DNA of 64,000 nt. Origin: Acidovorax sp. GBBC 1281. Its GTDB lineage: Bacteria > Pseudomonadota > Gammaproteobacteria > Burkholderiales > Burkholderiaceae_C. Below the pieces are notes generated by a model. That model was not told where the DNA came from and did no database searches. It saw only the letters and a list, made by a program, of their open reading frames with translations. Positions within the stretch are counted from its first letter, which is position 1. Each line of letters begins with the position of its first letter. The stretch spans positions 3,180,001 to 3,244,000 of the forward strand of contig NZ_CP097269.1 in assembly GCF_028473645.1 (NCBI RefSeq), read 5' to 3'. A program made the position numbers and the translations under genes. Of the stretch, positions 1 through 64,000 are shown piece by piece.

Positions 1-240
1 CCGGTTCAGGTCGATCACATAGCGCGAATGCGTGGCCACCAGGATCGAGGCGCCGAGGTCGCGGGCAAAGCCGTACAGCCGCTCCAGGTGCCAGTCCGTA
101 TCAGGCACCTGGCGGGCCTCGTCGGTGAAGCGCGCGGCGATGTCCGGGGGCACATGCGTGCCCACGTGGGGCATGGACACGAGCAGCGGCGCGGTGCCCT
201 GGTGGAAGGTGAAGGGTGGCGGGGAATGGGTGGCGGTCAT
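1..240 (-). CDS. hutG: N-formylglutamate deformylase HutG, N-terminal part (cut by window edge)
   Basis: The first 80 codons of a minus-strand gene that continues past the left edge. HutG hydrolyses N-formylglutamate to glutamate and formate, the last step of the five-step histidine pathway, in the cytoplasm. The visible protein has the family's opening: a short segment reading PLLVSMPHVGTHVP, then DTDWHLERLY and a region ending HSRYVIDLNR, which carry the metal- and substrate-binding His and Arg residues of the N-formylglutamate amidohydrolase fold. The start is the ATG at 240, 51 bp after the hutF stop. Being last after hutF fits the formylglutamate route. The C-terminal two thirds cannot be judged. 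Confidence 0.93.
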   Translation of the reverse strand, partial: MTATHSPPPFTFHQGTAPLLVSMPHVGTHVPPDIAARFTDEARQVPDTDWHLERLYGFARDLGASILVATHSRYVIDLNR

Positions 241-290
241 GCGATCGGGTCTGCGTTGGGGGCTTCGAAAGCCGAGGGCCGGCCGGTCGG

Positions 291-1757
291 TCAATGCCCG
301 GCGCGGGTGATGGTGGCCGTGCGGGCCGCCACGAAGGCGGCGGCGGCACGATCGTGCAGCGCGTGGTGCCCCGCGACCACGCGCGGCGTGCCGGCGGTCC
401 AGAGGCTGTGCAGCGCCGAGGTGCGATGGCTGCCGAACACGTGCGCGCCCAGCATGCTGTCGGGCGGCAGGCCCTGCAGTGCGATGTGCTGCGCATCGAG
501 CGCCACCAGATCGGCGCGCTCGCCCACCGCGATGCCGGCCGGAGCGCCGGGCGTGCACTGGCCGCTGGCCTGCGCCCCGCCCTGCACCGCCTGCAGCGCC
601 ATGGCGGTGGCGACCTCGGGGTGGGCGCGGCTGGCCAGCACGTTGCGCTGGCGCAGGGACAGGCGCTGGCCGTATTCGAGCAGCATCAGCTCTTCCGCCG
701 CGTTCACGCAGGCGTGGCTGTCGGAGCCCACGCCCCAGCGGCCGCCGCCCGCCAGCCAGCGCGGCAGGTCGAACAGGCCGTCGCCCAGGTTGGCCTCGGT
801 GGTGGGGCACAGGCCGGCCACGGCGCCGGTGCGGGCGGCGCCCGCGTATTCGTCGGGCGTCATGTGGGTGGCATGCACCAGGCACCAGCGCGCATCGACC
901 GGCGCATGCTCCAGCAGCCATTGCACCGGGCGCTGGCCGCTCCAGGCGATGCAGTCGTCCACCTCCTGCGTCTGTTCGGCGATGTGGATGTGCACCGGCG
1001 CCGCCGGGCTCAGGGCCGTGAGGCCTTCGACCGCAATGCGCAGGCTGTCGGGCGGCACGGCGCGCAGCGAATGCGGGGCCAGACCCAGGATGCCGCCCTG
1101 CGCGGCCACCACGGGCGCCAATCGTTCCAGCAGCGCGAGCATGCTGTCGGTGCTGCGGATGAAGCGGCGCTGGTCCTCGCGCGGCGCGCGGCCGCCAAAG
1201 CCGCTGGTCTGGTAGAGCACCGGCAGCAAGGTGATGCCGATGCCCGCGGCCTGGGCGGCACGCAGCAGCGCGAGCGACATGGCGGCATCGTCGGCATAGG
1301 GCTGGCCTGCCGCGTCGTGGTGCACGTAATGGAACTCGCACACCGCGGTGTAGCCCGCCTCCAGCATCTCCACATAGAGCCAGGTGGCGATCGCCTCCAG
1401 GTGCTCGGGCGTGGTGCGCGCGGCAAAGCGGTACATGAGGTTGCGCCAGCTCCAGAAGCTGTCCTGCCCGCCGTCCGGCTGGGGCGCGCGGTATTCGGTC
1501 AGCCCGGCGAAGGCACGCTGGAAGGCGTGCGAGTGCAGGTTGGGCATGCCGGGAAGGACCGGGCCCGGCGCACGCGGCGCGGTGCCGGCTGCGCTGCCCG
1601 GCGCCACGGCGGTGAGCCGGCCCGCGGCATCCCACTGCAGCAGCACGTCGCGCGCCCAGCCGCCGGGCAGCAGGGCGTCCTGCGCGAACAGGGCGCCAGC
1701 GGGAGGCGTCTGCGGTGCAGAGGACTCGGCAGGCGGGGATGAAACGGTGGTGCTCAT
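291..1757 (-). CDS. hutF: Formimidoylglutamate deiminase HutF
   Basis: 488-aa amidohydrolase that converts N-formimino-L-glutamate to N-formylglutamate plus ammonia, feeding hutG. The metal-site motif NLHSHAFQR lies near residue 95, and later conserved pieces include HIHIAEQTQEV, a His in LVHATHMT and the metal Asp in GVGSDSHACVN. The length is slightly above the family's usual 450-460 aa because of a Ser/Pro/Ala-rich N-terminus. ATG at 1757 was chosen over the TTG directly before it. The gene lies between hutI (58 bp upstream) and hutG (51 bp downstream) on the same strand. Its presence shows that this organism uses the two-enzyme HutF/HutG branch instead of HutG formiminoglutamase. Confidence 0.95.
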   Translation of the reverse strand: MSTTVSSPPAESSAPQTPPAGALFAQDALLPGGWARDVLLQWDAAGRLTAVAPGSAAGTAPRAPGPVLPGMPNLHSHAFQRAFAGLTEYRAPQPDGGQDSFWSWRNLMYRFAARTTPEHLEAIATWLYVEMLEAGYTAVCEFHYVHHDAAGQPYADDAAMSLALLRAAQAAGIGITLLPVLYQTSGFGGRAPREDQRRFIRSTDSMLALLERLAPVVAAQGGILGLAPHSLRAVPPDSLRIAVEGLTALSPAAPVHIHIAEQTQEVDDCIAWSGQRPVQWLLEHAPVDARWCLVHATHMTPDEYAGAARTGAVAGLCPTTEANLGDGLFDLPRWLAGGGRWGVGSDSHACVNAAEELMLLEYGQRLSLRQRNVLASRAHPEVATAMALQAVQGGAQASGQCTPGAPAGIAVGERADLVALDAQHIALQGLPPDSMLGAHVFGSHRTSALHSLWTAGTPRVVAGHHALHDRAAAAFVAARTATITRAGH

Positions 1758-1815
1758 CAATCAATGGCCTCGGGGCAGATGGGAAATGAGAAAAAGGTCT
1801 TGGGCCACCGGTGCA

Positions 1816-3078
1816 TCAAACCGTCGCCCGGGCGATGCGCCCCTGCCGCACGATGGTGTGCGCCGGCTTGTGCCCGAACCAGTAGGCCAGCTCCGCCGCC
1901 TCTTGGAAGGGCCACAGCACGAAGTTCGCCGGCCGCCCCGCGGCAATCAGTCCGTGCGAATCCTGCAGCCCCAGCGCGCGCGCGGCATGGGTGGTGATGC
2001 CGGCCAGCGCCTCGGGCACGGTCAGGCGAAACAGCGTGCACGCCATGTTGGCCATGAGCAGCAGGCTCAAAGCGGGCGAGGTGCCGGGGTTGTGGTCGGT
2101 GGAGACGGCCATGGGCACGCCGGCCTCGCGCAGCAGCGCGATGGGCGGCAGGTGCGTGTCGCGCAGCGTGTAGTAGGCGCCGGGCAGCAGCACGGCCACC
2201 GTGCCGGCGGCCCGCATGGCGGCGATGCCGTCAGCGGACAGGTGCTCGATGTGGTCGCACGACAAGGCGCCATAGCGCGCGGCGAGCGCCGCACCGCCCA
2301 TGTCGGAGAGCTGCTCGGCATGCAGCTTGACCGGCAGGCCCAGCCGCTGCGCCGCCTGGAAGACCTGCTCGGTTTCGGCCAGCGTGAAGGCGATGCGCTC
2401 GCAGAACACATCCACCGCGTCGACCAGCCCTTCCGCGGCCAGCGCGGGCAGCATCTCCTGGCACACGTGGTCGATGTAGTCCTGGCTGCGGCCGGCGTAT
2501 TCGGGCGGCAGCGCGTGCGCGCCCAGGAACGTGGTGCGCACCGTGGTGCCGGTGGCCTCGCCCAGGCGCCGGGCCGCGCGCAGCTGCTTGCGCTCGTGCG
2601 CGGTCGCCAGGCCGTAGCCGGACTTGATTTCGATGGCGCACACGCCTTCGTCGAGCAGGGCCGACAGGCGCGGCAGGGCGAGGTCGAACAATTCGTCTTC
2701 GCTGGCCTCGCGCGTGGCCCGCACCGAGGCGACGATGCCGCCGCCGGCCCGCGCGACTTCCTCGTACGAGGCGCCGGCCAGCCGCATGGCGAACTCGTTG
2801 GCGCGCTGCCCGCCGTAGACGAGGTGGGTGTGGCAATCCACCAGCCCGGGCGTGGCCAGAGCGCCGCGCGCGGCGTGGCGCGGCAAGGCGGCGTAGGCTG
2901 CGGGCACGGCGGCCTCCGGGCCCACCCAGCGCACCACGCCCTGCTCCACCACCAGCGCCGCCGGCACACCATCGGGCACCGGCACGTCGGCCACCGCCAG
3001 CCCGGGCGCCAGGTGCAGGGTGTGCCAGACCCCGTCGGCGCTGGGGGCGTGGGCGAAGTCCTGGTGCGGCACGGTCAT
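1816..3078 (-). CDS. hutI: Imidazolonepropionase HutI
   Basis: 420-aa amidohydrolase that opens 4-imidazolone-5-propionate to formiminoglutamate, the third step of histidine breakdown. The metal-binding motif [10 protein letters not shown] lies about 80 residues in, followed by RANEFAMRL, typical of HutI. Later pieces include KLHAEQLSD and the metal Asp in [12 protein letters not shown]. The start is ATG 3078, preceded by a GGGAGA Shine-Dalgarno; the open frame runs further upstream but into non-homologous sequence and across hutD. The gap to hutD is 47 bp and contains one copy of the GCTAT-N7-ATAGC palindrome. Confidence 0.96.
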
Positions 3079-3092
3079 GCGATTCTCCCTTT

Positions 3093-3111
3093 TGCTATTA
3101 AATGCATAGCA
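3093..3111. repeat. Dispersed palindrome GCTAT-N7-ATAGC, copy 1
   Basis: TGCTAT, seven AT-rich bases, ATAGCA: a 19-bp perfect inverted repeat in the 47-bp gap between hutD and hutI. It is one of six copies with the same 5-bp core arms and the same 7-bp spacer found only between genes in this window. Confidence 0.8.
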
Positions 3112-3125
3112 GTATGCCCTAGTGA

Positions 3126-3746
3126 TTATTGTGCCAGCGCCCGATTTGGCTGAAACCCCGGCACCAGCGCCACCCAGGCGATGGCCGGCGCGTCGGCCCC
3201 GCCGGCCTGCGGCTGGAGCGCAGCGCAGGCGCCAGCGGGCGCGGCGGCGGCCCACCACAGGCCCTGCCCTGGCCCGAAGACCTCGCCGCCCCGATGCCAT
3301 CGGCCCGACAGCACCATGCACAGGCCGGCGGGCGTGCTGCCCGGCACGCACGCGTTCTGCAGCACCTGCACCGCGCCCTGCCAGCGGCCATGCCGCAGCA
3401 TCAGGTTGAAGTCGGTCGAGGCGCCGCCCAGCGGGATGCAGTCGATGGCCTGGTCGCCCGCGAACGCCACGGGCTGCCAGCGCTCGTCCAGCGCATGGTC
3501 GATGCCCTCGTCCTCGGCGCGCAGGCGCACGCCGGCCCCGTCCAGCAGCATGATCTGGCGCTGCACGCCCTGGAAGGCCGAGAACGGCCCGGGCGCCGCG
3601 ATGGTGGCCACGCTCACGCGCCACTCGAAGGCGTCCATGCCGGCGCCCGGCGGCCAGCAGGCCAGCTCGCGCGTGTCGCCGCCGCCGTTCTTCCACGGGG
3701 TGGGCGCGATGGCCGACAGGTCGAACCGCTGCAGCGCCGCCGTCAT
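3126..3746 (-). CDS. hutD: HutD family protein
   Basis: 206-aa cupin-like protein of the HutD family. The N-terminus reads [20 protein letters not shown], followed by [14 protein letters not shown] and [10 protein letters not shown], the family's hallmark residues (the TPWKNGGG and WRxS motifs). HutD is found in many proteobacterial hut operons; its biochemical role is not settled, and a role in fine-tuning hut expression by sensing formylglutamate has been proposed for Pseudomonas. The ATG at 3746 overlaps the stop of the upstream dioxygenase-like gene by 4 bp, so translation is probably coupled. The length matches the family. Confidence 0.93.
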
Positions 3747-4606
3747 CCCGCCTCCCCCACCAGCAGCGGAAAGAGCGGGTGCGCCATGGGTGCGCCGGCC
3801 GGCAGCGTGTCGGCAAGGCCCGGGAAATCGGGCGAGGTTTTCCAGGCGCGCGGCGCATGGCGCGTGTCGTCGCCCAGAAAGCGCACCGAGAACACGCGGC
3901 GACGCTGCGGCCCGGGCACACCGCCCGAGGCATGCAGGGCCAGCATGTGAAAGCACACCACGTCGCCGGGCGCGATCTCCCAGCCCAGGATGGGAAACGC
4001 CGCGCGGTCGGCCTCGATGTCGGGCAGCTCGGCCAGCGAGCCTTCGGGAAACCACCGCGCCTGCTGGTCCATGAAGGTGCGCGGCATGCGCCACGGCCCC
4101 CGGTGCGAGCCGGCCACGAACTCCAGCGTGGCCTCGCGCGCCACCGGGTCCACGGGAATCCACAGGCTCACGTTCTGCGTGCCGTCGATGTTGTAGTAGG
4201 GCTGGTCCTGGTGCCAGGGCGTGCGCTGGCGCGTGCCCGGCTCCTTGACCAGCACATGGTCGTGGTACAGCCGCACGCTGGCCGACTGCATGAGCCGCTG
4301 GGCGGCCCAGGCCACGGGCGTTTCGGCGATGAAGCGGCCGAAGGCGGGAATGTCCTGCCAGTTGCAGAAATCCTCGAAGAACCGGCCCGGATCGTCCGGG
4401 CGGCTCGCCACCTTGGCGCGCGGGCTGGGCGCGGCCAAGTTGGCGTCGATGCCGCTGCGCAGCAGCGCCACCTCGCCGGGCGTGAGCAACTGGCGGATGC
4501 ACACCGCGCCGTCGCGCGCGAAATCGGCAACGAGGGCGTCGGTCACGCGCTCGCGCAGCCGCTGCTGCAGGTCGGGCGGGGGCACCAGGGGGGTGGAAAG
4601 CGTCAT
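3743..4606 (-). CDS. Phytanoyl-CoA dioxygenase (PhyH) family Fe(II)/2-oxoglutarate oxygenase
   Basis: 287-aa protein with the double-stranded beta-helix signature of the PhyH family. The metal facial triad is visible as His132-x-Asp134 (in [11 protein letters not shown]) and a distal His (His225 in MLALHASGG, or His220), with Arg237 a candidate 2-oxoglutarate-binding residue. A typical SLWIPVDP strand lies between. Such enzymes hydroxylate small substrates using iron and 2-oxoglutarate; the substrate here is unknown. It sits inside the hut cluster, overlaps hutD by 4 bp and follows an amino-acid ABC transporter, so a histidine-related or imported compound is a reasonable guess. This is not a standard hut gene. 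Confidence 0.85.
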
Positions 4607-4643
4607 GGCGAAGGCCTCACTCTGGGCGGCTCGGTGGGGGCGC

Positions 4644-5438
4644 TCAAGTGCGCGACAGCACGGCCTGCAGAAACGCGCGGGTGCGCTCCTGCGTGGGCTC
4701 GGTGAAGATCCTGGCGGGCGGGCCCGATTCGATGATGCCGCCGCCGTCCATCACCACCACGGTGTCGCCGACCTCGCGCGCGAAGTCCATCTCGTGCGTG
4801 ACGACCATCATGGTCATGCCCTCGCGCGCCAGCAGCTTCATGACCTGCAGCACCTCGCCCACCAGCTCCGGGTCCAGGGCCGAGGTGGGTTCGTCGAACA
4901 GCATCACGCGCGGCTGCATGGCCAGGGCACGGGCGATCGCCACGCGCTGCTTCTGGCCGCCCGACAGGCTGGCCGGCATGGCCGCGGCCTTGTGGCCCAG
5001 GCCCACCTTGTCCAGCAAGGCGCGCGCCTGGTTTTCGGCCTCGGCGCGGGAAGCGCCACGCAGCTTGCGTGGGCCCAGGGTGACGTTGTCGAGCACCGAC
5101 AGGTGCGGGAACAGGTTGAACGACTGGAAGACCATGCCCACCTCTTCGCGCAGGGCGTTGAGCTCGCGCTCGGGCAGCATGCGGCCCTCGTCCACCAGGG
5201 TGCGCCCGCAGATGTCGATGCGACCGCCCTGGGGCTGCTCCAGCCCGTTGCAGCAGCGCAGGAAGGTGCTCTTGCCCGAGCCGCTGGGCCCGATCACGAC
5301 CACCACCTGCGACGGCTGCACGTCGAAGTCGATGCCGTTCAGCACCACGTGCTCGCCGAAGGCCTTGCGCAGGCCGCGGATGCGCACCATGGGCGCCGCA
5401 TCGGGAGCGGATGCCTGGGTCGATGGGGACTGCGTCAT
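4644..5438 (-). CDS. Amino-acid ABC transporter, ATP-binding protein (PAAT/GlnQ type)
   Basis: 264-aa ABC ATPase. Walker [10 protein letters not shown] lies at residues 50-58, then [14 protein letters not shown] around the Q-loop, the signature [15 protein letters not shown], Walker [15 protein letters not shown] and a switch His in VVTHEMDFA. The pattern is that of GlnQ/HisP-like ATPases that energise uptake of polar amino acids. The ATG at 5438 overlaps the permease stop by 4 bp. With the upstream permease and binding protein it forms a complete three-gene importer inside the hut cluster, so histidine or urocanate is the likely cargo, though the sequence alone does not prove it. Confidence 0.94.
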
Positions 5439-6103
5439 TGCACCATCCCCCCGGCGCGCAGGCGCAACTCGATGTGGCGCAGCACCAGCGTGGTAGCGCC
5501 GGTGAGCACGAAGTACACGACCGCGATGGCCAGGTACACCTCCAGCGAGCGGTACGACACGCTGATGATCTTCTGCCCCTCGTGCATCAGGTCGTGGATG
5601 GTGAGCAGCGACACCAGCGCCGAGTTCTTGATGAGCGCGATGAACTCGTTGCCCAGCGGCGGAATCATGCGCACCACGGCCTGCGGCAGCACCACCCAGC
5701 GCATCGCCACGCCCGAGGACATGCCGATGGAGCGCGCGGCCTCCATCTGGCCCCGGTCGATGGACTGGATCGCGCCGCGCACGATCTCGGACACGTACGC
5801 GCCCGAGTAGATGCCCAGCCCGATCACGCCGCACAGGAACGCCGGCAGCAGGATGCCGAATTGCGGCAGTCCGAAGAACAGGATGAACAGCTGCACCAGC
5901 AGCGGCGTGCCGCGGATGGCCGCCACATAGGCCGTGCACAGGCCATACACGATGCGGCGCCGGGGGTCGAGGCGGCCGATGCCCACCAGCAACCCCATCA
6001 CGCAGCCCAGGAGCAGCGAGGCGGCCGTGATCTCCACGGTCACCAGCGCGCCCTCCAGCAGTTGGGGCCAGCCGGCCCACACGGGGGAAAAGTCGAGTTC
6101 CAT
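5435..6103 (-). CDS. Amino-acid ABC transporter, permease (HisM/GlnP type)
   Basis: 222-aa inner-membrane permease of the polar-amino-acid family. Hydrophobic segments near residues 15-40, 55-75, 85-110 and 185-210 fit the usual membrane helices. The cytoplasmic loop with [20 protein letters not shown] is the EAA motif that contacts the ATPase. Only one permease is encoded, suggesting a homodimer. It is placed between the binding protein (50 bp upstream) and the ATPase (4-bp overlap). Confidence 0.94.
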
Positions 6104-6153
6104 CGCTCGGGTTCAGTGCTTGTCGATTCGGTCGGCAACCATGGCGCGCCGGC

Positions 6154-6930
6154 TCACTTGGCGGCCGGCGTGGCCGCGGTGGTGGCGGCGCTGCCGCTGA
6201 ACCATTTCTTCACGATGGCCGCGTAAGTGCCGTCGGCCTTGAGCTTGGCCAGCGCGGCGTTCACCGCGCGGGTGAGCTCGGGCGTGTCCTTGCGCAGCGC
6301 CATGCCGTATTCCTCGGTGGTGAGCTGCTCTTCGATCACGCGCAGGCCGGGCCGGGTGCGCACGTACTGGTAGGCCGCGGGCTTGCCGGTGACGGCGGCG
6401 TCGGCGCGGCCGATGTCCACCAGGTTGAACATTTCCTGGTTCTTCTCGACCTCCACGCGCTGCGCCTTGGGGTAGTTCTGCGTGAGGAAGGCGACCGATT
6501 TGGTGCCCACCTGGACCGAGATCTTCTTGCCGTCCAGGTCGGCCGGCTTGCGGATGGTGGTGTTGCCTTCCTTGACCATGGCGACCAGGCCGCCGGCGTA
6601 GTAGGGCTCGGTGAAATCGACGACCTTCTTGCGCTCGTCGGTGATGTAGATGCCCGACACGGCCATGTCGAAGCGCCGCGAGATCAGGCCGGGGATCAGG
6701 CCCTTGAAGTCGATGTCCACCCACTCGACCTGCTTGCCCATGCTCTTGGCGACGGCCTCCACCAGCTCCACGTCGAAGCCGGTGCGCTTGCCGTTCTCGA
6801 CGAACTCCATCGGCGGGAAGGTGGCGTCGGTGGCCACGCGCAGCACGTTGTCTTGCGCGCGGGCGGCGGCAGCGCCCAGGGCGAACACGGCGGCCAGGCT
6901 GGCCAGGAGGAGATTGCGTCGGATGTTCAT
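6154..6930 (-). CDS. Amino-acid ABC transporter, periplasmic substrate-binding protein
   Basis: 258-aa protein with a clear Sec signal peptide ([19 protein letters not shown], cleavage expected after ARA near residue 25). The mature part opens [14 protein letters not shown] and continues [16 protein letters not shown], the standard start of family-3 solute-binding proteins for polar amino acids. It should capture substrate in the periplasm and deliver it to the permease encoded next. It follows the iclR gene by 70 bp, so the importer may be transcribed with or controlled by that regulator. The ligand is not identifiable from sequence; histidine or urocanate are the contextual guesses. Confidence 0.93.
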
Positions 6931-7000
6931 GGGAGTTTCCGGTGGGGGTGGGAGTAAGGGAAAGGCACTCGAGGGAAAAAGAAAAACGATGCGGCCGGGT

Positions 7001-7750
7001 TCAGTGCAGAACGAGTTGGCGCGAGATGCGGGCAGCCGCCACGACCACCATGCGGATCAGCGCGGCCTCCTGGCCCTGGGCCCGCATCACCGGCGCCATC
7101 AGCGTGATGGCGCCCGCGGCTTGGCGGGAAGCGCCGAACAGCGGCACGCTGCAGCCCCAGACGCCGGGGTCCACCTCGCTCTCGCTGGTGGCGAAGCCGG
7201 CCTTTCGGATCGCCTCCAGCGCCTGCTGGGCGGCCTCGCGCTCGGGCGTGCCCGTGCCCCACTGGCTGTCGAGGACCGCATCGCGCGCGGCGGGCGGCAG
7301 ATGGGCCAGCACGCACTTGGCCGAGGCGCCCGTGCGCAGCGGCACGCTGCGCCCCTTCTCGAACGAGCAGCGCAGCGAATGGTGGCTTTCCACCATGTCC
7401 AGGCAGATGGCCTGGTCGTTCACCGCGACGATCAGGCCGACGCTTTCCTGCGACTGCTGCGACAACTCCACCATGCCGGGGCGCGCCTGCCGCACCAGGT
7501 GCGAAGCCAGGTCGAAGCCGAGGGCCAGTTGAAGGCTCAAAGGGCCCGGCGCATAGCCGCCATCGCTTTCCAGCACGAAGCCCCAGCGCTTCAAGCGCGC
7601 GAGCTGGCGGTACAGCGTGCTGCGCGCCATGCCGGTGTGCTCCATGAGCTCGGTCGCGGCCATCGCCCTGCCCTGCTGGGCCAGCACGGCCAGCACCTGC
7701 AGCACTCGGTCGGACGTCGCAACGGCGCTGGGCAATGCACTTCGGGTCAT
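7001..7750 (-). CDS. IclR-family transcriptional regulator
   Basis: 249-aa DNA-binding regulator. The N-terminal winged helix-turn-helix spans about residues 10-75 (AATELMEHTGMARSTLYRQL contains the recognition helix). The C-terminal IclR effector domain includes TGASAKCVLAHLPP and a late VPLFGASRQAAGAITLMAP segment. The start is ATG 7750. It stands between hutU and the polar-amino-acid importer and most likely controls the importer genes downstream. Two inverted repeats in its own upstream region (7790-7814 and 7832-7849) are candidate binding sites. The effector is unknown. Confidence 0.92.
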   Translation of the reverse strand: MTRSALPSAVATSDRVLQVLAVLAQQGRAMAATELMEHTGMARSTLYRQLARLKRWGFVLESDGGYAPGPLSLQLALGFDLASHLVRQARPGMVELSQQSQESVGLIVAVNDQAICLDMVESHHSLRCSFEKGRSVPLRTGASAKCVLAHLPPAARDAVLDSQWGTGTPEREAAQQALEAIRKAGFATSESEVDPGVWGCSVPLFGASRQAAGAITLMAPVMRAQGQEAALIRMVVVAAARISRQLVLH

Positions 7751-7789
7751 GCGTTCAGTATCGAAGGAAGCGGCCCGGGATCACACGCC

Positions 7790-7814
7790 CCCATTCCCGG
7801 CCATTGGGAATGGG
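7790..7814. promoter_or_regulatory. Inverted repeat upstream of the iclR-type gene
   Basis: Perfect 9-bp arms CCCATTCCC and GGGAATGGG separated by 7 bp, 40 bp upstream of the IclR-family start codon and downstream of hutU. There is no T-tract in the minus-strand reading direction, so an operator is favoured over a terminator. Assignment to IclR autoregulation is inference. Confidence 0.45.
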
Positions 7815-7831
7815 GTTCCCCTTTTTTCTCG

Positions 7832-7849
7832 CGGAATGGCGAAATTCCG
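7832..7849. promoter_or_regulatory. Second inverted repeat upstream of the iclR-type gene
   Basis: Arms CGGAAT and ATTCCG separated by 6 bp. IclR-family operators are often GGAA/TTCC-type palindromes, which this resembles. It lies 82 bp upstream of the regulator's start, in the 123-bp gap after hutU. Confidence 0.4.
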
Positions 7850-7873
7850 TTTTCCGGCGGCCCTGCGGATGCC

Positions 7874-9610
<1,737 letters not shown>

Positions 9611-9623
9611 GGCAAGGGCTCCT

Positions 9624-11214
9624 TCACGAAATCTGGGAAACAAAGCTGGGCAGATGGGCGGTCACGGGCGCGGGCCAGGCCGATTCCTGGGCCCAGGCGC
9701 GCATGGCCTCGATGTCGGTGGCGAGAAAGCGGTCCTGCTCCAGGAACGCGACGCGCGCGCGGATGGCGGCGATCTGCGCCTCGATGAGCGGCGAGCTTTT
9801 GAGCCACGGGGTGGCGGCGGCACCCGGCGCGGGCACCCGGTCGAAATCGATGCCCTGGGTGGCGGCCATGGCTTCGATGCCGACCACCACCGCCGTGTTG
9901 CGCACCATGTCAGTCAGTCAGGCGCCGCGCGGCGTAGGTGGCCATGGACACATGGTCCTCCTGGTTGGCCGAGGTGGGCAGGCTGTCCACGCTGCCCGGG
10001 TGGGCCAGCGACTTGTTCTCAGACGCGAGGGCCGCGGCCGTGACCTGCGCGATCATGAAGCCCGAATTCACGCCGCTGTCGCGGATGAGGAAGGCCGGCA
10101 GGCCCGACAGGCCGGTGTCCAGCAGCAGCGCCAGGCGCCGCTCGGAGATGGCGCCGATCTCGGCCACCGCCAGCGCGATGATGTCCGCGGCGAAGGCCAC
10201 GGGCTCGGCATGGAAGTTGCCGCCCGAGATCACGTCGCCCGTTTCGGAGAACACCAGCGGGTTGTCCGAGGCGGCATTGGCCTCGGTCTGCAGCACCCGC
10301 GCGGCATGCCGCAGGTTATCGAGGCACGCGCCCATCACCTGCGGCACGCAGCGGATCGAATACGGGTCCTGCACGCGGCCGCAGTGCGGGTGCGACGGGT
10401 CGATCTCGCTGCCCTCCAGCAGCGCGCGCACCGCGGCCGCCACGGCGATCTGCCCCGGCTGGCCACGCGCTTCGTGGATGCGCGCATCGAACGGCTTGAC
10501 CGAACCCTTGATGGCTTCGAGCGACAGCGCGCCCGACACCAGCCCGGCCGCGAACACGCTCTCGGCGCCGAACAGCCCGGCCAGCGCGAGGGCCGTGGAC
10601 ACCTGCGTGCCGTTCAGCAGCGCCAGCCCCTCCTTGGGGCCGAGCACGAACGGCTCGCAGCCGATGGCGGCCATGGCCTCGCGGCCCGGCACCGTGCGGC
10701 CCTTCACCTTGGCCTGGCCCTCGCCGATCAGCACGCAGGCGAGGTGGGCCAGCGGTGCCAGGTCGCCCGAGGCGCCGACCGAGCCCTTGGCCGGGATCAC
10801 GGGCAGCACGTCGGCATTGGCCAGGGCCAGCAGCGCATCGACAATCTCGGGCCGCACGCCGGAGTGGCCACGTGCCAGGCTCACCGCCTTGGTGGCCAGC
10901 ACCATGCGCACCACCGGGTCGGGCAGCGGATCGCCGGTGCCCACGCTGTGCGACAGCACCAGGTTGCGCTGCAGTTCGGCCAGCCGGCCGTGGGCGATCT
11001 TCGTGCTGGCGAGCTTGCCGAAGCCGGTGTTGATGCCATAGACCACCTGGTCTTCTTCGACGATGCGCTGCACCGTGGCTAGCGAAGCCTGCATGCCCGC
11101 CTGCGCGGCTGGGTCCAGCGACAGGCGCACGCCGCCCGCGCTCACGCGAAGCAGTTCGCCCAGCGTGACGCGGCCAGGGTGCAGCACCAAGGTTTCAAGG
11201 GAGGAATCGGTCAT
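9624..11214 (-). pseudogene. hutH: Histidine ammonia-lyase HutH, reading frame split by a 4-bp tandem duplication
   Basis: HutH deaminates L-histidine to urocanate, the committed step. The first piece (9910-11214, 434 aa) carries the electrophilic cofactor tripeptide Ala148-Ser149-Gly150 in [14 protein letters not shown] and ends prematurely at ARRLTD. The second piece (9624-9908, 94 aa, MVRNTAVVVGIEAMAATQGI...) is plainly the missing HutH C-terminus. Removing one GTCA unit from the triplet at 9909-9920 joins them into one 528-aa frame, near the family's 510 aa. As written the stop and next ATG read TGACATG, so re-initiation giving a split enzyme is conceivable. The start ATG 11214 has AGGA 8 bases upstream; ATG 11223 is too close to it. 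The candidate HutC operator lies just upstream. This is either a true inactivating mutation, a slippage polymorphism or a base-call/assembly error. Confidence 0.9.
9909..9920. repeat. Tetranucleotide tandem repeat (GTCA)x3 causing the hutH frameshift
   Basis: Three consecutive GTCA units (TGAC on the coding strand). Two units would keep HutH in frame; the third creates the TGA stop at 9912-9910 and shifts the last 94 codons out of frame. Confidence 0.9.
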
Positions 11215-11223
11215 TGGGTTCAT

Positions 11224-11237
11224 CCTGTCTATACAAG
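11224..11237. promoter_or_regulatory. Candidate HutC operator before hutH
   Basis: The 14-bp sequence CCTGTCTATACAAG, an inverted repeat of type CYTGT-N4-ACARG, lies 10 bp upstream of the hutH start codon, between hutC and hutH. On the coding strand it contains TATAGA, which could be part of the promoter. The same 14-mer with one base changed occurs at 14827-14840. HutC of other bacteria binds TGT/ACA-type palindromes in hut promoters; binding here is inferred. Confidence 0.65.
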
Positions 11238-11273
11238 TAGGGTCGAGCGGAAACGTTAGCGCGGTGGGCGGTG

Positions 11274-12065
11274 CTATCCGAACACGGGGTTGCCGTCGGC
11301 CCGGAAGCGGCTGCCCAGGCGATAGCGCGAGGCGGGGTGCAGGCAGCGCACCAGGGTCACCGGCACGCCACGGCTCCAAGTGCGGCGGGTGAGCAGCAGG
11401 CACGGCTGGGCAGGCTCCATGCCCAGCAGCTGGGCCTGCTCCAGCGTGGGGAGCACGGCATCGACCACGTGCTCCACCTGGTCGAACGGCACGTTGCGCA
11501 CCAGGAACTCCGAGGGCTGCAGCTGCGTGAAGTCCTGCTGCGCGAACGTGGGCACCACGCGCGGGTTCACGTACCGGTCTTCCAGCTGCACGGCCACGCC
11601 GTCCTCGCGGTGCACGCACACGGCATGGAACACCGACTCGCCCGTGCGCAGGTCCAGCGCCGCGGCCACCTCCATCGAGGCCGACACGCGCTCCACCGTG
11701 AGCACGTCGCAACGGTAGTCGTGCCCGCGCTGGCGGATCTCGCTGGCCAGGTTGGCGATCTGCAGCAGCGTGGACTGCGGCTTGTCCTCCGCCACGAAGC
11801 TGCCCACCCCGGCCACGCGCACGATGCGGCCCTGCTCGGACAGCTCGCGCAGCGCGCGGTTGACGGTCATGCGCGACATGCCGAACTGCAGCACCAATTC
11901 GCTCTCGGACGGCAGCCGGTCGCCCGCGCGCCAGGAGCCGTCCTGGATCTTGCGGGCGATGAACTCCTTGACCTGCTGGTACAGCGCCAGCGCAGGCTCC
12001 ACCGGCGCCGCGGCAGCGGATTCGGCTTCGGCTTCGGCGTTGGCGCGGAGGGCGGCGGCGTTCAT
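11274..12065 (-). CDS. hutC: Histidine utilisation repressor HutC (GntR family)
   Basis: 263-aa regulator. After an Ala/Glu-rich N-terminal stretch, a GntR winged helix covers about residues 25-95 ([17 protein letters not shown], then [20 protein letters not shown]), followed by a UTRA ligand-binding domain of about 150 residues. In characterised hut systems HutC represses until urocanate binds. The start is ATG 12065, 23 bp after the stop of the NitT-type ATPase gene; the open frame extends far upstream, but inside that ATPase gene. It is probably co-transcribed with the NitT transporter. Two matching palindromes (11224, 14827) before hutH and before the transporter suggest that it controls both, including its own transcription. 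Confidence 0.93.
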
Positions 12066-12088
12066 GTCGGCCGGTTTCTTCAAGCGGC

Positions 12089-12874
12089 TCAATGCAGGTC
12101 CGCCGCCATGGACTCGGCGCGGATCTCCTCGGTCAGCCGCGCCTTCAGGTCCATGAACTCGGGCGAGGTCTTCACGCGGTAGTGCCGCGGGTGCGGCAGG
12201 TCCACCGCCAGTTCGGTCTTGATGCGGCCCGGCCGGGCGCTGAACACCGCCACGCGGTTGGCCATGAAGATCGCCTCGTCGATGTCGTGGGTGACGAACA
12301 TCACCGTCTTGCGCTCGGCCTCCCAGATGCCCAGCAGCAGCTCCTGCATGAGCACGCGGGTCTGGTTGTCGAGGGCCCCGAAGGGTTCGTCCATCAACAG
12401 GATCTTGGGGTCGTTGGCGAGGGCCCGGGCAATGGCCGTGCGTTGCTGCATGCCGCCCGACAGCTGCTTGGGGTAGTGCTGCTCGAAGCCGCGCAGGCCG
12501 ACCTTGGCGATGAAGTACGCCGCCCGCTCCTTCTGCTGCGCCTCGGGCATGCCGCGCTCGCGCAGGCCGAAGCGGATGTTCTGCTCGATGGTCAGCCACG
12601 GAAACAGCGTGTAGCTCTGGAACACCATGCCGCGGTCGGCGCCGGGGCCGTCGATGCGCTGGCCGTCCAGCAGCACCTCGCCCGCGGTGGGAAAGTCCAG
12701 CCCCGCCACGATGCGCAGCAGCGTGGACTTGCCACAGCCGGACGGCCCGAGGATGGTGACGAAGTCGTTCTCGCGCACCTCGAAATCCACCGGCAGCAGC
12801 GCCTGGGTGGCCTGGCCGCGCGCGCCGGCGAAGGTGCGCGATACGCCGCGAACGGAAAGCATCGGTGCGGTCAT
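12089..12874 (-). CDS. NitT/TauT-family ABC transporter, ATP-binding protein
   Basis: 261-aa ABC ATPase with Walker [12 protein letters not shown] near residue 45, [14 protein letters not shown] (Q-loop region, a hallmark of the nitrate/taurine subfamily), signature [15 protein letters not shown], Walker [13 protein letters not shown] and a switch His in [10 protein letters not shown]. Its ATG overlaps the permease stop by 4 bp. With the permease and binding protein upstream it forms a complete importer. The TauB/SsuB-like type typically takes up small organic compounds; here it is upstream of hutC, which points to a histidine-pathway substrate. Confidence 0.94.
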
Positions 12875-13770
12875 AGCGTGCTCCAGGCGAAGAGGCGGCG
12901 GTTGGCCGCCTTGAAGGCGAAGTCGGACACCAGCCCGATGACGCCGATCACGATGATGCCGAAGATGATCTGCCCCGTGTTCAGCAGCGCCTGACTGTCG
13001 GTGATCATGTGCCCGATGCCCGACGACGAGCCGATCAGCTCGGCCACGATCACGTAGGTCCAGGCCCAGCCCAGCACCAGGCGCAGGGTTTCCGCGATGC
13101 CGGGCGCGGCCCCGGGGATGAGCACGCGCCGCACGATGCCCGTGTTGCCCGCGCCCAGCGTGTAGGCCGCCTCGACCAGATCGCGCCGCGCGCCGCCCAC
13201 GGTCACGGCCACCATCAGCGTGATCTGGAACACCGAGCCGATGAAGATGACGAGCAGCTTCTGCGCCTCGCCGATGCCCGCCCACAGGATGAGCAGCGGA
13301 ATGAAGGCCGAGGCCGGCAGGTAGCGGCAGAACGACACGAAGGGCTCGAAGAACGCCTCCACCGGCTTCCAGGCGCCCATGGCGATGCCCAGCGGCACCG
13401 CGACCACGGCCGCCAGCACGAAGCCGCCGAGCACGCGCCACACCGTCATGCCGATGTCCTTGTGAAAGCCGTACTCGGTGAATAGCAGGCCGCCTTCCTT
13501 GAGCATGGTGGCCGGACTGGCCAGGAACGTGGGCGACACGAAGCCGCCCAGCGTGAAGAACGACCACACGGCGATGAACACCACGAAGAACGCCAGGCCC
13601 AGCACCCAGCGGGCGCGCGGGCTGACGGGCTCGAGCGGCGCCATGGCGCGGCGGCGAACGGGATTAGGGGCAGGCCCCGCCCGCAGCGCGGCAGGGGCGC
13701 TGGCGGACGGCCCTGCGGCACGGTGGCGGGCGGCAGTCGTCGCGGGCATGGTGGCAGGCTCCCGTGCCAT
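12871..13770 (-). CDS. NitT/TauT-family ABC transporter, permease
   Basis: 299-aa inner-membrane protein. A long Ala/Pro/Arg-rich cytoplasmic N-terminus of about 50 residues precedes the first helix (VLGLAFFVVFIAVWSFFTLG). Further hydrophobic segments and the EAA loop (EAAYTLGAGNTGIVRRVLIP) follow. ATG 13770 overlaps the TGA of the binding-protein gene (TGATG); a GTG one codon earlier is also possible, and a shorter start at MAPLEPVSPR would remove the odd N-terminus. Confidence 0.92.
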   Translation of the reverse strand: MAREPATMPATTAARHRAAGPSASAPAALRAGPAPNPVRRRAMAPLEPVSPRARWVLGLAFFVVFIAVWSFFTLGGFVSPTFLASPATMLKEGGLLFTEYGFHKDIGMTVWRVLGGFVLAAVVAVPLGIAMGAWKPVEAFFEPFVSFCRYLPASAFIPLLILWAGIGEAQKLLVIFIGSVFQITLMVAVTVGGARRDLVEAAYTLGAGNTGIVRRVLIPGAAPGIAETLRLVLGWAWTYVIVAELIGSSSGIGHMITDSQALLNTGQIIFGIIVIGVIGLVSDFAFKAANRRLFAWSTL

Positions 13771-14735
13771 CACTGGATGAAGCTGGCGTCGAAGGTGGCT
13801 TCGAGTTTTTCAGGCGCCTTGCGGATCACGCCGGCCTCCAGCAGGATGGGCACCGACTCCTTCATGAACTGCATCAGCTCGCCGGCGAAGAACTTCTGGT
13901 TGGCCGCCTTGTCCTGCCACCGCAGGTAGGCCGACGACTTGGCGAACTGCTCGCCGCTTTGCTTGACGGCCGAGCCCATGATCTCGTTGGCCTTGGCCGG
14001 GTCCGCCTTGATCATCTCCAGCGCCTCGAAGTAGGAGTTGGCCAGGGCCTGCGCCGCCTTGGCGTTGGCCTTGAGCCAGGTGGGCGCGCAGCCCACGGTG
14101 TCCATCACCATGGGGTAGTCGATGGTGGTGGCCAGGATCTTGCCGGCCTGCGGGTTGGCGCGCACGGTGGACAGGTAGGGCTCGTAGGTCATGGCGGCAT
14201 CGTTCTGGCCGGACACGAAGGCCTGCGCAGCGGGCTGGGGTTCGAGCGAGACGGTCTTCACGTCCTTGAGCGTCATGCCGTTCTTGTTCAGCATCCAGGC
14301 CAAGCCGAAGTACGGCGCGGTGCCCGGCGCGCTCACGCCGATGGTCTTGCCCTTGAGGTCGGCGAAGCCCTTCACGTCGTTGCGCACGGCCAGGCCGTCG
14401 GCGCCGTAGGACTTGTCCATCTGGAAGATCTGCACGATGGGCACGCCGTTGGCGTTCCAGGCCACGTGTGTTTCCACCGTGGTAGCCGCACACTGGATCG
14501 CCTCGGAGGCCAGGGCCAGGTGGCGGTCTTTCTGCGGAATCATCTTGAGTTCCACATCCAGGCCGTTCTTCTTGAAAATGCCCGCCTTGTCGGCCAGCGT
14601 GAGCGGCGCGAAGCCCGTCCAGCCCGACATGCCCAGCGCAATCTTCACGTTCTGCGCCTGGGCCTGCAGGGACAGCCCCGCCACACAAACGCCCGCCACC
14701 GCCAGCGACACCATTTTCAAAACCGATCGGCCCAT
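13770..14735 (-). CDS. NitT/TauT-family ABC transporter, substrate-binding protein
   Basis: 321-aa periplasmic binding protein of the SsuA/TauA/THI5-like (NMT1) fold. The signal peptide runs to about residue 28 (cleavage near LQAQAQ). The mature protein begins NVKIALGMSGWTGFAPLTLA, followed by KAGIFKKNGLDVELKMIPQK, the family's usual opening. AGGAG lies 6 bases before ATG 14735 (a second ATG at 14738 is 3 bases from it); the frame continues to 14771 without support. It heads a transcription unit with permease, ATPase and hutC and has a perfect inverted repeat matching the hutH operator about 92 bp upstream. An imidazole compound such as histidine or urocanate is the contextual guess for its ligand. 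Confidence 0.92.
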   Translation of the reverse strand: MGRSVLKMVSLAVAGVCVAGLSLQAQAQNVKIALGMSGWTGFAPLTLADKAGIFKKNGLDVELKMIPQKDRHLALASEAIQCAATTVETHVAWNANGVPIVQIFQMDKSYGADGLAVRNDVKGFADLKGKTIGVSAPGTAPYFGLAWMLNKNGMTLKDVKTVSLEPQPAAQAFVSGQNDAAMTYEPYLSTVRANPQAGKILATTIDYPMVMDTVGCAPTWLKANAKAAQALANSYFEALEMIKADPAKANEIMGSAVKQSGEQFAKSSAYLRWQDKAANQKFFAGELMQFMKESVPILLEAGVIRKAPEKLEATFDASFIQ

Positions 14736-14826
14736 CATCTGCTCCTCACAAGAAAAGATCGAGTCGCACACCTGGAAGGCACGCGCCGCATTGCTCCGAC
14801 GCCCGGAATGATGGCGGTGCGACAGG

Positions 14827-14840
14827 CCTGTCTATACAGG
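14827..14840. promoter_or_regulatory. Candidate HutC operator before the NitT-type transporter/hutC unit
   Basis: CCTGTCTATACAGG, a perfect CCTGT-N4-ACAGG inverted repeat, identical in 13 of 14 positions to the site at 11224-11237 before hutH. Its position upstream of the transcription unit that contains hutC suggests autoregulation. Confidence 0.65.
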
Positions 14841-15309
14841 GTTACTACGCACAAGCCCTGATTTGGGCACGCACATTCCCACCGGGCGGGAGCCCCGGAG
14901 GCGGGCAATTGCTCGCGCCGGTCCGGGTGACGGGTGGGCTTGCAAGATCGGGGCCCGGCCAGCGTCCAGGCGAGCCGACCCGATGGCATTCCGACATTCG
15001 CTATTATTTTCATAGCAAAGGAGGCATGAAATATCCCGGCAACAGCCCTGTTTCGATCCCAAAGGCCCCATCGCCGGCGGCAGGCGGCCACCGGCGCCAC
15101 CGCTGCGGCGACCGGCGCAGGCCCGCACCGAAGGGCCCGGCCTGGTGCACCCCGCGCATCGCCATCCCACCGACTGCCCCAGCGCTGTGCGTCCCGGGCG
15201 GGCTTCCCGTGGAAAGTAGGTACAAGCCCGGTGCCCGCCCAGGGCAAGCCGGCGTGGCACGGGGGCCTCGCCCGTTAGAATTTGTTTTTATCTAGAAAAG
15301 CGCCCTGCC
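14841..15309. other. Divergent intergenic region between the hut cluster and the stressosome cluster
   Basis: 469 bp without a convincing gene. It contains the GCTAT-N7-ATAGC palindrome at 15000-15016 and a TAGAAT hexamer at 15276-15281 that could be the -10 element of the rsbR unit, though no good -35 is visible. Short open frames on both strands lack Shine-Dalgarno sites and recognisable similarity. Confidence 0.6.
15000..15016. repeat. Dispersed palindrome GCTAT-N7-ATAGC, copy 2
   Basis: GCTAT, TATTTTC, ATAGC in the divergent region between the hut and stressosome clusters. Confidence 0.8.
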
Positions 15310-16152
15310 ATGAAGCAGCAACACCCGGCCCTTCTTTCCCTTCTGGAAACCCACGAATCCGCCATCCTGGACGAGTGGCTGGCCGAGGCAGGCGTCCAAG
15401 ATCCCACCCACCAGCGCGCCACGGCGGCGCAAGCGCGAGAACTGCTGCAGCTGCTGCGCAGCGCGCTGCAGGCCGGCGGCGACGCGCAGGGTCACAATGG
15501 CCCGGCCTGGCAAGGCATGAACGAGGCGCTCGAAGCGCTCTCGCGCTCGCGGGCCTCGCGCGGCCAAACGGCTGGCGAGACCAGCGTGTTCGTCCAGGCC
15601 ATGAAAAAACCCCTCTTCACGCTGCTGCAGCAAACGGTGCCCGCCCATGCCGACCTGGTCCCGGCCCTGTGGTCCGCCACGGCGCTGGTCGACCAGCTGG
15701 CGCAGCGCACGGCCAACACCTTCCAGCAGGCGCGCGAGGACATCATCCGCCGCCAGCAGGAAGAGCTGCTGGAGCTGTCCACCCCCGTGGTGAAACTCTG
15801 GGACGGCGTGCTGGCCGTTCCCATGATCGGCGTGCTGGACAGCAACCGCACGCAGGTGGTCATGGAAACGCTGCTGCAGCGCATCCTGGAGACCGAGTCG
15901 GAACTCGCCATCATCGACATCACCGGGGTGCCCACCGTGGACACGCTGGTGGCGCAGCATCTGCTCAAGACCGTGGCGGCCATCCGGCTCATGGGCGCGG
16001 ACTGCATCATCAGCGGCATCCGCCCGCAGATCGCGCAGACCATCGTGCACCTGGGCATCGACCTGCAGGGCATCTACACGCGCGCCAACCTGGCGGACGC
16101 GCTGTCGCTGGCGCTGAACAAAACCGGCTGGCGCATCGCGCGCACGGCCTGA
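15310..16152 (+). CDS. rsbR: Stressosome scaffold/sensor protein RsbR (RsbRD-type N-terminus plus STAS)
   Basis: 280-aa protein. Residues 1-140 are helical and begin like the RsbRD-type N-terminal domain (LLSLLETHESAILDEWLAE); residues about 160-275 form a STAS domain. The two threonines phosphorylated by RsbT in Bacillus RsbRA are conserved: Thr205 in DITGVPTVDT and Thr244 in RPQIAQTIVHLG. In known stressosomes RsbR proteins build a large cytoplasmic complex with RsbS that holds RsbT until stress. It is the first gene of a tight plus-strand run; rsbS starts 15 bp later. The signal sensed by the N-domain is unknown. No strong Shine-Dalgarno precedes ATG 15310. Confidence 0.92.
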   Translation: MKQQHPALLSLLETHESAILDEWLAEAGVQDPTHQRATAAQARELLQLLRSALQAGGDAQGHNGPAWQGMNEALEALSRSRASRGQTAGETSVFVQAMKKPLFTLLQQTVPAHADLVPALWSATALVDQLAQRTANTFQQAREDIIRRQQEELLELSTPVVKLWDGVLAVPMIGVLDSNRTQVVMETLLQRILETESELAIIDITGVPTVDTLVAQHLLKTVAAIRLMGADCIISGIRPQIAQTIVHLGIDLQGIYTRANLADALSLALNKTGWRIARTA

Positions 16153-16167
16153 CCCCAGAGCGCTGCC

Positions 16168-16542
16168 ATGGACCGCATCCCCATCCTCCGCATGGGTCAG
16201 ACCCTGCTGATCACCATCCAGGTGGACATGCAGGACCGCACCGCCATCCAACTGCAAGACGACTTGGCCGACCGCATCGCCAAGACCGGCGCCACGGGCG
16301 TGATGATCGACATTTCAGGCCTGGAAATCGTGGATTCATTTGTCGGACGCATGCTGAGCAGCATCTCTGGAGTCGCGCGCATTCTTTCAGCACAAACGGT
16401 GGTCGTGGGCATGCAGCCCGCCGTGGCCATCACCCTGGTGGAACTGGGGCTGTCCCTGGAAGGCGTGCGCACCGCACTCAACGTGGAGCGCGGAATGCAA
16501 TTGCTGGAGCGCATCCGCCAGGAGCCACCCCTTGTCCGCTGA
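16168..16542 (+). CDS. rsbS: Stressosome core protein RsbS (single STAS domain)
   Basis: 124-aa single STAS domain. Compared with Bacillus RsbS, the regulatory serine is Ser57 in GLEIVDSFVGRML, and GMQPAVAITLVELGLSLEGV closely matches the Bacillus C-terminal half. RsbS is the scaffold partner of RsbR and the main RsbT substrate whose phosphorylation releases the kinase. Its stop overlaps the TTG start of rsbT by 11 bp, implying translational coupling. Confidence 0.93.
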   Translation: MDRIPILRMGQTLLITIQVDMQDRTAIQLQDDLADRIAKTGATGVMIDISGLEIVDSFVGRMLSSISGVARILSAQTVVVGMQPAVAITLVELGLSLEGVRTALNVERGMQLLERIRQEPPLVR

Positions 16543-16936
16543 TCCCGCCGGCACGTTGCCGATCGCGTCGGAGCAGCACATCGTCGCCTGCCGGCAGACG
16601 GTCCGCGTCCTGTGCACGCAGCTGAAGTTCTCGCTGGTGGACCAGACGAAGCTCATCACGGCGGCCAGCGAGCTGTCGCGCAACACCCTGGTGCACGGTG
16701 GCGGTGGCCGCATGCGCTGGGAAACCCTGGAGCGGCAGGGCCGCCATGGTCTGCAGCTGCATTTCGAAGACGAGGGGCCGGGCATCTCCGACCTGAAGCT
16801 CGCCCTGACCGATGGCTGGACCTCGGGCGGCGGCATGGGCCTGGGGCTACCGGGCAGCCGGCGCCTGGTCAATGAGTTCGACATTCACACGGCCCCTGGC
16901 GAAGGCACCCGCGTGAGCATCACCAAATGGAAGTAG
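16532..16936 (+). CDS. rsbT: Switch kinase RsbT
   Basis: 134-aa GHKL ATPase/serine kinase. The N-box ASELSRNTLVHGGGG, the G1 box DEGPGI and the glycine-rich GMGLGLPGSRRLVNEF match RsbT. RsbT phosphorylates RsbR and RsbS, leaves the complex and activates a downstream partner. The start is a TTG at 16532 with GGAG about 9 bases upstream, inside rsbS. The stop overlaps the start of the next gene by 10 bp. No RsbU-type phosphatase partner with a coiled-coil N-terminus was seen in the window, so its target after release is open. Confidence 0.93.
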   Translation: MSADPAGTLPIASEQHIVACRQTVRVLCTQLKFSLVDQTKLITAASELSRNTLVHGGGGRMRWETLERQGRHGLQLHFEDEGPGISDLKLALTDGWTSGGGMGLGLPGSRRLVNEFDIHTAPGEGTRVSITKWK

Positions 16937-17982
16937 CCGCCCCCACGGGCAACGCCCCCCAGTTGCTGATGGGATGGACGCACACGGCCTTCGCAATGGG
17001 TGACACCAGCTGCGTGGGCGAAGCACGGCGCTTCGCCGCCCACGCGAGTGCCGAGATGGAATGGGGCGACACCGACAGCGGGCGCCTGTCCATCGTGGTG
17101 ACCGAGCTGGCCAACAACCTGCACCTGCACGCCCACGAGGGCCGCTTGCTGATCGCGGCCGTGCCGGCGCTCGACCTGGTGGAGGTGATCGCCATCGACC
17201 ACGGGCCCGGCATAGAAGATTTGCCGCTGTCCATGCGCGACGGCTACTCCACCGGCGGCACGCAGGGCGCTGGGCTCGGTGCGGTCCGGCGGCTGGCGGA
17301 CGATTTCGATATCCACTCCTCCGTGCCGCAGGGCACGGTGTGCGTGGCCCGCGTGCGCCAGCACCGGGAGGCGGGCGATGCGCCAGCCGCCCTGCCCCAG
17401 ACCCTGCGGGTGGGGGCCATCCGGTTGCCGCTGGCGGGCGAGACCATGTGCGGCGATGCCTGGGCCGCGGCCCTGGACGGCCCCCGGGCCGCGCTGCTCG
17501 TGGCCGATGGTCTGGGCCATGGCAGCGAGGCCGCCAAGGCGTCCGGCGCGGCGGTGGACCTGTTCCTGCAAGCCCCGTTCGGCGACCTGCGCGAGCAGAT
17601 CGAAAGCATGCATGCCGAGCTGCAGTCCACGCGGGGCGCCGCCGTGTGCAGCTTGCGGCTGGATGCCACGGCGGCCACCGTGCGCAGCTCGGGCGTAGGC
17701 AACGTGGTGGCCCGCGTGGTCACGGGCCTGTCGGACCGCTCGGTCGTCACGCAGCACGGCACGGTGGGCCTGACCATGCGCCGGCCGCAGGAGACCACCA
17801 CCGAGCTGCCGCCCTATGCGCTGCTGGTGGTGCACAGCGACGGCATCGAAACCCGCTGGCATCCCGCCAGCATCCAGCGCCTGCTGGGCAGCGATCCCAC
17901 CCTGGTGGCCGCCGTGCTGCTGCGCGATCACCACCGGGCCCGCGACGACGCGACCGTGGTGGTGGTGCAGTGCATCGAGTGA
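16927..17982 (+). CDS. rsbX: RsbX-like SpoIIE/PP2C phosphatase fused to an RsbT-like ATPase domain
   Basis: 351-aa two-domain protein. Residues about 15-140 are a GHKL ATPase domain with N-box VVTELANNLHLHA, G1 box DHGPGI and glycine loop GGTQGAGLGAVRRLADDF, very like RsbT. Residues about 150-350 are a PP2C phosphatase with metal-binding Asp residues in LLVADGLGHGSEAAKAS, SDGIETRW and DDATVVVV. Bacillus RsbX is phosphatase only and resets RsbR/RsbS. Here a kinase-like and a phosphatase domain share one chain, so a single protein may both modify and reset the stressosome, or the first domain may act as an anchor. The start overlaps rsbT by 10 bp. Confidence 0.88.
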   Translation: MEVAAPTGNAPQLLMGWTHTAFAMGDTSCVGEARRFAAHASAEMEWGDTDSGRLSIVVTELANNLHLHAHEGRLLIAAVPALDLVEVIAIDHGPGIEDLPLSMRDGYSTGGTQGAGLGAVRRLADDFDIHSSVPQGTVCVARVRQHREAGDAPAALPQTLRVGAIRLPLAGETMCGDAWAAALDGPRAALLVADGLGHGSEAAKASGAAVDLFLQAPFGDLREQIESMHAELQSTRGAAVCSLRLDATAATVRSSGVGNVVARVVTGLSDRSVVTQHGTVGLTMRRPQETTTELPPYALLVVHSDGIETRWHPASIQRLLGSDPTLVAAVLLRDHHRARDDATVVVVQCIE

Positions 17983-18002
17983 CCCGAAGCACGAAAGACA
18001 CC

Positions 18003-18986
18003 ATGGACGGCACCTCCGACCTCATTTCCGACCGCACCTCCGAGGAACCCGCCACGCCGGCACCGACGCCGGCCCCCGCCGCTGCGCCCCAGGAATCCAT
18101 CGAGGCGCTGCGCGCCGCCCTGGCCGACAGCCAGCGGGAAGTCCAGGAGCTTAGCGCCGAGCTGGAGGAAACCAACCGCGGCGTGGTCGCGCTGTACTCC
18201 GAACTGGACGCGCAGGCCGAGCAGCTGCAAAAGGCCACGGAGATGAAGAGCCGTTTCCTGGCCTACATGAGCCACGAGTTCCGCACGCCCATCAACTCCA
18301 TCCGCAGCATCGCCCGGCTGCTGGCCGACCACGTGGACGGGCCGCTCAACACCGAGCAGGCCCGCCAGGTGGGGTTCATCCAGAGCACCGCGAGCGAGTT
18401 CGCCGACATGGTGGACGACCTGCTCGACCTGGCCAAGATCGAGGCCGGCCGCGTGGAAATCTCGCCCGCCTGGTTCGACATGCTGGACCTGTTCCAGGCC
18501 CTGCGCGGGATGTTCCGGCCGGTGCTGACCAACCCGGACGTCAACCTGTTCTTCGACGAGCCTCAGGGCATCGCGCCGCTGTACACGGACGACCGCAAGC
18601 TGTCGCAGATCCTGCGCAACTTCATCTCCAATGCGCTCAAGTTCACGCCCCGGGGCGAAGTGCGGGTATCGGCCCACGCCGTGGAAGGCGACCGCGTGCG
18701 CTTTTCGGTGACGGACACGGGCATTGGCATCGCGCCCGAATTCCATTCGAGCGTGTTCGACGACTACACGCAGATCGGCTCGTCGCTGCAAAAACGCCTG
18801 CGCGGCACTGGCCTCGGGCTGGCCGTGAGCCGCCAATTGGCCGAACTGCTGGGTGGCACGGTCACGCTCGAGAGCGCGCTGGGCAGCGGCTCGGTGTTCT
18901 CGCTGACGCTGCCGCTGCGGCTGCCAGGCAACGAAGCCGCGGCCACGGGGGCTCCCGCAACCACCGAGGGCGGTCCCCATGGGTAA
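18003..18986 (+). CDS. Cytoplasmic histidine kinase without sensor domain, stressosome-linked
   Basis: 327-aa kinase. A Pro/Ala/Thr-rich N-terminus (residues 15-30) leads into a coiled coil (about 35-80), then HisKA with phospho-acceptor His91 in MSHEFRTPINSI and an ATPase domain with N-box NFISNALKFTP, DTGIGI and GTGLGLAVS. No transmembrane or PAS domain is present, so input must come through the coiled coil or a partner, perhaps released RsbT. The start is ATG 18003, 20 bp after the RsbX-like gene. The 3' end overlaps the next kinase by 8 bp. It is likely part of the same operon as rsbRST. Confidence 0.9.
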   Translation: MDGTSDLISDRTSEEPATPAPTPAPAAAPQESIEALRAALADSQREVQELSAELEETNRGVVALYSELDAQAEQLQKATEMKSRFLAYMSHEFRTPINSIRSIARLLADHVDGPLNTEQARQVGFIQSTASEFADMVDDLLDLAKIEAGRVEISPAWFDMLDLFQALRGMFRPVLTNPDVNLFFDEPQGIAPLYTDDRKLSQILRNFISNALKFTPRGEVRVSAHAVEGDRVRFSVTDTGIGIAPEFHSSVFDDYTQIGSSLQKRLRGTGLGLAVSRQLAELLGGTVTLESALGSGSVFSLTLPLRLPGNEAAATGAPATTEGGPHG

Positions 18987-20970
18987 CGGCATGCAGGACG
19001 TCAGCGCCATCCACACGACCATCGACCGCGCCGCGCACACGGTGCTGGTGGTGGACGACAACCCGGTCACGCGCTACTCCACCGTCCGGGTCATCCGCGC
19101 CGCCGGCTTTCAGACCGTGGAGGCCGACAACGGCACCGAGGCCATCCGCCTGGCGGCCACCGGCGTGTCGGCCGTGGTGCTGGACGTGCACCTGCCCGAC
19201 ATCGACGGCTTCGAGGTCTGCCGGATCATCCGCCAGCAGGAAGCCACGGTGCTGCTGCCGGTCACGCACCTTTCCGCCGCCCACGTGCACAGCGAAGACC
19301 GGGTGACCGGCTTGAACGCGGGGGCCGATGCCTATCTCACGCATCCGGTGGAGCCGGCGCTGCTGGTGGGCACGCTGCAGGCGCTGATCCGTGCGCGCAT
19401 GGCCGAAGACGGCCTGCGCCGCAGCGACCGCCGCTTTCGCGCCATCTACAGCCAGGCGCTGGCGGGCATCGGCCTGATCCAGCCCGACGGCCGTTTCACC
19501 GACGTCAACCCCGCCATGATGCGGCTGCTGGACCGCTCGCGCGAGGAGCTGCTGGGCCACCCCATCAGCGACTTCGCGCCGCCCGGCTGGCTGGATTTCA
19601 TCACCGAAAAAACCGTGGGGGGAGAGCGGGGCCAGCCCTGGCAGGGAGAGTTTCCGCTGCAGCGCCCCGACGGCGCATGGGTGTACCTGGAGTGGAGCAT
19701 CTCGGCCCACGTGGAGCCCGGCCTGCGCATGGCGATCGCGGCCGACATCTCCGAGCGCATGGAACTCGACTCCCGCCGCCAGGACGTGCTGGAGCGCGAG
19801 CAGGCGGCCCGCGCCACCGCCGAGCGCCTGAGCCGCACCAAGGACGATTTCATTGCGGTGCTCTCGCACGAACTGCGCACGCCGCTGAACGCCATCGCTG
19901 GATGGGTGCACATCCTCAAGCGCCGCGGCGGCACGCCCGAACTGCTCAAGGGCCTGGACTCCATCCACCGCAACGTGAAGGCGCAGGCGCGCATCATCTC
20001 GGACATCCTCGACGTGTCGCGCATCAACAGCGGCAAGCTGCACCTGGAGCGGGAATGGATCGACCCCGTCGAATCGGTGCGCTCCTCCATCGACGCGCTG
20101 CAGGCCTCGATCGCCGAAAAGCGCCTGGACGTGGTGCTGGCCGTGCAGGACGCGAATGCCCCCGCCTGGCTTGACCCGACGCGCTTTCAGCAGATCTTCT
20201 GGAACCTGCTGACCAATGCCATCAAGTTCTCCAACGACGGCGCGCGCATCGACGTGTCGCTGCGGCGCGAGAAGGGCCTGCTCACCCTGTCCGTGCGGGA
20301 CTACGGGCGCGGCATCGCCAGCGAATTCATCGACCACCTGTTCGACCGGTTCACGCAGAGCGACTCGCCCGACAACCGCCGCCACGGCGGCCTGGGCCTG
20401 GGGCTGTCGATCGTCAAGCAGCTGGCCGAACTGCACGGCGGCCGCGCCACCGCCGTGAGCGCCGGGCTCGACCAGGGCACCACCATGCAGGTGATGCTGC
20501 CGGTGGACCACAAAGGGGGCGACACGACACGCGCGGCGCCCCAGGGCGACGATGCCCCGGCCGATCCGCCGATGAACGACCGCCCCCTGGCGGGCCTGGA
20601 CATCCTCATCGTGGAAGACCATCCCGATGCGCGCGAAATGCTCACCGTGGTGCTCACCGATGGCGGCGCGCGCCTGCGCGAAGCCGGCGACCACGACGCG
20701 GCCATGCAGGCACTGGCCGAACGCTGGCCCGACGTGCTGGTCTGCGACATCGGACTGCCCGGGCGCGACGGCTACGACCTGGTCCGCAGCCTGCGCTCGC
20801 TGCCCCTGCCCGAAGGCAAGGTCCAGCCGATTGCCATCGCGCTGACCGCCTTCTCCCGCGCGCAGGACGCGCAGCGGGCCCTGGAAGCGGGATTCGACGC
20901 GCACCTGGGCAAGCCCTTGCAGCCCCATGCCCTGATGGCCACCATCAACCGACTGGCCGATTCACGCTGA
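18979..20970 (+). CDS. Hybrid histidine kinase REC-PAS-HisKA-HATPase-REC
   Basis: 663 aa. Receiver 1 spans about residues 20-140 (acid pocket Asp26/Asp27, phospho-acceptor Asp69 in VVLDVHLPD). PAS covers about 150-265, HisKA has His297 in LSHELRTPLNAI, and the ATPase domain carries N-box LLTNAIKFS and GGLGLGLSIVKQ. Receiver 2 is about 540-660 with Asp in CDIGLPGRDGYD and Lys in HLGKPLQP. In receiver 1 the nearly invariant lysine is replaced by His122 (YLTHPVEP), so its phospho-signalling may be altered. There is no membrane segment. The start overlaps the preceding kinase by 8 bp. It may accept phosphate from that kinase through receiver 1; this is inference. Confidence 0.9.
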   Translation: MGNGMQDVSAIHTTIDRAAHTVLVVDDNPVTRYSTVRVIRAAGFQTVEADNGTEAIRLAATGVSAVVLDVHLPDIDGFEVCRIIRQQEATVLLPVTHLSAAHVHSEDRVTGLNAGADAYLTHPVEPALLVGTLQALIRARMAEDGLRRSDRRFRAIYSQALAGIGLIQPDGRFTDVNPAMMRLLDRSREELLGHPISDFAPPGWLDFITEKTVGGERGQPWQGEFPLQRPDGAWVYLEWSISAHVEPGLRMAIAADISERMELDSRRQDVLEREQAARATAERLSRTKDDFIAVLSHELRTPLNAIAGWVHILKRRGGTPELLKGLDSIHRNVKAQARIISDILDVSRINSGKLHLEREWIDPVESVRSSIDALQASIAEKRLDVVLAVQDANAPAWLDPTRFQQIFWNLLTNAIKFSNDGARIDVSLRREKGLLTLSVRDYGRGIASEFIDHLFDRFTQSDSPDNRRHGGLGLGLSIVKQLAELHGGRATAVSAGLDQGTTMQVMLPVDHKGGDTTRAAPQGDDAPADPPMNDRPLAGLDILIVEDHPDAREMLTVVLTDGGARLREAGDHDAAMQALAERWPDVLVCDIGLPGRDGYDLVRSLRSLPLPEGKVQPIAIALTAFSRAQDAQRALEAGFDAHLGKPLQPHALMATINRLADSR

Positions 20971-20978
20971 CTTTTTGC

Positions 20979-23651
20979 ATGACCCCCTCCCCTGCCACCG
21001 CCACCACCGCAGACAGCGACCGCTTCGCGCACATCTTCGTCGGGGACAGCGAGATGGCGCAGCTCATGCGCGCCCACGACTGGGAGGCCACCCCGCTCGG
21101 ATCGCCGGCGTTCTGGCCAGAGCCGCTGAAAGTGGCGCTGCGCATCCTGCTCACCTCGCGCTTCGAGATGTGGCTGGGCTGGGGGCCGGACATCGCTTTC
21201 TTCTACAACGACGCCTATCGCCCCACGCTGGGGGCCAAGCACCCGCGAGCGCTCGCGCGCCCGACCGCCGAGGTCTGGGCGGAGATCTGGGACCAGGTGA
21301 AGGGCCGCATGCACGCCGTGTACGAGCGGGCCGAGTCCACCTGGGACGACTCGCTCATGCTGCTGCTGGACCGCGCGGGCTACCTGGAGGAGACGTACCA
21401 CACGTTTTCGTACAGCCCCTTGCACGGCGACGACGGCCAGGTCTTCGGCCTGTTCTGCGCGGTATCGGAAGACACGGGCCGCGTGCTCAACGAGCGGCGC
21501 CTGCGCCTGCTGCGCGAACTGGGCGCGGCGCTGTCGGCGGTCAACAGCCGCCGGGCTGTGCTCGACACCGCCTGCGAGCGGATGGGCCAGGCCCAACGGG
21601 ACCTGCCGTTTTCACTCGTCTACCTGTACGAACCCTCGGGCGTGGCCCGTCTGAGCTGCAACGCAGGCATCGAACAGGGCCATCGACTGGCGCCCACCGT
21701 GCTGGATATGAACTCCCGGGAGCCGTGGCAGGTCCACCGCCTGCAAGCTGGCGACGTGGCCTTCGCCGTGCCGCTGGATGCGGTGGACGACGTGCCCACC
21801 GGCGACTGGGATACGCCGGCGCGGGCGGCGTTCGTCGTGGCGCTGCCGGCCCAGGGCGGCGCGCGGTCGGCGGGGTTCATGGTCTGCGGGGCCAACCCCC
21901 ATCGGCCCATGCACGACGGTGAGGCCATGGCGTTCGTGCAACTGCTGGCCGGTCAGATCGCCTCGCGCCTGGCCAGCGCCGGGGTGCTGGAGGAAAGCAC
22001 GGCGGAACGCGATCGCCTGCGCAGCCTGTTCCAGAAGGCGCCCGGCTTCATGTGCGTGCTGCGCGGCCCGGAGCATGTGTTCGAGTTCGTCAACGACTCC
22101 TATGTGCAGTTGATCGGGCACCGCAGCGTGGAAGGCAAGACGGTGCGCGAAGGCCTGCCCGAGCTGGAAGGCCAGGGGCTGTACGAACTGCTGGACGAGG
22201 TCTACCGCACCGGGCAGCCGTACCTGGCCCAGGGCCTCAAGGTCCTCATCCAGCAAAAGCCCGGCATGCCGCTGGCCGAGCGCTACCTGGATTTCATCTA
22301 CCAACCCACCACCGACGGCCAGGGCGAGGTCACCGGCGTGTTCGCCGAGGGCTACGACGTGACGGAAAAGGTGGTGGCTGAACAGGAGCTTCGCGCGCTG
22401 AACAGCCACCTGGAAGCGCGCGTGGTCGAGCGCACCCAGGAGGTCGAGAACGCGCTCGCGCGACTCACCACCGAATCGCGCGAGCGCGAAGCCGCGCAGG
22501 AGGCGCTGCGCCAGTCGCAGAAGATGGAGGCCGTGGGGCAGCTCACGGGCGGGCTCGCGCACGACTTCAACAACCTGCTGGCCACGATCACGGGCAGCCT
22601 GGAACTGCTGCACCGCCGCGTGGGCCAGGGCCGCTACGACGACCTGGAGCGCTATGTGAGCGTCGGCCAGGGCGCCGCCAAGCGGGCCGCCTCGCTCACC
22701 CACCGCATGCTGGCCTTCTCGCGCCGGCAGACACTGGACCCCAAGCCCACGGACGTGAACCGGCTCGTGAAGGGCATGGAAGAGCTGATCCGGCGCACCA
22801 TCGGGCCTGAAAACGAGCTGGAGGTGGTGGGCGCCGTCGGCCTGTGGACCACGCACGTGGACCCCCACCAACTGGAAAGCGCCCTGCTCAACCTGTGCAT
22901 CAACTCGCGCGACGCCATGCCGGGCGGCGGCCGGCTCACCATCGAGACCGCCAACAAGTGGATGGACGAGCGTGCCTCCCTGGACCGCGACCTGCCCCCG
23001 GGCCAGTACGTGTCGCTGTGCGTGACCGACACCGGCACCGGCATGGCGCCCGAGATCATCCACCGCGTGTTCGAGCCCTTCTTCACCACCAAGCCGATCG
23101 GCATGGGCACGGGCCTGGGGCTGTCGATGGTCTATGGATTCGCGCGGCAGTCCGGCGGCCAGGTGCGCGCCTATTCCGAGCCCGGCATGGGCACGACGAT
23201 GTGCATCTACCTGCCTCGGCACGAGGCGCCGGCCCAGGACATCGACCTGCCCTCGGCGCCGTCGATCGCGGGAGGCCAGGGCTCGGGCACCGTGCTGGTG
23301 GTGGACGACGAGCCGAGCGTGCGGTCGCTGGTGGTGGAGGTGCTGCAGGAGATGGGCTACGACACCATCGAAGCGCAGGACGGGGCATCGGGGCTGCTGG
23401 TGCTGCAATCGAGCACCCACCTCGACCTTCTGATCACCGACGTGGGCCTGCCCGGTGGAATGAACGGGCGGCAGATGGCCGACAGCGGCCGGGTCTACCG
23501 GCCGGACCTGAAAATCCTGTTCATCACCGGCTACGCCGAGAACGCGGCCGTGGGCAACGGCCACCTGGAGCGGGGCATGCAGGTGCTCACCAAGCCCTTC
23601 ACGCTGGACGCGCTCGCGCGCCGGGTGCAAGGGCTCATCGCCCCGCCCTGA
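20979..23651 (+). CDS. Hybrid histidine kinase PAS-GAF-PAS-HisKA-HATPase-REC
   Basis: 890-aa soluble hybrid kinase. The N-terminal PAS-like region (about 20-170) contains WLGWGPDIAFFYNDAYRPTL; a GAF-like region covers about 180-340 and a second PAS about 350-475, followed by a coiled coil. HisKA carries His528 in GGLAHDFNNLLATI, and the ATPase domain has LCINSRDAMPGGG, DTGTGMAPE and GTGLGLSMVYG. The C-terminal receiver has Asp821 in LITDVGLPGG and Lys in VLTKPFTLD. The AHDFNN H-box and attached receiver are typical of kinases whose receiver may act in cis. The start lies 8 bp after the previous stop without a clear Shine-Dalgarno. Signals are unknown. Confidence 0.9.
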   Translation: MTPSPATATTADSDRFAHIFVGDSEMAQLMRAHDWEATPLGSPAFWPEPLKVALRILLTSRFEMWLGWGPDIAFFYNDAYRPTLGAKHPRALARPTAEVWAEIWDQVKGRMHAVYERAESTWDDSLMLLLDRAGYLEETYHTFSYSPLHGDDGQVFGLFCAVSEDTGRVLNERRLRLLRELGAALSAVNSRRAVLDTACERMGQAQRDLPFSLVYLYEPSGVARLSCNAGIEQGHRLAPTVLDMNSREPWQVHRLQAGDVAFAVPLDAVDDVPTGDWDTPARAAFVVALPAQGGARSAGFMVCGANPHRPMHDGEAMAFVQLLAGQIASRLASAGVLEESTAERDRLRSLFQKAPGFMCVLRGPEHVFEFVNDSYVQLIGHRSVEGKTVREGLPELEGQGLYELLDEVYRTGQPYLAQGLKVLIQQKPGMPLAERYLDFIYQPTTDGQGEVTGVFAEGYDVTEKVVAEQELRALNSHLEARVVERTQEVENALARLTTESREREAAQEALRQSQKMEAVGQLTGGLAHDFNNLLATITGSLELLHRRVGQGRYDDLERYVSVGQGAAKRAASLTHRMLAFSRRQTLDPKPTDVNRLVKGMEELIRRTIGPENELEVVGAVGLWTTHVDPHQLESALLNLCINSRDAMPGGGRLTIETANKWMDERASLDRDLPPGQYVSLCVTDTGTGMAPEIIHRVFEPFFTTKPIGMGTGLGLSMVYGFARQSGGQVRAYSEPGMGTTMCIYLPRHEAPAQDIDLPSAPSIAGGQGSGTVLVVDDEPSVRSLVVEVLQEMGYDTIEAQDGASGLLVLQSSTHLDLLITDVGLPGGMNGRQMADSGRVYRPDLKILFITGYAENAAVGNGHLERGMQVLTKPFTLDALARRVQGLIAPP

Positions 23652-23872
23652 GGTCCTGCCCGTTGAGCCATCCCACTGCAGCCGACAGGCACGGGGTTCG
23701 CCATCGCTGCCGCCGCAGCGACGGCCTCGGGCCGTACCGTCCCCGCCCTCTGCAAGCACAGGTGTTGCAGGCACAAAACAGACGGTTAACCTGCCCGCTG
23801 CCATGGGCAGATCCAGCCCCTAAAATCTTGCTGCAGTCTTTTCTGCCCATCCCGATCCCCTGCCCTTCTTCC
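23652..23872. other. Gap before bphO with a possible -10 element
   Basis: 221 bp between the last hybrid kinase and bphO. A TAAAAT hexamer at 23821-23826, about 47 bp before the proposed bphO start, could be a -10 element, but no matching -35 is visible. The gap raises the possibility that bphO-bphP is a separate transcription unit. Confidence 0.4.
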
Positions 23873-24532
23873 GTGTCACAGCGATCCCCTCTCCCTTCCG
23901 GCACCCCGGTGCCGGAGACCGACTGCCTTTCGGCGCTGCGACGAACCACGAAGGAATCGCACGCGCAGCTGGATGCCAGCCTGCCGCTCGGCAGGGCCGA
24001 TGCCAGCCTGGAAGACTACCGCCACCACACCCTGGCGCTGAGCGCCTGGCTCACGGCGCTGCAGCCGCATCTGGCGGCCCTGGAGTCGCTGGTGCCCGGT
24101 TTCGACTTTGCGCGCTCCGCCCGCCTGCACGCCTTGCACGCGGACTGGCTGGCAACGCACACCGCGCCGGCACAAGCCGAAGACGGCTTCGGTGATATCA
24201 GCGGCTGCACGCAGGAGATGGCGGCGCAGGCGTTTTCCGCCTTCGGGGCGCCAGGCCATGCCGCCGTCTGCTGGGGCCTGGCCTATGTGGTGGAAGGCTC
24301 GCAATTGGGCGGCCAGTTTCTGTACCAGCGCCTGGCGCCCCGCTTTGCGCCGCATCCGCTGCGCTATTTGCAGGGCCTGGGTGCCGGCACGGGTTTGCGC
24401 TGGAAACATTTCACCAGGCTGCTCGATACCCACGTGCAGAGCCATTTCGATATCCAGGCGGCCTGCGCCGGCGCACGCGCCGGCTTCGATGGCCTGCGGC
24501 AACAGTTGCAGGGCCAGGGGGTGCTTGCATGA
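23873..24532 (+). CDS. bphO: Biliverdin-producing heme oxygenase BphO
   Basis: 219-aa heme oxygenase that opens heme to biliverdin, the chromophore of the phytochrome encoded next. The proposed proximal heme ligand is His30 in RRTTKESHAQLD. The distal-helix glycine-rich region is visible as LAYVVEGSQLGGQFLYQ, close to other bacterial phytochrome-linked heme oxygenases. No ATG is available upstream of the homology; the GTG at 23873 gives a family-like length but lacks a good Shine-Dalgarno, so the start is tentative. The stop overlaps the bphP ATG (ATGA), so both proteins are probably made together. Confidence 0.9.
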   Translation: MSQRSPLPSGTPVPETDCLSALRRTTKESHAQLDASLPLGRADASLEDYRHHTLALSAWLTALQPHLAALESLVPGFDFARSARLHALHADWLATHTAPAQAEDGFGDISGCTQEMAAQAFSAFGAPGHAAVCWGLAYVVEGSQLGGQFLYQRLAPRFAPHPLRYLQGLGAGTGLRWKHFTRLLDTHVQSHFDIQAACAGARAGFDGLRQQLQGQGVLA

Positions 24533-26751
24533 TCCAGTCATTCACACCCGGCACCACCACCACGCTGGACAACTGCGACCGCGAGCCCATCCACGTGCCG
24601 GGCAGCATCCAGAGCCACGGCACCCTGATAGCGGTAGACCGCGAAGGCGTGGTCCGCCATGTCGGCGCCAACGTGCAGGCCCTTCTGCACTGCGGCGTGA
24701 CCGTGGGCGAGCCCCTGCCCGAAAACCCGGGCACCGTGTGCCCGCTGATTGCCGCGCTCCTGCAGGACGGCCTGCAGGCGCTGCGGGGCGAGCGGGATGT
24801 GCCCATGCCCAGCGAGCTGCAGGTGGAAGACCGCCAGTTCGACGTGGTGCTGCATGTCGGCAGCGCGATGCTGGTCGCCGAATTCGAACTGCGCCACCAG
24901 ACCCACAGCGAGCTGGCAGGCTTTGCCGTGCAGGCCCACCGCGCGATGGAAAAGCTGCGCCGGCCCCGGGCCATCGATGAACTTCTGCAGCTGGCCACCG
25001 AAGAACTGCGGGCCCTGACCGGCTTCGACCGGGTGATGGCCTATCGCTTTCGCCACGACAGCAGCGGCGAAGTGGCCGCCGAATCGTGTGTCGACACGCT
25101 CGACCCCTACCTGGGCCGACGCTATCCGGCCAGCGACATTCCAGCGCAGGCACGCCGGCTCTACGTGGCCAACACCCTGCGGCTGATCGCCGACGTGCGC
25201 TCGGCCGCGGTGCCCCTGCTGCAGGAGGCCGGCGCGCCCCCGCTGGACCTGAGCGGCAGCATCCTGCGCAGCGTGTCGCCGATCCACATCGAATACCTGT
25301 CCAACATGGGCGTGGGTGCCTCGATGAGCGTGTCCATCGTGATCAACGAACAGCTCTGGGGCCTGATCGCCTGCCACCACATGGGTCCGCGCCAGGTGCC
25401 CTACAGCGTGCGCATGGCCTGCGACGTGATCGCCCAGGTGCTGTCGGCCAACATTCAGAGCACGCTCTCGCGCTCCCAGGCGGACCGCTTGCAGCAACTG
25501 GCCGGTGCGCGCACCCACCTCATCGAAGAGTTGCTGCACGCGGACGACGAATTCACCGCCCTGACCCAGCACACGGCCGAGATGGCCGCCATCTTGCAGG
25601 CCGATGCGGCGCTGGTGGCCCATGGCGCGAAGCTGACCGTTTTCGGCGAGGTGTCGGAAGCGGCGGGCAGCGCCATCGTGCAATGGCTGGCCGCCGAGCC
25701 GGTCCAGGACCGGCAGCGCCTGTTCCAGACCCAGTCGCTGCCGCAGCTTGCACCCGACCTGGCCGCCGTGACGTCGCCCTGGTGCGGCGTGCTGGGCATT
25801 CCTTTCGACCGGGACCGCAACGGCTGGTTGATCTTTCTTCGCAAGGAGCAGATCGAGACCATCCACTGGGGCGGCAAGCCAGACAAGGACATTCGCCATG
25901 GCCCCCTGGGACCGCGGCTCACCCCGCGCGGCTCGTTCGATCTGTGGAAGGAAACCGTCCGGTCCACCGCCGAGCATTGGAGCACGCTGGAACTGGACGC
26001 CGCCCGGCAGTTGATGGACGAACTCGTGCGCGTGCAGAACGCGCGCACCGCCGAGATCAACCGCACGCGCAACCAGCTGATGGCCGTGCTGGGCCACGAT
26101 CTGCGTGACCCGCTGCACTCCATCAGCATGGCCGCGCGCGTGCTCGAACAGGGCGGCACCGACGGCGGGCGGGCCGGCAGGATCGGCCAGCGCATCCAGT
26201 CCTCCAGCAGCCGCATGCAGCGGCTGGTGAGCCAGGTGATGGACATGTCGCGCCTGCAGAGCGGCCTGGGACTGGATCTGCAGCGCACGGACGTGGATCT
26301 GGTCGCCCTGTTGAACGACCTCATCGACGAGGCCCGCACGGCGCACCCCGGCACCGAGATCGTGGGCACCATCCCCGCTGCCCTGAAAGCCCAGGTCGAT
26401 GCCGATCGCATTGCCCAGGTGGTCGTCAACCTGATCGGCAACGCGCGGCACCATGGCCAGAGCGGACATCCCATCGAGGTGCATGCCAGCGCCACTGGTG
26501 AATGGCACGAGATCGCCGTGCGCAATGTCGCCGCCCCCATTCCGGAAGACATCGCCCGCAATCTGTTCAGCCCGTTCAAGGCCTCTTCGGTCGGCAACGC
26601 GCGCAATCGGTCGGGGATGGGACTGGGGCTGTACATCGCCCACCAGATCGTCCAGGGGCACGGGGGCAGCATCGGGTACGAATACCGCGCCCCCCATGTT
26701 GTCTTTTCGGTCCGGTTGCCGGTGCAGAGGCCGGGCACAATAGAGGCTTAA
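24529..26751 (+). CDS. bphP: Bacteriophytochrome histidine kinase BphP
   Basis: 740-aa red/far-red photoreceptor kinase. Domains are PAS (about 10-120), GAF (about 135-320), PHY (about 330-510) and HisKA/HATPase (about 510-735). Cys16 in LDNCDREPIHVPGSIQSHG is the expected biliverdin attachment site. The GAF chromophore motif PASDIP contains Asp203. The PHY tongue shows the PRxSF motif at residues 466-470 (PRGSF). The kinase H-box is GHDLRDPLHSI with His523, followed by N-box NLIGNARHHG and GMGLGLYIAHQ. All key residues for a photoactive kinase are therefore present. The start is fixed by the ATGA overlap with bphO. The likely phosphate acceptor is the single-domain regulator 69 bp downstream. 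Confidence 0.97.
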   Translation: MIQSFTPGTTTTLDNCDREPIHVPGSIQSHGTLIAVDREGVVRHVGANVQALLHCGVTVGEPLPENPGTVCPLIAALLQDGLQALRGERDVPMPSELQVEDRQFDVVLHVGSAMLVAEFELRHQTHSELAGFAVQAHRAMEKLRRPRAIDELLQLATEELRALTGFDRVMAYRFRHDSSGEVAAESCVDTLDPYLGRRYPASDIPAQARRLYVANTLRLIADVRSAAVPLLQEAGAPPLDLSGSILRSVSPIHIEYLSNMGVGASMSVSIVINEQLWGLIACHHMGPRQVPYSVRMACDVIAQVLSANIQSTLSRSQADRLQQLAGARTHLIEELLHADDEFTALTQHTAEMAAILQADAALVAHGAKLTVFGEVSEAAGSAIVQWLAAEPVQDRQRLFQTQSLPQLAPDLAAVTSPWCGVLGIPFDRDRNGWLIFLRKEQIETIHWGGKPDKDIRHGPLGPRLTPRGSFDLWKETVRSTAEHWSTLELDAARQLMDELVRVQNARTAEINRTRNQLMAVLGHDLRDPLHSISMAARVLEQGGTDGGRAGRIGQRIQSSSSRMQRLVSQVMDMSRLQSGLGLDLQRTDVDLVALLNDLIDEARTAHPGTEIVGTIPAALKAQVDADRIAQVVVNLIGNARHHGQSGHPIEVHASATGEWHEIAVRNVAAPIPEDIARNLFSPFKASSVGNARNRSGMGLGLYIAHQIVQGHGGSIGYEYRAPHVVFSVRLPVQRPGTIEA

Positions 26752-26820
26752 GAAGAAGACTATTGGACTTGATCGTTCGATGGTCTTTAAAAAAACACTG
26801 TACCGTCAGCGAAGCCCCGC

Positions 26821-27207
26821 ATGCCTGCAGACATTCTCATCATTGACGACAACCGCGATGCCTCCGAACTGCTGAGCGACCTGCTCGATCTGCAGGGCTA
26901 CACGGTGCGCGTCGCCCACAGCGGCAGCGAAGCGCTGCAGCATATGGCGCAGCGCCCCGCCTCGCTGTTCCTCGTGGACCAGCAACTGCCCGACATGCTC
27001 GGCACCCAGCTCGTTCCGCAACTGCGCGCTGCAGCGGCCGGCCGGCCCTGCATCGCGATCGCCATCACGGGATTGGGCGTTTCGGACCGGGCGCAGTTGA
27101 TCGGTTTCGATCACGTGCTGGCCAAACCGCTGGCCTTCGATGCGTTCGACGCCCTGATCGCTGCCTGCGCAGCCCAGCTGGACCAGCAAGGCGACGCAGA
27201 GCGCTGA
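26821..27207 (+). CDS. Single-domain response regulator (CheY-like)
   Basis: 128-aa receiver with no output domain. Acid pocket Asp9/Asp10 in LIIDDNRD, phospho-acceptor Asp53 in FLVDQQLPD, a Thr in AITGLG and Lys102 in VLAKPLAF are all conserved. The position directly after bphP suggests that it takes phosphate from the phytochrome kinase and passes the light signal on by protein contact. The 69-bp gap holds an A/T-rich stretch, so a separate promoter is possible. No strong Shine-Dalgarno is seen. Confidence 0.9.
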   Translation: MPADILIIDDNRDASELLSDLLDLQGYTVRVAHSGSEALQHMAQRPASLFLVDQQLPDMLGTQLVPQLRAAAAGRPCIAIAITGLGVSDRAQLIGFDHVLAKPLAFDAFDALIAACAAQLDQQGDAER

Positions 27208-27513
27208 CGGATAGCTGACGACCCCGCTCCACCCGGGCACACGCGGCCATGCTGCGACAAGCCAACCAACCGTCGGCCGGCATGCGCGTGGCGATAATGC
27301 CTCGCTCCATGGCGAGTGCACGTGAATGTCGGGGAATGTGCGGGCTTCAGGGGCTCCAGCCGCCGCCAAGCACTTCGCCTTTACCCATAAAACAGCGGCT
27401 TTGGCCCACGAGGCCAGGGCTGCCCCGAGTGTCAGAGCAATCCGTTCAGGTGTCTTGTGCTGGACTGGCAGGGATTGCGAGGACTCTTACACTCGACCGC
27501 CCGGAAACCCTCC
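27208..27513. other. Intergenic region before the MarR gene
   Basis: 306 bp with no supported gene, repeat or terminator. Short open frames here lack ribosome-binding sites. It presumably carries the promoter of the MarR-family gene. Confidence 0.5.
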
Positions 27514-28047
27514 ATGCATGAATCTCCCGTCGATCCATCCACCGTCCAACACCTGCTCGGCTACGCCCTGGCACAGGCACGGGTAGCGGCCAACCGCGCC
27601 TTTTTCCAGGCGATCGGCGAGCCCATGCAATTGCGCACCGTCGAATTTTCCCTGTTGATGCTGCTCATGCCCGGCGAAGGATTGTCCCAACGGCAGCTGG
27701 CGCAGGCGCTCAACCTGAGTGCGCCCAACCTCACCCTGGTGGTGAGCCGACTGCAGAGCCGGGGCCTGCTGGTGCGCGAGCGCAATCCCACCGATCGCCG
27801 GGCACAGGCCATCCGCCTCACGGCCGAGGGCCTGTCCATTGCCCGGCACGCGCATGCCATTTCGCTGGAGATGGAAGCAGGCATGCGCCAGCTGTACTCG
27901 CCGGCCGAATGGGCGCTGCTGCTGGAGTTGCTGCAGCGCGTCAGCCCCGGCGCGCAGTCGGCCAGCGAGGAGCAGGCGCGGGCAGCCCAGCGGCAGGCGA
28001 CTCGTGCCCCCATCGGCCACCAGCGCAACAATATCAACGGCATATAG
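27514..28047 (+). CDS. MarR-family transcriptional regulator
   Basis: 177-aa regulator. A winged helix-turn-helix occupies about residues 45-115: SQRQLAQALNLSAPNLTLVV is the recognition region and ERNPTDRRAQAIRLT the wing with the MarR-typical DRR motif. Flanking helices provide dimerisation. The C-terminal 30 residues are a polar tail rich in Ala, Gln and Arg. The start is ATG 27514; an upstream extension to 27457 has no homology. The target is unknown; neighbours are the phytochrome response regulator upstream and the glycogen operon 540 bp downstream. A 17-bp palindrome begins at the last base of its stop codon. Confidence 0.9.
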   Translation: MHESPVDPSTVQHLLGYALAQARVAANRAFFQAIGEPMQLRTVEFSLLMLLMPGEGLSQRQLAQALNLSAPNLTLVVSRLQSRGLLVRERNPTDRRAQAIRLTAEGLSIARHAHAISLEMEAGMRQLYSPAEWALLLELLQRVSPGAQSASEEQARAAQRQATRAPIGHQRNNINGI

Positions 28048-28063
28048 CTATCAATTAAATAGC
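28047..28063. repeat. Dispersed palindrome GCTAT-N7-ATAGC, copy 3
   Basis: GCTAT, CAATTAA, ATAGC immediately after the MarR-family stop codon (its first G is the stop's last base). Confidence 0.8.
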
Positions 28064-28587
28064 AAACATCCAGAAGGCCACGGCCAGCACGCCATTCGCC
28101 GTACGCGAGATCCGGCTGTACGCTGGCGTCCCCGACGCGTAGCCGCTTAAGCGGCATGTGACACCAGCGCGGGTGTCCGCTGCGATGGTGGCCGTGACAA
28201 TTCGCAGCCGTGCCGGCGCCCGGACCAGGCACCGTGGCAAGACCGCAGAACCATGTAGGCAAGTGCCTACATAGGCAGGTAAGAACTTCCTGCAACCTCT
28301 TGTTGCATCGCAACAGAAGATGCGTCCAGGACCACCTGCATGCACCCCAACTCCATCCATGACCCGGCCTCCGGAGCCCCCTGCCTTCCAGGCAAGGCTC
28401 CGAGCCGGGCTCCGTCGCGCGTGAAAAGGGATGCAAGAGGAGGATGGCCCGGATCGATCCGCATGGCGCATGTGCTGGCAGCCACCGGGCTGCCCAGTAT
28501 CCCCGCGTTCCGATGTCGATCTCCGCAGCCCACCCTGATTGTCTCCACCTCACCTTTCCACGTCTGATCCATCTGGGAGTTCCCACC
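28048..28587. other. Long leader/intergenic region before glgC
   Basis: 540 bp without a supported gene. It is unusually rich in inverted repeats: GCCGCTTAAGCGGC at 28142-28155, a 20-bp palindrome at 28253-28272, TGTTGC-ATC-GCAACA at 28301-28315 and a nested stem-loop at 28372-28402 (outer arms CGGAGCC/GGCTCCG, inner TGCCT/AGGCA). It must contain the glg operon promoter and perhaps a regulated leader RNA. Confidence 0.6.
28253..28272. promoter_or_regulatory. 20-bp perfect palindrome, candidate operator before glgC
   Basis: ATGTAGGCA-AG-TGCCTACAT, 9-bp perfect arms with a 2-bp centre, 315 bp upstream of the glgC start. The geometry fits a dimeric regulator such as a MarR-type protein, but no factor can be assigned from sequence. 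Confidence 0.5.
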
Positions 28588-29892
28588 ATGTCACGCACCA
28601 AAAATGTCCTCGCCATCGTCATGGCCGGCGGTGAAGGCTCCCGCCTTCATCCGCTAACCGCGGAGCGCTGCAAGCCGGCCGTGCCGTTCAACGGCAAGCA
28701 CCGCATCGTGGACTTCGTCCTGTCCAACCTGGTGAACTCGGAAATCTTTTCCATCTACCTGCTGGTGCAGTACAAGTCGCAGTCGCTCATCGAGCACATC
28801 CGCCAGTCGTGGACCATGGCCCGCTTCATTCCCGAGCATTTCGTGACGGTGGTGCCGCCCCAGATGCGCAACGGCCCCGAATGGTTCCAAGGCACGGCCG
28901 ATTCGGTCTACCAGAACATCCACCTGATCGAAAGCTTCCGGCCCGACATCGTCGCGGTGTTCGGAGCGGATCACATCTATCGCATGGACGTGCGCCAGAT
29001 GATCGACTTCCACGTGGCCAACAACGCCGATGTCAGCGTGGCCACGCTGCCGGTGAAGCTGTCGCAGTGCGACCAATTCGGCATCGTCGAAACGGACGAG
29101 AACCACCGCATCACGCAGTTCGTCGAGAAGCCGAAATCCACGCACCCCATGCCCGGCAGTCCCACCCATGCGCTGGCCTCCATGGGCAACTACCTCTTCA
29201 ATGCGGACGTGCTGCTCGACGCACTCAAGAAAGCGCACGAGACCGGTGACAGCGATTTCGGCAAGCACATCCTGCCGACCATGCTGGAGTCGCACCGCCT
29301 GATGGCCTATGACTTCGACACCAACACCATCCCCGGAACCGAGCCCTACGAAGAGCACGGCTACTGGCGCGATGTGGGCACCATCGATTCGTACTTCGAC
29401 GCCCACTTCGACACGCTGGGCGCGACGCCGCGCTTTCGCATGACCAACCGCCAGTGGCCGATCTACGCCAGCCCCGACCAGGCGGAATCCGCCCAGATCG
29501 AAAATGGCGTGATCCACCGCTCGGTGGTGGGTTCGGGCAGCATCGTGGACGGGGCCTCGCTCAACCATACCATGCTGCGCCGTTCGGTCGTCGTCGAGCG
29601 CGATGCCCGTCTGGAGCATTGCATCGTGATGGAGCGTACCCGCATCGGCCGCGGTGCCCAGATCCGGCGCGCCATCATCGACCAGGACAACGACGTGCCC
29701 GCCCATGAACGCATCGGCTTCAATCTGGAAGAAGACCGCAAGCGCTTCCATGTCACCGAAAGCGGCATCGTGGTGGTCCCACGCAAGTTCTTCACGACCC
29801 AGCAGGATTCCGGCACCAACACCCCCAGCATCGGCCGTGCCCGGCCACCGGCCCCTATGGCCCCCGAAAGCGACCGCAAAGTAGCCGCATGA
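28588..29892 (+). CDS. glgC: Glucose-1-phosphate adenylyltransferase GlgC
   Basis: 434-aa ADP-glucose pyrophosphorylase that makes ADP-glucose from glucose-1-phosphate and ATP, the committed step of glycogen synthesis. The nucleotide-binding start [16 protein letters not shown] is followed by [27 protein letters not shown] contains the sugar-phosphate-binding Lys, and the C-terminal left-handed beta-helix shows hexapeptide repeats. The start is ATG 28588 with GGGAG upstream. The stop overlaps the glgX start by 4 bp. A 30-residue Pro/Ala-rich tail is at the C-terminus. Confidence 0.97.
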
Positions 29893-32054
29893 AACCCGAC
29901 CTGATGAATACGCCTTCCGCTCCCGTTGCATCCCGCCACAAGAAAGTCCGTTATACCGTGGAGCCGGGCCGCCACTGGCCGCAGGGGGCCACGGCGAGCC
30001 GGCACGGCGTGAACTTCGCCGTCTATGCGCCATCGGCCGAAAAGGTGGAGATCTGCCTGTTCTCCGAGGACGATCAGGAAACGGCGCGCATCACGCTGCC
30101 CTGCATGAGCCGGGACACGTGGCACGGATTGGTGAAGGGGTTGAAGGTCGGTCAGAAGTACGGACTGCGGGTGCACGGCCCCTACGAGCCTGGCAACGGA
30201 CATCGCTTCAACCCCGCGAAACTGTTGCTGGACCCGTACGCGCTCGCCCTCGATCGGCCGGTGCTCGGCCATGCGGAGCAATTCGGCTACGAACTGGATC
30301 AGGAAGAAGAAGACCTGCAGCCCAGCACCGTGGACAACGGTGCGGTGGCGCCCAAATGCCGCGTCGTCAAATCGCGTTTCGACTGGGGTGACGATGCGCC
30401 ACCCCGCGTTTCTGCCAAAGACACCGTGTTCTACGAAGTGCATGTGAAGGGCTTTACCCAGACCATGCCCGGCGTGCCCGAGCCCCTGCGAGGCACGTAT
30501 GCCGGACTGGCCAGCGATGCCGCCATTGCCCACCTGCGCGAGCTGGGAATCACCAGCGTGGAGCTGTTGCCTGTCCAGGCATTTCTGGACGACAAGCGGC
30601 TGGTGGACAACGACCTCACCAACTACTGGGGCTACAACACCGTTGCGTTCTTCGCGCCGGAGCCACGCTACAGCGCCTCCAAGTCAGACGGCGGCGTGGA
30701 CGAATTCAAGGCCATGGTGAAGGCGCTACACGCTGCTGGGCTGGAGGTGATTTTGGACGTGGTCTACAACCACACGGGAGAAGGCAATCACTTGGGGCCC
30801 ACCATCAGCTTCAAGGGCATCGACAACGCGGCCTATTACCGGCTGTCTCCGGAAGACGCGCGCTACTACGTGGACTACACCGGCACCGGCAACACGGTGG
30901 ATACCACCAGCCCGGCCGCGTTGCGCCTGGTGCTCGACAGCCTGCGCTACTGGGTGACGGAAATGCACGTGGATGGTTTCCGCTTCGACCTGGCCTGTGC
31001 ACTGGGCCGTGACCCCACCGGCGCTTTCACGCACCGTGCCGCCTTTTTCGCAGCCGTGGCGCAAGACCCCGTGCTGTCGGGTGTCAAGCTCATTGCCGAG
31101 CCGTGGGACCTGGGCCCGGACGGCTACCAGGTGGGCGGATTCCCGGTGGGATGGATGGAATGGAATGGCCGCTACCGCGACGCCGTGCGCGATTATTGGC
31201 GCAACGCCGACAGCAGCCTGCCCTCGTTCGCCGCCTGCCTTTGCGGTAGCGCCGACATGCTCGCCGCGCGCAAGCGACCGCCGGTGGACAGCGTGAACAT
31301 CGTGACGGTGCATGACGGCTTCAGTCTGGCCGACCTGGTGAGCTACAACGAGAAGCACAACGACGCGAACAAGGAAGACAACCGCGACGGTGAAAACCAC
31401 AACCGCAGTTGGAACTGCTGTGCCGAAGGCCCGTCGGACGATCCCGCAATCCAGGCCCTGCGCGCGCGCCAGATGCGCAATTTCATCGCCACTCTGTTCG
31501 TCTCGCACGGCACGCCCTTGCTGTTGGGCGGCGACGAGATGGCCCGCACCCAGCACGGCAACAACAACGGCTACTGCCAGGACAGCGCCCTGTCCTGGTA
31601 CGACTGGAATCAGGCTACGAGCGAGGCGGAGCTGATGGGATTCACCCGGGCCCTGCTGGCACTACGGCATGCATTGCCTGTGTTGCGTCCTGCCGTGCAT
31701 CCGGCAGGCACCACCGGACACCCTGCTTGCGTGGCCCTGAACTGGCACAGCGTCTGGGGCCTGGCGATGACCCAGGAGGAATGGGAAGATCCCCAGGTGC
31801 GCTGCGTAGCAGCGCTGATGGAGGGCCACGGCGACAGCGAGTCGGTTATGTTGCTGTTCAATGCGACCCCTGCCGATGCGGTCTTCACCCTGCCTCAGGA
31901 CGAGCATGGCCGCGTCTGGACCGTGCGAGTGGACACCCGCACCGCTGCCGTGCCACCAGCCGACGCGACAGACATCCCTGCGGGCGGGCAGTGGACGCTG
32001 CAACCGCATTCCATGGCCGTTCTGACCACACCCTCACGCGCCGACCTGTCATGA
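29889..32054 (+). CDS. glgX: Glycogen debranching enzyme GlgX
   Basis: 721-aa GH13 isoamylase-type enzyme that removes short alpha-1,6 branches from phosphorylase-trimmed glycogen, supplying maltooligosaccharides. The N-terminal carbohydrate-binding module is around residues 35-140. The (beta/alpha)8 barrel shows [30 protein letters not shown], the nucleophile Asp in [13 protein letters not shown], the acid in LIAEPWDLG and [15 protein letters not shown]. The length is typical. ATGA overlaps connect it to glgC and treZ. Confidence 0.96.
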
Positions 32055-33868
32055 AGTACCGGCATGACATGCCGTTCGGCGCCCGGCTCACGGCCGACGG
32101 CGGCGCCGGATTCAGCCTTTGGGCGCCCAACGCCCGCGAAGTGGTTTTGCACCATGGCACGGCGCCAGCGTCGCCCATGATGCCGCTCCCGGCGCAGTCC
32201 CGTCCGAATGGCTGGTGGCACGTGGAGTTGCAAGCAGCCTCTCGCGCCACCCGCTATCAGTGGCAGGTGGACGGTGGCCCGCTGATGCCGGACCCAGCTT
32301 CGCGCAGCAATCCCCACGGCCCGCATGGCGCCAGCGAGATCACCGATGCCAAGGACTTCGACTGGCAGGTGGACTGGCAAGGGCGGCCCTGGAGCGAGGT
32401 GGTTCTGTATGAACTGCATGTGGGCACGTTCACGCCCGAAGGCACCCTGCAAGCCGCGCTGCAGCAGTTGCCGCGCCTGAAAGACCTGGGCATCACCACA
32501 GTGGAATTGATGCCCCTGGCATGCTTCGGGGGCCGGTTCGGCTGGGGGTATGACGGCGTGCTGCCCTTCGCTCCGCACCCTGACTACGGAACCCCCGATG
32601 ACCTCAAACGCTTCATCGATGGGGCGCATGCGCTGGACCTCATGGTGATGCTCGACGTGGTTTACAACCACTTCGGACCGGACGGAAACTACCTCGGCCT
32701 CTACGCACCGCAGTTCTTTTCTGAAAAGCACACCAGCCCTTGGGGCGCCGCCATCAACTTCGACGGCGCCCAGAGCGGGCCCGTGCGTGAATTCTTCATC
32801 CACAACGCGATGTACTGGATCGAGGAATTCCGGTTCGACGGACTCCGCCTGGACGCGGTGCACGCCATCATCGACGACAGCGAGCCCGACTTTCTCGCAG
32901 AACTTTCGCAGCGCGTGCGAACTGCATGCGCTGGCCGGCATGTACACCTCGTCCTCGAAAACGAGAAGAACCAGCCGGAGCATCTGGACCCCAGTCCCCA
33001 GCCCTCTCGCTATGACGCGCAATGGAATGACGATTTTCACCATGCACTGCATGTGCTGCTGACTGGCGAAACGCAGGGCTATTACGGCGACTACGGCACT
33101 GCGCCAACCGCCTTGTTGGCGCGCGCGCTGACGAACGGCTATGTGTTTGCCCACAGCGATCGCGACGGACAAGGCCGCAGGCACCAAGTGGTGGCTGCAG
33201 CGCCCGAGCCCCTTTCCACCATGGTCCAGTTCTTCGGTAACCACGATCAGGTCGGCAATCGCGCGTTCGGCGAAAGGCTATCGCAATTGGTTCCAGCGCC
33301 CGCTTCCGAACTGGCCATGCTGCTGACTTTGCTGGGCCCGGCGACGCCGCTGATCTTCATGGGCGATGAATTCGGCGCCCAGACACCGTTTCTCTACTTT
33401 GCCGATTGGGAAGGGGAACTGCGCGATGCCGTGCGCCAGGGCCGGTTGCGCGAATTCGGCCACGAAGTCCCGCCAGGCGGCACGCTTCCGGATCCTTGCG
33501 ATGCGGTCACCTTCGCACACAGCCGCCTCGACTGGCAGCAAGCCGACAGCCCGCAAGGCCTGGCGCGGCAAGCCTTGCTGCGCGAGGCGCTCGCGGCGCG
33601 CAGGCAGTGGCTCAACCCACGCCAGCACCGGCTGGTACCACGGGGCCACGTGGCCCGGGTGGTGGGCGCCCGCGGCCTGCAGGTGCGGTGGCATTACGAC
33701 GATGGCGCGCAATGGCAGATGGATATCAACCTGAGCGAAATGCCCGTCGAGGCGCCGATACCCGACGGCCCGCAGGGAACCCCGCGGTTTTCACACCGCT
33801 GGAGCAATGACACGACCCAATGGGCACCTTGGTCCGCCCGTTGGTGTTTTCTGGAGCCCAACGCATGA
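32051..33868 (+). CDS. treZ: Malto-oligosyltrehalose trehalohydrolase TreZ
   Basis: 605-aa GH13 enzyme that releases trehalose from the end of maltooligosyltrehalose made by TreY. It has a short N-terminal beta-sandwich (FSLWAPNAREVVLHH) and a catalytic barrel with WGYDGVLPFAPHPDYGTPDD, MLDVVYNHFGPDGNYLG, nucleophile Asp in GLRLDAVHAIID, a Glu in LVLENEKN and the transition-state Asp in FFGNHDQVGNRAFGERL. It is placed between glgX and the treY fusion with ATGA overlaps at both ends, so all steps from branched glycogen to free trehalose are translated in sequence. Confidence 0.95.
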   Translation: MKYRHDMPFGARLTADGGAGFSLWAPNAREVVLHHGTAPASPMMPLPAQSRPNGWWHVELQAASRATRYQWQVDGGPLMPDPASRSNPHGPHGASEITDAKDFDWQVDWQGRPWSEVVLYELHVGTFTPEGTLQAALQQLPRLKDLGITTVELMPLACFGGRFGWGYDGVLPFAPHPDYGTPDDLKRFIDGAHALDLMVMLDVVYNHFGPDGNYLGLYAPQFFSEKHTSPWGAAINFDGAQSGPVREFFIHNAMYWIEEFRFDGLRLDAVHAIIDDSEPDFLAELSQRVRTACAGRHVHLVLENEKNQPEHLDPSPQPSRYDAQWNDDFHHALHVLLTGETQGYYGDYGTAPTALLARALTNGYVFAHSDRDGQGRRHQVVAAAPEPLSTMVQFFGNHDQVGNRAFGERLSQLVPAPASELAMLLTLLGPATPLIFMGDEFGAQTPFLYFADWEGELRDAVRQGRLREFGHEVPPGGTLPDPCDAVTFAHSRLDWQQADSPQGLARQALLREALAARRQWLNPRQHRLVPRGHVARVVGARGLQVRWHYDDGAQWQMDINLSEMPVEAPIPDGPQGTPRFSHRWSNDTTQWAPWSARWCFLEPNA

Positions 33869-36800
33869 CGGACCCTACCCCCGGCGAAGCCCTGCGCCAT
33901 CGCGCCCACTTGGCCGGCATTGCACTGAACTACACCAGCTTCTGGGGCGAGCACCGCGACGTGCCGGCCTCCGTCATCGAGCGGGCGCTGGCCGCCATGG
34001 GAAGCCATGCAGATACCAGCGCCGTGCCCTCCCCCGTGCTGGTATCGGAGGGCAGCGCGGCCACCGTGCCGCTTCACAACGAAGGGCCCTGGCGCCTGTT
34101 CACCGCTGAGACGGCGGAACGCACGCTGGTGTGCGAGGGCGTAGGCACCGTCGCCGAGGTGCCCGCTTCGCTGGCCATGGGCTTCTACGCCCTCCATTCA
34201 CCGGGGGCATCGGCCGAACGGCTGGTCATCGTGGCGCCCGAGCATTGCTGGTCCCCGGAACCCCTACGGCAAGGCGAACGCTGGTGGGGCCTGAGTGCCC
34301 AGCTGTACGCCCTGCGCTCGGAGCGAAACTGGGGGATTGGCGATTTCACCGATCTGGCGGACCTCGTGTCCATTGCTGCCGGGCAAGGCGCGGCTTTCGT
34401 CGGATTGAGCCCGTTGCATGCCTTGCGCGCGGATCAGCCAGAGGCTGCAAGCCCCTATAGCCCGTCAAGCCGGATGGCGTTGAACACGCTCTTCATCGAT
34501 GTGGCGGCGGTGCCTGAATTCATGCGCAGTTCGGCTGCGCAGACACTGTTCTCGGACGCCGCTTTCCAGCAGCGGCTGGGTGCGTTGCGGGCTTCGAGCG
34601 AAGTGCGCTATGCCGAAGTCGCAGCCGCCAAGCAGGAGGTGCTGGGGCTGCTGTGGGACGAGTTCCAGCGCAGCGAATCGAGCACCGACTCGCCTCGAGC
34701 GGCGGCTTTCCGCGACTTCATGAGGGGTCAAGCCGACATCCTCGGGCAACACGCGCTGTACGAGGCCATCCAGTGCCATTTGAACGCCATCGACCCCAGT
34801 GTCTGGGGTTGGCCTGCATGGCCCGAAGCGATGCGCGACCCCCAGGGTGCCGAGGTGAAATCCTTTGCCCAGGACCATGCGGATCAAGTGCAGTACCGCT
34901 TCTGGCTGCAGTGGCTGGCCCATACACAACTCGATCGGGTGAGCCAACGGGCCCGTTCGATGATGCCGCTGGGTCTGTATTGCGACTTGGCGGTCGGAGC
35001 GAACGACGGGGGCTCGGAGACCTGGACCGGCCAGGGCCTGTACGCGCGTGGCATGAACGTAGGCGCTCCGCCGGATCCGCTCAATCACCAGGGACAGGAT
35101 TGGGGCCTTCCTCCCATGAATCCCTGTGCGCTCGCGGCGGCGCATTTCCTGCCCATGCGCCGATTGCTGACCAGCGTGATGCGCCCGGCCGGCGCCTTGC
35201 GGATGGACCATGTCATGGCGCTCATGCGCCTGTTCTGGACCAGTGCAGACGGCGGTGCGTACGTCTACTACCCTCTGGACGCCTTGCTGGCCATCATGTC
35301 CATCGAAAGCCATCGCCACCAGTGCCTGGTGATCGGCGAAGACCTGGGCAACGTCGCGCCGCAGATGCGGGAGGCCATGGCGCACAAAACGCTGTTGTCC
35401 TATCGGCCTTTGATTTTCGAACGTGCCGATGGCGGCGCGTTCCGCACGCCGGCCCATTGGCCTCATCAGGCCCTGGCAGTGGTCAGCACGCATGACCTGC
35501 CCACACTGCGTGGGTTTTGGGCGGCCGAAGACATTGAGGTGCAGTCGCGCCTGGGCTGGCTGTCCGCCCCGGACGCCCACGCCCGCGCCTTGATGGAGCG
35601 CGCCCAGGACCGCGTGAGATTGCTCATCGCGCTCAACGAGGAAGGGCTGCTTCCGAGCGGTGCCACTGCGGACCCGCAATCGGTGCCCGAAGCCAACGCG
35701 GACTTCGTGGCCGCAGTGCATCGCTATCTCGCCAGAACACCCTGCTGGCTGGCGGCAGTGCAACTGGAAGACGTGACAGGCCAACTGGAGCAGGTCAATG
35801 TGCCGGGCTCCACCGAGGCCATGCAGCCCAACTGGCGCCGGCGCCTGAGCGTGCCGCTGGAAAAGCTGGCGACCCATCCCTGCTTTGCGGACATTGCGGC
35901 CGCGATGCGCGCCGAGCGCGGCGGCGCAGCCCTGCCCTTCAGCGAGGCACTGCCGCCGCTCGACACCGCCGATATTCCCCTGGCGACGTACCGGGTGCAA
36001 TTCCACGAAGGCAATACCTTCGAGCAGGTCACCCGGGCCGTGCCCTATCTCCATGCACTGGGGATCAGCCACCTCTACAGCTCGCCGTATCTCAAGGCCG
36101 CGCCGGGCAGCACGCACGGCTACAACGTGGTGGACCCGACCCGTCTGAATCCCGAAGTCGGATCGGAGGCCACGCACACCGCCTTGTGCGAAGCGCTGCA
36201 GGCGCACGGGCTCAGCCAGGTGCTCGACATCGTGCCCAACCACATGGGGGTGCTGGATTCCAACAACCCCTGGTGGCAGGACGTGCTCGAGCATGGGCGG
36301 GCCTCCGCCCATGCAGGCACCTTCGACATCGAGTGGGAGCCGACCGCGCCAGAAATGCACGGGCGCGTGCTCCTGCCGATGCTAGGCGGTCATTACGGCC
36401 GCGTTCTCGAATCCGGCGAACTTCAGGTGGCATTCGACCCGCAAGGCGGACGATTCAGCATCCGCTATTGGGACCACGAGCTTCCCATCGACCCACAGCA
36501 TTACGCGCGCATTTTTGCAGCCGTGCCGGCCCCGGTTTCGGGAGGCGAACGCGATGGCGACAGCCTGGCGCAAATGCAATCGTTGGTGGATGCGTTCGGC
36601 AATCTGCCTTCGCGCAATACCAGTGACGAGAACGAGCGCACCGTGCGCCAACGGGACACACCGCTGCATCAGCGCCGGCTTGCGGAACTGGCGGGGGAGC
36701 ACCCCTGGGTGCGGCAGTGGATCGAAGCGCTTCTGACGCAGTGGAATGGCCAGAAGGACAGTCCGGAAAGCTTCGATGCGCTGGACCAGTTGCTGCGCGA

Positions 36801-38844
36801 TCAGGCGTACCGCTTGGCGGACTGGCGTGTGGCAGGCGACGACATCAACTACCGACGATTCTTCGACGTCAACTCCCTGGCTGCCGTCCGCATGGAAGAC
36901 CCAGCCGTCTTCGAGTCGACCCACACCTGCATCTTTCGCTGGCTGGCCGAGGGAAAGATCTCCGGATTGCGCATCGACCATCCGGATGGATTGGCCGACC
37001 CCGCCCAGTACTTCGACCGGCTGCAAAAGCGCTATGCGTCGCTGGCGCGCGCTGCGGGACGGGAGCCCCGCGCACTGTACCTCATCGTGGAAAAGATCCT
37101 GGCCGACCATGAGCCGCTGCCGCAGGATTGGCCCGTGCATGGAGCCACAGGGTACCGGTTCAGCAGCCTGGTCAATGGGCTATTCGTCGAGCCGGCCTCT
37201 CAAGCGGCTTTTGACGACGCGTACTCCGCCTTCACCGGCGATCGCAAGGAATTCGAAGAGGCGGTGCACGAGTGCAAGAAGCACATCATCGAAACCTCGC
37301 TGTTCAGTGACCTGGGGTGGCTGGCAGACACGCTTTACCGCATCAGCCGCACCGACCGCAAGACCTGCGATTTCACGCGCAACCAACTGCGCATCGCGCT
37401 GACGGAGGTGGCGGCCGTCTTCCCCGTCTACCGCACCTACATCGCGCCCGACGGTACGGGGCTGTCCGACACGGATCGGCAACACATCGAATGGGCCATT
37501 GCGGCGGCACGTCGCCGCATGGGCACCGCCGAGGGCGGCGTGCTTGCGTATCTGCAAGGCGTCTTTGTCGGTACGGAAGGCCAGCACCTACCCGCGTTGC
37601 GGGGCGCGTTCCTGCGCCGCTGGCAACAGTTCACTGCGCCGGTGATGGCGAAGTCCGTAGAGGATACGGCGTTCTACCGCTATGTGCGCCTGGTGTCGCT
37701 GAACGATGTCGGCTCGGAGCCGCGGCGTTTCGGATTGTCCGGCGCCGCATTCCATCAGGCCAACCTGCAACGGTCGCGGCGATTGCCGCATGGGCTGCTG
37801 GCGACCTCCACGCATGACAGCAAGCGCTCGGAAGATCTGCGCGCCCGCCTGAACGTGCTGTCCGAGATTCCGGCGCTGTGGGAAGACACGGCGATTCAAC
37901 TGCGCGAACTCGGGACCCGTTTCACGACGGAGATCGACGGTGCAGTGGTTCCCAGCCCCCATGATCTCTGGGCGCTCTATCAAGCCCTGGTCGGGATCTG
38001 GCCGGCAGAAGGCGCCGATGCGGAGGAGCGGATAGGCTTGCGAGACCGCGCCAAGCAGTACATGGTCAAAGCCATGCGCGAGGCCAAGCAGGCGACCAAC
38101 TGGCTGTTTCCCAACGAGGCCTATGAGGCAGCCGTTGACCGCTACATCGACGGCGCGCTCTCTACGGATCGTTTCGTGCGCGAACTGGAGAAATTCGTCC
38201 AGTCCATCGCCCCCTATGGATTTCGCAATAGCCTTTGCCAGCTTGCGCTGAAGCTGACGGTCCCCGGCGTGCCCGACATCTACCAAGGCTGCGAGCAGTG
38301 GAACTTCAGCCTCGTGGACCCGGACAACCGCAGGCCCGTCGATTTCACGGAACTGGAGCGTTCACTGGAAACGGTGCGCTCGCACTACGCCCTGGGGTAT
38401 CCCAAGACCGACGCATGGCGAGAGATGCTAGGCGCATCTCCGGCGCCTCTGATCAAGCAACTGGTCACATGGCGGCTGCTGCAGTTGCGGCAGAAAATGC
38501 CGGAGCTGTTCCTGAACGCCACCTACCTTCCTCTGACTCTGGAGGGGCCGAGCGCCGAACATGCCGTCGCGTTTGCACGCATCCGGGAAGGCAAAGCCAT
38601 TGTGGTTGTCTGCTCGCGGTTGCTGTACGGGCTGACCGCGATGGGTTGGCGTGGAACCCGCGTCGCGCTTGCCGCGGTACATCCTGCCTTGGACAAAATT
38701 CCAAGGTGGAAAAACTGGATGACGGGAGTGTCCCTGGTAGCCGACAAGGATGAAGGCCTGGAACTGGACATGCTGATGGGCGAATTGCAACCAGAGGGCG
38801 GTACCTTGCCATTCGTGGTGTTGGTGCCCGAGGACGTCGAATGA
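33865..38844 (+). CDS. treY: Bifunctional 4-alpha-glucanotransferase (MalQ) / malto-oligosyltrehalose synthase (TreY) fusion
   Basis: 1659-aa fusion. Residues about 1-695 are a GH77 amylomaltase: LSAQLYALRSERNWGIGDF, the nucleophile region ALRMDHVMALMRLFW near residue 445, IGEDLGNVAPQMREAM with the acid Glu, and VVSTHDLPTLRGFW. Residues about 705-1659 are GH13 TreY: TYRVQFHEGNTFEQV, VPYLHALGISHLYSSPYLKA, DIVPNHMGV, nucleophile region GLRIDHPDGLADP, LIVEKIL, and TSTHDSKRSED. MalQ lengthens glucan chains; TreY converts their reducing end to trehalose. Fusing them may channel maltodextrins of suitable length. ATGA overlaps link it to treZ and glgA. The frame is intact with no sign of an artificial join. 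Confidence 0.95.
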   Translation: MTDPTPGEALRHRAHLAGIALNYTSFWGEHRDVPASVIERALAAMGSHADTSAVPSPVLVSEGSAATVPLHNEGPWRLFTAETAERTLVCEGVGTVAEVPASLAMGFYALHSPGASAERLVIVAPEHCWSPEPLRQGERWWGLSAQLYALRSERNWGIGDFTDLADLVSIAAGQGAAFVGLSPLHALRADQPEAASPYSPSSRMALNTLFIDVAAVPEFMRSSAAQTLFSDAAFQQRLGALRASSEVRYAEVAAAKQEVLGLLWDEFQRSESSTDSPRAAAFRDFMRGQADILGQHALYEAIQCHLNAIDPSVWGWPAWPEAMRDPQGAEVKSFAQDHADQVQYRFWLQWLAHTQLDRVSQRARSMMPLGLYCDLAVGANDGGSETWTGQGLYARGMNVGAPPDPLNHQGQDWGLPPMNPCALAAAHFLPMRRLLTSVMRPAGALRMDHVMALMRLFWTSADGGAYVYYPLDALLAIMSIESHRHQCLVIGEDLGNVAPQMREAMAHKTLLSYRPLIFERADGGAFRTPAHWPHQALAVVSTHDLPTLRGFWAAEDIEVQSRLGWLSAPDAHARALMERAQDRVRLLIALNEEGLLPSGATADPQSVPEANADFVAAVHRYLARTPCWLAAVQLEDVTGQLEQVNVPGSTEAMQPNWRRRLSVPLEKLATHPCFADIAAAMRAERGGAALPFSEALPPLDTADIPLATYRVQFHEGNTFEQVTRAVPYLHALGISHLYSSPYLKAAPGSTHGYNVVDPTRLNPEVGSEATHTALCEALQAHGLSQVLDIVPNHMGVLDSNNPWWQDVLEHGRASAHAGTFDIEWEPTAPEMHGRVLLPMLGGHYGRVLESGELQVAFDPQGGRFSIRYWDHELPIDPQHYARIFAAVPAPVSGGERDGDSLAQMQSLVDAFGNLPSRNTSDENERTVRQRDTPLHQRRLAELAGEHPWVRQWIEALLTQWNGQKDSPESFDALDQLLRDQAYRLADWRVAGDDINYRRFFDVNSLAAVRMEDPAVFESTHTCIFRWLAEGKISGLRIDHPDGLADPAQYFDRLQKRYASLARAAGREPRALYLIVEKILADHEPLPQDWPVHGATGYRFSSLVNGLFVEPASQAAFDDAYSAFTGDRKEFEEAVHECKKHIIETSLFSDLGWLADTLYRISRTDRKTCDFTRNQLRIALTEVAAVFPVYRTYIAPDGTGLSDTDRQHIEWAIAAARRRMGTAEGGVLAYLQGVFVGTEGQHLPALRGAFLRRWQQFTAPVMAKSVEDTAFYRYVRLVSLNDVGSEPRRFGLSGAAFHQANLQRSRRLPHGLLATSTHDSKRSEDLRARLNVLSEIPALWEDTAIQLRELGTRFTTEIDGAVVPSPHDLWALYQALVGIWPAEGADAEERIGLRDRAKQYMVKAMREAKQATNWLFPNEAYEAAVDRYIDGALSTDRFVRELEKFVQSIAPYGFRNSLCQLALKLTVPGVPDIYQGCEQWNFSLVDPDNRRPVDFTELERSLETVRSHYALGYPKTDAWREMLGASPAPLIKQLVTWRLLQLRQKMPELFLNATYLPLTLEGPSAEHAVAFARIREGKAIVVVCSRLLYGLTAMGWRGTRVALAAVHPALDKIPRWKNWMTGVSLVADKDEGLELDMLMGELQPEGGTLPFVVLVPEDVE

Positions 38845-40292
38845 AAGTCCTCTTCGTCACGCCTGAATGCGCCCCACTGGTCAAAACGGGTGGGCTGGGC
38901 GATGTCAGTGCCGCCCTGCCCCGTGCGTTGTCAGCCCTGGGGCACGATGTTGCCTTGCTCATGCCGGCCTACGGCGATATGGCCATCACTGGCCAGATCG
39001 TCGGCTTGTTTGCCATTGCGCCGCAGGGTGCCTGGCCTGCAGCGCAATTGCTGCAACTGCGCCAGGAAGACGACTTCATCCTCTACCTGCTTTCGTGCCC
39101 TCAACTCTATGCACGCGCTGGCACGCCCTACGGCGCACCCAACGGTACGGATCACGATGACAACGCGCTGCGCTTTGGTCTGCTCAGCCGCGTCGCGGCC
39201 ATGATGGGCACACAGGCCACGCCCTGTGGATGGCAGGCCGACATCGTGCATGCCAACGATTGGCCCACTGGGTTGGCGCCGTTCTATCTGGCGCAAGCGC
39301 GTGCCACGGCCGACGGCGCCCCAGTGGCACGCAGCATCATCACCGTGCACAACCTGGCATTCCAGGGCATCTTTCCGATGCAGACATGCGATGCGCTGGA
39401 GATTCCGCCGGAGCATCGTGGCATCGCGGGTGTCGAATTCTGGGGTGGCATGTCGATGCTCAAAGCCGGCCTGAATTTTGCACACGCCATCACCACCGTC
39501 AGCCCCACATACGCACGCGAAATCCAGGGCCCCGAACTTGGATTCGGTTTGGACGGGGTGCTGCAGGAGCGTGCCGACGCATTGCACGGCATTCTCAATG
39601 GCGTCGACACGAACGCATGGAACCCGGCGAGCGATCCCCTCATCGCTGCGCCATACAGTTTGGAAAGCCCATCGGGCAAGGCGCTGAACAAAACCGCGTT
39701 GCGCCAGCGATGCGGGCTGGATACTGCGGAAAACCGCATGCTGTTCGGTCTGGTCGGACGGCTCACCCAGCAAAAAGGCGTCGATCTCGTGGTGGAGGGC
39801 GCGGAGCGTCTGGTGCAGCAAGGGGCACAGCTTGTCGTCTTGGGCAATGGTGATGCTGCGATCCAGTCCCGCTTCACGCATCTGGCGGCCCTGCACCCTG
39901 AGCACATCAGCGTGACGCTGGGCTTTGATGAATCGTTGGCCCACCAGATCGAGGCGGGCGCGGACTGTTTCCTCATGCCCTCGCGATTCGAGCCATGCGG
40001 ACTGAACCAGATGTACAGCCAGATCTACGGAACCCCACCGATCGTGACGAACACGGGTGGACTCGCGGACTCCGTCGTGGACGCCGATTCACCTCAGTCG
40101 GCAGGCACCGGATTCATCATGCCGGCCGCCACCCAGGAAATGTTTGACGAAGCGGTGCAGCGGGCCATCGCGGCATGGCAATCACCCGTCACCTGGGAAT
40201 CGCTTCAACGCGCCGGAATGCGGCAAACCTTCGGCTGGGACGCATCGGCCAGGGTCTATTCCGATCTGTACGGGCAATTGCTTCAGCCCTGA
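38841..40292 (+). CDS. glgA: Glycogen synthase GlgA (ADP-glucose type)
   Basis: 483-aa GT5 enzyme that adds glucose from ADP-glucose to alpha-1,4-glucan. The N-terminal motif KTGGLGDVSAALPRAL is the ADP-glucose-binding signature. HANDWPTGLAPFYL, ITVHNLAFQGIFP and the C-terminal MPSRFEPCGLNQMYSQIYG with the catalytic Glu follow. It is the last gene of the glgC-glgX-treZ-malQ/treY-glgA operon, starting within the previous stop (ATGA). The branching enzyme is not encoded nearby. Confidence 0.96.
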   Translation: MKVLFVTPECAPLVKTGGLGDVSAALPRALSALGHDVALLMPAYGDMAITGQIVGLFAIAPQGAWPAAQLLQLRQEDDFILYLLSCPQLYARAGTPYGAPNGTDHDDNALRFGLLSRVAAMMGTQATPCGWQADIVHANDWPTGLAPFYLAQARATADGAPVARSIITVHNLAFQGIFPMQTCDALEIPPEHRGIAGVEFWGGMSMLKAGLNFAHAITTVSPTYAREIQGPELGFGLDGVLQERADALHGILNGVDTNAWNPASDPLIAAPYSLESPSGKALNKTALRQRCGLDTAENRMLFGLVGRLTQQKGVDLVVEGAERLVQQGAQLVVLGNGDAAIQSRFTHLAALHPEHISVTLGFDESLAHQIEAGADCFLMPSRFEPCGLNQMYSQIYGTPPIVTNTGGLADSVVDADSPQSAGTGFIMPAATQEMFDEAVQRAIAAWQSPVTWESLQRAGMRQTFGWDASARVYSDLYGQLLQP

Positions 40293-40418
40293 GCGTCAGG
40301 CCGAGATCATCGTTCTGTTCTGTCCTACAAAAAGCGAAAGAGGCTGCGGAAATACTTGTCGAGTGTTTGGCAACAAGGCATCGCCTACCCGGCGCCTGCA
40401 CTTTTCTAGGAGATAGAA

Positions 40419-40637
40419 ATGACCCGTAAATCCTGGCCCTTCCTGTCCACATACCAAGAGCGCAGTCCTGAGCAGAACGTGGCCTTTTCATCTGCCGATG
40501 CCACCAAGTCTTCAGCCGGGCAAAGCGCTATTTCCTTTGGCATGGAACGGGTAGGCACTGCTTCATCACCGATGAACCACACGCCCCTTCGCTGCTCTGA
40601 CTTCACCATCGGCAATCTTTCGCCTTCGGTTGCTTAA
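40419..40637 (+). CDS. Small hypothetical protein with a strong ribosome-binding site
   Basis: 72-aa open frame of unknown function, Ser/Thr-rich (over a quarter of residues), with no membrane segment or recognisable motif. Support comes from TAGGAGATAGAA directly before ATG 40419, a near-ideal Shine-Dalgarno at good distance, and from its position 126 bp after glgA with a perfect inverted repeat (40646-40666) just after its stop. It could be a real small stress or glycogen-related protein or a chance frame. Confidence 0.45.
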   Translation: MTRKSWPFLSTYQERSPEQNVAFSSADATKSSAGQSAISFGMERVGTASSPMNHTPLRCSDFTIGNLSPSVA

Positions 40638-40645
40638 CGGGAGGA

Positions 40646-40666
40646 GAGGCCGCAACTTGCGGCCTC
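40646..40666. terminator. Inverted repeat between the small ORF and the SDR gene
   Basis: GAGGCCGCAA-C-TTGCGGCCTC, perfect 10-bp arms, 8 bp after the small ORF's stop and 20 bp before the end of the convergent SDR gene. No T-tract follows in either direction, so it may act as a weak or factor-assisted bidirectional terminator. Confidence 0.5.
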
Positions 40667-40686
40667 AGCGCATCGGTCAGAAGGTT

Positions 40687-41442
40687 CTACCCACGCCCCG
40701 CGAATGGCATCTTGGTGGCCATCACCGTGTGGAACATGACATTGGCCTCCAGGGGCAGATTGGCCATGTAGAGCACCGACTGGCCCACGATATGGACGTC
40801 CATCAGCGGCTCAGCCGCTATCTGCCCGTTGGCCTGCTGCACCCCCTGCGTCATGCGCTGAGCAAGCTCCGTTCCCGCGTTCCCCACATCGATCTGGCCC
40901 ACTGCAATATCGTATTTCCGACCGTCCAAAGACGCGGTTTTGGTGAGTCCCGAAACTGCGTGTTTCGTGGCCGTATAGGCGATTGAATGCGGGCGAGGAG
41001 CATGCGCAGAGATGGAACCGTTGTTGATGATGCGACCGCCTGGCGGCTGCTGCGCCTTCATCACACGAAAGGCCTGCTGCAGGCAATAGAACATGCCGTT
41101 GAGATTGGTGCCGACCACCCTGTGCCATTGCTCCAGCGGCAGCTCGTCAATGGGCACAGCCGGCGCGCCAACGCCAGCATTATTGAACAGCAAGTCCACT
41201 CGTCCGAAGGCCTCCACCGCTCGGTCGAACAAGGCCCTAACCGCAACGGGATCCGCAACGTCGGTCGGAACCGCCAAGGCTTGCCCCCCGGCACTGGCTT
41301 CGGCAATCACCGCATGCAGCAACGATTCCCGGCGCCCAGCCAGGACCACACGCCATCCGTCCTTCAGCAAGGCCAACGCAGCGGCTTTGCCAATGCCCGA
41401 CCCGCCGCCGGTCACGATGGCTACTTTGGATACATCACTCAT
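40687..41442 (-). CDS. Short-chain dehydrogenase/reductase (SDR)
   Basis: 251-aa classical SDR. The cofactor loop TGGGSGIGK is at residues 11-19, an NNAG motif lies near residue 87 in [11 protein letters not shown], and catalytic Ser, Tyr and Lys appear in [21 protein letters not shown]. An Arg in LAGRRES after the second strand suggests NADP(H) preference. The substrate is not predictable. The start is ATG 41442 with AGGAATG upstream. It lies 46 bp downstream of rnr on the same strand and may be co-transcribed. Confidence 0.92.
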
Positions 41443-41488
41443 AGACCATTCCTCATGCGACTTTTTTCAACGTAGCTGCGCATAACGT

Positions 41489-43786
41489 TCATCTGCGGGA
41501 TTTGCGGTCCTTGGCGGGCGGTCCGGCACGCTTGCCAGTCGCCTTGGGCGACTGCTTGCGCGAGGAGCGCTCTTCGGTCGACGCCCGGGTAGCGGATTTG
41601 CCAGGGGATTTTCTGTTCGAGGGGCTGGCCGCATGCGCAGCGCGGTTGTCGGAGGAGCCTGCGCCCGCGGTTGCCTTGCCCTTCGTTGGCCGAGGGGGCG
41701 CAAGGTCTTCACCTTCCCGCATGAGCCGGAAATCGATCTTGCGGCCATCGAGATCCACACGGCTCACCTGCACCCGTACGCGCGAGCCGATCGCATAACG
41801 TATTCCGGTGCGTTCGCCGCGCAATTCCTGGCGGGCCTCATCGAACTTGAAATATTCACCGCCCAGCTCGGTGATATGTACCAGGCCTTCGACATACATG
41901 GCGTCCAACGTCACGAAAATGCCGAAGCTGGTGGCCGCGCTGACCACGCCGCTGTACTCCTCGCCCAGGTGCTCACGCATGTACTTGCATTTGAGCCAGG
42001 CCTCGACATCCCGGCTGGCCTCGTCCGCCCGGCGTTCATTGGCGCTGCAGTGCAGCCCTGCCGCTTCCCAGGCCTGTGTTTCCCGGGTACTCACCGGTGC
42101 TTCCTTGCGTGGTTGCATGGTGGGCGCAGCAACGCGCGCAGCCAGACGCTTGGCCAGCTTGGCATGGGCTTCGCCAGGCGTGGGCAATGCCGGCAACCGG
42201 TATTTGGTTTTACCGAGGATGGCCTTGATCACCCGGTGAACCAGCAGATCGGGGTAACGGCGTATCGGGCTGGTGAAGTGGGTGTAGGCCTCGAACGCAA
42301 GCCCGAAATGGCCGCTATTGATCGGCGTGTAAATGGCTTGCTGCATCGATCGCAGCAGCATCGTATGGATCTGCTGAGCGTCCGGACGGTCCTTGGTGGC
42401 GTCAGCGATGGCCTGGAAGTCGCCAGGCTTCGGATCGTCGCCAATGGACATACCCACCCCCATGGCCTTGAGGTAATTGCGCAGGATCTCCTGCTTCTCC
42501 GGTGTCGGCCCTTCATGCACCCGGAACAAGCCAGGCTGCCCACCTTGCGCGATGAAATCAGCACTGCAGACGTTGGCGGCCAGCATGGCTTCTTCGATGA
42601 GGCGGTGCGCGTCGTTGCGGGTGCGTGGAACGATCTTCTCGATGCGGCCGTTGTCGTCGCAAATGATCTGCGTCTCGGTCGTTTCGAAATCCACGGCACC
42701 GCGCACATGCCGCGCAGCCAACAGGGCCCTGTAAACGTCGTGCAGATTGAGCAGGTCTTTGACGCGGGGCTTGCGCTTCGTCGCCTCCGGTCCACGGGTG
42801 TTGGCCAGGATGGCGGCCACCTCGGTGTAAGTGAAGCGGGCGTGGCTGAACATCACCGCGGGATAGAACTGGTATGCATGCACATCGCCCTTGGCCGTGA
42901 TGAGCATGTCGCACACCATGCACAGGCGCTCGACCTCGGGGTTCAGCGAACACAAACCGTTGGACAGTTTCTCGGGCAGCATGGGAATCACGCGCCGGGG
43001 GAAATACACGCTCGTCGCCCGGTCATAGGCGTCGATATCGATCGCACTGCCGGTCTCCACGTAGTGGCTCACATCCGCGATGGCCACCAGCAGTCGCCAC
43101 CCCTTGGCACGCCCGACCTTGGCGGGCTCGCAGTACACGGCATCGTCGAAATCGCGCGCGTCTTCACCATCGATGGTGACCAGCGGCACGTCCGTCAGGT
43201 CTACCCGACTGCGCTTGTCCTGCGCGCGGACCTTATCGGGCAGTGCCTTGGCCTGCGCCAAAGCATCGGCCGAAAATTCGTGCGGCACACCATATTTGCG
43301 CACCGCGATCTCGATCTCCATTCCCGGATCGTCCACCTCTCCCAGCACCTCGGTGATTCGACCGACCGGTTGCCCGAACAAAGCTGGAGGCTCGGTCAGC
43401 TGAACCACGACCACCTGCCCTGGCTTGGCCGCACCGGTGGCGCCTTTGGGGATCAAAACATCCTGGCCATAACGCTTGTCTTCCGGGGCCACGAGCCAGA
43501 CACCGCTCTCTTGAAGCAATCGCCCGATGATGGGCTGGTCGGGCCGCTCGACGATTTCAACCACGCGCCCTTCCGGACGGCCCCGGCGATCCTGGCGAAC
43601 GATCCGGACACGCACGCGATCCTTGTGGAGCACGGCCCGCATCTCGTTGGGGGGAATATAGATATCGGATTCGCCGTCGTCTCGCTGCACAAATCCATGC
43701 CCGTCGCGATGCCCCTGCACACTGCCTTCGATCTCGTCTTCATTGCGCGCAGCAGGTGCGCCAGGGGTCGTTTTTTTGATATACAA
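41489..43786 (-). CDS. rnr: Ribonuclease R
   Basis: 765-aa 3'-5' exoribonuclease that degrades structured RNA. After a short N-terminus, cold-shock-type domains begin at EGSVQGHRDGHGFV. The RNB catalytic domain carries metal-binding Asp residues in TIDGEDARDFDDAVYCE and the motif TSPIRRYPDLLVHR. An S1 domain and a Lys/Arg/Ser-rich tail of about 70 residues close the protein. The TTG at 43786 is proposed as start, with AGGAAAG upstream; no in-frame ATG lies between it and the first conserved domain, and the frame stays open through the antisense of the tRNA-Leu gene, which is implausible as coding. The N-terminal helix-turn-helix of many RNase R proteins is absent. Confidence 0.92.
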   Translation of the reverse strand: MYIKKTTPGAPAARNEDEIEGSVQGHRDGHGFVQRDDGESDIYIPPNEMRAVLHKDRVRVRIVRQDRRGRPEGRVVEIVERPDQPIIGRLLQESGVWLVAPEDKRYGQDVLIPKGATGAAKPGQVVVVQLTEPPALFGQPVGRITEVLGEVDDPGMEIEIAVRKYGVPHEFSADALAQAKALPDKVRAQDKRSRVDLTDVPLVTIDGEDARDFDDAVYCEPAKVGRAKGWRLLVAIADVSHYVETGSAIDIDAYDRATSVYFPRRVIPMLPEKLSNGLCSLNPEVERLCMVCDMLITAKGDVHAYQFYPAVMFSHARFTYTEVAAILANTRGPEATKRKPRVKDLLNLHDVYRALLAARHVRGAVDFETTETQIICDDNGRIEKIVPRTRNDAHRLIEEAMLAANVCSADFIAQGGQPGLFRVHEGPTPEKQEILRNYLKAMGVGMSIGDDPKPGDFQAIADATKDRPDAQQIHTMLLRSMQQAIYTPINSGHFGLAFEAYTHFTSPIRRYPDLLVHRVIKAILGKTKYRLPALPTPGEAHAKLAKRLAARVAAPTMQPRKEAPVSTRETQAWEAAGLHCSANERRADEASRDVEAWLKCKYMREHLGEEYSGVVSAATSFGIFVTLDAMYVEGLVHITELGGEYFKFDEARQELRGERTGIRYAIGSRVRVQVSRVDLDGRKIDFRLMREGEDLAPPRPTKGKATAGAGSSDNRAAHAASPSNRKSPGKSATRASTEERSSRKQSPKATGKRAGPPAKDRKSRR

Positions 43787-43787
43787 T
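43782..43787 (+). promoter_or_regulatory. Probable -10 element of first tRNA-Leu
   Basis: TACAAT placed exactly as TATAAT is before the second tRNA copy (250 bp offset), predicting a transcript start near 43794. It overlaps the proposed rnr start codon on the other strand. Confidence 0.45.
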
Positions 43788-43792
43788 CTGAG

Positions 43793-43891
<99 letters not shown>

Positions 43892-43923
43892 GTTTAACGA
43901 CAACCTGCAGGGTTGTCGGCCAA

Positions 43924-43954
43924 AAAAGCCGCTTCTTTTGAAGCGGCTTTTTTT
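43924..43954 (+). terminator. Intrinsic terminator after tRNA-Leu copy 1
   Basis: Stem AAAAGCCGCTTC / GAAGCGGCTTTT with a TTTT loop and a run of T's to 43954, 34 bp after the tRNA. Confidence 0.93.
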
Positions 43955-44031
43955 ATTGTCCGCATTCCCGGCGCATGGCATGGTCGCAACAATAAATTTT
44001 GCAACTCAGCCAGAGCCTTCAAAAAAGACTC

Positions 44032-44037
44032 TATAAT
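44032..44037 (+). promoter_or_regulatory. -10 element of second tRNA-Leu
   Basis: Consensus TATAAT, predicting a transcript start near 44044, 12 bp before the tRNA. No good -35 hexamer at 17 bp is visible. It shows that copy 2 has its own promoter after the copy 1 terminator. Confidence 0.6.
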
Positions 44038-44042
44038 TCGAT

Positions 44043-44141
<99 letters not shown>

Positions 44142-44146
44142 ATTCA

Positions 44147-44178
44147 AAAAAGCCGCTGTGAAAACAGCGGCTTTTTTT
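44147..44178 (+). terminator. Intrinsic terminator after tRNA-Leu copy 2
   Basis: Stem AGCCGCTGT / ACAGCGGCT with GAAA loop followed by seven T's. The stem base AGCCGC/GCGGCT is shared with the copy 1 terminator but the upper stem and loop differ. Confidence 0.93.
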
Positions 44179-44320
44179 GCCCGATGCACCATGAACCTGA
44201 CGTCATGGCTCGGCTCATTCCGTGATGGGCCGCTACGCCATCAGCGTGGCTGCGCAACCGGAGGCTGGAGATTTCTGCCAACCACCAACCCGCAGTTCTC
44301 CATTGGCGGTTTGGTAGAAC

Positions 44321-44350
44321 AGCAAGGCCGGTCGGGCCAACGGCCTTGCT
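44321..44350 (-). terminator. Inverted repeat after the DUF349 gene
   Basis: Perfect 10-bp arms AGCAAGGCCG / CGGCCTTGCT around a 10-nt loop, 12 bp after the DUF349 stop in its reading direction. The following tract GTTCT is only weakly T-rich, so efficiency is uncertain. Confidence 0.55.
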
Positions 44351-44361
44351 GTACTTCGCGC

Positions 44362-47085
44362 TTATTTACGCAGCAGGGTCTTCAACGCGTTCTGCAATCT
44401 GCGGGCGCTGGTTTCGTCGGTTGCACTTGCAAGCACCCTGGCCACATCCTGCCCCCACGTCTGGACGGGCGTGGGATCGTTTCGGCGGGTGAGCAACTGT
44501 AGTTGGAGTGCACGGCGGGCCTGCAACTGCTCCGCAGGGGTCGGCACTTCGGCCGCCATTTCCAGCCTCAGCAAAGCCTCCGATGCATCCCCTTGGGGCG
44601 CGGCAGAAACCGCCTGGGTCCATGCAGAGCGGACGGACGCTTGCACTCCCAGTTCCTGCACGCCGGGCAACTGGGCTGCGTCCCGTTTTTGCCAAGCGGC
44701 AATCAGCTGGGTGAGTGCCTCGCCATGCGCTTGCGCAGCCAGTTTGCGCAGTGTGAGTTGCGCATGTTCAAGAGCCTCGCGCTGGGCACGGAAAGCGCTG
44801 TCGCCCAGGCGAGGACCGCGGGCTTCCGAACGGTCCCCAAACCGATCACCCCGATCCCCGAACCGGTCGCCCCGAGCATCGCCACCCCGGCCCGGGCCGG
44901 AGGCATCGCGCAGACCACGTCCGTCTTTGCGGTCTCCCGGCCGTGCTGGACGGCCCGGCAGTGCAGGCGCATCTTTTTTCATACCCGGGCGATCGTCACC
45001 ACGCACAGCCACCACGGGACGTGGTGCAGGCTTCGGCGCCGCGGCAGGCGGCGGAGCCTGATCTGCATCGGCGCCCTCCCCTTCCGAAGCCGCGGCCCCC
45101 TCGGGTGCGGAAGTCACGTTGTCCGACGCAGTAGCTGGCCGGTTCTGCGCAGCGGATGCTGCCGCTTCATTGGCCAATGCCTGTCCACGCAGCGCAGCCT
45201 CCAGAGCGACCATTGCGCCACGGATCTTTTGCGCATCGCCGCTGGCATTCGCTTCCTCCAGCGCCTTGGAGGCTTCCAACACGACGCGGTCCCGGGCGCT
45301 GATCTCGCCAGCCATCTTGTCCCGATCAGCAGATTTGCGATTGAACGCTTCGTCAATCGGCTTGCGGAAGGCATCCCACAATTTCTGTTCGTGCTTGCGG
45401 TCCAGTGGCACGGACTGCGCCTCGGCCTGCCAGCGCTGCTGCAGTGCCTTCACCGCGTCGACCCGCAGTGTCGGCGCAGCACCCAAGGCGGTTGCCTCGT
45501 CGATCAGCGCGTGCCGACGTGCCAGGCTGTCCTTCTGCGCTGTTTCCAGCGGCGCGGCGGCGGCGGCCATGGCTTCTTTCCATTGGGGCTGCAGTTCGGC
45601 GAACACCTTTTCGCTGACATGACCGCCATCGCGCCACCGATCGCCGAACTGGTGGAGCGCACGGTTGACCGCCTTCCAGTCGGGCTGTCCGGCCGTTGCC
45701 TGGGCCACCGTCCAAGCTTTCACCTCGTCCAGCAAGGCCACACGCTGGGCTTTGTGTTCAGCCGCATCGGCCCGCACCTTTTCCAGCCACGCCTCGACCA
45801 CCTTGTGGGCGGCATTGCAAGCCTCGTCGAATTTTTTCCACAGCGCATGGTTGGCCGGCCCCCCTTGGTCGGCCTGTTTCCACTGCTCGCGCAACTGGCG
45901 CAGCGTTTCCTGCATCTTGCGACCGCCCAAAGCCTGGCCTTCGGGACGTTGCAGCAACCCTTCCGCACGGGCCACCAAGTCTTCACGAACCTGGTCAGCG
46001 CTCCAGCGCTGCCAGCCTTCGAGTTCACCCGCCGCGACCAAAGCCGTGTGCACCTGCTGTTCCAATGCCGCGTCGATGTGCTTGCCATGGGTTTTGAGCA
46101 CGCTGCGCAACGCAGCCGCAGCGCCTGCGCTGGCTTTGCCGTGGCCTTCCGCCGTCTCACGCTCCAGTTTGACCAATGCGTCGCGCACGGCCTGCACGGC
46201 CTTGTCTCGTACTTCAGGATCCACCTTGGAGCGTGCAGGTGGCCGCGCAGCCGGCTGCGCCGCGGCGGCTTCCGATGGTTGACCGCGGGCCACGCGGAGC
46301 TCATCCGCCCACACGGGAACCGGGGGCAAGGCTGCCGCAGGATCTTCCGCCGCCGACACCGCCTGAGCGACTGCAGGCTGGAATGCATCCCACACCACGA
46401 GAAGCTGGGTGCGCGAGGCATCCAGCAGCGGCGGGAAACGCGCTTCCACGCTGGCCCAGGATGGGTCGTCCGTCAGTTCCTGAGCTTGTTGCTGCCAGCG
46501 GCCCACGTCGGTGCGCAGCGCCTCCAATGCGGCCTGGGCATCACGCCAGGGCTTGGTGGAAAGCACCTCGATGCGCTGGGCCAGCAACACTGCGGCCTCC
46601 CGCTGCACCTGCACACGGTGCTGCAGATCTTCGATGACCTTCATGCGCTCTGCCAATTGCACCTTGAGTGCCGCCAAAGGCTCCCGAGACAAAGGGGCTC
46701 CCGCTTTGGCCGCGTCGCGCTGCCAAGCCAGCGCGTCGGCGATGTTCAGCTTGGCGGCAGCCAGCAAGCCCTGCGCCTTTTCGGCCCACTCGGCAGCAAT
46801 CGCCTCCTGGCCCTTGGCGCGCCGGATTTCATCGAGGCGCTCGCGAACGGCACGGGCCGCGCCCTTGTCGCGCCCACTCAGTTCCTTGAACACCTCTTGC
46901 AACTGCTCCGGCGACGGCTGGGTCTGCAGCCATTCGCGGATGCGCGATGCCCTCTCTCCCGAGGTCGCGGCGGAAAACGCGCCGCCCGTCAGCGCATCCA
47001 AAGGATGCGGCTCGGTGTGCTTGGCCGGGGCCGGGTTCACTTCGGGTGCGTCAGACATTTTGTTGCGAGAAGAAAAGGGAAACAT
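44362..47085 (-). CDS. DUF349 domain-containing protein
   Basis: 907-aa cytoplasmic protein dominated by helical DUF349-type repeats of about 75 residues rich in Trp, Gln and charged residues (for example WKQADQGGPANHALWKKFDEA and WRDGGHVSEKVFAELQPQWKE). Near residues 690-770 is a low-complexity Pro/Ala then Arg/Gly/Asp-rich linker with repeated GDRFGD units. The family's biochemical role is unknown to me. ATG 47085 is preferred, but ATG 47058 (MSDAPEVNPA) is equally possible; neither has a clear Shine-Dalgarno. It is probably monocistronic, with an inverted-repeat terminator after it. Confidence 0.85.
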   Translation of the reverse strand: MFPFSSRNKMSDAPEVNPAPAKHTEPHPLDALTGGAFSAATSGERASRIREWLQTQPSPEQLQEVFKELSGRDKGAARAVRERLDEIRRAKGQEAIAAEWAEKAQGLLAAAKLNIADALAWQRDAAKAGAPLSREPLAALKVQLAERMKVIEDLQHRVQVQREAAVLLAQRIEVLSTKPWRDAQAALEALRTDVGRWQQQAQELTDDPSWASVEARFPPLLDASRTQLLVVWDAFQPAVAQAVSAAEDPAAALPPVPVWADELRVARGQPSEAAAAQPAARPPARSKVDPEVRDKAVQAVRDALVKLERETAEGHGKASAGAAAALRSVLKTHGKHIDAALEQQVHTALVAAGELEGWQRWSADQVREDLVARAEGLLQRPEGQALGGRKMQETLRQLREQWKQADQGGPANHALWKKFDEACNAAHKVVEAWLEKVRADAAEHKAQRVALLDEVKAWTVAQATAGQPDWKAVNRALHQFGDRWRDGGHVSEKVFAELQPQWKEAMAAAAAPLETAQKDSLARRHALIDEATALGAAPTLRVDAVKALQQRWQAEAQSVPLDRKHEQKLWDAFRKPIDEAFNRKSADRDKMAGEISARDRVVLEASKALEEANASGDAQKIRGAMVALEAALRGQALANEAAASAAQNRPATASDNVTSAPEGAAASEGEGADADQAPPPAAAPKPAPRPVVAVRGDDRPGMKKDAPALPGRPARPGDRKDGRGLRDASGPGRGGDARGDRFGDRGDRFGDRSEARGPRLGDSAFRAQREALEHAQLTLRKLAAQAHGEALTQLIAAWQKRDAAQLPGVQELGVQASVRSAWTQAVSAAPQGDASEALLRLEMAAEVPTPAEQLQARRALQLQLLTRRNDPTPVQTWGQDVARVLASATDETSARRLQNALKTLLRK

Positions 47086-47348
47086 GGATTCAGGGGGTAA
47101 AAGGCCGTGGCCGAGGGAGCCAGCGCCTACAGGCAGCGCAGATGACGCCGCCGACAAGGGCGCTATTTTCGCCCGGTTTTAGCAAGTCCCCTAGATGGGG
47201 CGTTTTTATTCGGACTCAGCTGGCACACGGGGCCATGGTTCAGACACTGGAGCGTTGAATATGGGGTGCCACGCTGCGACTGCAATACGGCAATGTAGCC
47301 CACTGCCATGGATGGCTGAAAAAGCTTGTTTCCACCGGATGCGCCCTG
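47086..47348. other. Intergenic region between the DUF748 and DUF349 genes
   Basis: 263 bp. It should hold the promoter of the DUF349 gene. No convincing promoter pair, terminator, repeat or small gene was recognised. Confidence 0.4.
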
Positions 47349-50300
47349 TCAGCGAGTGGACAAAGTGAGTTCGGCGTGGGGTGCACCGTTCGCACTCTCC
47401 GAATCGATTTTCGGTGCGCCGACGAACAATCGTCCCAGCGCGACTTGCCGCCCCGCCAGATAGTCACGGACCGCTACCGCCCGTGCCTGTGCCAGTTCTC
47501 TCATCGCGTCATCGGGAATCGCCATGTCCGCCAATAACAAGGCTTCCATTTCTGGCACGGACAGATCCTTCGCCATGCCGACCAGATTGCGGGGCTTGGC
47601 CATGTCGGCGCGGCGATACACCTCCTTAAGCGAGTCAGCGTACTGCGGCAAGCCCGGCGCCAGCGCCTGGGGTTCCGAGGGTGCTTGATCGCCCCGCGCA
47701 GCCATGCGGCGCGCTTGTGCCGCCACCCGGGACTGCAGCGCGGCCCGTTTCCAGCCCTCTTGTTCGGCCTCTCGCTGAGCGTGCCCGGCGACGGTCATGT
47801 TCAGTCCCGGTCGCTCCGAGAGTGCCTGCCCGATATTGTCGAGCGTCTTTCGGGCTTCATCGTCCAGTGCCGCGCTGCCCGGGGCGAAGTTGACGCGATC
47901 CAGCTCAGAACTACCGCCCATCCATCCGGCCAGCAATGAAAACGGCGAAGTGATCGCTTTCATCACCAAGTTGCCCACCGCGCGAAAAATCACCGGCCCC
48001 AGGCGGAACTGGGGGTCGTTCAGCGAGCCATTGATCGGCAGCTCGACGTCAATCACACCATTGCGGTCGGCCAGCAAGGCAACGGCCAGACGCACGGGCA
48101 AACTGGCCGGAGCGCCCTCCACCGGCTCGCCAAAACGCAACTGGTTCAGCACGAGCTTGTTGCTAGCCGTCAATTGACCATCCGGCAGAACACGATAGTT
48201 GACGTCCATGCTCAGCTTGCCCCGCTCGATACCATGGCCCGCGTACTTGATGCTGTAGGGCGAGAGAGGCGGCAGTTCCAGATCGCGCATCCGTCCCTGG
48301 ATGTCCAGTGCCAAGGGCTTGGCCAGCGGATTCAGGCGCCCCGTGATGTCGAGCGAGGCGGAGCCCTGCGCCCGTCCGCGCAGTTGAAGTTCGGCCATGG
48401 CGGGCTCACCCCCCTCGGCGGGGGGCGCGGAGGCAAAAGCCCCCAGGCGACCATTCAATTCGCTCAGGTCCGCTGAATAGTTGGGCCGAACGAACGAGTC
48501 GGTAAAACGCACAGAACCGCCAGTGAGCACCACGGGGCCGAAACGCATGACCGGCGTCATTGACGGCTTGGCCGCCTGGGGCGGCGTCGAGCCCGCCGCT
48601 GCGGTGATGTCGGGGGAAGCCTCCGCTGTTGCCGATACACCGGGTGGCCCCTGGGCAGGCTGAGCAAGGTCCTGCAGATTGATGCGCCCATTCGGCTGAA
48701 CGATGATGCGGGCAAAAAAGTCGCTCAACGCCGTTTCCTTGACGTCGAGCGCGGTTGGCTTTCCGGGCGCCAGGGTGAAATCCACCCCCTGCAGGGCCAG
48801 CGACTTCCAGTTCAGCAGTTCTTCCCCACGGATGGGTGCGGCACCGTCGACCGGTCCATTCGCGGCTGGGCGAACGGCCAGGGTCCTCACCCGCACGTCG
48901 TCCAGTGCGGCATTGCCCCGCACGCCGACGGCCGGTCCGTCGGCTTGCGCGGCGTAACGCACCTCGCCATTGAAGCTGCCGAGGGCACGCACGACATCGA
49001 CCGCCAACGGGTTGTCCACATACGGCTTGAAGGGATGCAGTGGCAGGCGGGACGCCTGCACCTTGCCCTGTGCCAGCAGGGGCGTCATCTGCACCGTTCC
49101 TTCATAGGCCACGTTGCCGGGATCTGTCCGTCCGGCCCCCAGTCGTGCCGACAGTGACAACGACACTGGAGGTGCGCCGGCATTCACCGGCCATGCCAGG
49201 CCCTTGGCCCGCATCTGGAAGGTGTCGAGCAGTACCGCCACAGGCTGTGCCTTGACCGCATCGTTGAACGCCAGCGCTCCACCGTCCACCGACACTTCGG
49301 CCAGTTGCACGCTCCAGCCGGGGGCGGCATCCGTCCGCGTTGCCGCGGTGACTGGCACACGGCCTTTCCCTGCGGTGTCGGGCACCGGCGTCAGCCAGCG
49401 CTCCACCATCCAGCGCCCGTCCCCAGTGCGCTCCAGGCGCACTTTGGGCTGCGATGTCACCACCCGCGCTATGGCAACGGTGCGCTGCGGCATCCGGATC
49501 AACGCATCCTCGACCTCGATGCGGCCGATTTCAGCCCAGGCCGCGTTGTTGCGCAGGCCCGAGACCGTGGCGGTCCCCGCTGGGCAGTCCCGCCCAGCCG
49601 GAGCACAGGCCCATTCTGCGCGGTCCACCGACAGCTTGGCGATCTTTGCCGCCCATGAGGAGCCGTTCCAGGCGACGCCCCCATCGGAATCCAGCGTTCC
49701 GTCCAGTTGGGGCTGGACCAGGTTGGCCAGGTACGGCCGGGCCATGGACAGCGGCCAGCCCCGGGCGGACACGGCCACGCGGCCCGATTGCGCCAGCACC
49801 TCCCCTTGAAGCGACAAGGTCGCGGCGTCGCTCCCCGCTTCCGATGACAGCTGGGCATCCGCGGTGAACTGCACTGGCCGGGTGAGTGGCAAGGCCAGCC
49901 GGGTCGCGCGCACCCGCAGGTCGCGTGCCGAGATGCGGGCGGGCACCGCCGTCCCCTCGTCCAGCCAGTCCACCTGCCCCCCGTTGATGACCACCCGATC
50001 CACCACCACATCCCACGGCGCATCGGGAGCCGCAGTGGTCCCCGCCTTCGTGGCACCCTGGCCTTGTGCCGCGCCGCTCAGCACGGCCATGCGCCCTTCC
50101 CGGTCACGCCGCACCGTCGCATGCGGCCCGCGCCACTCCAGCGAGGCCACATGCACCTTCCGCTGGAAGGGTTGGAGCGCTACCACCTTGGCGGTGGCCA
50201 GGTCGAACGACAGCAGTGGGCCACCCTGTCGATCCCTCACGCGTGCACCATGGACCTGCACGACGCCGCTCACCGAAAGAGCGGGTTCGGACTGTTTCTG

Positions 50301-51125
50301 GAACGTCATCCGCAGATCGGCGTCCAGCGTGCCTTGCTCGATGCGCACCGGCATGTCGGGAGGAAGGTAGGCCAGGAACGACTGCAGATCCAGCCCCTTG
50401 AACTGCAGCGTGGCTTCGGTGTCCCGGCTGTCCAGAAATGGCGTGCTCTGGGCCCCGGTCGTGAACGCCGTGCCGTTGAGCTGAAAGGCCAGATGGGGCG
50501 CGACCTCCACGGTGCGGTCCGCCGGCAGATTGCTCAGAAACGGCACGCTCAGAGAAAATCCACGCACAGTGTGGACCCGTTTTTGCGGCGCATCGCCGAA
50601 ATCCACGGCGCCATCCCTCACCACGATGTTGTAGAACGAAAACCGCTGGGGCTGCGCATGGGGCGCGGCCGTCGCCGAGGATGGTGCCGAGAACTTTTTC
50701 AGCAGGTCATCGAAGTCGGTCTGCCCAGCCGACGTGCGCGCCAGGCGCAACGTGGGTCCATCGATCTCCAGCGCGTCGATCACCGGCGCCAGACGCCAAA
50801 GGGACTGCAGTTCTGCATCTATATATAGGCGCTGAATTTCTACCTGGGGCTCCTTGCCCGAAGTCTCTGCCGCCATCCTCAGATCCCGCAGTTCCAGTTC
50901 CAGGGTCCATGGCTTGAAATCGATCTTCCCGACAGACAGTTCTCGCCCCAACTGCTCGGACACCGTGGTGTGCAACACATGGCGCAGCGCGGGCGGAACC
51001 ACGGCCCAGGCCAGTGCCCAGAATCCCAGCCAGGCCAGCACCGCCCACGCCACGCGGCGCACCCACAGGTTTTTGATGATCGAAAGCGCTTGCAGAGGCA
51101 CGTCAGAGTCCGGTTTCCATTGCAC
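47349..51125 (-). CDS. DUF748 / AsmA-like envelope protein
   Basis: 1258-aa protein with one N-terminal membrane anchor (about residues 25-45, AWAVLAWLGFWALAWAVVPP) followed by a very long periplasmic part of beta-rich repeats resembling AsmA/DUF748 proteins, for example ELSVGKIDFKPWTLELELRDL early and GPVVLTGGSVRFTDSFVRPNYSAD late. AsmA-like proteins are large periplasmic proteins linked to envelope lipid homeostasis. The last 180 residues contain an OmpA-like stretch (LDRVNFAPGSAALDDEARKTL). The start is GTG 51125 without a good Shine-Dalgarno; an in-frame GTG lies 8 codons later. It is preceded by a structured leader ending in an intrinsic terminator. Confidence 0.87.
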   Translation of the reverse strand: MQWKPDSDVPLQALSIIKNLWVRRVAWAVLAWLGFWALAWAVVPPALRHVLHTTVSEQLGRELSVGKIDFKPWTLELELRDLRMAAETSGKEPQVEIQRLYIDAELQSLWRLAPVIDALEIDGPTLRLARTSAGQTDFDDLLKKFSAPSSATAAPHAQPQRFSFYNIVVRDGAVDFGDAPQKRVHTVRGFSLSVPFLSNLPADRTVEVAPHLAFQLNGTAFTTGAQSTPFLDSRDTEATLQFKGLDLQSFLAYLPPDMPVRIEQGTLDADLRMTFQKQSEPALSVSGVVQVHGARVRDRQGGPLLSFDLATAKVVALQPFQRKVHVASLEWRGPHATVRRDREGRMAVLSGAAQGQGATKAGTTAAPDAPWDVVVDRVVINGGQVDWLDEGTAVPARISARDLRVRATRLALPLTRPVQFTADAQLSSEAGSDAATLSLQGEVLAQSGRVAVSARGWPLSMARPYLANLVQPQLDGTLDSDGGVAWNGSSWAAKIAKLSVDRAEWACAPAGRDCPAGTATVSGLRNNAAWAEIGRIEVEDALIRMPQRTVAIARVVTSQPKVRLERTGDGRWMVERWLTPVPDTAGKGRVPVTAATRTDAAPGWSVQLAEVSVDGGALAFNDAVKAQPVAVLLDTFQMRAKGLAWPVNAGAPPVSLSLSARLGAGRTDPGNVAYEGTVQMTPLLAQGKVQASRLPLHPFKPYVDNPLAVDVVRALGSFNGEVRYAAQADGPAVGVRGNAALDDVRVRTLAVRPAANGPVDGAAPIRGEELLNWKSLALQGVDFTLAPGKPTALDVKETALSDFFARIIVQPNGRINLQDLAQPAQGPPGVSATAEASPDITAAAGSTPPQAAKPSMTPVMRFGPVVLTGGSVRFTDSFVRPNYSADLSELNGRLGAFASAPPAEGGEPAMAELQLRGRAQGSASLDITGRLNPLAKPLALDIQGRMRDLELPPLSPYSIKYAGHGIERGKLSMDVNYRVLPDGQLTASNKLVLNQLRFGEPVEGAPASLPVRLAVALLADRNGVIDVELPINGSLNDPQFRLGPVIFRAVGNLVMKAITSPFSLLAGWMGGSSELDRVNFAPGSAALDDEARKTLDNIGQALSERPGLNMTVAGHAQREAEQEGWKRAALQSRVAAQARRMAARGDQAPSEPQALAPGLPQYADSLKEVYRRADMAKPRNLVGMAKDLSVPEMEALLLADMAIPDDAMRELAQARAVAVRDYLAGRQVALGRLFVGAPKIDSESANGAPHAELTLSTR

Positions 51126-51175
51126 AGATCATGGGATTCGAGCAGAAATCGGCCGGCGCAACATGTAACCAGTCG

Positions 51176-51219
51176 CAAAAAAGAAAGCCCGGTGGAATCT
51201 GTCGATCCGCACCGGGCTT
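51176..51219 (-). terminator. Intrinsic terminator on the minus strand, 51 bp before the DUF748 start codon
   Basis: On the minus strand AAGCCCGGTG and CACCGGGCTT pair (10 bp, 15-nt loop) and are followed by TTCTTTTTT. It points toward the DUF748 gene, so it ends a transcript that starts upstream of that gene. Confidence 0.8.
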
Positions 51220-51399
51220 GACGGCTGACACAACGGTCTTTTGCCATCATTTGCACCCTGGAGTTTGAACGTCCACGGGGCAGGAGGCAAGGTATTGCCT
51301 CCGGGGTCTGCCTTGGAAGTTTGACCAGTCACCTTCAGTGCACTGCATGCGTCTGGAGGGCGGCTCCGCTTCGTCCGGCGATGCCTGAATCACTCAGGC
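51176..51399 (-). ncRNA. Candidate structured leader RNA or small RNA upstream of the DUF748 gene
   Basis: About 224 nt on the minus strand. A promoter-like pair TTGTGG (51434-51429) and TAAAGT (51411-51406) with a 17-bp spacer predicts a 5' end near 51399. The RNA would open with hairpin TGCCTGA-GTGAT-TCAGGCA (51400-51382), contain GGAGGCAA-TACC-TTGCCTCC (51302-51283) and end in a strong intrinsic terminator. Two minus-strand ORFs of 64 and 67 codons cross the area but have no ribosome-binding sites. It may be an independent sRNA or an attenuator for the downstream gene. No known RNA family was recognised. Confidence 0.45.
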
Positions 51400-51405
51400 A
51401 AGGCC

Positions 51406-51434
51406 ACTTTAGCCAAGTTGACGGGCCACCACAA
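51406..51434 (-). promoter_or_regulatory. Promoter-like site for the candidate leader/ncRNA
   Basis: Minus-strand TTGTGG, 17-bp spacer, TAAAGT: ideal spacing and 3-4 matches in each hexamer. It lies just upstream of the first hairpin of the candidate RNA. Confidence 0.4.
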
Positions 51435-51817
51435 GCTGGATTTTCAATCGCCCTCCATGCGTTGATTGCATTCATCACCGTGGGGCTGCAGAAGCGGTAA
51501 CGATGCCTCATGCAAGAGTGCCGATGCACCCTATAAACCTGTGTTTCCTACCAGATTTTTAAGATCGAATTGATCTAACGATCGGTTTTGTTAGTATTGA
51601 CTCTGTATTAAGAGCCCTCCTACAATCCGCGAGCCCTGAAAAACGGGGTTGACGATCTTCCATCCGCTGCCGATCCCGGCTAAGTCAGTTCGGTCATTGA
51701 GCGCTCTCCGGAGGCAATGCGAACCTGATGGCGTACCAATCCAGGCGAGATGCCTGGCACGGCCTGGCCCCTTGTGGGCCACCTTGCTCAGGCCTCGACT
51801 CAGAAAGGAAAAGCTAC

Positions 51818-52687
51818 ATGACAGCGTTAGGAACAGTGGTCGCCGGAGTGCGAACGTTCGCATCCGATGTGATCGACGGTTTTCTTGAAATCACCCACAG
51901 CAGCTTCGCCCTCCTCGGCTTGGCTGTCGCTTTTGCCGTCATCACGTTGACCGCACGTCCCGACCTGCGCCAGACTGGAGAAGAAAAGCTGATGGGCTGG
52001 CTGCAAGCCCGCCAGGTCGCGGTCATGGGTACGCCCATCGAGCCGGAAGCCAGCGAGCGAGCCACGGCGAGCAATCCGAAGGAACTCCCCAAGGAGCAGG
52101 CAGCCGTCACTTACTGGCTCAGCAAGAAGTACCGCGTGGCGCCGGAGCCTTTGGCAGTGCTGGTGGCCGAGGCCTATGAAATCGGCGGCAAGACCAAGCT
52201 GGACCCCACGTTGATCCTGTCGATCATGGCCGTGGAATCGAGCTTCAACCCCTTCGCCCAGAGCGCGGTGGGCGCCCAGGGCCTGATGCAGGTCATGACG
52301 AACGTGCACACCGACAAGTACCAGAATTTCGGCGGCCACTTCGCGGCCTTCGATCCGGTGAGCAACCTGCGCGTGGGCGTGAAGGTGCTGCAGGAATGCA
52401 TCACCCGCGCCGGCTCCCTCGAAGGCGGCTTGCGTTACTACGTCGGCGCGGCCAATCTGCCCGACGATGGCGGGTACGCCGCCAAGGTGCTGGCCGAGCA
52501 CTTCCGCCTGCGCCAGGTGGCCAGCGGCCGCTCTGTGCCCTTGCAACCGCCGGCTCCCGCCACGCCGACTGCCCCGCCGATGCTCTCCACGCAGGCGCCG
52601 GCACAGACCGTTCCTGCCAAGGCGGCCGCCGAAGCGGAAGCCCCCAAGGCCAGCGCCGACAAGGTCGCGCTTCTCTCCGACTTTTGA
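51818..52687 (+). CDS. Membrane-anchored lytic transglycosylase (SLT domain)
   Basis: 289 aa. A hydrophobic anchor at about residues 29-45 (SFALLGLAVAFAVITLT) precedes an SLT domain at about 115-235. The catalytic glutamate is Glu140 in SIMAVESSFNPFAQSAVGAQGLMQVM (the ES...GLMQ signature). The last 50 residues are a Pro/Ala-rich tail. It should cleave peptidoglycan at the periplasmic face. The start is ATG 51818 with AAAGGAA about 8 bases upstream; the longer frame to 51728 has no support. Confidence 0.93.
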   Translation: MTALGTVVAGVRTFASDVIDGFLEITHSSFALLGLAVAFAVITLTARPDLRQTGEEKLMGWLQARQVAVMGTPIEPEASERATASNPKELPKEQAAVTYWLSKKYRVAPEPLAVLVAEAYEIGGKTKLDPTLILSIMAVESSFNPFAQSAVGAQGLMQVMTNVHTDKYQNFGGHFAAFDPVSNLRVGVKVLQECITRAGSLEGGLRYYVGAANLPDDGGYAAKVLAEHFRLRQVASGRSVPLQPPAPATPTAPPMLSTQAPAQTVPAKAAAEAEAPKASADKVALLSDF

Positions 52688-52939
52688 ACCGACGGTGACC
52701 GACTTGGGGCATCGATTCATCCTCGGGCTCCAGGCCCGGTGCGGTCAGCTACACTCGCGGGGTACGCAACTGGCGATAGGCGCGGCACTCCACTGCCGCC
52801 GCTGACGTGGAAACCGACAGGGGTTCACCCCCTGTGAACCACTGGGGAGCGTGCCGCACGGGCTGAAAGGCCTGCTGTGTTCCGCCGTTCGCCTGGGCAG
52901 CCCTTGTTTCAAGGGACACCAGTTCATAGGACTGCCAAC
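52688..52939. other. Leader region of glyA
   Basis: 252 bp before glyA. A TACACT at 52750-52755 is a possible -10 element. The segment 52817-52840 can form either of two overlapping hairpins. No known riboswitch pattern was recognised. Confidence 0.4.
52817..52840 (+). promoter_or_regulatory. Two mutually exclusive hairpins in the glyA leader
   Basis: Hairpin A pairs ACAGGGG (52817-52823) with CCCCTGT (52829-52835); hairpin B pairs GGTTCAC (52822-52828) with GTGAACC (52834-52840). Both are perfect 7-bp stems with 5-nt loops and share bases, so only one can form. It lies about 100 bp before the glyA start. Confidence 0.5.
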
Positions 52940-54184
52940 ATGTACCAACGCAATATCCTTGTCAGCCAAGCCGACCCTGAAATCTGGGCCGCCATTCAGG
53001 CCGAAAACGTTCGCCAGGAACAGCACATCGAGCTGATCGCCAGCGAAAACTACGCTTCTCCGGCCGTCATGGCCGCCCAGGGCTCGCAGCTCACCAACAA
53101 GTACGCCGAAGGCTATCCCGGCAAGCGCTACTACGGCGGCTGCGAGAACGTGGACGTGGTCGAGCAACTGGCCATCGACCGCGTGAAGAAGCTCTTCGGC
53201 GCCGAAGCCGCCAACGTGCAACCCAACTCCGGCTCGCAGGCCAACCAGGCCGTGCTGCTGGCCTTCCTCAAGCCCGGCGACACCATCCTCGGCATGAGCC
53301 TGGCCGAAGGCGGCCACTTGACGCACGGCATGCCGCTGAACATGAGCGGCAAGTGGTTCAACATCGTCTCTTACGGCCTCAACGACAAGGAAGAGATCGA
53401 CTACGACGCGCTCGAAGCCAAGGCCCGCGAGCACAAGCCCAAGCTGATCATCGCCGGCGCATCGGCCTATTCCCTGCGCATCGACTTCGAGCGCTTCGCA
53501 AAGATCGCCAAGGAAATCGGCGCGATCTTCTGGGTGGACATCGCCCACTACGCCGGCCTCGTGGTCGCGGGCCAGTACCCCAACCCCGTGCCCCATGCCG
53601 ACGTGGTCACCTCCACCACGCACAAGAGCCTGCGCGGCCCGCGCGGCGGCATCATCCTGATGAAGTCCGAGCACGAGAAGGCCATCAACAGCGCCATCTT
53701 CCCCGGCCTGCAGGGCGGCCCGCTGGAACACGTGATCGCCGCCAAGGCCGTGGCTTTCAAGGAAGCGCTGGAGCCGGGCTTCAAGGCCTACCAGGAACAG
53801 GTCGCCAAGAACGCCAAGGTGTTCGCCGAAACGCTGATCGAGCGCGGCCTGCGCATCGTGAGCGGCCGCACCGAAAGCCACGTGATGCTGGTGGACCTGC
53901 GCGCCAAGGGCATCACCGGCAAGGAAGCCGAAGCCGCACTGGGCAACGCCCACATCACCATCAACAAGAACTCGATTCCCAACGACCCTGAAAAGCCGAT
54001 GGTGACCAGCGGCATCCGCGTGGGCACGCCGGCCATCACGACGCGGGGCTTCAAGGAAGAAGAAACGCGCCTCACGGCCCATCTCCTGGCCGATGTGCTG
54101 GACAACCCGCGCGACGAGGCCAACCTGGCCGCGGTGCGGGCCAAGGTGCACGCGCTGACCTCGCGCTTTCCCGTCTACGGCTGA
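52940..54184 (+). CDS. glyA: Serine hydroxymethyltransferase GlyA
   Basis: 414-aa PLP enzyme that interconverts serine and glycine while loading one-carbon units on tetrahydrofolate. Conserved stretches include [15 protein letters not shown], the tunnel region [34 protein letters not shown] and the PLP lysine Lys229 in [14 protein letters not shown]. Full length for the family. The start is ATG 52940. nrdR follows 122 bp later, an order also common in other proteobacteria. It may process glycine- and formate-derived one-carbon units, including formate from hutG, but no regulatory link is seen. Confidence 0.97.
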
Positions 54185-54306
54185 TCCATGCCCCGCTCTC
54201 CGCTCAGCGCCGCCTGCCCTGGCCAAACCGGGGCAGAACGGGCGCTGGCGCCAGCCTCGGCCCGCTCGGCGGCCCTTTTCCGCCGGCATGATGGAGGGGC
54301 CTTCCG

Positions 54307-54756
54307 ATGAAGTGCCCTTTCTGCAGCCACCCCGAAACGCAGGTGGTGGAAACGCGGGTGGCCGAGGACGGGGATTTCGTGCGCCGCCGCCGCCAGTGCG
54401 GCGCGTGCGACAAGCGCTTCACCACCTACGAGCGGCCGGAAGTGAACTTTCCGTCCATCGTGAAGAAGGACGGCCGGCGCATCGAATACGAACGGGCCAA
54501 ACTGCTGGCTTCGTTCAACCTGGCGCTGCGCAAGCGCCCGGTCAGCACGGTGCAGATCGACAGTGCCATCGAGCGCATCGAGGAAACGCTGCTCAACCTG
54601 GGGCAGCGCGAAGTGCCTTCCAGCCAGATCGGCGAGTGGGTGATGCGCGAGCTCAAGAAGCTGGACAAAGTGGCCTACATCCGCTTTGCCAGCGTGTACC
54701 GCAGCTTCGAGGACATTGACGACTTCCGCGCGCTAGTGGACGAAGTGCGCAAGTAA
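54307..54756 (+). CDS. nrdR: Transcriptional repressor NrdR
   Basis: 149-aa repressor of ribonucleotide reductase genes. The zinc ribbon has Cys3, Cys6, Cys31 and Cys34 ([12 protein letters not shown] and [15 protein letters not shown]). The ATP-cone domain follows from about residue 48 ([19 protein letters not shown]). Normal length, start ATG 54307. It binds NrdR boxes in nrd promoters when dATP-loaded; no nrd gene is in this window. Confidence 0.97.
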
Positions 54757-54786
54757 GAATCGATGGCCTGGGGTCTTTCGGGCCCT

Positions 54787-54809
54787 CACCGCATGACTAA
54801 CATGCGGTG
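54787..54809 (+). terminator. Hairpin after nrdR
   Basis: CACCGCATG-ACTAA-CATGCGGTG, perfect 9-bp stem, 31 bp after the nrdR stop and 3 bp before a GCTAT-N7-ATAGC palindrome. There is no T-tract; it could be a weak terminator or an mRNA 3'-end stabiliser. Confidence 0.5.
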
Positions 54810-54812
54810 GCA

Positions 54813-54829
54813 GCTATCGATTTCATAGC
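54813..54829. repeat. Dispersed palindrome GCTAT-N7-ATAGC, copy 4
   Basis: GCTAT, CGATTTC, ATAGC directly after the nrdR hairpin. Confidence 0.8.
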
Positions 54830-54860
54830 AAACGAAAACGGCGCGCTGTCTGACAAGGCG

Positions 54861-54878
54861 GGCGGCCACGTGGCCGCC
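54861..54878. repeat. 18-bp GC-rich palindrome
   Basis: GGCGGCCACGTGGCCGCC, self-complementary over its full length, between nrdR and the EF-hand-like membrane protein gene. It may form a hairpin with a 4-nt loop. Function unknown. Confidence 0.5.
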
Positions 54879-54967
54879 TCTGCGTTCTAAACTGGGCCGC
54901 TTCGTCCGCCGGAGCGGTCTGCGTGCCCGGCGTCCTCGCTACGATCCGCGCCCGCCGCCCTCGCTCC

Positions 54968-57331
54968 ATGGAATCCCAGCCGCCGATTTCCAACCATCCC
55001 ACTTCGCCCGCTTCCGCTGCCCAAACCACCAGCGGGCCTGACCACCGCCACACCTGGCAATTCTTTCGCGCCGGTGGCGTGGATCAGGTCACCATCCGCA
55101 CCGGCGCCGACATCGCCCATCTGGCCGAGTTGGACCAGAAACTCTGGGTGGCCCTGGCCTGCCCCACGCGCGGCATCGAGTTCGACCCGCGCACGCTTGA
55201 CCTGATCGACACCGACAAGGACGGGCGCATCCGCCCGCCGGAACTGCTGGCGGCCTGCGCCTGGGCCTGTGCCCGGCTGGGCGACCCCGACCTGCTGGCG
55301 CGGCCGGCCGATGCGCTGGATTTGGAAGCCATCGACACCACCACGGACGAGGGTGCCGCGCTGGTGGCGCAGGCCCTGCGCATCCTCGCGCTGGCCGACC
55401 AGCCCGATGCCACCACCATCACGCTGGCCCAGGTGCTGGAACGCAGCGAACAGCTGAGCGCCATGCGTTTCAACGGCGATGGCGCGATCACGCCGGACAC
55501 GGCGCAGGATGACACGCCGGCGCGGGAGGCGATCGAGCAGATCATCGCCACGCACGGCAGCATGCCCATCGAGCAGAAACCCGTGAAGGGCGTCCCCCAG
55601 GAGGCCCTGAAAGGGGTGGACCGCGCGCATGCCGAAGCCTTCTTTACCGAGGTGGCGAAATGGCACGCCTGGTCGGCCCAGGCCAATGACCGCACCGCCG
55701 GACTGGCGCTCGGCGATCGCACGCTCGCCGCCACGCAGGCGATGAACGCGGTGCGCCACAAAATCGACGATTTCTTCGCGCGGTCCCGGCTCGCCGCCTA
55801 CGATCCGCGCGCGGCGGCGGCACTCAACCCCACACAGGAGGAATACGCCGCGATGGCCGGGGTCGATCTGGATGCATCGTCCCCCGCGGTGGCCGCCCTG
55901 CCCCTGGCGCCCATCGCGCCCCATGGCGCCCTGCACCTGGCGCGCGGCACCAATCCCGCCTGGGCCCAGGCCCTACAGACCTTCCGGGACCAGGCGGTGG
56001 AGCCGCTGCTCGGCCGCCCCGCCGAGGCGCTGACCGAACAAGAGTGGGAGCAGGTGCAGAAGGCCCTGGCCCCCTGCCAGCAATGGCTGGCCGACAAGCC
56101 GGCCACCCGGCTGGATGCGCTCAAGGACGACGCCATCCGCCAGTTGCACGAAAGCGGCGTGCGCGAGCGCGTGATGGGCCTGATCGAGCAGGACGAGGCC
56201 GAGAAGGCGCACAACACGCAGATGCTGGACCTCGAGAAGCTGCTGCGCTTTCGGCGCGACCTGCTCGTGCTGCTGAACAACTTCGTCTCGTTTTCGGCGT
56301 TCTACCAGCGCGAGGGCGCGATCTTCCAGGCCGGAACGCTGTACCTGGACGCGCGCAGCTGCGACCTGACCGTGCAGGTGGCGGATGCGGGCAAGCACGC
56401 CAAGCTCGCCGGGCTGGCCAAGACCTACCTGGCCTACTGCGACTGCACGCGCAAGGGACAGAAGATGACCATCGTGGCGGCGTTCACGGCGGGCGACGTG
56501 GACTTTCTGTTCGTGGGGCGCAACGGCGTCTTCTACGACCGGCAGGGCCACGACTGGGACGCCACCATCACCAAGCTGATCGAGAACCCCACCAGCATCG
56601 CGCAGGCGTTCTTCTCGCCGTACAAGAAATTCCTGCGCATGATCGAGGAGCAGGTGGCCAAGCGGGCCTCGGCCAGCGATGCGCGAGTGGAAAAGTCCCT
56701 GGGTGCCACGGCTGGGCAATTGGCCAACACGCCGCTCAAGGCCGGTAGCACCACCCCCGCCGCCTCCACCGTGGTGGAGCCCGGGCGCCGCACCGACGTG
56801 GGCACGGTGGCGGCGATCGGCGTGGCGCTGGGCAGCATCAGCGCGGTGCTGGTGGGCATCTTCGGCAAGTTCGTGGACCTGGGGGTGTGGATTCCGCTGG
56901 CGCTCGTCGGCATCGTGCTGGCCATTTCCGGGCCGAGCATGCTGATCGCGTGGCTCAAGCTGCGCCAGCGCAGCCTAGGGCCGATCCTGGACGCGAGCGG
57001 CTGGGCCATCAACGGCCGCATGCGCATCAACACGCGGCTGGGGGGCTCACTGTCGCAGACGGCCCGGGTACCGGCCAATGCGCGACGACTTCTGGACGAC
57101 CCATTCGCCGAGTCGCGCCGGCCGGTGTGGCTGGCGGCGGGGGGATTGCTGGTCGTCGCCGTGCTGGCGGTGGCCGCCTGGCGCTGGTACCGGCTGGAGC
57201 ATGCGCCGGCACCGGTCCCTGTCGCCGCGCCCGTTGCCGCCACGGGCAATGCACCTGGCACGGCAGCCCCCGGTGCGCCGGCAGCGTCGGTGCCTGTGGC
57301 GCCCCCCGTGCCTGCCTCGGCCGCGCGCTGA
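54968..57331 (+). CDS. Uncharacterised membrane protein with an EF-hand-like loop
   Basis: 787 aa, family not recognised. Residues 81-92 (DTDKDGRIRPPE) match a canonical EF-hand calcium loop, and a weaker NGDGAIT loop lies near 169-175. The large middle part (about 180-600) is soluble and helical with a conserved-looking Cys/Lys region (LAYCDCTRKGQKMTIVAAF). Two hydrophobic helices at about 613-660, a third at about 719-740 and a Pro/Ala/Val-rich tail close the protein. ATG 54968 was chosen over GTG 54923 because homology-like composition begins after it; neither has a clear ribosome site. It converges on aroC. Confidence 0.75.
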   Translation: MESQPPISNHPTSPASAAQTTSGPDHRHTWQFFRAGGVDQVTIRTGADIAHLAELDQKLWVALACPTRGIEFDPRTLDLIDTDKDGRIRPPELLAACAWACARLGDPDLLARPADALDLEAIDTTTDEGAALVAQALRILALADQPDATTITLAQVLERSEQLSAMRFNGDGAITPDTAQDDTPAREAIEQIIATHGSMPIEQKPVKGVPQEALKGVDRAHAEAFFTEVAKWHAWSAQANDRTAGLALGDRTLAATQAMNAVRHKIDDFFARSRLAAYDPRAAAALNPTQEEYAAMAGVDLDASSPAVAALPLAPIAPHGALHLARGTNPAWAQALQTFRDQAVEPLLGRPAEALTEQEWEQVQKALAPCQQWLADKPATRLDALKDDAIRQLHESGVRERVMGLIEQDEAEKAHNTQMLDLEKLLRFRRDLLVLLNNFVSFSAFYQREGAIFQAGTLYLDARSCDLTVQVADAGKHAKLAGLAKTYLAYCDCTRKGQKMTIVAAFTAGDVDFLFVGRNGVFYDRQGHDWDATITKLIENPTSIAQAFFSPYKKFLRMIEEQVAKRASASDARVEKSLGATAGQLANTPLKAGSTTPAASTVVEPGRRTDVGTVAAIGVALGSISAVLVGIFGKFVDLGVWIPLALVGIVLAISGPSMLIAWLKLRQRSLGPILDASGWAINGRMRINTRLGGSLSQTARVPANARRLLDDPFAESRRPVWLAAGGLLVVAVLAVAAWRWYRLEHAPAPVPVAAPVAATGNAPGTAAPGAPAASVPVAPPVPASAAR

Positions 57332-57361
57332 GGCGCAGCAGGCGGCCCGAGGGCCTCAGGC

Positions 57362-58459
57362 TCAGAGAAACGATGCCTGGATCGGCGGCACCGGCGGCTC
57401 GACGTCGCCGCACTGGCCGCGATGGCGCAGGGCATGGTCCATCACGACCAGCGCCAGCAGGGCCTCGGCGATGGGCGCGGCGCGGATGCCCACGCAGGGG
57501 TCGTGCCGGCCCTTGGTGATGACCTCGGTGCTCTGGCCGTGCACGTCGATGGATTCGCGCGGGCTGATGATGGAGCTGGTGGGCTTGATGGCCAGCGACA
57601 CTTCGATGTCCTGTCCCGTGCTGATGCCGCCCAGCACGCCGCCGGCGTTGTTGCTGGCAAAGCCCCGGGGCGTGAGCGAATCGCCGTGCGTGGTGCCGCG
57701 CTGCGCCACACTGGCAAAGCCCGCGCCGATCTCTACGCCCTTGACGGCGTTCAGGCCCATCATCGCGTGGGCGATGTCGGCATCCAGCTTGTCGTACAGC
57801 GGCTCGCCCAGGCCCACCGGCACGCCCGTGGCCTGCACGCGGATGCGCGCGCCGCACGAATCGCCCGACTTGCGCAGCGCGTCCATGTAGTCCTCGTACG
57901 CGGACACATCGGCGACCGGCGCGAAGAACGGGTTCTGGGGCACGTGGTCCCAGCTTTCGAACGGAATGGCCAGTTCGCCGATCTGCGTCATGCAGGCGCG
58001 AAAGCGAACGCCGTATTTCTCGGACAGCCACTTCTTGGCGACCGCGCCGGCCGCCACCGTGGGAGCGGTGAGCCGCGCCGACGAACGCCCGCCGCCGCGC
58101 GGGTCGCGGATGCCGAATTTGTGCCAGTAGGTGTAGTCGGCGTGGCCGGGGCGAAAGCTCTCGGCGATGTTGGAGTAGTCCTTGCTGCGCTGGTCGGTGT
58201 TGCGGATCAGCAGGGCGATGGGCGTGCCGGTGGTCTTGCCTTCGTACACGCCGGAGAGGATCTCGACCGTGTCGGCCTCGTTGCGCTGGGTGACGTGGCG
58301 GCTGGTGCCGGGGCGGCGGCGGTCCAGGTCGGCCTGGATGTCCGCCTCGGACAGTGGCATGCCGGGGGGGCAGCCGTCGATCACGCAGCCGATGGCCGGG
58401 CCGTGGGATTCACCGAAGTTGGTGACTGCGAATAGGGTGCCGAGTGTGTTGCCGCTCAT
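57362..58459 (-). CDS. aroC: Chorismate synthase AroC
   Basis: 365-aa FMN-dependent enzyme for the last shikimate-pathway step, making chorismate. Signatures are [18 protein letters not shown] near the N-terminus, [14 protein letters not shown], and [14 protein letters not shown]; a late [14 protein letters not shown] stretch is also typical. The start is ATG 58459; the length is normal. Confidence 0.97.
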
Positions 58460-58518
58460 GGGGCGCGATTATCACCGAGCCTTGCGGCCCGGCCCGAACC
58501 ATCCCACCCCGCGCCAAA

Positions 58519-58537
58519 TGCTATTAAAAACATAGCA
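58519..58537. repeat. Dispersed palindrome GCTAT-N7-ATAGC, copy 5
   Basis: TGCTAT, TAAAAAC, ATAGCA in the 130-bp gap between the CBS-domain gene and aroC. Confidence 0.8.
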
Positions 58538-58589
58538 ACCCAGGCAATCGATACCCCGGCATGGGGCCTGTTGGGCTTGAAGGGAACGA

Positions 58590-59045
58590 TCAGACCGCCG
58601 GGCGGGCGTCTTCCTCGGGCCAGTCGCGGATGTAGGCCTTGAGCATCTTGTTCTCGAAGTTCTGGGCATCCACGACGGCCTTGGCGACGTCGTAGAAGCT
58701 GATCACGCCCATGAGCATCTTCTTGTCCATCACCGGCATGTAGCGGGCATGGCGGTTGAGCATCATGCGGCGCACCTCGTCCATGTCGGTCTCGAGCGTG
58801 CAGGTGAGCGGTGCGTCGTCCATGGCGGTGCGCACGAGCAGGGTGCCGACCGAACCGCCGTTCTTCACCACGGCCTGGATCACTTCGCGGAAGGTGAGCA
58901 TGCCCACCAGGTCACCCAGATCCATGACCACGAGCGAGCCGATGTCCTTTTCGGACATGATTTCAGCGGCCTGGGACAGCGGCTCGTCGGCGTTGACGGT
59001 GTAGAGGGTGTTGCCTTTGACGCGAAGGATGTCGCTGACTTTCAT
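58590..59045 (-). CDS. CBS-domain protein
   Basis: 151-aa protein made of two CBS motifs (about residues 5-60 and 75-130), for example ILRVKGNTLYTVNADEPLSQAA and RMMLNRHARYMPVMDKKMLMG. Paired CBS motifs form a Bateman module that binds adenosyl nucleotides and often acts as an energy or ionic-strength sensor. No catalytic domain is attached, so it probably regulates a partner. The start is ATG 59045 with GGAG about 10 bases upstream; the longer frame to 59108 lacks similarity. It is divergent from the sulfhydrylase gene, sharing a 97-bp promoter region. Confidence 0.92.
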   Translation of the reverse strand: MKVSDILRVKGNTLYTVNADEPLSQAAEIMSEKDIGSLVVMDLGDLVGMLTFREVIQAVVKNGGSVGTLLVRTAMDDAPLTCTLETDMDEVRRMMLNRHARYMPVMDKKMLMGVISFYDVAKAVVDAQNFENKMLKAYIRDWPEEDARPAV

Positions 59046-59142
59046 GGGGGAGGTCTCCGTGGTGCGCTCCAGGGCGCTGCTGGCTGAATCCTGCGCAATA
59101 TAGCCCACAATGCGGCGCTTACCCCCTACAGAGGAGACACGG

Positions 59143-60453
59143 ATGCCCGGTTACTCAGACCCTGGCTTCGACACACTGGCGCTGCACGCGGGCGCCTCGC
59201 CCGACCCGGCCACCGGGGCGCGCGCCGTTCCCATCCACCTCACGACGTCGTTCGTGTTCGAGTCGAGCGACCACGCGGCCGCGCTGTTCAACCTGGAACG
59301 CCCGGGCCACGTGTACAGCCGCATCAGCAACCCCACCAACGCCGTGCTGGAGCAGCGCGTGGCCGCCCTGGAAGGCGGCGTGGGCGCCATCGCGGTGGCC
59401 AGCGGCCAGGCCGCGCTGCACCTTGCGATCTGCACGCTGATGGGCGCGGGCGGCCACATCGTGGCCAGCACCGCGCTGTATGGCGGATCGCAGAACCTGC
59501 TGCACTACACGCTGGCACGCTTCGGCATCGAGACCACCTTCGTCGCCCCGGGCGACATCGACGGCTGGCGCGCCGCGGCGCGGCCCAACACCCGCCTGTT
59601 CTTCGGCGAGACCGTGGGCAACCCAGGCCTGGACGTGCTGGACATTCCCACGGTGAGCGCCATCGCGCACGAGGCCGGCGTGCCGCTGCTGGTGGACTCC
59701 ACCCTCACCTCGCCGTGGCTCATGCGGCCCTTCGAGCACGGTGCGGACCTGGTGTACCACTCGGCCACCAAGTTCCTGTCGGGCCACGGCACCGTGATCG
59801 GCGGGATCGTGGTGGACGGCGGCAGCTTCGACTGGGAGGGCCCGCGCACCGCGGGGCGCTTCGCCGAACTGACGCAGCCCTACGACGGCTTTCACAACAT
59901 GGTGTTCACCGAGGAAAGCACCGTGGGCGCCTTCCTGCTGCGCGCGCGGCGCGAGGGCCTGCGCGACTTCGGCGCGTGCATGAGCCCGCACACGGCCTGG
60001 CTGATCCTGCAGGGCATCGAGACGCTGCCGCTGCGCATGGAGCGCCACATGCGCAATACGCAGCAGGTGGTGGAGTTCCTGGCCAGCCACCCCTTCGTCT
60101 CGCGCGTGGGGCACCCGATGCTCGATTCGCACCCCAGCCACGCGCTGGCGCAAAAGCTGCTGCCGCGCGGCGCGGGATCGGTGTTCAGCTTCGACCTGAA
60201 GGGCAACCGCGCGCAGGGCAAAAAGTTCATCGAAACGCTGAAGGTCTTCAGCCACCTGGCCAACGTGGGCGACTGCCGCAGCCTGGTGATCCACCCGGCC
60301 AGCACCACGCACTTTCGCATGAGCGACGAAGCGCTCGCCCAGGCCGGCATCTCGCAGGGCACGATCCGCCTGTCGATCGGCCTGGAAGATGCGGACGACC
60401 TCATCGACGACCTGCAGCGCGCGCTGAAAGCCGCAGAAAAGGCAGGTGCGTGA
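59143..60453 (+). CDS. O-acetyl/O-succinylhomoserine sulfhydrylase (PLP, Cys/Met family)
   Basis: 436-aa PLP enzyme of the cystathionine-gamma-synthase family. PLP lysine Lys210 lies in YHSATKFLSGHGTVIGG, and YSRISNPTNAVLEQRVAALEG is the family start. The length and the AEL-type insert after the lysine (DGGSFDWEG) favour O-acetylhomoserine sulfhydrylase (MetY-like), which makes homocysteine from O-acylhomoserine and sulfide. GAGGAGACACGG precedes ATG 59143. The stop overlaps the hydrolase start. The symbol is left empty because metY and metZ cannot be separated with certainty. Confidence 0.93.
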   Translation: MPGYSDPGFDTLALHAGASPDPATGARAVPIHLTTSFVFESSDHAAALFNLERPGHVYSRISNPTNAVLEQRVAALEGGVGAIAVASGQAALHLAICTLMGAGGHIVASTALYGGSQNLLHYTLARFGIETTFVAPGDIDGWRAAARPNTRLFFGETVGNPGLDVLDIPTVSAIAHEAGVPLLVDSTLTSPWLMRPFEHGADLVYHSATKFLSGHGTVIGGIVVDGGSFDWEGPRTAGRFAELTQPYDGFHNMVFTEESTVGAFLLRARREGLRDFGACMSPHTAWLILQGIETLPLRMERHMRNTQQVVEFLASHPFVSRVGHPMLDSHPSHALAQKLLPRGAGSVFSFDLKGNRAQGKKFIETLKVFSHLANVGDCRSLVIHPASTTHFRMSDEALAQAGISQGTIRLSIGLEDADDLIDDLQRALKAAEKAGA

Positions 60454-61262
60454 TGCGCATCACCGTCAACGGCCACGGCACCTACTGCTACACCGGCGGC
60501 AAGGCGTTCGACGCGGCCAAGCCGACCGTCGTCTTCATCCACGGCGTGCTCAACGACCACAGCGTGTGGGCGCTGCAAAGCCGCTATTTCGCCAACCACG
60601 GCTGGAACGTGCTGGCGGTGGACCTGCCGGGCCACTGCCGCAGCGAGGGCGATGCGCCCGAAAGCGTCGAGCAGGCGGCCGGCTTCATCGCCGCGCTGCT
60701 GGATGCGGCCGGCGTGGCGCGCGCCGCGCTGGTGGGCCACAGCTGGGGATCGCTGATCGCGCTGGAGGCCGCCGCCCGACTGCAGGACCGCATCACGCAC
60801 CTGGTGCTGGTGGGCACCGCCTACCCGATGAAGGTGTCCCCCGCCCTCATCGAGTCGGCACTGAACACGCCCGAGAAGGCGCTGCGCATGGTGAACGTGT
60901 TCTCGCGCAGCACGCTGGCCTCGCCATCGGGCGCGGGCTTCTGGGCCTATGGCGCGGGCATGGCCCTGGGCCGCCGCGTGCTGCGCAGCAACCCGGCCGT
61001 GAACGTGTTCCACCGCGGCTTTCTGGCCTGCGACCGCTATGCGGGCGGCGAGGCGGCCATCGCTCAGATCACCTGCCCGGTGCTGTTCGCCCTGGGCGCG
61101 CACGACCAGATGACCAACCCGAAGGCGGCGCAGGGCCTGATCGCGGCGGCGCGCGCGGCCGGCAAGGCGGTGCAGGTGGCAAGCCTGCCGGTCGGCCACC
61201 ACCAGATGACGGAGGCGCCGGACGCCACGTTGTTCGCGATCCGGGACTTCCTCGCGGCCTAG
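60453..61262 (+). CDS. Alpha/beta hydrolase
   Basis: 269-aa alpha/beta-hydrolase-fold protein. The oxyanion strand FIHGVLNDHSVW, nucleophile elbow GHSWGS (catalytic Ser), Asp in LFALGAHDQMTNP and final His in PVGHHQMTEAP form a complete triad. The ATG at 60453 shares its A with the sulfhydrylase stop (TGATG), so translation is coupled. The substrate is unknown; the pairing suggests an ester or acyl-homoserine-related compound, but this is only context. Confidence 0.91.
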   Translation: MRITVNGHGTYCYTGGKAFDAAKPTVVFIHGVLNDHSVWALQSRYFANHGWNVLAVDLPGHCRSEGDAPESVEQAAGFIAALLDAAGVARAALVGHSWGSLIALEAAARLQDRITHLVLVGTAYPMKVSPALIESALNTPEKALRMVNVFSRSTLASPSGAGFWAYGAGMALGRRVLRSNPAVNVFHRGFLACDRYAGGEAAIAQITCPVLFALGAHDQMTNPKAAQGLIAAARAAGKAVQVASLPVGHHQMTEAPDATLFAIRDFLAA

Positions 61263-61267
61263 CGGTT

Positions 61268-62716
61268 TTACGAACGGCCCGTGGACGTGCCCAGCGTGCG
61301 CACGACCTTCAGCACCAGATTGCGCGCACTGTCTTCCTCGGAGCTGATCACGAGCCAACGCCCCGCGCCGTCCCGGAGCACCTCGCGCGGCTCTGCGCTG
61401 GTCGGCCGGTCCTGAATGGAAGTCGCCACGTTGGTGTCATTGTTGGCCAGTGCACCGTTGCCGGTCAGGCTCGTCCACACCGCACGGAACCGGCGTGCAG
61501 TGGTGCCCGCTGCCGCGCTTTCCTCGATGGCGCCGAAGGCCTTCATGCTTTCGTCGCTCTGGACGAAGAAGGATTTGAGGCGATAGTTGGCAGGAAGCGC
61601 CACGCGCTCGATGCCTTTGTCGCCAAAGGACGTGTCGAGCGCGCCATTGGCACTGAACTTGGCGACGCTGAGATGGCAGTCGCTGCCCGCGCAGGTTCTG
61701 GCAGCGACGACAAATCCGCCATCGGGATGGGACGCGAGTTGGTATTCCTCCAAATCCGCCCCGAAGGACGTCCAGCCACCAGAGGTCTGCGCTTGCGTCG
61801 CGCCCGCGTGCACCGCGACGCAAAGCCCGGGGTCGGATCGGGGGTCTGCGTAGAGCCGGCCACCCAGTTGGCCTGCGGTGATGATGCTGCCGTTGCGCAG
61901 CGCCAGCAGCGCCAGCACCGCCGCGCCGCTGGCCTCGCAGGGCGCAGGCGGCTGCGATGCCGTCGGTTGATTGAACGCGGCATCGGGGATTCCGTCCGCA
62001 GACAGGCGGCGCAAAGAACGCCCGAACACTTGCAGGATGGGGCGGTCGTTGGACGTCAGCAGAACGGGTTTCTGATCGGGCTGGATCGCCAGCGCGAGGT
62101 TACTGAAATTGGTGGAGAGGAAGCCCTCCGCGATGCCCTGGGTGCCGAACGTGCTGTCGACCGCCCCGTTCGCGGTGAGGCCGACCACGGTGTGGTGCCA
62201 TGTGCCGGGCTCCCCGGACGCCGTCAGGCACCGGGTCTGGTAGGACGGTGAGAAACACGGTTCGTGCGCCTGAACCGCCACCAGGATTCTGCCGTCGGCC
62301 TGGAGTCGAACATCGCTGATCGACTCGTACCCCTTGACGGAAAACCGTGCTTCGCCGTTTTGGCCGAAGCCCCTGTCGACGTTTCCGTCGGCGCTCATTC
62401 GCACGACAAAGGTCTGCGTGGCGAGCAGTGATCCGAAACCCGAAGGGGCTTCGGGGACCGCGACCCTGCTGCCTGCGATCAGCAGCCTGCCATCCGGCTG
62501 CACGCCCAAGCTGGCGAAGGATGGCGTGCCGAGGGGGAAGGTGGCCACGCCGGCTTCGCCGTACGTGGTGTCGACTTTCAGGGCATCGGACAGAGCAACC
62601 GTGGTGGATCCCGATCCGCCGCCACAGGCCGTCAACCCGACCCCCACCAGGCAACTCGCCAGCCAGACATGGTGCCTCGGTCGTTGGAAAATACGCCCGG
62701 TATCGAGTCGATGCAT
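61268..62716 (-). CDS. Lipoprotein with delta-60-type beta-propeller repeats
   Basis: 482-aa exported lipoprotein. A signal peptide ends in lipobox LTAC with Cys31, followed by a GGGSGS linker. The mature part contains repeats of the delta-60 type, for example VRMSADGNVDRGFGQNGEA, VGLTANGAVDSTFGTQGIA and AKFSANGALDTSFGDKGIE, alternating with VQPDGRLLIAG-type strands, predicting a beta-propeller on the cell surface or periplasmic membrane face. The function is unknown. ATG 62716 has GGAGGGG 6 bases upstream; earlier in-frame starts are less well placed. It is divergent from the DUF3396-like gene and ends 5 bp from the convergent hydrolase gene. Confidence 0.85.
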   Translation of the reverse strand: MHRLDTGRIFQRPRHHVWLASCLVGVGLTACGGGSGSTTVALSDALKVDTTYGEAGVATFPLGTPSFASLGVQPDGRLLIAGSRVAVPEAPSGFGSLLATQTFVVRMSADGNVDRGFGQNGEARFSVKGYESISDVRLQADGRILVAVQAHEPCFSPSYQTRCLTASGEPGTWHHTVVGLTANGAVDSTFGTQGIAEGFLSTNFSNLALAIQPDQKPVLLTSNDRPILQVFGRSLRRLSADGIPDAAFNQPTASQPPAPCEASGAAVLALLALRNGSIITAGQLGGRLYADPRSDPGLCVAVHAGATQAQTSGGWTSFGADLEEYQLASHPDGGFVVAARTCAGSDCHLSVAKFSANGALDTSFGDKGIERVALPANYRLKSFFVQSDESMKAFGAIEESAAAGTTARRFRAVWTSLTGNGALANNDTNVATSIQDRPTSAEPREVLRDGAGRWLVISSEEDSARNLVLKVVRTLGTSTGRS

Positions 62717-62896
62717 GCCAAACCCCTCCATCGATTGAAGAACCCTTTGCAGGACATTCTGCATGACGGGTCGCTGGGTTTTCACTGGGCGGGCTTGCAT
62801 TGTGTGGGATTGGGTAACGCCCGCCGAAGGATCTGCGATAGATTCCGCCCTTCCGGGCAGCCCCCCGGTACGGAACAATGTGAAGGGAGGCAACCG
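62717..62896. promoter_or_regulatory. Divergent promoter region
   Basis: 180 bp between the lipoprotein gene (minus) and the DUF3396-like gene (plus). It should contain both promoters; no clear hexamer pair or palindrome was found. Confidence 0.4.
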
Positions 62897-63841
62897 ATGC
62901 GTGAGTTTCTGATATGGGAAAACGAACCGGTCGCCGTGCCCGCTTTTCGGTCGATCGCGATCGTGGAGGGCACGATCCACGCCCCCACCATCGCCCCGCA
63001 CCTTCGCAAGCTCTACGCCCAGTTCGAAGCGCGCTTCGGCACGTCGGCGAACGAAACCTCGTACCACTTTCCCGGCTACAAGGGCAAGATCCGCCCGGCG
63101 ACGCCGCGCATCCTGAGCGACGGCCGTGCCTATCTCGCCCAGGACAGCGGAACCCCGTATGGCGAGGGGCTGCGCCGCTACGGCCACGCGCTCGCCGACT
63201 TCCCTCACCCCGGCCTGCCGTTCTTCGGCATCGAGCAGCGCAGCGGCCGTTTCTTTCTGGAGACCGCGATACCGCAAGACTCGCCCCATTGGCACGAATT
63301 CGCGCAGGAAGTCAGCGCGACCTTGATGGCACTGCCCACCATCAGCGGCACGATGGGCATGGGACGATTTCTTCCGCCCCACAAAAGCAGCCTCAGGTTC
63401 CTGTTGAGCGCCGATTCGGAGCGCCATCGTGCCGCGTTCAGCACCGACGCCGACATGGTGGAACGCGCGCTTCGCAGGCAAGGTTCACCGCATCGGTGGA
63501 AGGCGGGAGAAGAAGCCGGTATTGCCGATGTGGGCTGGCGAACGTTCATCGGCCGCGAATACTGGGACCGGATCGAACCCGCATTGGCCGAGCTGGCCCG
63601 CGACCCCGACATCGCGATCGAGCGATCCACCCACCTTCTCTCGATCACGGCCGGCGATCGCCCGATCTGGGGCGCGCCCGACGAAACCGGTGCGTTGCGA
63701 CCGTTTCGAACAGTCGCCCACGCGCTTGCGCCCGTCCGCCAGCCCCTCGGCGCCGCCCGGGCCTTCTGGTTCGGTGGTGGGGCCACCGACGATCATGATG
63801 ATCGGGTCGCGGCGTACCTCACCCGTTTGGACCCGGCTTAG
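62897..63841 (+). CDS. DUF3396-like protein (type VI immunity-like family)
   Basis: 314-aa soluble protein without signal peptide or membrane helix. The composition and segments such as YRRYGHALADFPHPG-like LRRYGHALADFPHPGLPFFG and SGTMGMGRFLPPHKSSLRF recall DUF3396 proteins, some of which are annotated as type VI secretion immunity proteins. The identification is from memory of the family and is tentative. GGGAGG sits 6 bases before ATG 62897. No effector or secretion gene is seen in the window, so an orphan immunity gene is possible. Confidence 0.6.
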   Translation: MREFLIWENEPVAVPAFRSIAIVEGTIHAPTIAPHLRKLYAQFEARFGTSANETSYHFPGYKGKIRPATPRILSDGRAYLAQDSGTPYGEGLRRYGHALADFPHPGLPFFGIEQRSGRFFLETAIPQDSPHWHEFAQEVSATLMALPTISGTMGMGRFLPPHKSSLRFLLSADSERHRAAFSTDADMVERALRRQGSPHRWKAGEEAGIADVGWRTFIGREYWDRIEPALAELARDPDIAIERSTHLLSITAGDRPIWGAPDETGALRPFRTVAHALAPVRQPLGAARAFWFGGGATDDHDDRVAAYLTRLDPA

Positions 63842-64000
63842 GGTTCCGCCCGCCGCACAGGCGCTTTCATGCTGCGCACTGCCATTCAGAGTAAAAAGCG
63901 GTCCATGCCCTAGTACTCATTGCCCTTGAAGCTATTGATTTAATAGCACTCCAGCAATCATCCCCGTGCGGATGCCCCTGCGGAAAAGCCATCGGGCCTA
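63842..64000. other. 3' end of the window, non-coding
   Basis: 159 bp after the DUF3396-like gene. Apart from the GCTAT-N7-ATAGC palindrome at 63931-63947 nothing was recognised. Confidence 0.5.
63931..63947. repeat. Dispersed palindrome GCTAT-N7-ATAGC, copy 6
   Basis: GCTAT, TGATTTA, ATAGC, 90 bp after the DUF3396-like gene. Confidence 0.8.

Follow-up and report, generated by a model that had tools for sequence, protein, structure and literature searches.

Gene Content and Organization of the Locus

The window analyzed here is a stretch of 64,000 nucleotides of Acidovorax sp. GBBC 1281 (contig NZ_CP097269.1). Ten genes, all on the plus strand, occupy its positions 15310 to 27207 in the order rsbR-rsbS-rsbT-rsbX-HK1-HHK2-HHK3-bphO-bphP-REC (Table 1). 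Pfam searches and coordinates agree with the gene content given in an earlier note on this DNA. Its description of overlaps or gaps of 8-20 bp up to position 23651 also matches the spacings, which are 15, -11, -10, 20, -8 and 8 bp from rsbR to HHK3. Past this point they are 221 bp (HHK3/bphO), -4 bp (bphO/bphP) and 69 bp (bphP/REC). As noted before, the run lacks a sigma factor and RsbU: Pfam matched neither a sigma-factor domain nor RsbU_N in the ten proteins. No DNA-binding output is encoded within the ten genes.

Table 1. Features of the ten-gene run and the promoter-like sites (positions in the window)
Feature	Position	Strand	Basis
Promoter-like site 5' of rsbR	15254..15281	+	Consensus scan, 9/12 matches
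rsbR, stressosome co-antagonist	15310..16152	+	Pfam RsbRD_N sensor domain + STAS
rsbS, antagonist	16168..16542	+	Pfam STAS; S57 at phospho-serine position
rsbT, switch kinase	16532..16936	+	Pfam HATPase_c; TTG start, 11 bp overlap with rsbS
rsbX variant	16927..17982	+	Pfam HATPase_c_2 (aa 30-139) + SpoIIE/PP2C (aa 186-348)
HK1, histidine kinase	18003..18986	+	Pfam HisKA + HATPase_c; N-terminal coiled coil, aa about 50-80
HHK2, hybrid kinase	18979..20970	+	Pfam REC-PAS-HisKA-HATPase-REC
HHK3, hybrid kinase	20979..23651	+	Pfam GAF_2, PAS_4-HisKA-HATPase-REC; 8 bp past HHK2
Promoter-like site 5' of bphO	23798..23826	+	Consensus scan
bphO, heme oxygenase	23873..24532	+	Pfam Heme_oxygenase; GTG start at 23873
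bphP, bacteriophytochrome	24529..26751	+	Pfam PAS_2-GAF-PHY-HisKA-HATPase
Lone receiver (REC)	26821..27207	+	Pfam Response_reg

The genes had been described as one run. They do share one strand and the limits given, but the run here is probably split into two transcription units with the break before bphO, as suggested by the wide gap and the weak promoter-like site at this place. The consensus scan found two promoter-like sites in the region, compared with a mean of 1.1 in shuffled sequences; since this number is near chance, both sites carry little weight by themselves. Upstream of bphO, the -10-like hexamer is TAAAAT in the window and in L074, and TAGAAT in L075 and L076, these three loci belonging to the closest relatives. 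The run is followed by a gene of a MarR-family regulator (27457-28047), which L074-L076 also have. No such gene was detected in L077-L084; there, glgC is the next gene.

Stressosome Proteins and the Two-Domain RsbX

An RsbR with sensor and STAS domains, a STAS protein RsbS and an ATPase RsbT are encoded together, and the known phosphosite positions of the STAS domains hold residues that can be phosphorylated. Solved chains of RsbR align with residues 133-274 of the window RsbR (best E 1.4e-32), and the best match of RsbS is solved RsbS (E 9.2e-31). For RsbT, no solved chain was found at E of 0.01 or better. Residues S178 and T212 of RsbR and S57 of RsbS align with the phosphosite positions of the solved proteins, with Ser at position 178 in place of the Thr of solved RsbR; these positions are conserved among 103 RsbR and 101 RsbS sequences. 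In Bacillus subtilis, S59 and T171 are the phosphosites according to PMC7522486. The start codon of rsbT, as picked by script in 15 relatives of the genus, is TTG in 14 and GTG in one; the TTG start, with its 11-bp overlap with rsbS, perhaps limits the amount of the switch kinase.

The rsbX product had earlier been called an RsbX-like phosphatase. This is correct for its SpoIIE phosphatase domain, which carries the metal-binding aspartates of a feedback phosphatase and matches the solved chain 3w40, but a second, RsbT-like ATPase domain at the N-terminus had gone unnoticed. The active-site motif residues E60, N64, D91, G93 and G95 of the ATPase domain and D177, D194, D305, D340 and D341 of the phosphatase are invariant in all 23 RsbX sequences compared. 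The solved chains 3zt9 and 3w40 (193 and 199 residues) align with the phosphatase part only, over aa 159-347 and 166-308, and the ATPase domain has no counterpart in the alignments. 3zt9 is the RsbX homologue of Moorella thermoacetica and 3w40 the RsbX of B. subtilis; the phosphatase domain is common to both and the window RsbX. Long stop-to-stop frames hinted at RsbX-HK1 fusion proteins, a reading that was rejected on finding rsbX and HK1 in different frames in the loci compared (L085, L099, L107, L139, L171). A second RsbT-like gene stands between rsbX and HK1 in L110 and L111 and in a number of more distant loci (L173, L181-L183, L192 and others).

Comparison with Known Systems

The rsbRSTX and VvD1-VvD2 genes of Vibrio vulnificus form a similar module: in PMC9237108 and PMC10014275 the order is rsbR-S-T-X with two-component genes a few bases behind, and neither RsbU nor a sigma factor is described in it. 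The function of its downstream two-component module has been linked to the stressosome by mutants (PMC9237108, PMC10014275). According to PMC9237108, the sensor of Vibrio RsbR is a globin and its RsbX is called a single-domain PP2C, whereas the window RsbR has RsbRD_N and the window RsbX carries the additional HATPase_c_2 domain; the outputs are VvD1-VvD2 in Vibrio versus HK1 and HHK2 (and HHK3) in the window. With the RsbRST-RsbU system of B. subtilis, as described in PMC12143880 and PMC7522486, the locus shares RsbR, RsbS, RsbT and the matching phosphosite positions. Unlike that system, RsbU_N is missing from the 17 genus genomes searched, the run has no sigma-B cascade, and rsbX adjoins rsbT and encodes a two-domain product.

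Distribution of the Core Genes

The two-domain RsbX occurs in 24 of 200 genomes of the family, and 35 loci (15 from the genus and 20 from the family) were fetched around it. HK1 comes after rsbX in 34 of them. A match to HHK2 after HK1 was found in 30 loci, three of which cover only 52-65% of the HHK2 length; an HHK3-type kinase takes its place in four, and L113 has neither HK1 nor a good HHK2. In a wider scan, HK1 (at least 49% identity) was present in 71 of the best 80 of 526 loci, one being a fragment, including loci of Cupriavidus, Nostoc and planctomycetes. The nine loci of these 80 without an HK1 match comprise contig ends (L166, L172, L176), a broken HK1 (L121), a fusion of the coil with HHK2 (L171), more distant kinases (L175, L178, L191) and an HHK3-type kinase (L187). 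Such counts refer to a sample rich in draft genomes with broken contigs, and 10 of the best 80 of 526 loci have less than 6 kb downstream. L121 of Variovorax sp. J22R24 is a second copy of the module, in which the HK1 coil is kept and the rest of HK1 is broken; L118 of the same organism has an intact HK1.

With HK1 directly 3' of rsbX across phyla, the core rsbR-rsbS-rsbT-rsbX-HK1-HHK2 is a widespread stressosome with a histidine-kinase output, of a kind already published.

HK1 as the Candidate Target of the Stressosome

HK1 has no recognised sensor domain, and a search for RsbU_N in it stayed negative up to an E of 10. A search of the 200 genomes yielded 22 close homologues (at least 53% identity and at least 296 bits), all 22 beside a two-domain RsbX, the next-best match having 211 bits. 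Two of the 24 RsbX-bearing genomes (G105, G016) contained no close HK1. RsbU_N, the known target domain of RsbT, was absent from all 17 genomes of the genus, while the search control was positive for B. subtilis (1 of 14 control genomes). Because its close homologues in the 200 genomes stand only beside rsbX and the 17 genus genomes lack RsbU_N, HK1 is the best candidate target of the stressosome. The earlier suggestion that the switch kinase acts on two-component proteins is most likely, given the position of HK1 next to rsbX across phyla and this absence of RsbU_N.

The putative contact site is the N-terminal coil. RsbT was reported to activate RsbU by ordering a coiled-coil linker, an idea which its authors extend to histidine kinases (PMC12143880). 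In HK1, the coil (aa 56-80) has a mean majority identity of 0.84 over 93 sequences; HisKA and the ATPase domain reach 0.80 and 0.74. In a same-locus control, the values were 0.87 for the HK1 coil and 0.84 for its HisKA versus 0.74 for the HHK2 linker coil and 0.77 for the HHK2 HisKA. Since the linker coil of HHK2 is nearly as conserved, conservation of the HK1 coil alone is no proof of docking.

In the loci compared, which were mostly chosen by RsbX and are biased in this respect, the coil motif was seen solely at the HK1 position, and several HK1 homologues do not fit the motif expression. A protein search with the coil region, which admits only proteins of similar length, gave 720 matches among 779 candidates; the 120 matches listed are all short histidine kinases. 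L171, a 4435-bp MAG contig, has the HK1 coil (at about 2154) joined directly to PAS and an HHK2-like hybrid kinase, and HK1's own kinase domains are missing. This natural fusion fits a coil that would serve as the input module acting on the HHK2 side. For Vibrio, PMC9237108 states that no contact could be detected between RsbT and VvD1, the kinase encoded downstream, and it treats RsbT signalling to histidine kinases without RsbU_N as an open point.

Linkage and Origin of the Phytochrome Genes

BphP has a PAS-GAF-PHY core, an N-terminal Cys, a PASDIP motif and a histidine kinase, is encoded next to a heme oxygenase, and matches its best solved bacteriophytochrome at E 2.4e-177. The heme oxygenase, bacteriophytochrome and small receiver stand together also in the hmuO-RtBphP1-RR-hybrid kinase operon of Ramlibacter tataouinensis, with a hybrid kinase nearby (PMC6848086). 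The Ramlibacter layout BphP-RR-hybrid kinase described there is matched by L194, the second phytochrome locus of the window's genome, whereas the window bphP lies on another branch. The L194 phytochrome is about 30% identical to the window BphP; with it lie a frame resembling a receiver and a hybrid kinase whose core is HHK3-like.

Within the genus, RsbX and bphP lie within 8 kb of each other in 12 of 17 genomes and apart in four (G088, G190, G210, G213), and both are missing in G200. The gene-order comparison proposed in the earlier note has a divided outcome: both halves are linked in 12 of the 16 genus genomes that have them, all of one clade, and elsewhere they stand apart. A phytochrome match was found in 19 of 24 RsbX genomes of the family sample (up to five candidates scored per genome) and in 12 of 17 of the order sample (up to two). 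In each of these samples, which overlap in the window's genome, G088 and G190, only the window's own genome had the pair within 10 kb (1 of 19 and 1 of 12); the nearest other pairs in the order sample were about 35, 38 and 53 kb apart. As a general design, light-stress integration is not supported: outside one clade, the finding matches what the earlier note had named as refuting, homologous clusters that routinely lack one half.

In the wider scan, five of the best 80 of 526 loci have a phytochrome in the flanks, namely those of Paracidovorax valerianellae, P. cattleyae, P. oryzae, an uncultured Acidovorax and Xenophilus arseniciresistens, the last with a different phytochrome. In the loci of P. 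wautersii and Acidovorax sp. Leaf160, the core is present and the phytochrome is not. In the X. arseniciresistens locus (L139), a phytochrome (30% identical), a receiver and a hybrid kinase of the L194 type begin 697 bp after HHK2. With an assumed 60 loci and 1.5 phytochromes per 5.5 Mb, and with the tendency of signalling genes to cluster left out of account, a rough estimate gives 0.33 linkages by chance and 4% for two or more. That the two linked lineages, the window clade and X. arseniciresistens, exceed chance is suggestive at most.

The linked genomes form one clade in quick, midpoint-rooted trees, with an SH-aLRT of 100 for the core and 96-98 for BphP. As read from both gene trees, HHK3-bphO-bphP-REC is a clade-specific addition of one origin. 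The named neighbours suggest that the window is from a Paracidovorax. A full-length HHK3 is present in all 12 linked genomes of the genus (75-100% identical), whereas in the remaining five the matches are confined to the kinase core. Two further full-length homologues (57% and 49% identical) were found among the 200 family genomes. Descent of HHK3 from the hybrid kinases that partner phytochromes was considered and rejected: its core is 59-67% identical to theirs, yet shows no particular grouping with them.

REC comes after bphP in all 11 linked relatives. In the unlinked loci compared, bphO-bphP stand apart in 10 of 10, with REC behind bphP in 8 of 10. In L213 (about 5581-6215), the bphO upstream of the unlinked bphP appears to be split into two parts, each in another frame. 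Between HHK3 and bphO, the 11 linked relatives have spacings of 224, 174, 122, 84, -4, 8, 192, -4, -4, 206 and -4 bp, with gene starts picked by script. Four of them (L078, L081, L082, L084) have an ATGA overlap with no other in-frame start listed nearby, which makes coupling plausible there; L079 has the 8-bp gap and an ATGA start as well. The upstream and downstream neighbours of the run are kept in all 11, so the retained linkage is weak evidence for joint function, and the HHK3-bphO spacing tells more.

Proposed Functioning and Alternative Explanations

The locus probably represents two signalling operons side by side, one encoding a stressosome with a histidine-kinase output and the other a red/far-red sensor, with HHK3 and the light genes added once. 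Gene content, conservation, motifs and the single origin are the observed basis of this model. RsbR and RsbS would hold RsbT. On stress, RsbT would phosphorylate both and leave, and either this released kinase or the RsbT-like domain of RsbX would act on HK1, most likely through the N-terminal coil. HK1 would then pass phosphate to receivers, those of HHK2 first, and RsbX would reset the complex by dephosphorylating RsbR and RsbS. In the other operon, BphO would make biliverdin and BphP would signal to the lone receiver. HHK3 would have come in between the operons in a single event, along with the light genes, in the common ancestor of one Paracidovorax clade. All protein contacts, the order in which phosphate is passed on and any signalling from one operon to the other are predicted from sequence. 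Against the model speak the undetected RsbT-VvD1 interaction in Vibrio, the two RsbX-bearing genomes with no close HK1, the HHK2 linker coil conserved nearly as well as the HK1 coil, the near-chance number of promoter-like sites and the synteny of the whole neighbourhood in the 11 linked relatives.

It is quite possible that the two halves are mere neighbours: the phytochrome operon would have landed by the stressosome operon in one ancestor and been inherited vertically, with no functional tie. Such an accident accords with the one origin on both trees, the separate bphO-bphP in the 10 unlinked loci compared, the equally syntenic flanks and the promoter-like site, though weak, upstream of bphO. 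It accounts less well for HHK3, which arrived with the light genes yet adjoins HHK2 at 8 bp, and for the ATGA overlap of HHK3 and bphO, which implies joint transcription in part of the clade.

Another explanation concerns the output and is rather unlikely, namely that RsbT does not act on HK1 and that the true output is either the RsbT-like domain of RsbX or some target whose gene lies elsewhere. The invariant motif residues of the second ATPase domain and the extra RsbT-like gene of some loci are consistent with it, but the confinement of close HK1 homologues to the neighbourhood of rsbX and the lack of RsbU_N in the genus argue for HK1.

One integrated light-and-stress system, in which HK1, HHK2, HHK3 and BphP share receivers and light acts on the stressosome output via HHK3 or the lone receiver, is improbable. 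The 8 bp between HHK2 and HHK3, the ATGA overlaps with the short gap of L079, the linkage kept in 12 of 12 clade members and the different phytochrome set behind HHK2 in X. arseniciresistens speak for it; against it stand the gap of 84-224 bp before bphO in the window and six of 11 relatives, the equal conservation of flanking genes, the chance estimate from assumed numbers, and the HHK3 core, which is no sister of phytochrome-adjacent hybrid kinases. Shared receivers and an integration of light with stress, as the earlier note proposed, are conjectural. Very doubtful is the combined proposal that RsbT or the RsbT-like half of RsbX controls HK1 by docking on its conserved N-terminal coil in place of RsbU_N and that the phosphorelay of the Paracidovorax clade shares receivers with the bacteriophytochrome via HHK3.

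Significance of the Locus

The locus is of an ordinary kind; likely new here are the two-domain RsbX, the conserved sensor-less kinase as the likely stressosome output, and the clade-specific attachment of a phytochrome. No report of a stressosome-phytochrome gene linkage was found in the open-licence literature searched. The locus type offers a small and widely conserved test case, in which a two-domain RsbX adjoins a sensor-less kinase with close homologues found nowhere else in the 200 genomes. The linked clade is a natural experiment, as related genomes with and without the attached phytochrome operon can be compared for whether light reaches the stress output.
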